Notes under the pieces: model-generated
The model's database searches: none
Told to the model about the DNA's origin: nothing
What the model saw: only the letters and a program-made list of their open reading frames with translations
Program-made: the position numbers and the translations under genes
Assembly (NCBI GenBank): GCA_029559475.1
Contig: JAKQBN010000074.1
Coordinates: forward strand, 1 to 19,030
DNA length: 19,030 nt
Direction of reading: 5' to 3'
From: a bacterium
Lineage (GTDB): Bacteria; UBA4055
Part shown: piece by piece, positions 1 through 19,030 of the stretch
Layout: every line of letters starts with the position of its first letter
Position numbering within the stretch: position 1 is the first letter of the stretch

Positions 1-18
1 CTGCGAATGCTTAGCCAT
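1..18 (-). CDS. possible start of a further minus-strand gene (window edge)
   Basis: An ATG on the minus strand at position 18 opens a frame that reads M-A-K-H-S-Q before the window ends. It would lie 120 bases downstream of the yedE stop, in the same direction. No convincing ribosome binding site precedes it, and six codons are too few to judge. It is listed only so that the edge is not read as empty; it could equally be noise. Confidence 0.12.
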
Positions 19-137
19 AATATCAATGTCTTATGCTCTTTGAAATAGCGTGATTTTTTTGGACTGTCTTGACTATGTCAATGAACGGGTTTTGGGCGGT
101 TCTAAAAATTCATTTTATTAATAGTTGACTCCTTTTT

Positions 138-1208
138 TTAAGCTGATTTTCTTTTTTGCGTCATAGTTATGGCTATCGCGAAAGTGAAGACCAGTCCTAT
201 TATAGTTCCCCACATTCCGAACTGGCCTATTCCTGAAGGCGAGCTTGCCATCGCGAAATTATGTGTAAACCCCGCTCCTACTATCATACCCATTACAAAA
301 ATTCCGGCGTCAGTGTCGCCTTCACCTGAAAGAACGAGCTGCCTGCCCGGACATCCTCCCGAAAGTGCAAAAGCGAAGCCAGAAAGCATCATTCCCAGAA
401 AGTTCCAGATGTGCATATTGTGTGCAATAGGCTGATTTTCAAATCCCGCGTTGAACTGACCGAGAAGCATGTTCATAACTAAAACTGACAGAGTGAATGC
501 GGCGACTCCTAATATAAGATGAAAATCTTTAACAAGAATTATATCACGTATTGAACCCATAGTGCAGAAACGGCTTCTCTGAGCAAGTCCGCCAACCATC
601 AGCCCGGCGATTATGCTTATGATGAACGGCGCTTTCATTGATCCTGGTCCTGTAACGCTGTTGAATAGTTTTGGAAAATTAATAACCAGCAGTGCGAAGA
701 GAAATAGCATGAATACGGGCAAGACATAGCCTGCAGGTCTGCTTTGAGTGTGGCTCCTTCCAAGGCTGTATCCCTGCTTAATGAAGTACGATCCTATGCC
801 TACACCGGCTATTAAACCCAAGATGCCCAGTATCGCGTTCCAGTCTCCGCCAGCAAGCCTTATGAATGCTCTCCAGGGACAACCTAAAAATACCAAAGCA
901 CCTATCATCGCGAACACTCCCAAAAAGAATCTGATCACGGTTGACGATCCTCCTCTAGGTTTGAATTCTCCCTTGATCAAAGAGATCAGAAGCGCACCAA
1001 GCATTATGCCGACGATCTCAGGCCTGATGTACTGAACGATATCTGCCCTGTGAAGTCCGAGTGATCCTGCAATGTCTCTTTCGAAACATGCGATACAAAA
1101 TCCCATGTTCTTGGGATTACCGAAATACTGAAGCAGCGCAGCGATTATGCCGATCATAGTACCTGCAGTAATAATTCCTGCTTTTGTGCTGAAAAAATTC
1201 TTTTTCAT
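138..1208 (-). CDS. yedE: YedE-family putative selenium/sulfur transport membrane protein
   Basis: A 356-residue integral membrane protein of the YedE/YeeE family. Family members are predicted inner-membrane transporters of selenium- or sulfur-containing compounds and often sit beside yedF (a TusA-like protein) or selD. About nine or ten hydrophobic segments are visible. The family's cysteines are present: C38 and C41 in GFCIACFERD, C110 in FLGCPWRAF, C215 in RSRFCTMG and C286 in SGGCPGRQL. The N- and C-terminal halves both carry Cys motifs, as expected for a duplicated fold. The start is an ATG with a GGAG about 10 bases upstream. The gene stands alone here: no yedF or selD is visible, although the left edge is only 137 bases away. 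Family assignment is firm; the substrate is inferred from the family. Confidence 0.88.
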   Translation of the reverse strand: MKKNFFSTKAGIITAGTMIGIIAALLQYFGNPKNMGFCIACFERDIAGSLGLHRADIVQYIRPEIVGIMLGALLISLIKGEFKPRGGSSTVIRFFLGVFAMIGALVFLGCPWRAFIRLAGGDWNAILGILGLIAGVGIGSYFIKQGYSLGRSHTQSRPAGYVLPVFMLFLFALLVINFPKLFNSVTGPGSMKAPFIISIIAGLMVGGLAQRSRFCTMGSIRDIILVKDFHLILGVAAFTLSVLVMNMLLGQFNAGFENQPIAHNMHIWNFLGMMLSGFAFALSGGCPGRQLVLSGEGDTDAGIFVMGMIVGAGFTHNFAMASSPSGIGQFGMWGTIIGLVFTFAIAITMTQKRKSA

Positions 1209-1440
1209 ATAATAATAACTCCGTTTTAATTTTTTAATTTAATTTTTTAAAATCGTGTTTTCGTATATGCAGTATTGAATTTACAACAAAGAAACAAAGA
1301 AAAACCTTACACGAAAGCCACCAGTTTAGGATTTGATCTGCCTCAGCCAAAACCTGCTTTAAAAATGAACCCTATAGTTAACTTTTCGTTTTTCATAGTG
1401 CCAAATTTGCGAATTAAAATTTTGTTTGTCAAATGATTTT
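1209..1440. other. intergenic region upstream of yedE
   Basis: This 232-base A/T-rich stretch separates the yedE start from the end of the DUF2156 gene, both on the minus strand. It must carry the 3' end of the upstream transcript and probably the yedE promoter. I see no convincing hairpin-plus-T-run terminator, no RNA gene and no open frame of note. Only the yedE ribosome binding site is clear, a minus-strand GGAG about 10 bases before the ATG. Confidence 0.4.
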
Positions 1441-2340
1441 TTATTTTCTGACAAATCTGTAACTCGGAATAATTCGTTCAGGTTCATAAGAAAGTTTTGC
1501 TTTTCTCAAGCCTTCTTTTCCCATATCCTGCTCTCTGTTGATGAATTTATATCTTTCTTTTAGATAGGACGCCGTTTCCTGATTGATGATCTGACCGGAT
1601 CCTTTAATATCCGGATCATACTTCTCAAAATGAATATCGGCGGTATTTTCGTTTAATTCGCTGTAGAGTGAAAAAGCCGCTAGTTTTCCTGAAGTTAAGA
1701 TCAGGATACCTTTGAGATCAATGATATCGCTGCAGGTCATGGCTCTATGAAGCACATTAAGTTCAAGCTTTCTTTCATCATCGCACATTTCACTTGTTTC
1801 TCTGCACCATTTTATTGACAATGCCGCGCATAATTCAATGTGTTTCTTGTTGAAAGTTTCGATTTCATAAGTATAATTTCTTTTAAATTGAGACACAAGA
1901 TTTTTCTTTTTATGCAGTTTTTTACCGGGCAGGAGTGCGAGATGCTCTGACAGATAGATGTAATCTGAATTGCCTTCATCATAAGCAGGCAAAAAATGAT
2001 CACTAATAGACGGATTGTCCTGTATATATTTTTCAGGTACGGAAACGAAATTACCCGGATATCCGTCATTTTTTATCATATCTGAAAGATCTTTCATCTC
2101 CGTTGCCGAAAAAGGATCTCCAAGAGGATAAAGCATTAATCCCGATGTAAAATTGAAGAACAGGAGTCTGTCTTTATACATACGCCATCTTACGTTCAGA
2201 AAATGACCCCATGAAAAAAGATTAACTATATTATAATCACAAGTTTCATATTTGTATTTTTTAAGGTAATTCTCTATTATATCAAGATCTTCAGATCCTA
2301 TATCTTTGAACTTCTCTAATTCAAGTCTGTCCTTTGTCAC
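1441..2340 (-). CDS. DUF2156 protein (phosphatidylglycerol lysyltransferase C-domain-like)
   Basis: A 299-residue soluble protein resembling the DUF2156/LPG_synthase_C family, a tandem GNAT-like fold found at the C-terminus of MprF-type aminoacyl-phosphatidylglycerol synthases and, as here, as a stand-alone cytoplasmic protein. Recognisable features are an aromatic/Asn-rich N-terminal part (roughly residues 33-65, with NIVNLFSWG and a WRMY segment), the conserved block LPGKKLHKKKNLVSQFKRNY near the middle, and a C-terminal Gly/Asn-rich stretch ending in KLSYEPE. No membrane flippase domain is attached. The start is GTG, overlapping the stop of the upstream acetyltransferase as GTGA, which suggests translational coupling. 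The substrate is unknown; aminoacyl transfer from charged tRNA is a family-based guess. Confidence 0.8.
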   Translation of the reverse strand: MTKDRLELEKFKDIGSEDLDIIENYLKKYKYETCDYNIVNLFSWGHFLNVRWRMYKDRLLFFNFTSGLMLYPLGDPFSATEMKDLSDMIKNDGYPGNFVSVPEKYIQDNPSISDHFLPAYDEGNSDYIYLSEHLALLPGKKLHKKKNLVSQFKRNYTYEIETFNKKHIELCAALSIKWCRETSEMCDDERKLELNVLHRAMTCSDIIDLKGILILTSGKLAAFSLYSELNENTADIHFEKYDPDIKGSGQIINQETASYLKERYKFINREQDMGKEGLRKAKLSYEPERIIPSYRFVRK

Positions 2341-2759
2341 TTTTTCCCTTCTGTTTTAAATAAAAACGGTGTATATCCTTTCATTTCTTCAAATCCGAGA
2401 TCGGTATAAAATTTCTCGGCCCCCGGTTCAGAAATAAGTCCGATCCAGCTTATGTTGTCTGATCTTAATTTATCTACGAGAATCTGTATTATTCTGCTTC
2501 CGATCCCTTTTTTTCTGTATTCTTTTAAAACAGTTACATCCTGAATATATGCGTCACTGACACCTTCGCTGATAGCTCTGCCCATGCCTATGATTCTGCC
2601 GTCAGCTTCGGCGATAGCGAACAGATAAGTATTTTTAATAATAGTTGCCACATAATCATCTTTACTGTCGTTCTCCTTATTCCACCATCCGGCCTGCATG
2701 TAAAGATCCCTGATCTGAACAGGGTCCGCGCTTTTTACTATGGAATATTTTATGTCCAA
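2337..2759 (-). CDS. GNAT-family N-acetyltransferase
   Basis: A 140-residue single-domain acetyltransferase of the GCN5-related (GNAT) superfamily, which transfers an acetyl group from acetyl-CoA to an amine. The acetyl-CoA pyrophosphate-binding loop is R-K-K-G-I-G-S at residues 82-88, preceded by the beta-strand IQDVTVLKEY. The usual C-terminal AEKFYTDLGF motif is at 114-123. I place the start at the TTG at 2759, because GGAGGGAG lies immediately upstream and the protein then begins MDIKYSIVKS. The alternative in-frame ATG at 2807 adds 16 residues and has no ribosome binding site. Its TGA overlaps the GTG of the next gene, so the two form a pair. Two GNAT-fold proteins in one operon may modify related substrates, but neither substrate can be told from sequence. 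Confidence 0.85.
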   Translation of the reverse strand: MDIKYSIVKSADPVQIRDLYMQAGWWNKENDSKDDYVATIIKNTYLFAIAEADGRIIGMGRAISEGVSDAYIQDVTVLKEYRKKGIGSRIIQILVDKLRSDNISWIGLISEPGAEKFYTDLGFEEMKGYTPFLFKTEGKK

Positions 2760-2760
2760 A

Positions 2761-2768
2761 CTCCCTCC
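2761..2768 (-). promoter_or_regulatory. Shine-Dalgarno that selects a TTG start (acetyltransferase)
   Basis: On the minus strand this reads GGAGGGAG. It lies one base before the TTG at 2759; the GGAGG core is four bases from it. It is the only strong ribosome binding site near the 5' end of the acetyltransferase gene and argues against the upstream ATG at 2807. Confidence 0.65.
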
Positions 2769-2870
2769 ATTTTTGATTAATGTAGTAATGAATAAGCATA
2801 AAATCAATGATTTCTATTTGAATATTTTTTATATATATTCCGGATTGTTCTAAAAAAGACGGGGGTCATT

Positions 2871-3803
2871 ATGGATAAAAAGTTTAAATATTCGATCGCG
2901 ATTCACGGCGGAGCGGGTGCGATACCGAAAACCGTGCCTGAGAAGGACAAAAAGGAATACATATATGCCTTAAAAGATATACTTCAGTATGGTAAAGAAC
3001 TTTTAGAAAAAAGACATACGGCGCTCGATACAGTTGAACTTGTAGTTAATAAATTCGAGGACTGTCCGCTTTTTAACGCCGGAAAAGGAGCGGTATTCAA
3101 CAGCGAAGGAAGAAACGAACTAAATGCCGCTATAATGGACGGAAGAGACAGATCGTGCGGCGCCGTAACCTGCGTGACCAGAATTAAAAATCCGATAAGC
3201 CTTGCCAGGATCGTCATGGAGAAAAGTCCGCACATTTTATTATGCGGTGACGGAGCGGAAAAATTCGCTAAACAGCACGGAATGAAATTCGTCAGGAATT
3301 CATATTTTTTTACGCAGAAAAGATACGATCAGTGGCTGAAAATGAAAGAAAAGGATATTACTGCGCTTGATCATTCTTCGGATCTTACAAATTCTGCTAA
3401 AGGAACAGTGGGATGTGTTGCCAGAGATATTTACGGAGATCTGGCCGCGGCTACATCTACAGGCGGTATGACGAACAAGAAATACGGCAGAATAGGGGAT
3501 ACGCCGATCATAGGTTCAGGAACTTATGCCGATAATGAAACCTGCGCCGTTTCGTGCACCGGGACAGGAGAGGAATTCATGCGCACGGTAGCGGGACACG
3601 AAATTCATTCGCTGATAAAATACAAGAAAATGAACATTAAAGAGGCTCTAGATCATTTTACAGTAAAGATACTAAAGCCTGATACCGGCGGACTTATTGC
3701 TGTCGATAAATACGGGGATCACGCATATTCATTTAATTCAAAAGGTATGTACAGAGGATCCGCTGATTCCGAAGGCTTTTTCGAAGTCAGGATATGGGAA
3801 TAA
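2871..3803 (+). CDS. iaaA: isoaspartyl peptidase / L-asparaginase (Ntn hydrolase, T2 family)
   Basis: A 310-residue plant-type asparaginase of the N-terminal nucleophile hydrolase family. These enzymes are made as a precursor and cut themselves just before a threonine, which becomes the nucleophile; they hydrolyse isoaspartyl dipeptides and asparagine. The N-terminal signature IHGGAGA is at residues 11-17, and NAGKGAVF lies near 69-76. The autocleavage site is G178-T179 in AKGTVGCVA, followed by TSTGGM, GRIGDTPIIGSGTYAD and the CTGTGE segment. There is no signal peptide, so a cytoplasmic role in degrading isoaspartyl peptides is likely. The ATG follows a GGGGG at a normal distance. It diverges from the acetyltransferase pair, with about 110 bases between the two starts, so a shared control region is probable. 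Confidence 0.93.
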   Translation: MDKKFKYSIAIHGGAGAIPKTVPEKDKKEYIYALKDILQYGKELLEKRHTALDTVELVVNKFEDCPLFNAGKGAVFNSEGRNELNAAIMDGRDRSCGAVTCVTRIKNPISLARIVMEKSPHILLCGDGAEKFAKQHGMKFVRNSYFFTQKRYDQWLKMKEKDITALDHSSDLTNSAKGTVGCVARDIYGDLAAATSTGGMTNKKYGRIGDTPIIGSGTYADNETCAVSCTGTGEEFMRTVAGHEIHSLIKYKKMNIKEALDHFTVKILKPDTGGLIAVDKYGDHAYSFNSKGMYRGSADSEGFFEVRIWE

Positions 3804-3893
3804 AATCAGAAGGTTCTGACTAAAAAATATTATTTTTACTTGATTGAAAATCAGAATTATACTTATATTAATAATTATTTTTCCGGAGAGCTT

Positions 3894-4475
3894 ATGAAAG
3901 GTTATGTTCTGTTATTTACTATGTCGGCAGCGCTTTTTGCAGGTGATAAATTCACAGCTAATGAGATAATCACGCCTGATATGTGGTCGGAAGGATTTTC
4001 TGCGGATGTGAAATTTACAACTAATTTTCCGGGCATCAAAGGAGAAGCATATAAAATATATTGTGACGACGAAGGAAATGTACGTACTGAGTCAGGCAGC
4101 GGGATAGTTTTGTTTATATACGAAAATGATGAGGAAAAGATATATATATATGATAATTTGACTAAAACAGGCATGGCAACTACACCTGATGCGGCAAGCG
4201 CGCCTGAAAAACCTTTCAGGCCTGCTGAGGATGAGACCCTGGAGCTGGTCGGAAGCGGAAATTTCGCTGGCGTTCAGTGCGATAAATATCAGACTGATAC
4301 AAGAGGCACGGAAGTCAAAGGGCAGCTGTTTTATTACGTCGATCCCTCCGAAAAAATATTAATGGGCTATGAAAATATTTCAGCAGATCAGTTCAAAAGG
4401 GCTGAATATACCGGAACCGAATTCGAATCTGACAAAGAAATGTTCAAGCCTCTTGAGGGATACAACATAAAATAG
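3894..4475 (+). CDS. exported LolA-like / outer-membrane lipoprotein-sorting-like protein
   Basis: A 193-residue protein with an N-terminal export signal (MKGYVLLFTMSAALFAG, no lipobox cysteine), so probably periplasmic. The mature part is rich in alternating beta-strands and short acidic turns (KGEAYKIYCDDEGNVRTES, GQLFYYVDPSEKILMGYENI), resembling the open half-barrel of LolA-type lipoprotein carriers and similar DUF4412-like proteins. This is a fold-level resemblance, not a family match I can prove. The ATG at 3894 has GGAG six bases upstream; the frame could be extended to a TTG at 3840 but that would bury the signal peptide. It lies between the asparaginase and the GH20-like gene with gaps of about 90 and 80 bases, so operon membership is unclear. 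Confidence 0.6.
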   Translation: MKGYVLLFTMSAALFAGDKFTANEIITPDMWSEGFSADVKFTTNFPGIKGEAYKIYCDDEGNVRTESGSGIVLFIYENDEEKIYIYDNLTKTGMATTPDAASAPEKPFRPAEDETLELVGSGNFAGVQCDKYQTDTRGTEVKGQLFYYVDPSEKILMGYENISADQFKRAEYTGTEFESDKEMFKPLEGYNIK

Positions 4476-4556
4476 AAAAATCTTTTTTACTTTTTTAAAT
4501 TGAATTTAACGAATTATAGTCTTAAATTTTCAAACTTATTTTCAGGAGTTAAAATT

Positions 4557-6080
4557 ATGACCGATTTTAAAATGAAAGCCTGCATGATAGATATTTCGAG
4601 GTTCCGCGTACCTAAGTTTGAAAGAATGAAGAAGATGCTGAAAAAGATATCTGATTCAGGCTATGATACAGTATTTTTTAACATAGAGCACACTTTTAAA
4701 CTACCCGAGCATCCGAGAATAGGGATCGAGGCTGACGGGTACGATATGAATGAGTTTAAGAAACTTTCTTCTTACGCTCAGAAGCTGAACATTTCACTTG
4801 TGCCGCTTATTCAGTCATTCGGGCACATGTTCCATATTTTAAAATGGGATGAATATTCTTATCTCGCTGAATCCGACATGAAATGGTCAGTTTCAGTTTC
4901 TGATCAGACTTATATTCTGATCGACGATCTATACAGAAGAGCAGCAGAATCCTTCAATTCGGAATACATTCATATCGGCGGGGATGAGGTATATGACATG
5001 GCCTCGGGAAAAAGCAAACACCTTCTTGAGTTCATTTCGAAAGACGATCTTTTTCTGACCCACATACTCAACTTAAAGAACCTGGCGGCCAAATACGGTA
5101 AGAAGATCGTTCTGTGGGGCGATATGATAGATAAAAATCCGGAAGTATTAAAAAAGCTTGGTAAAGATATTATCGTATGCTACTGGAACTACGATTTCAA
5201 GGATATGCCTGATTCATACAAAAATATCGATGCGAAGATACTGGTCTGTCCGGGAACGAACACGTGGAAAAGCTTTTTCCCGAGATATGATTATGCGCTC
5301 AGGAATTTTAAACTTATGAAAAAGCGGGCTGATGAGCTTGATGCTTTCGGTTTTATGATCACCGACTGGGGCGATGCGGGTCACGTTCATCCTCTTTCGT
5401 TCACGGAAAATCTGTTCGATATAGCATTCAGGATTTTTATTGGTGAAGATATAAACAAATATGATGCTTCACCCGAAATAAATGAACTGATCACTCTTTT
5501 AGACGAGGTTCATTTCGCCGATTATCTTAACTGCGACTGCGTGAGGAACAAGCCTGAATATATTACCAAACTGCTTTTTCACGACAGCCCGTTCACAGGC
5601 AGAGGATATTCATTACAGACCGAAGAACATCTCGAGCTGCTGCTCTCAAAGATCGAAAAAGTAAAAGCAGCTATGGCGCGTACAAATTTTAAAACAGAAT
5701 TTGGACGGGATATAAAACTTTTCGCACAGCAGACAATTCTGTTCGGGGACAAAATCAAGCTTCACTTGAAGCTGAGAAAAGAGTGTGCTCATGAAGAGGT
5801 CAGAAAAAGCTCCGAGGATTTTATTATCGGCCTTAGAAAATGGTTCGCCGCTTATATGAAGAACTGGCTGTCAACAAGTCAGCCGATGGGGCTGTATTTT
5901 CACATACACTTCATGAAAAAGATCGAGACGGATATTATAAAAGGGCTCAAGCTTTACGCCGACAGTGATTATTCGAACATTCCCAAGAAAAATCTTTATG
6001 ACGATGCGGAATTTCTGAATCTGTTCAGCGTGGGAAGCGCGGATGCGCTTAAAACCCTCTGGGATAAATATTTATTATAG
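4557..6080 (+). CDS. glycoside hydrolase family 20-like protein (beta-N-acetylhexosaminidase-type)
   Basis: A 507-residue protein whose first two thirds look like the (beta/alpha)8 barrel of GH20 hexosaminidases, which remove terminal N-acetylglucosamine or N-acetylgalactosamine by substrate-assisted catalysis. The catalytic Asp-Glu pair is D143-E144 in YIHIGGDEVYD. Supporting barrel motifs are PLIQSFGHM near residue 83, KIVLWGDM near 185 and a GFMITDWGD segment. The C-terminal 170 or so residues are helical and I do not recognise them. No signal peptide and no GH20b N-terminal domain are present, so it should act in the cytoplasm, perhaps on imported or recycled amino-sugar oligomers. The ATG at 4557 follows CAGGAG; a TTG at 4500 is possible but has no ribosome binding site. 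tadA starts nine bases after the stop. Confidence 0.8.
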   Translation: MTDFKMKACMIDISRFRVPKFERMKKMLKKISDSGYDTVFFNIEHTFKLPEHPRIGIEADGYDMNEFKKLSSYAQKLNISLVPLIQSFGHMFHILKWDEYSYLAESDMKWSVSVSDQTYILIDDLYRRAAESFNSEYIHIGGDEVYDMASGKSKHLLEFISKDDLFLTHILNLKNLAAKYGKKIVLWGDMIDKNPEVLKKLGKDIIVCYWNYDFKDMPDSYKNIDAKILVCPGTNTWKSFFPRYDYALRNFKLMKKRADELDAFGFMITDWGDAGHVHPLSFTENLFDIAFRIFIGEDINKYDASPEINELITLLDEVHFADYLNCDCVRNKPEYITKLLFHDSPFTGRGYSLQTEEHLELLLSKIEKVKAAMARTNFKTEFGRDIKLFAQQTILFGDKIKLHLKLRKECAHEEVRKSSEDFIIGLRKWFAAYMKNWLSTSQPMGLYFHIHFMKKIETDIIKGLKLYADSDYSNIPKKNLYDDAEFLNLFSVGSADALKTLWDKYLL

Positions 6081-6089
6081 GATTGAACG

Positions 6090-6578
6090 ATGTTCGATGA
6101 GGATGATAAACGGTTCATGAAAAAAGCGTACAATCTCGCTTTAAGAGCTTATGAAGAAGGTGAAGTTCCGATAGGAGCGGTGATAGTAAGAGAAGGGAAA
6201 GCGATAGGGGAGGGATATAACCAGACCGAGCTTTTAAAGGATGCTACGGCTCACGCTGAAATGATAGCGATAACCGCTGCCGAGAACTCTAAAGAAAACT
6301 GGCGTTTAAATGACTGCACGCTGTATGTAACCGTTGAACCCTGTATGATGTGCACGGGTGCGGTCTCGCTTTCCCGTATAGGCAGGATCGTTTACGGGCT
6401 GGAAGATCCCCGCATGGGGTTTATTTCATCAAAATTCGACGGGCTGAAGGAACTTAATATAAATAAGGCCGTAACGGTCGAAAGGGGGCTGATGCGGGAA
6501 GAGATATATGAGCTGATGCAGAACTTTTTTATGGGTCTCAGGGAAAGAGATAAGAACAAAAGCAGAAATAATTTGTAA
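6090..6578 (+). CDS. tadA: tRNA(adenosine-34) deaminase TadA
   Basis: A 162-residue zinc deaminase that converts adenosine to inosine at the wobble position of tRNA-Arg(ACG), needed for decoding CGN codons. The cytidine-deaminase-type zinc site is complete: H55-A56-E57 (Zn ligand and proton shuttle) and P84-C85-M-M-C88. The TadA-typical E-V-P-I-G-A segment is at residues 25-30, and RIVYGLEDPRMG follows the zinc site. Length is normal for the family. It starts nine bases after the GH20-like stop and has only a weak ribosome binding site, so it is probably translated within the same transcript. It is an essential housekeeping gene in most bacteria. Confidence 0.95.
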   Translation: MFDEDDKRFMKKAYNLALRAYEEGEVPIGAVIVREGKAIGEGYNQTELLKDATAHAEMIAITAAENSKENWRLNDCTLYVTVEPCMMCTGAVSLSRIGRIVYGLEDPRMGFISSKFDGLKELNINKAVTVERGLMREEIYELMQNFFMGLRERDKNKSRNNL

Positions 6579-6628
6579 AATGCTCTGACCGAAGTTATCT
6601 TACAGCGCGAAAATTAAAAGGGAATTAA

Positions 6629-6961
6629 ATGAAAGACATCAAAAATAAATTTCTGGCGAACATAATAATGATCTTCACTTTCGGACTAGTCGTGCCTGAT
6701 GTTATTAAAAGAACCTATCCGTTCGAGCCGGGATCATTAAAAGACAGGAACATGCGCTTCAATAACATACTCTGGGCGCTGATATATTTCTTTTTTGTAG
6801 TGATGATCATCGTTGCCTGCTTCGATTCATTTTTCATAAACAGGGCGACTCTCGTAAAATATTTCACAAGGATCGCGCTTTCCATGCTTGTCTATATTCT
6901 GATATCAGACGGGATCGTATCAGTGATAAAGAACAGCGATAAAGCGAAAAAAATACAATAG
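6629..6961 (+). CDS. small three-helix membrane protein of unknown function
   Basis: A 110-residue protein I do not recognise. Three hydrophobic segments are visible at about residues 9-24, 47-65 and 78-100, joined by a basic loop (IKRTYPFEPGSLKDRNMRFNN) and a short NRATLVKYFTR linker, with a lysine-rich C-terminus. The arginine/lysine distribution suggests loop 1 and the C-terminus are cytoplasmic, but both cannot be on the same side with three full helices, so the first segment may be re-entrant or peripheral. The ATG follows AAAGGGAAT. It lies 50 bases after tadA and 15 bases before mfd, all on one strand, so it is likely cotranscribed. Confidence 0.7.
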   Translation: MKDIKNKFLANIIMIFTFGLVVPDVIKRTYPFEPGSLKDRNMRFNNILWALIYFFFVVMIIVACFDSFFINRATLVKYFTRIALSMLVYILISDGIVSVIKNSDKAKKIQ

Positions 6962-6976
6962 GCCGTTTTATAGATA

Positions 6977-9900
6977 ATGTCAGTCCAAAAGCTTAAAAAA
7001 GCGCTTTATTCATCGGAAGACCTCCAGAAGATCATCGGGAATATAAGTAAAAAAGAACTCTTGTTCACAAAAGGGATCACTTATTCATTCAAATCTTTTC
7101 TGCTCTCGTATCTAAATGAAAAACTGAAATATAAAGTGATTTTTCTTGCCGATTCTGTTGAGAACGCTGAAAAAATGAGGGACGACATAGCTCTGATCAC
7201 TGAAAACGAAAGTGCATGCGAGCTTTTTCTTCCGGGCGAAAATTACGCATACTGTACAGGCGATATAGATGACGAAAGAAAAGGAACAAGGCTTCTCGCG
7301 CTGGATAAGATACACAGCGGTAAATTTAAAATATTATCGACCACATACAGAAATCTTTTCGAAAAGATACCGACCGAAGATAGTTCGAAAGACATTCGGA
7401 TAAAATTAAAAAAGAGCGCTTCGGTAAAGCCGGAACAGCTGTCTGAAAAGCTCGTTGAAAAAGGGTTTGAAAAAGTAAACTCGGTAGAGAATATCGGCGA
7501 ATTTTCGAGAAGAGGGAATATTATAGATATCTATCCTTATGCGGTCGAATACCCCGTCAGGATCGAGCTTTTCGGCGATGAGATCGAATCTGTCAGATTC
7601 TTCGATCCGGCGACGCAGAAAAAGATAAAAGAGACCGATTCAGTCGAAATATATCTTTCCGACATGAAATCCGAATCAGGCGCGGGTGTTAACCTTTTTG
7701 ATATTATTAAACCTGAAAATACTGTTTTCTTCATGGAGGAATGCGATGACATTAAAACTAAGCTTGAAGATTATTACAGGGATCATATAATCGCAGGCTG
7801 GGAGAGAGTGGATCATAACGGCCTGCATTATGAAAAGAAATATTTTTCACCAGGAGATGTTTTCAGCCTTCTCCAAAGCCGCAAAGGCATCGTTAACGGA
7901 TTTCTTGACGAAAAGAAAGATATTAAGATAGCCATCAAAGACCAGATATCATACAGATACGATTTTAAGCCTTTTCTGACTTCACTCAAGAACAATGAAA
8001 TCAAAGGGATATTCTCTTACATTCTATGCGATAACCCCGGCCAGACGGAAAGATTTAACGAAATCATTCTGGAAGAAATACCTGAACTAAAGAATTTTTC
8101 AGTAGCGGACGGAGGTATCCACGAAGGTTTCTTCCTGCCTGATTCCGATACTGCAGTTTATACCGATCATCAGATATTCGGCAGGGTCAGAAGACCCAGA
8201 CTTATACGCAGATTCAAGAAAGTAATTCCTTTCAAAGATCTGCAGAGGATGAAGTACGGCGATTTTATCGTCCACATAGATCACGGAATAGGCCAGTTTT
8301 TATGTCTTGAAAAAATTACAGTAGCCGGAACAGTTCGCGACGTCGTAAAGCTTCTTTATAAAGACGGCGACATTCTGTTCTTAAAGCTCGATCAGATACA
8401 TCTGATACAGAAATATAAAGCGGGTGACGGAGCTGTTCCGGCGCTTTCAAAGCTCGGCGGAAAGCAGTTCCAGAAGCTCAAGGAAAAAACGAAAGAATCC
8501 GTAAAATCGGCTGCACGGGAACTGATAAGGATCTACGCGCTCAGGAAAACAGCGCACGGATTCGCTTTCCCGTCGGATACAGTCTGGCAGACCGAGCTTG
8601 AAGCATCATTCGAATACGAGGATACTCCCGATCAGATAAAATCTACAGATGATTTCAAACGCGACATGGAATCCTCCATTCCGATGGACAGGCTGATCTG
8701 CGGAGATGTGGGATTCGGAAAGACTGAAGTCGCGATAAGGGCTGCGTTCAAGGCTGCTGTATCGGGTAAACAGGTGGCTGTACTGGCTCCTACGACCATC
8801 CTTGTCGATCAGCACTACGAGAATTTCCGCGACAGGCTTGAAAAATATCCCGTGAAGGTTGATTATCTTTCAAGGTTCAAAAGGACTTCGGATCAGAAAA
8901 GGACTCTTCAGGAAATTAAAGAAGGAAAAGCAGATATCATCATAGGAACCCACAGGATCCTGTCTAAAGACGTGGAATTCAAAGATCTCGGTCTTCTCAT
9001 CGTTGATGAGGAGCAGAGGTTCGGTGTTTCGCACAAAGAGAGGATCAAAGAGCTGAAAGTCAATATCGATGTGATGACGCTGACCGCCACTCCGATACCG
9101 AGAACGCTTCACATGTCGCTAATCGGTGTAAGAGATCTTAGCCTTATAAACACTCCTCCCGTCAACAGGCTTCCGATAATCACCGAGATACATCCTTTTA
9201 AAGATTCGATCATTTATGAAGCTGTAATGAAAGAGATCGACAGGGGAGGGCAGGTGTTCTTCATCCACAACAGAGTGGAGACAATATATTCAATGAAGTC
9301 CATTCTGGAAAAAATAGTTCCGAACGTATCAATGACAGTTGCCCACGGCCAGATGAAGCCTTCCGAACTTGAGCAGGTCATGCACGAATTCATGTATAAA
9401 AAATACTCGGTTCTGATAGCAACGACTCTTATTGAAAACGGTGTCGATATTCCGAACGTCAACACTATGATAGTAAACAAAGCCGATACTTTCGGGCTGT
9501 CGCAGCTTTATCAGCTTAGGGGCAGGATAGGAAGGTCATCAAGACAGGCATATGCATATCTTTTGACGACAGAACCTAACTCGCTGACATCAGTCGCGAG
9601 AAAAAGGCTTGAGACGATCTCTGAATTTACTGACCTGGGCTCAGGTTTCCAGATAGCCATGAAGGATCTCGAGATCAGAGGAGCAGGTAACATGCTGGGT
9701 TCAGAGCAAAGCGGTTATATCGAGAACGTTGGTTTCGATCTTTATTCAAAAATATTAGAGGAAGCGGTTCTCGAACTAAAGGAAGAAGAATTCAAAGAAA
9801 TTTTAAGACACATAAAAACACCTTCAAGATACATTAAAGCGACAGTAAGTTTGAGATCGAAGATGTTCCTGCCTGAATATTACATCGAAGAGGATGCCGA

Positions 9901-10309
9901 GAGGGTGGAGATCTACCGCAGAATGATGAATTTTACCGAAGTGGCTGAAATAGACGAACTAACTTCGGAAATAAAAGACCGTTTCGGACCGATGCCGCCC
10001 GAGGCTGTCAATCTGTTCAACAGCCTTTACCTCTCGATAATAGCAGGCAGAATATTCATAAAAAGCATTTCATCGGTTGACATCGGCAGATATGAGGGAA
10101 TTAAACTGGCGTTCGATACAGCAAAGCTGAACGAAGTGGAAAACACCGAGATCGCGCTCAACGTACAGGAAAATCTGTCTGAACAGACCAAAAAAATGGA
10201 ATTTGACATCAGCGTTGAGAACGAGGGTGAAAAAGTATCAGTTGTTCTGCCTTATGATTCGAACCGGTACGAATTTACTGAAAAGTTCGTAAAACTTTTA
10301 GCAAAATAA
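6977..10309 (+). CDS. mfd: transcription-repair coupling factor Mfd
   Basis: An 1110-residue DNA translocase that removes RNA polymerase stalled at lesions and recruits UvrA. Domain order is standard. A UvrB-homology region lies in roughly residues 1-330, with FSRRGNIIDIYP near 176. The CarD-like RNA polymerase-interaction domain starts near 425 (GDFIVHIDHGIGQF). The RecG-like helicase has Walker A GDVGFGKT at 576-583, Walker B DEEQ at 677-680, TATPIPRT at 703-710 and the arginine-finger motif RGRIGRS near 848. A TRCF C-terminal domain follows (FGPMPPEAVNLFN). Length is close to the usual 1150. The start ATG has only a poor ribosome binding site, 15 bases after the previous stop, suggesting coupled translation. 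No frameshift or missing motif was seen. Confidence 0.97.
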   Translation: MSVQKLKKALYSSEDLQKIIGNISKKELLFTKGITYSFKSFLLSYLNEKLKYKVIFLADSVENAEKMRDDIALITENESACELFLPGENYAYCTGDIDDERKGTRLLALDKIHSGKFKILSTTYRNLFEKIPTEDSSKDIRIKLKKSASVKPEQLSEKLVEKGFEKVNSVENIGEFSRRGNIIDIYPYAVEYPVRIELFGDEIESVRFFDPATQKKIKETDSVEIYLSDMKSESGAGVNLFDIIKPENTVFFMEECDDIKTKLEDYYRDHIIAGWERVDHNGLHYEKKYFSPGDVFSLLQSRKGIVNGFLDEKKDIKIAIKDQISYRYDFKPFLTSLKNNEIKGIFSYILCDNPGQTERFNEIILEEIPELKNFSVADGGIHEGFFLPDSDTAVYTDHQIFGRVRRPRLIRRFKKVIPFKDLQRMKYGDFIVHIDHGIGQFLCLEKITVAGTVRDVVKLLYKDGDILFLKLDQIHLIQKYKAGDGAVPALSKLGGKQFQKLKEKTKESVKSAARELIRIYALRKTAHGFAFPSDTVWQTELEASFEYEDTPDQIKSTDDFKRDMESSIPMDRLICGDVGFGKTEVAIRAAFKAAVSGKQVAVLAPTTILVDQHYENFRDRLEKYPVKVDYLSRFKRTSDQKRTLQEIKEGKADIIIGTHRILSKDVEFKDLGLLIVDEEQRFGVSHKERIKELKVNIDVMTLTATPIPRTLHMSLIGVRDLSLINTPPVNRLPIITEIHPFKDSIIYEAVMKEIDRGGQVFFIHNRVETIYSMKSILEKIVPNVSMTVAHGQMKPSELEQVMHEFMYKKYSVLIATTLIENGVDIPNVNTMIVNKADTFGLSQLYQLRGRIGRSSRQAYAYLLTTEPNSLTSVARKRLETISEFTDLGSGFQIAMKDLEIRGAGNMLGSEQSGYIENVGFDLYSKILEEAVLELKEEEFKEILRHIKTPSRYIKATVSLRSKMFLPEYYIEEDAERVEIYRRMMNFTEVAEIDELTSEIKDRFGPMPPEAVNLFNSLYLSIIAGRIFIKSISSVDIGRYEGIKLAFDTAKLNEVENTEIALNVQENLSEQTKKMEFDISVENEGEKVSVVLPYDSNRYEFTEKFVKLLAK

Positions 10310-10336
10310 CTTTAAAAAATTATAAAAATATTAAAC

Positions 10337-10365
10337 TTGATTTTAATTTGAGATAAATTTACATT
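10337..10365 (+). promoter_or_regulatory. candidate promoter of the mscL-aqpZ operon
   Basis: TTGATT at 10337-10342 and TACATT at 10360-10365 are separated by 17 bases, a sigma-70-like arrangement in which each box matches four of six consensus bases. It lies in the A/T-rich gap between mfd and mscL and would give a leader of about 50 bases. Promoter consensus in this lineage is unknown to me, so this is only a candidate. Confidence 0.33.
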
Positions 10366-10419
10366 TCCTTAAAGACAAGTAGAGTAACACTAAGACTAAA
10401 ATTAAAAAAGGAGTTGTGC

Positions 10420-10860
10420 ATGAGCATTTTAAAAGAATTCAAAGAATTCGCGATGAAAGGTAACGTTGTTGACATGGCCGTCGGTATCATAATCGGCGGA
10501 GCGTTCGGCAAGATAATAACTTCTGTGGTGAACGACATAATAATGCCACCCATCGGAGTTATGGTCGGAGGGGTTGATTTTAAGGACCTCGTAGTTACAT
10601 TAAAAGAGGCAGTTCCCGCTTCAGTTGACGCGATGGGTACTGCTGTGGCTGAAATCCCTGCTGTTACGCTCAAATACGGTAATTTCCTTCAGGTCACTTT
10701 CGATTTTATTATCGTTGCTTTCGCAATCTTCATGATGGTCAAAGTTATGAATAATCTGAAAAGGAAAGAAGAAGCAGCTCCCGCCGAGCCTGCAGCTCCG
10801 CCTCCGCCGACAAAAGAGGAAGTTCTGCTCGGCGAGATAAGAGATCTGTTAAAAAAATAA
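10420..10860 (+). CDS. mscL: large-conductance mechanosensitive channel MscL
   Basis: A 146-residue inner-membrane channel that opens under membrane tension to release solutes during hypo-osmotic shock. The N-terminal amphipathic helix and pore-lining TM1 are clear: [45 protein letters not shown] periplasmic loop follows, then TM2 ([18 protein letters not shown]), then a Pro/Ala-rich linker and the conserved C-terminal helix [14 protein letters not shown]. The ATG at 10420 lies six bases after AAAAGGAG; an in-frame TTG at 10414 directly abuts that site and is not the start. It is the first gene of a four-gene unit ending in aqpZ, with a 19-base gap to the next start. Confidence 0.96.
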
Positions 10861-10879
10861 ATAAACTTTGGAGAAAGAA

Positions 10880-11743
10880 ATGAAAAAGATGATTTCTTTA
10901 CTAATCGGATTAGCATTGATAATTCCGGCGTTTGCTCAGACTACTGAAGGCGAAGCAGTTCTTAAAACAAAACTCGAAGCCAAACAAACAGGATGGACGA
11001 AAGGCGGTGTCGTGAACATGAATTTCTCACAGGCGGCGTTTTCTACGAAATGGCCTTCGGGCGGGACAAATTCGATGACTGTTACGTCTCTTGTGAGCGT
11101 ATTTGCGAATTTCTCGGACGGAGCAAATGTTTGGGATAACAATCTTGATCTGGGTTACGGTTTCTCCAAGATCGGAAGCGCTGATCTTGTAAAATCAGAT
11201 GACAAGATCGATCTTACATCAAAATACGGCCGTCAGGCTTTTCAGGCATGGTACTATGCAGGTTTGTTCAACTTCAAATCGCAGATGACGCCTACGGAGG
11301 TAGCTGGTGTAAAAGTTTCTGAATTTCTTTCACCCGGCGCAATGCTTTTCGCAGTCGGTATGGACTATAAACCCAGCGACATGCTGACAGCCTTCATTTC
11401 GCCGATCACTTACAAGGCGGATATGGTCATGAATGATGATTTTATACCTAATGATTTAAACGGCGATCCTTTAAGGGATAACATTGAATCGCAGATCGGC
11501 GGTTACATGAGGGTTCTTTATAAGCAGCCTCTTATGGAAAACATCAATTTCGAATCGAAACTTGAGGCTTTCTCAAATTATGACAGCGATCCGCAGAATC
11601 TGTACATTACCTGGGATAACCTGCTCACTATGAAAGTGAACCAGTATGTAAATGCAAATGTCAGCTTCAATATGATCAATCAGCCGGGAATGGAAGTAGT
11701 ATATAAAGAAGTTCTCGGGATCGGACTGTCTTATAAATTTTAA
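10880..11743 (+). CDS. DUF3078-like exported outer-membrane beta-barrel protein
   Basis: A 287-residue exported protein beginning with a typical signal peptide, MKKMISLLIGLALIIPAFAQ, cleaved after AFA. The mature protein matches what I know of DUF3078 proteins from Bacteroidota and relatives. It has an early W-x-x-G-G-V-x-x-x-N-F-S-Q block (WTKGGVVNMNFSQAAFSTKWPSGG), a long region of alternating aromatic beta-strands, and a final strand ending in a C-terminal phenylalanine (GIGLSYKF), a hallmark of outer-membrane barrels. Function is unknown. The ATG at 10880 follows GGAGAAAG; a TTG at 10868 would add four residues. It lies between mscL and the repeat protein. Confidence 0.75.
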   Translation: MKKMISLLIGLALIIPAFAQTTEGEAVLKTKLEAKQTGWTKGGVVNMNFSQAAFSTKWPSGGTNSMTVTSLVSVFANFSDGANVWDNNLDLGYGFSKIGSADLVKSDDKIDLTSKYGRQAFQAWYYAGLFNFKSQMTPTEVAGVKVSEFLSPGAMLFAVGMDYKPSDMLTAFISPITYKADMVMNDDFIPNDLNGDPLRDNIESQIGGYMRVLYKQPLMENINFESKLEAFSNYDSDPQNLYITWDNLLTMKVNQYVNANVSFNMINQPGMEVVYKEVLGIGLSYKF

Positions 11744-11774
11744 GATTAAGAACTTTTAAAGGAGAGTAAAAAGA

Positions 11775-12242
11775 ATGAAAAAGTTAGTTGTATCAGCATT
11801 ATTACTGTTCAGCCTCTGCCTGTTGGCTGAAAAACCTTTCCAGATCGGAATAATCAATCCGCTTCAGCTTCAGTCGGAAGGCGAGAGCATAAAAGGACTG
11901 AAATTAAATCTGGTTCATAGTGCGAACAGCAATATGACCGGGCTTGATATCGGTTTTGTTAGTCAGATCAATTCCAGCTTTACCGGAATTCAGTGGAATT
12001 TTATAAATTTCAATCAGGGAAATTCAACCGGCATTCAGCTGGGAACAGTAACTCTGACCGGCGGCATGACAGGATTACAATGGGGATTGATCAATTTTAC
12101 ACAGCAGAACATGACCGGACTTCAACTAGGATTTTTAAATGTGATCAAGGGCAGCGGAAAAAATTTTCAGATCGGTCTTATTAATTACAATCCCAACAGC
12201 CCGATATTTATGGTGCTGCCTTTCATAAATTTTAATTTGTAA
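11775..12242 (+). CDS. LA_2272-type surface repeat protein
   Basis: A 155-residue exported protein (signal peptide MKKLVVSALLLFSLCLLA) made almost entirely of a short repeat. Units begin at residues 54 (MTGLDIGF), 69 (FTGIQWNF), 84 (STGIQLGT), 98 (MTGLQWGL), 113 (MTGLQLGF) and 129 (KNFQIGLI), with a degenerate first copy near 40 (KGLKLNLV). Spacing is 14-16 residues and the pattern is M/S-T-G-[LI]-Q-x-G-x-[ILV]-N. Such repeats are known from LA_2272/LA_2273-family surface proteins and are expected to form a regular beta-structure; the function is unknown. The ATG follows AAAGGAGAG. It is the third gene of the mscL-aqpZ unit, 31 bases after the previous stop. Confidence 0.8.
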   Translation: MKKLVVSALLLFSLCLLAEKPFQIGIINPLQLQSEGESIKGLKLNLVHSANSNMTGLDIGFVSQINSSFTGIQWNFINFNQGNSTGIQLGTVTLTGGMTGLQWGLINFTQQNMTGLQLGFLNVIKGSGKNFQIGLINYNPNSPIFMVLPFINFNL

Positions 12243-12266
12243 ACTTAAAAATTCAGAGGAGGAAGC

Positions 12267-12992
12267 ATGAAAATGTCATCTAAACTCGCGGCAGAATTTA
12301 TCGGAACATTTTGGCTTGTTTTCGGCGGATGCGGAAGCGCGGTCTATGCAGCGGGAGTACCCGATATCGGCATCGGACTTGTTGGAGTATCACTTGCGTT
12401 CGGACTCACTGTTCTCACTATGGCTTATGCTGTAGGCCATATTTCCGGCGGTCACTTCAATCCTGCCGTCTCATTCGGTCTGTGGGCAGGCGGAAGATTC
12501 CCTGCGAAGGATCTTGTACCTTATATCATCGCCCAGCTTCTCGGAGCTACTGTGGCGGCAGCTGTGCTGTATATTATTCTTGTCGGAGGCGGTGTCGAAG
12601 TAAGTTCCGATCCCGGATCATTCGCGACTAACTTTTACGGCGAAGCAGTTTACAACGGCAGAGCTTTCAGTGCCGGAGCAGCGTTTTTAGCTGAAATGAT
12701 CCTTACGATGTTCTTTCTTTTCGTGATCATGGGATCAACGCACAAAAACGCTAACGGCAAATTCGCAGGCGTTGCAATAGGACTTGCTCTGACTCTTATC
12801 CATCTGATAAGCATTCCTATCACGAATACATCTGTAAATCCGGCCAGATCTACTTCCCAGGCTCTATTCGTCGGAGGAGAAGCCATGTCTCAATTATGGC
12901 TTTTCTGGTTCGCTCCTATACTCGGCGCGATCATCGGCGGATTTATCTACAAAGTGATCACATCGGATGATTCAAATCATAAGAAAAAATAG
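12267..12992 (+). CDS. aqpZ: aquaporin Z (MIP family water channel)
   Basis: A 241-residue inner-membrane water channel. Six membrane segments and both NPA half-helix motifs are present: HFNPAVS in the first half and SVNPARS in the second. The selectivity filter matches strict water channels. The segment [19 protein letters not shown] carries the His, Thr-containing loop and Arg that in E. coli AqpZ narrow the pore, and no Asp replaces a glycerol-type residue after the second NPA. GAGGAGG gives a strong ribosome binding site, and the gap from the previous gene is 24 bases. It ends the operon; a perfect hairpin terminator begins 18 bases downstream. Sharing an operon with mscL suggests a joint role in osmotic adjustment. 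Confidence 0.95.
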
Positions 12993-13009
12993 ATCGTTTC
13001 AAAATCTGT

Positions 13010-13037
13010 AAAAAGTCCGGAATTCCGGACTTTTTTT
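13010..13037 (+). terminator. palindromic rho-independent terminator after aqpZ
   Basis: Arms AAAAAGTCCGG (13010-13020) and CCGGACTTTTT (13025-13035) pair perfectly around an AATT loop, and the T-run continues to 13037. The whole 26 bases are self-complementary, so it could also act on transcripts from the other strand. It cleanly ends the mscL-aqpZ unit. Confidence 0.9.
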
Positions 13038-13089
13038 ATTGTGATTTTCATTTTTTTTTCTTAAATTAAAAGCACGTTCAATTTAACTG

Positions 13090-13097
13090 TATTTTTG
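13090..13097 (+). promoter_or_regulatory. possible Bacteroidota-type -7 element before the monooxygenase
   Basis: TATTTTTG matches the TAnnTTTG -7 box used by the primary sigma factor of Bacteroidota, and lies in the gap between the terminator and the nitronate monooxygenase gene. No clear -33 TTG partner is present at the right distance, so this is weak. Confidence 0.2.
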
Positions 13098-13144
13098 TAG
13101 CTAATTGAATAAGATTCCCGCAAAATGCGTGAATTCTTTAAGAC

Positions 13145-13152
13145 AGAAGGAG
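13145..13152 (+). promoter_or_regulatory. Shine-Dalgarno that selects a TTG start (nitronate monooxygenase)
   Basis: AGAAGGAG ends six bases before the TTG at 13159. It is the only good ribosome binding site for the gene and favours the shorter protein over the TTG at 13105, whose extra 18 residues do not look like part of the fold. Confidence 0.65.
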
Positions 13153-13158
13153 AATGGA

Positions 13159-14247
13159 TTGGAACCGTTTTATATTAGAGATCTTAAGATAAATAAACCT
13201 ATCGTTCAGGGCGGGATGGGAGTCGGTGTTTCGCTTTCAAGACTTGCTACTGCAGTAGCTAACGAAGGCGGCATCGGCGTAATTGCGTCTGTCGGTATCG
13301 GGCTTTTAGAGGATGATTTCGGGTCTGATTATCCGGGAGCCAACAGGAGAGCGCTGATAAAAGAGATCAGGAAAGCTAAATCAGCGACGAAAGGCGTCAT
13401 AGGTCTTAACGTGATGGTTGCTATCACAGACTATAAAGAGATCATAAACTCCGCAGTAGATGAAAAAATAGATATACTTTTTCTCGGCGCGGGACTGCCT
13501 ATTGATGTCCCGAACGAGATCGGAATTGACAGATTTAAGCAATCAGGCGTTAAAGTCGTTCCGATCGTATCATCGGGTCTTGCCGCAAAAATAATACTCA
13601 GGAAATGGGACAGGAATTTCGGAATGATCCCGGATGCTTTCGTTGTTGAAGGACCTAAAGCCGGAGGTCATCTAGGATACAGAAAAGAGGATCTATTTAA
13701 AGAAGAATTCAGACTTGAGAACCTTATACCGCAGATCCTTGCAGAGATCAAACCTTTCGCCGAGAAATACAACAGGGAAATTCCTCTCATCGCAGGCGGA
13801 GGGATTTTTACAGGGAAAGATATTTACGATATTTTCAAACTCGGCGTAAAAGCAGTTCAAATGGGAACGAGATTTGTAGCCACTCATGAATGCGACGCAA
13901 CAGATGAATTCAAGAACGAATATATAAAATGCACAAAAGACGATATTATTATAATCCAAAGCCCTGTGGGTCTTCCCGGCAGAGCCATTAACAATCAGTT
14001 CCTGAAGGATGTTGAAGCAGGCAAAGGCAAAAAGATCACATGCCCGTGGGTATGCTTAAAAAGCTGCGACGCAAAAACAGCTCATTACTGTATTGGCCAG
14101 GCTCTTGCCAACGCCAAAAAGGGCAATCTATCCGAAGGTTATGCTTTCTGCGGAGCCAATGCGTATAGAATTGATAAGATCATATCGGTTAAAGAACTTT
14201 TCGCGGAACTTGAACGCGAATACGAAGAAGCGGCAAAGAACAGCTGA
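13159..14247 (+). CDS. nitronate monooxygenase / FabK-like FMN enzyme
   Basis: A 362-residue flavoprotein of the nitronate monooxygenase (2-nitropropane dioxygenase) and FabK superfamily, an FMN-binding TIM barrel. Numbering from the TTG at 13159, the N-terminal substrate/FMN loop QGGMGVG is at 17-23, the catalytic-loop segment EGPKAGGHLG at 164-173 (with the expected His171), and the phosphate-binding GGGIFTG at 213-219, followed by QMGTRF at 234-239. The C-terminal extension carries a cysteine group, C295, C299, C303, C311 and C331, which is seen in some anaerobe-type members but whose role I do not know. Enoyl-ACP reductase activity is an alternative to nitronate oxidation and cannot be excluded by sequence. 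It faces the antiporter gene, with ten bases between the two stops. Confidence 0.88.
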   Translation: MEPFYIRDLKINKPIVQGGMGVGVSLSRLATAVANEGGIGVIASVGIGLLEDDFGSDYPGANRRALIKEIRKAKSATKGVIGLNVMVAITDYKEIINSAVDEKIDILFLGAGLPIDVPNEIGIDRFKQSGVKVVPIVSSGLAAKIILRKWDRNFGMIPDAFVVEGPKAGGHLGYRKEDLFKEEFRLENLIPQILAEIKPFAEKYNREIPLIAGGGIFTGKDIYDIFKLGVKAVQMGTRFVATHECDATDEFKNEYIKCTKDDIIIIQSPVGLPGRAINNQFLKDVEAGKGKKITCPWVCLKSCDAKTAHYCIGQALANAKKGNLSEGYAFCGANAYRIDKIISVKELFAELEREYEEAAKNS

Positions 14248-14257
14248 AAGAAAAGAT

Positions 14258-15709
14258 CTACTTTTTTGAGAACTTACCAAGAATTATTTCCGTTACGTAT
14301 TTGACCTTTTCTCTTTTTACAAGCACCGAAAGAATATCTCCGGGGATAACTGTAGTTTTCCCTGAAGGGGCAACTATAAAATTGTTCCGGTTCAGCATAG
14401 TGATCGTTGTTCCGAACGGCAGTGACATTTCATACACCATGCATTCACCTGTATAAATATCGGGATCGATGTAGATTTCTATCAGCTCATAATCAGTTTC
14501 ATGAACGGTAACGAGTTCCATGGTTTGCGCAGATTTTTTCCTATGCTTTGATATAAGCCTGAATTTTCTGGCGATCTTTCCGATAGTCGTACCCTGAATG
14601 ATCATTGAAAGAGCTACGGCGAAGAAAACGATGTTGAAGAAAACGTGGTTTTCATCTATTCCGGCAGCAAAAGGATAGGTTGCAAGCACAATAGGAACTG
14701 CTCCCCGGAATCCGCTCCAGCTCAAAAACAATTTCTCTTTATACGTCAGCTTTGTGAACATTGTGCAAATAAAAACTGCCGCTGGCCTGCCGATGAATGT
14801 CAAAAGAATAAACAGCAGCAGTCCTAACACCCAGACTTCGGGGAAATTTTTCGGAAATACGAGAAGCCCGAGCAGTATGAACAGCCCTGCGCTCGAAATG
14901 AAAGAAAGAATTTCAGTAAACGAAGCTATTCCGGTTTTATAAGGAAGTTTGCTGTTACCCATAACATAACCTGCAAAAAAAGCCGACAGCATTCCGCTCG
15001 CGCCTATGACTGAGGCGAAACTGTAGCTTAAAAGTATCACTCCGAGCAGCAGAAGATAGAGATAGCCTATATCGAGGTCTTTTATCTTCTTGAAAAGGTA
15101 TGAGCCTGCTAATCCGGCAGCTATTCCGATAATAATTCCGCCTGTAAGCTGCCAGAAGAACAGAAGTATTGCGGAGATGTGATCAAAATTCTCTCCCAGC
15201 GTGATCTGAAGTATCAGTGAAGTGGAAATAATGGCCATGGGGTCATTTGCGGCTGATTCGATCTCTGTGATCGAACGTATATTCTTATTTATTGAATAAT
15301 TGCTTAATATCGAAAAAACCGCAGCGGCATCTGTTGAAGATATGATCGCGCATAAAAGCAGGGAGCTCAATATTGCCCAGCCTGTAAAATAGGCGAACGG
15401 TATCGCTGTTATTAAAGCTGTGATGAGCACACCAAGCGTAGCAAGCAGAAGGGTAGGTTTGATCACCGGCCTAAGGTTATAGTTCTTGGTTCCGAATCCG
15501 CCCGCGAAAAGAATGAACACCAGAGCAATATCAGCGATCTTCTGCGTGAGTATCTCATCATCAAAATATATCAGCCCTGTAATATCGCTTCCGAATATGA
15601 TCCCGATGGACAAAGCTATAACTATGAGCGGAACGTTCATTTTGCTTGAGATCTTAGCCGCAAAAACTATCGCTATCAGTATTAACGCAGCTATTAAAAG
15701 CAGATACAT
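14258..15709 (-). CDS. nhaP2: CPA1-type potassium(sodium)/proton antiporter with TrkA_C-like tail
   Basis: A 483-residue inner-membrane antiporter of the CPA1/NhaP2 (CvrA) group, exchanging K+ or Na+ for protons. About 12-13 hydrophobic segments span residues 1-385. The ion-binding motifs are SSTDAAAVF with D127 and ESAANDPMA with N155-D156. SWSGFRGAVPIVLATYPF is the late-helix signature of this group. The last 80 residues form a soluble TrkA_C (RCK_C)-like domain, which in relatives senses nucleotides or ions. E. coli CvrA is longer (about 580 residues) because of a further C-terminal domain missing here. The ATG follows GGGGAG with almost no spacer, so initiation may be inefficient. It is transcribed divergently from the secreted-protein gene. 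Confidence 0.88.
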   Translation of the reverse strand: MYLLLIAALILIAIVFAAKISSKMNVPLIVIALSIGIIFGSDITGLIYFDDEILTQKIADIALVFILFAGGFGTKNYNLRPVIKPTLLLATLGVLITALITAIPFAYFTGWAILSSLLLCAIISSTDAAAVFSILSNYSINKNIRSITEIESAANDPMAIISTSLILQITLGENFDHISAILLFFWQLTGGIIIGIAAGLAGSYLFKKIKDLDIGYLYLLLLGVILLSYSFASVIGASGMLSAFFAGYVMGNSKLPYKTGIASFTEILSFISSAGLFILLGLLVFPKNFPEVWVLGLLLFILLTFIGRPAAVFICTMFTKLTYKEKLFLSWSGFRGAVPIVLATYPFAAGIDENHVFFNIVFFAVALSMIIQGTTIGKIARKFRLISKHRKKSAQTMELVTVHETDYELIEIYIDPDIYTGECMVYEMSLPFGTTITMLNRNNFIVAPSGKTTVIPGDILSVLVKREKVKYVTEIILGKFSKK

Positions 15710-15827
15710 CTCCCCATAAGTTTAACTACTCTTACAATATAAAACAAAATGGGTAGAATTAAAGAAAAATCTTTAGCATTTGCACAAGTATAATGTCCCC
15801 GTGTTTTTTTACACAATTTAAATAATA

Positions 15828-15856
15828 TTGCACGAAGAATATTTATAACTTATATT
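15828..15856 (+). promoter_or_regulatory. candidate promoter of the secreted propeller-like gene
   Basis: TTGCAC (15828-15833) and TATATT (15851-15856) are 17 bases apart, a good sigma-70-like pair. The predicted transcript would start near 15863, giving a leader of about 30 bases with an AGAGG ribosome binding site before the ATG at 15894. Confidence 0.5.
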
Positions 15857-15893
15857 GGTGAGTTAAATCTGATATTTCAGCAAGAGGTTTCAA

Positions 15894-17243
15894 ATGAAAA
15901 AAACGTATATTCTAACAATTCTGACAATGTTATGCCTGACAGCTCTAAAAGCAGAAATAAATTTCACTCAACATGATCTTACATCACCTGTGACCATTTT
16001 TTACGGACTCAACGAAAGTCACAGTAAAAGCTGGGCTCAGATTACAAACGACGGATTGATCGGTATTTCCTATTTTAAGCGATCAGCCGGAGAACGTTAC
16101 ACAGGTGATTTAATCTACAAGTCAATTCAGCCTGATGGAACTGAAAAAGATGAAATTGTATCTACTGGCAATAGTTTGGAAGTTTCTGTACTTGTGTTTG
16201 ATTCACAATCCAAACCGCATATTTTTGTAGCCAGTTCTGATGAAGTTGATCAGACAATTGTTCATTTCTTTAAAAGCAGTGATATAGCCTGGAGCTCTGA
16301 AAACATTGTCCATTTTAATAACGAAGGCGGTAAATATATCTATGAAATGTCTGCTGAACGCGGACCGGATAATTTGTTTCATTTATTAGTACTGAAAACC
16401 CGTTCAAATCCGGATTCTGAAGATTATTACTATGCTTATAAAAATGCACATCTCTATCATTTAAATAATGATCAAAACGGTAACTGGCAAAAAGAGTTAA
16501 TCTATAACTACGACACTGTCTGGACTCTGGACGAATATTCCAAAGCTCTCAATCGTCAGGATATGAAAGTCGATAAAAACGGTAAGATCCATGTAGTTTT
16601 CAACAAACAGATCAACTCGTCCAGCAGGCTAGAGTATGCAACAAATAAAAACGGCTGCTGGGAAATTGAAACAGCAGTTAATTTTTCTGCCGGAACCCGC
16701 GACGATGGAGGCTGGTTCCCTTCCTTAGCTTTAGACAATGAAGATCAGCCTTATGTTTCCTGTGTTTATGTCGGAAGATGCTCCTCCGGTTCGGCTACTT
16801 ATGCAAAATTATTGTTTGTATCAAGAGATGAAAACAGCTGGACGCAGGAAATAATCGCAGCCAATGATGACGGGTATTACGGTTCAGACGGCAGAAATTA
16901 TACCGGGGCATTATCTCATCTGGTTTTTGATAAGAATAATCAGCCGCACATTGTTTTCTCGGACATTGCTTCTTCGCATTCAGCTATGAATTACTGGAAT
17001 CTCGGCAATATTCGTTATGCAGTTAAGGAAAATGACAATTGGATGATATCTACGATCTACGAACAGCCTTTACCGAATGGATTTTTCAACGCTGTTGAAA
17101 TGTATGGAATGTGTTTATTGATTTCTGATAATGTTGATAAAATTCGAGTATCGGACAGCAGCTTATTGTTAACAGCAGCACTGATTATTCTTTCACTCTG
17201 GTTCAAAAAAATATTGAGAACAGCAGTATTACAGAAGAGTTAA
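15894..17243 (+). CDS. secreted beta-propeller-like protein, frameshifted near its C-terminus
   Basis: A 449-residue exported protein (signal peptide MKKTYILTILTMLCLTALKA, cleavage before EINF). The body contains at least four copies of a BNR/propeller-like motif, a small-residue loop followed by P-H-I-x-F or similar: FDSQSKPHIFVAS (102-114), VDKNGKIHVVFNK (226-238), LDNEDQPYVSCVY (280-292) and FDKNNQPHIVFSD (345-357). Each is followed by a tryptophan-containing strand such as NSWTQEI or DNWMIST. Up to about V419 the sequence is coherent. The last 30 residues (SDSSLLLTAALIILSLWFKK and after) are unlike the rest. In the overlapping frame the sequence continues naturally into a sorting domain, so this frame has probably lost its true C-terminus. 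The substrate or ligand is unknown. It has its own promoter candidate and reads away from the antiporter. Confidence 0.75.
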   Translation: MKKTYILTILTMLCLTALKAEINFTQHDLTSPVTIFYGLNESHSKSWAQITNDGLIGISYFKRSAGERYTGDLIYKSIQPDGTEKDEIVSTGNSLEVSVLVFDSQSKPHIFVASSDEVDQTIVHFFKSSDIAWSSENIVHFNNEGGKYIYEMSAERGPDNLFHLLVLKTRSNPDSEDYYYAYKNAHLYHLNNDQNGNWQKELIYNYDTVWTLDEYSKALNRQDMKVDKNGKIHVVFNKQINSSSRLEYATNKNGCWEIETAVNFSAGTRDDGGWFPSLALDNEDQPYVSCVYVGRCSSGSATYAKLLFVSRDENSWTQEIIAANDDGYYGSDGRNYTGALSHLVFDKNNQPHIVFSDIASSHSAMNYWNLGNIRYAVKENDNWMISTIYEQPLPNGFFNAVEMYGMCLLISDNVDKIRVSDSSLLLTAALIILSLWFKKILRTAVLQKS

Positions 17244-17509
17244 TAAAACAAGATGAGTTGATGCATAACTACCCAAATCCATTCAATCCGGTAACCGTGA
17301 TTAAATATAATTTAGAAAGTGCAAATAATGTAATTTTGAACATATACAATGCTAAAGGTGATCTGGTAAAAAATTTAGTAAGCAGAAATCAGCCTGCCGG
17401 TAATTACAGTGTTTCGTTTGATGCCTCCGGAATCAACAGCGGTGTTTATTTTTACAAACTGGCTTTAGATGGAAAAAGTGTTGTGCGTAAGATGCTTTTA
17501 ATCAAGTAA
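17141..17509 (+). pseudogene. displaced C-terminal part: linker and type IX-like sorting domain
   Basis: This frame opens just after a TAA at 17138-17140 and runs, without a start of its own, as NSSIGQQLIVNSSTDYSFTL, then a linker, then a complete Por/FlgD-like C-terminal sorting domain. That domain starts at H-N-Y-P-N-P-F-N-P-V-T-V-I-K-Y and ends G-V-Y-F-Y-K-L-A-L-D-G-K-S-V-V-R-K-M-L-L-I-K. The domain normally ends large secreted proteins and directs them through the type IX system. One added base near 17150 would join the upstream protein (ending DNVDKIRV) to IGQQLIVN. A TTG/ATG at 17258-17263 exists but has no ribosome binding site, so separate translation is unlikely. It is most simply the 3' part of the same gene. 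Confidence 0.75.
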
Positions 17510-18687
17510 AATATTGAGTTGTAAAATAAGAAGTTCTCAAACAGCTTTACTTCCACTCTATCGAGTCTTTGGAATATCTGCCCGTTCGCCTGAATGAACT
17601 TTCGCATTTCAATAAAGGCTTTCATGATTTTTATGCTCATCTTCACAGCGATTTCGCTTTTTAAGACTGCAGACAGCATCGCCACTCCCTCCTGAGTAAA
17701 AACATAAGGGATATTACGCCTACCACCTTTCTTTGTAGGCATCATCTGTGACCTCAAAGAAATTTCAGCCTTGTTTGAGGTCACAAATTGTGACCTCAGT
17801 TCTGGAACTTCCGAATATTTCAGCAGAAAGCAAAACTCCGACGGGAGTCTTTCAATATTCCTTTTTACAGACTGATTTAATACTTTCGTCTCAACTCCAT
17901 ACAGCTCAGCCAAATCACTATCCAGCATCACCTGATAGCCTCGGATCGAATAAATCCTGTCGCGAATATCCTTCGACACTTTGACCTCGATCGTAAAATA
18001 TTGCTCCGCAAATTTCTTCAAATCAAGCCTGAATTGGTCTGAGATCGATTTAGTCACGATCCTAACTTGAACGCCCTTATTTATTTTCGTCAGATGAACC
18101 AACACAGTATCGTCAATATAATTATCTACAATAACGATAGACTTCTCCGCTTTTCTGAACAGATCGGAAACAAAATTATAGGCATCGAAAACCTGACCCT
18201 CAAAGAATATTCCCTGTTTGGGAAGCTGCTCTGCGGAAATCTGCAAATCTATTCTATCAACTTTTTGTTTAAAAGAATAAACATCATCTTCAATTTTGTT
18301 AAATCTGTTATTTAATGAATAACCTTTTAATAAATAATCTTTCAATATCCTATTAGCCCATATTCGGAATTGCGTTCCCTGCTTAGATTTTACTCTATAG
18401 CCTATTGAAATTATAACGTCAAGATTATAATACTCGACATTCTTTGTTTGATATTTTCCTTCCATAGTTCCATGCAGAGTGGTGGTCGCAAATTTTGCGA
18501 CAACCACTTTCTTATCCAGCTCACCCTCGGAAAAAACATTATTAATATGCTTATCAATAGTTTTTACATCTCTATTAAACAGAACCGCCAGCTGATTTCT
18601 GTTCAGCCATACCGTTTCTGCCTCAACTCTTACATCAATCCTGCTTGATAATTCATTTGCCTGATACAAAACTATTTCATTGTTCAT
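17452..18687 (-). CDS. chimeric RhuM / partial PLD-like / ORF6N protein
   Basis: A 411-residue minus-strand protein that looks like several genes joined in frame. Residues 1-125 are a RhuM-type domain (VWLNRNQLAVLF, then YQTKNVEYYNLDVIISIGYRV). Residues 157-242 are the first part of the PLD-like domain common at the C-terminus of RhuM and ORF6N proteins (PKQGIFFEGQVFDAY, AEKSIVIVDNYIDDTVL). This stops at V-S-K-D-I-R-D-R, exactly where the catalytic H-x-[KR] motif should start. From about 243 to 381 an ORF6N DNA-binding domain follows (IYSIRGYQVMLDSDLAELYG, QEGVAMLSAVLKS, MKAFIEMRKF). The last 30 residues (LFENFLFYNSIFYLIKSILR and after) derive from noncoding DNA and the antisense of the neighbouring sorting domain. 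The ATG follows GGAG and lies 12 bases after the upstream paralogue's stop. Whether the product is functional is doubtful. Confidence 0.75.
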   Translation of the reverse strand: MNNEIVLYQANELSSRIDVRVEAETVWLNRNQLAVLFNRDVKTIDKHINNVFSEGELDKKVVVAKFATTTLHGTMEGKYQTKNVEYYNLDVIISIGYRVKSKQGTQFRIWANRILKDYLLKGYSLNNRFNKIEDDVYSFKQKVDRIDLQISAEQLPKQGIFFEGQVFDAYNFVSDLFRKAEKSIVIVDNYIDDTVLVHLTKINKGVQVRIVTKSISDQFRLDLKKFAEQYFTIEVKVSKDIRDRIYSIRGYQVMLDSDLAELYGVETKVLNQSVKRNIERLPSEFCFLLKYSEVPELRSQFVTSNKAEISLRSQMMPTKKGGRRNIPYVFTQEGVAMLSAVLKSEIAVKMSIKIMKAFIEMRKFIQANGQIFQRLDRVEVKLFENFLFYNSIFYLIKSILRTTLFPSKASL

Positions 18688-19030
18688 AGCGCCACTCCAT
18701 TACTTTATTTTCTTCAACAGTTTTAATCCTGATTTATCCATTTTCGTAAAACCGAACAGCTTCCTGCCCAAATCTTTCAGCGATGCTCCGAGATGATACA
18801 AAACTTCACCGTCAATAATGATAAATCTGTCGTGAATATCCTTCGACACTTTGACCTCGATGGTAAAATACTGATCCTCAAATTTGCTGATATCAAGCTT
18901 GAACTGATCTGATAATGATTTAGTCACAATCTTGACCTGTACATCCTTTTTAATTTTCGTCAGATGAAGCAGCACCGTATCGTCAACATAATTATCTACG
19001 ATAACGATAGACTTCTCCGCTTTCCTGAAC
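17960..19030 (-). repeat. tandem duplication of the PLD-like segment (870-base period)
   Basis: Bases about 17960-18160 and 18830-19030 are near-copies in the same orientation, aligned at a fixed offset of 870 bases with no gap in that span. They encode the same protein segment in two adjacent genes. Similarity breaks at 17955-17957, where the downstream copy has one extra base and switches to ORF6N sequence. The right-hand limit is outside the window, so the full repeat unit is unknown. Confidence 0.8.
18700..19030 (-). CDS. partial RhuM/ORF6N-type protein with intact PLD-like C-terminus (runs off the window)
   Basis: The C-terminal 109 residues of a gene whose start lies beyond the right edge. 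The first visible residues are FRKAEKSIVIVDNYVDDTVL; an internal GTG at 18975 is not a credible start. The module ends with H-D-R-F-I-I-I-D-G, a variant HxK(x4)D catalytic motif of the phospholipase D superfamily with Arg for Lys. G-A-S-L-K-D-L-G and a basic tail follow. It is paralogous to residues 177-244 of the downstream chimera: 56 of 68 residues are identical by hand count, with a constant 870-base offset and no gaps. The module is often attached to RhuM or ORF6N DNA-binding domains. Which N-terminal domain this copy carries cannot be seen. Confidence 0.75.
   Translation of the reverse strand, partial: FRKAEKSIVIVDNYVDDTVLLHLTKIKKDVQVKIVTKSLSDQFKLDISKFEDQYFTIEVKVSKDIHDRFIIIDGEVLYHLGASLKDLGRKLFGFTKMDKSGLKLLKKIK

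What the first reader, a model, noticed from the sequence alone, without database searches (positions are those of the whole stretch)
17452..18687. In-frame RhuM / half-PLD / ORF6N chimera cut exactly at the catalytic HKD-like motif
The neighbouring paralogue reads V-S-K-D-I-H-D-R-F-I-I-I-D. The chimera reads V-S-K-D-I-R-D-R-I-Y-S-I-R-G, the normal opening of an ORF6N domain. The join lies in a short stretch where both parents share something like ATTCxCGACAG(G)ATTTAT, so microhomology recombination is a natural cause. The result loses the catalytic His and the whole second half of the PLD-like domain but gains a second DNA-binding domain. It is either a decaying fusion or a new two-headed DNA-binding regulator lacking nuclease/phosphodiesterase activity.
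Basis: partly seen in the sequence, partly recalled or inferred. Interest (0 to 1): 0.6.

Follow-up and report, generated by a model that had tools for sequence, protein, structure and literature searches.

The report
Broken fusion gene with coding palindromes
Two neighbouring genes of one DNA-binding/nuclease-like family were fused into a protein that keeps both DNA-binding heads and loses the catalytic half; that is an ordinary accident, but both heads are encoded through a DNA palindrome whose two arms change together across many bacteria and archaea, which is unexpected and testable.

Summary
The reading is right; the drama is not. Window 17452-18687 (-) is one open frame: RhuM head, N-terminal half of a PLD-fold domain, ORF6N head, and a 26-residue tail of unrelated sequence. 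Its two parents are common proteins, RhuM-PLD and ORF6N-PLD; PADLOC files both under candidate PDC-S05. Among the deduplicated frames with these modules in my loci the architectures are 58 ORF6N-PLD, 36 RhuM-PLD and one fusion. The ORF6N half is 95% identical to an intact ORF6N-PLD gene in a congener. The cut removes all 11 family-invariant residues from the His onward and none of the 31 before it. The join rests on about 5-7 bp of microhomology inside a tandem array, so deletion between array neighbours is likelier than misassembly. I read it as a young non-catalytic relic that may still bind DNA.

The main discovery lies in the gene's anatomy. Each head contains a 23-31 bp palindrome inside its coding sequence, over the winged-helix wing. 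Homologous RhuM and ORF6N genes keep it by changing both arms (covariation 0.82 vs 0.26 shuffled, and 0.54 vs 0.18). Synonymous shuffling destroys it. Many Bro-N genes have one too. I found no description of it.

The parts
17452..18687 (-). chimeric CDS, 411 aa
   Evidence: open frame; Pfam RhuM + ORF6N
18247..18687 (-). RhuM head, residues 1-147
   Evidence: PF13310; 83% aa identity to the head of an intact RhuM-PLD protein in a same-family genome, L046
17968..18219 (-). N-terminal part of the PLD-fold domain, residues ~157-240
   Evidence: 65% to the PLD part of an ORF6N-PLD paralogue; intact homologue has PLD fold over model residues 178-310
17950..17970 (-). fusion point GATATTCGCGACAGGATTTAT; HDRF of the parent replaced by RDRI
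17533..17967 (-). ORF6N head plus linker start, residues 241-385
   Evidence: PF10543; 95% aa, 90% nt to intact G002 gene over 145 codons
17455..17532 (-). 26-residue non-homologous tail reading antisense through the end of the T9SS-tail ORF
   Evidence: donor homology ends at window 17533
18478..18508 (.). in-coding palindrome of the RhuM head, AGTGGTTGTCGCAAAATTTGCGACCACCACT on the coding strand (KVVVAKFATTT)
   Evidence: conserved with covariation in 46 distinct windows
17776..17798 (.). in-coding palindrome of the ORF6N head, TGAGGTCACAATTTGTGACCTCA on the coding strand (LRSQFVTS)
   Evidence: conserved with covariation in 38 distinct windows
18700..19030 (-). neighbouring paralogue, PLD part only, cut by the contig end; intact HDRFIIID
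15894..17509 (+). convergent BNR-repeat protein whose T9SS C-terminal tail lies in another frame

Best explanation
The gene arose by small deletions in a tandem array of head-PLD paralogues. One deletion joined the HKD motif of a RhuM-PLD gene to the start of the ORF6N domain of the next gene, at 5-7 bp of microhomology. A second removed the PLD domain of that next gene up to the convergent T9SS gene. The product can still carry two winged-helix DNA-binding heads, but has about 83 of about 133 residues of a PLD fold and no catalytic motif, so it cannot be a PLD-type phosphodiesterase. It is most likely a young non-catalytic relic; if expressed it would bind the parents' DNA sites and could compete with intact family members. 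Shown: anatomy, parents, uniqueness in what was searched, and loss of catalytic residues. Inferred: the ancestral gene order, DNA binding, lack of activity and the competitor role.
For: Intact parents of both kinds are frequent (58 ORF6N-PLD, 36 RhuM-PLD, 1 fusion). Delongbacteria carry tandem, near-abutting copies, e.g. L045 5056-5904 / 5908-6858 in the same frame with only a stop codon between the open frames, and an adjacent ORF6N-PLD/RhuM-PLD pair in L051. The ORF6N half is 95% identical to an intact ORF6N-PLD gene of a congener. The chimera keeps all 31 invariant residues of RhuM-PLD proteins before the cut and loses all 11 from His on. The PLD fold of the parent family matches NucT, Nuc, SauUSI and Zucchini. 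A PLD tree puts the chimera's half-domain and its neighbour among Delongbacterial ORF6N-PLD genes (100/97), although its RhuM head is closest to L046, whose PLD lies elsewhere, so heads and PLD cassettes have been exchanged before. No 3-domain protein in 61 relatives, the phylum's 13 genomes, 79 GTDB loci, 392 genomes of another phylum (junction query), phages or plasmids.
Against: The order RhuM-PLD followed by ORF6N-PLD was not seen in any locus; the adjacent pairs found have the opposite order. No stop or frameshift breaks the fusion, and the chimera branch of the ORF6N part has 7 nonsynonymous to 18 synonymous changes, so it is not freely decaying over the whole branch; part of that branch precedes the fusion. 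Reads could not be inspected.
Confidence: 0.72

Rival explanations
1. The fusion is a selected two-headed DNA-binding regulator or a built-in competitor of intact PLD paralogues (a natural dominant negative).
For: Open frame, intact heads, almost no loss at conserved positions (one F->L among the 20 invariant ORF6N columns), both head palindromes intact, 7 N to 18 S changes.
Against: Found once only; random 26-residue tail; half a PLD fold is unlikely to be stable; the chimera branch has 7 N while the congener branch has 0 N of 11 changes (Fisher P 0.076).
Confidence: 0.15
2. Assembly artefact of repeated paralogues in a metagenome bin.
For: The contig ends 1 kb away inside the same family; the chimera and its neighbour share a 28-nt exact repeat ending at the join.
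Against: The ORF6N side shares only about 5 bp with the PLD parent at the join, far below usual k-mers; the 28-nt repeat could swap PLD copies but could not create the PLD-ORF6N join; no intact parent of the ORF6N half exists elsewhere in the bin (best 61%).
Confidence: 0.08
3. Two proteins are made: the truncated RhuM-PLD fusion and a separate ORF6N protein from an internal GTG (codon 237) with GAGG five bases upstream.
For: Sequence GAGGTCAAAGTGTCGAAG directly before the ORF6N domain.
Against: The same sequence is present in the neighbour's PLD, so the signal is coincidental; no expression data.
Confidence: 0.05

Closest known systems
PADLOC candidate defence family PDC-S05, models PDLC04879 (RhuM-PLD) and PDLC04869 (ORF6N-PLD)
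   Same: Both halves match these models strongly (E 1.7e-90 and 2.6e-86)
   Different: Members have one head plus a whole PLD domain; the fusion has two heads and half a PLD. PDCs are mostly unvalidated (PMC12988326)
NucT / Nuc single-HKD PLD nucleases and SauUSI PLD nuclease domain
   Same: The fold of the intact PLD cassette (Z 11.2-11.7)
   Different: The cassette has HxRx4D, not HxKx4D, and the fusion has no HKD motif
TrmB / TrmBL2
   Same: Winged-helix head followed by a PLD-like domain
   Different: No RhuM or ORF6N head
BstA with its aba element (PMC8585504)
   Same: Phage-type DNA-binding head in a defence protein, and a cognate short DNA element overlapping its own gene
   Different: aba is 63 bp at the 5' end with direct CCCGCC repeats; here the element is a covarying palindrome over the wing codons and no function has been tested
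Rickettsia palindromic elements (from memory, not tested)
   Same: Palindromic DNA inside protein-coding genes
   Different: Those are longer and inserted in unrelated genes; these sit at one homologous place in each head family

Membership tests
PDC-S05 (PADLOC) | head domain plus complete C-terminal PLD-like domain in one chain | tested here: not met
   PDLC04879 matched only to 246/285; nothing after the HKD position
Virulence_RhuM PF13310 | Pfam gathering score | tested here: met
   77.1 vs 33.7 bits, but only profile positions 2-85 of 252
ORF6N PF10543 | Pfam gathering score over the whole domain | tested here: met
   109.1 vs 27.8 bits, profile 2-86 of 86
PLD superfamily | HKD (HxKx4D) catalytic motif | tested here: not met
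   His replaced by Arg and everything after it missing; the parents themselves read HDRFIIID
PLD superfamily | PLD fold in the intact parent | tested here: met
   Foldseek and VIA-align on the ORF6N-PLD model: 4urj, SauUSI, NucT, Nuc, Z 11-13
BstA/aba-type self-immunity | DNA element in own gene suppresses the protein | not testable with these tools
   analogy only

The most novel reading that the evidence does not exclude
RhuM, ORF6N and many Bro-N genes carry, inside the codons of their own winged-helix wing, the palindromic DNA site that the encoded protein dimer recognises. Site and recognition surface are then the same piece of DNA and must change together, giving every variant its own cognate site (for autoregulation or self-immunity) and making specificity portable as one cassette.
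Probability: 0.35. Interest if true: 0.88.

Novelty: new variant of a known kind. Interest (0 to 1): 0.58.

Why it matters
The fusion itself is a clear snapshot of how tandem arrays of candidate phage-defence genes lose catalytic domains and shuffle DNA-binding heads. The coding palindromes matter more. They are a strong, simple, repeated DNA-level constraint inside protein genes of widespread but functionally unsolved families. They suggest where these proteins bind and make that directly testable in culturable Bacteroides.

Tried and rejected
Established architecture: rejected, no second example. Viral collection: no relative confirmed. Structure of the chimera with RhuM-only alignment: the ORF6N half had pLDDT mostly under 50 for lack of alignment, so unusable there. 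A mixed alignment of both parents (A1) misaligned PLD against ORF6N and was not used. Palindrome as an RNA hairpin: disfavoured, because G-U cells are only about 10 of 460 and 6 of 418 and pairing runs almost to the centre. Palindrome as a result of amino-acid constraint: rejected by synonymous shuffles. Promoter copies of each gene's own palindrome as a general rule: not supported; only about 5 of 100 genes have a close upstream match and the test against other genes' palindromes was not significant. The RhuM palindrome occurs once in the window's genome, in the gene itself. Literature searches for the palindromes found nothing relevant, in an open-access library only. A Bro-N covariation count failed because my pattern was too narrow (3 rows).

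Full report
Observation. The minus-strand ORF 17452-18687 is 411 codons. Pfam finds RhuM at residues 62-147 and a complete ORF6N at 244-341. The neighbour upstream on the same strand (18700-19030, cut by the contig end) reads VSKDIHDRFIIID where the chimera reads VSKDIRDRIYSIRG; the two are identical for 28 nt up to GATATTC.

Parents. In the window's own genome (2.28 Mb, 83 contigs) the ORF6N half and the PLD half recur together in single 295-333 aa frames. In relatives the RhuM half recurs with a complete PLD domain in about 290 aa proteins. Over all loci fetched by then, the deduplicated frames comprise 58 ORF6N-PLD, 36 RhuM-PLD, and exactly one RhuM-PLDn-ORF6N, the chimera; the rest are single modules or partial frames. 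A congener, Candidatus Delongbacteria UBA12480 (L045/L065), holds an intact ORF6N-PLD gene whose ORF6N part is 95% identical in protein and 90% in DNA over 145 codons. The RhuM head is 83% identical to an intact RhuM-PLD protein of a same-family genome (L046). PADLOC files both intact kinds under PDC-S05; such PDCs are mostly unvalidated candidates (PMC12988326).

What was lost. Across 35 RhuM-PLD proteins there are 42 conserved columns at the strictest setting. The chimera keeps all 31 before the cut and loses all 11 from the His on. The ORF6N part departs at one of 20 such columns (F->L). A model of the intact ORF6N-PLD parent (mean pLDDT 75.6) matches PLD folds over residues 178-310: SauUSI, NucT, Nuc and Zucchini, and also the non-catalytic TrmB domain. 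The family motif is HDRFIIID...GAS, so the usual HKD Lys is Arg even in intact members; catalysis by the parents is therefore itself inferred. The fusion ends the fold just before this motif.

How it arose. Tandem, nearly abutting copies are common in this phylum. At the join the PLD parent reads GAT ATT CAC GAC AGA TTT and related ORF6N genes read ATC AGA GAC AGG ATT TAT; the chimera reads GAT ATT CGC GAC AGG ATT TAT. Exact shared sequence is only GACAG, extendable with one mismatch. The donor homology stops again at residue 385, and the tail reads antisense into the convergent T9SS-tail ORF. Two small deletions in an array RhuM-PLD, ORF6N-PLD, T9SS gene explain everything; that order is inferred, since the adjacent pairs I found have ORF6N first. 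A PLD tree places the chimera's half-domain and its neighbour among Delongbacterial ORF6N-PLD genes (100/97) while the closest RhuM head (L046) has a PLD from elsewhere, and in L051 adjacent ORF6N- and RhuM-headed genes share a PLD clade (100/98). So head exchange on PLD cassettes has happened repeatedly, and the fusion is a further event of that kind.

State of the gene. On the chimera branch of the ORF6N part there are 7 nonsynonymous and 18 synonymous changes against 0 and 11 on the congener branch (Fisher P 0.076). This argues against long neutral decay but not against a recent loss of function. An assembly error is unlikely because the join has too little shared sequence, although reads were not available and the contig end lies 1 kb away in the same family.

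The palindromes. The ORF6N-coding part contains TGAGGTCACAATTTGTGACCTCA (17776-17798) and the RhuM-coding part AGTGGTTGTCGCAAAATTTGCGACCACCACT (18478-18508). Homologous genes have a palindrome at the same place with different arms, for example TTGAGGTTCCAAAATGGAACCTCA, TTGAAGTCGCAATTTGCGACTTCA and TGGAGGTCGCAATTTGCGACCTCC in ORF6N, and AACTGTCAAGGATTCCTTGACAGTT and AACTATTCGGAAATTCCGAATAGTT in RhuM. In 390-nt head segments, 70 of 86 ORF6N and 40 of 56 RhuM segments reach an inverted-repeat score of 9, against 39 of 1290 and 72 of 840 synonymous-codon shuffles, and 17 of 478 other ORFs.

At a fixed homologous position, without requiring each sequence to be palindromic, Watson-Crick pairing is 0.84 (ORF6N) and 0.88 (RhuM); shuffles give 0.58 and 0.47, slid registers at most 0.29. 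The pair counter gives covariation 0.824 against 0.260 (sd 0.022) shuffled and at most 0.17 slid for RhuM, with 157 doubly changed cells against 54; for ORF6N 0.542 against 0.177 (sd 0.018) and at most 0.12 slid (the A6 set was thinned by hand to 38 windows). Relatedness inflates the shuffle test but not the slid control. Of 29 Bro-N genes, 15 reach the score against 1 of 145 shuffles. Plasmid RhuM-PLD genes of Bacteroides fragilis, B. thetaiotaomicron and Parabacteroides distasonis have it too.

What the palindromes could be. In the RhuM model the encoded residues form the first strand of the hairpin after the helix-turn-helix (strand 63-71); in ORF6N they lie in the corresponding insert. The borders are sharp at 12-13 pairs either side of a single central base, the inner positions vary most, and G-U cells are rare, all of which suit a double-stranded site for a dimer rather than an RNA hairpin. 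Free-standing sites of the same type occur near these genes more often than expected: 18 sites at 16/19 or better where 5.2 are expected, most of them at 17/19 or better; some of these may lie in other coding families. Against the self-site idea, most genes have no copy of their own palindrome upstream and that test was not significant. Alternatives are correction of imperfect palindromes by template switching, or a mobile palindrome. BstA offers a precedent for a defence protein with a cognate DNA element overlapping its own gene (PMC8585504).

Verdict. The fusion is real as sequence, unique in what I searched, and ordinary in origin (interest about 0.25 alone). The coding palindromes raise the score; their function is not shown.

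Noticed in passing
window 17776-17798 and 18478-18508; RhuM, ORF6N and Bro-N genes of many loci: Covarying palindromes inside the coding sequence of the winged-helix wing, kept by double changes in both arms across phyla. Function unknown; a self-encoded binding site is proposed.
   Followed up: yes
L069 3740 and 3778; L115 3823 and 3887; L094 3917; L036 1411; L108 4901; L110 4970; L117 4893; L133 4933: Palindromes of the same type stand outside the head segments, upstream or just downstream of RhuM/ORF6N genes. Some may be remnants of decayed genes.
   Followed up: partly
window 15894-17243 and 17258-17509: BNR-repeat protein and its T9SS sorting tail are in different frames, so the gene is frameshifted or has an assembly indel; no homologue in 12 family genomes.
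   Followed up: partly
PLD tree; L051 4062-4943 and 5272-6111; L046: Heads (RhuM or ORF6N) have been exchanged on PLD cassettes at least three times on the tree, including within this phylum.
   Followed up: partly
L069 3600-3720, L115 3700-3800: The frame just upstream of the RhuM or ORF6N gene ends in a sequence that looks by eye like a type I methyltransferase (HsdM) C-terminus; not tested.
   Followed up: no
window 17977-17990: GTG codon with GAGG five bases upstream directly before the ORF6N part could start a separate ORF6N protein.
   Followed up: no
window 19030: The contig ends inside the PLD cassette of another paralogue, so the array probably continues beyond the assembly.
   Followed up: partly
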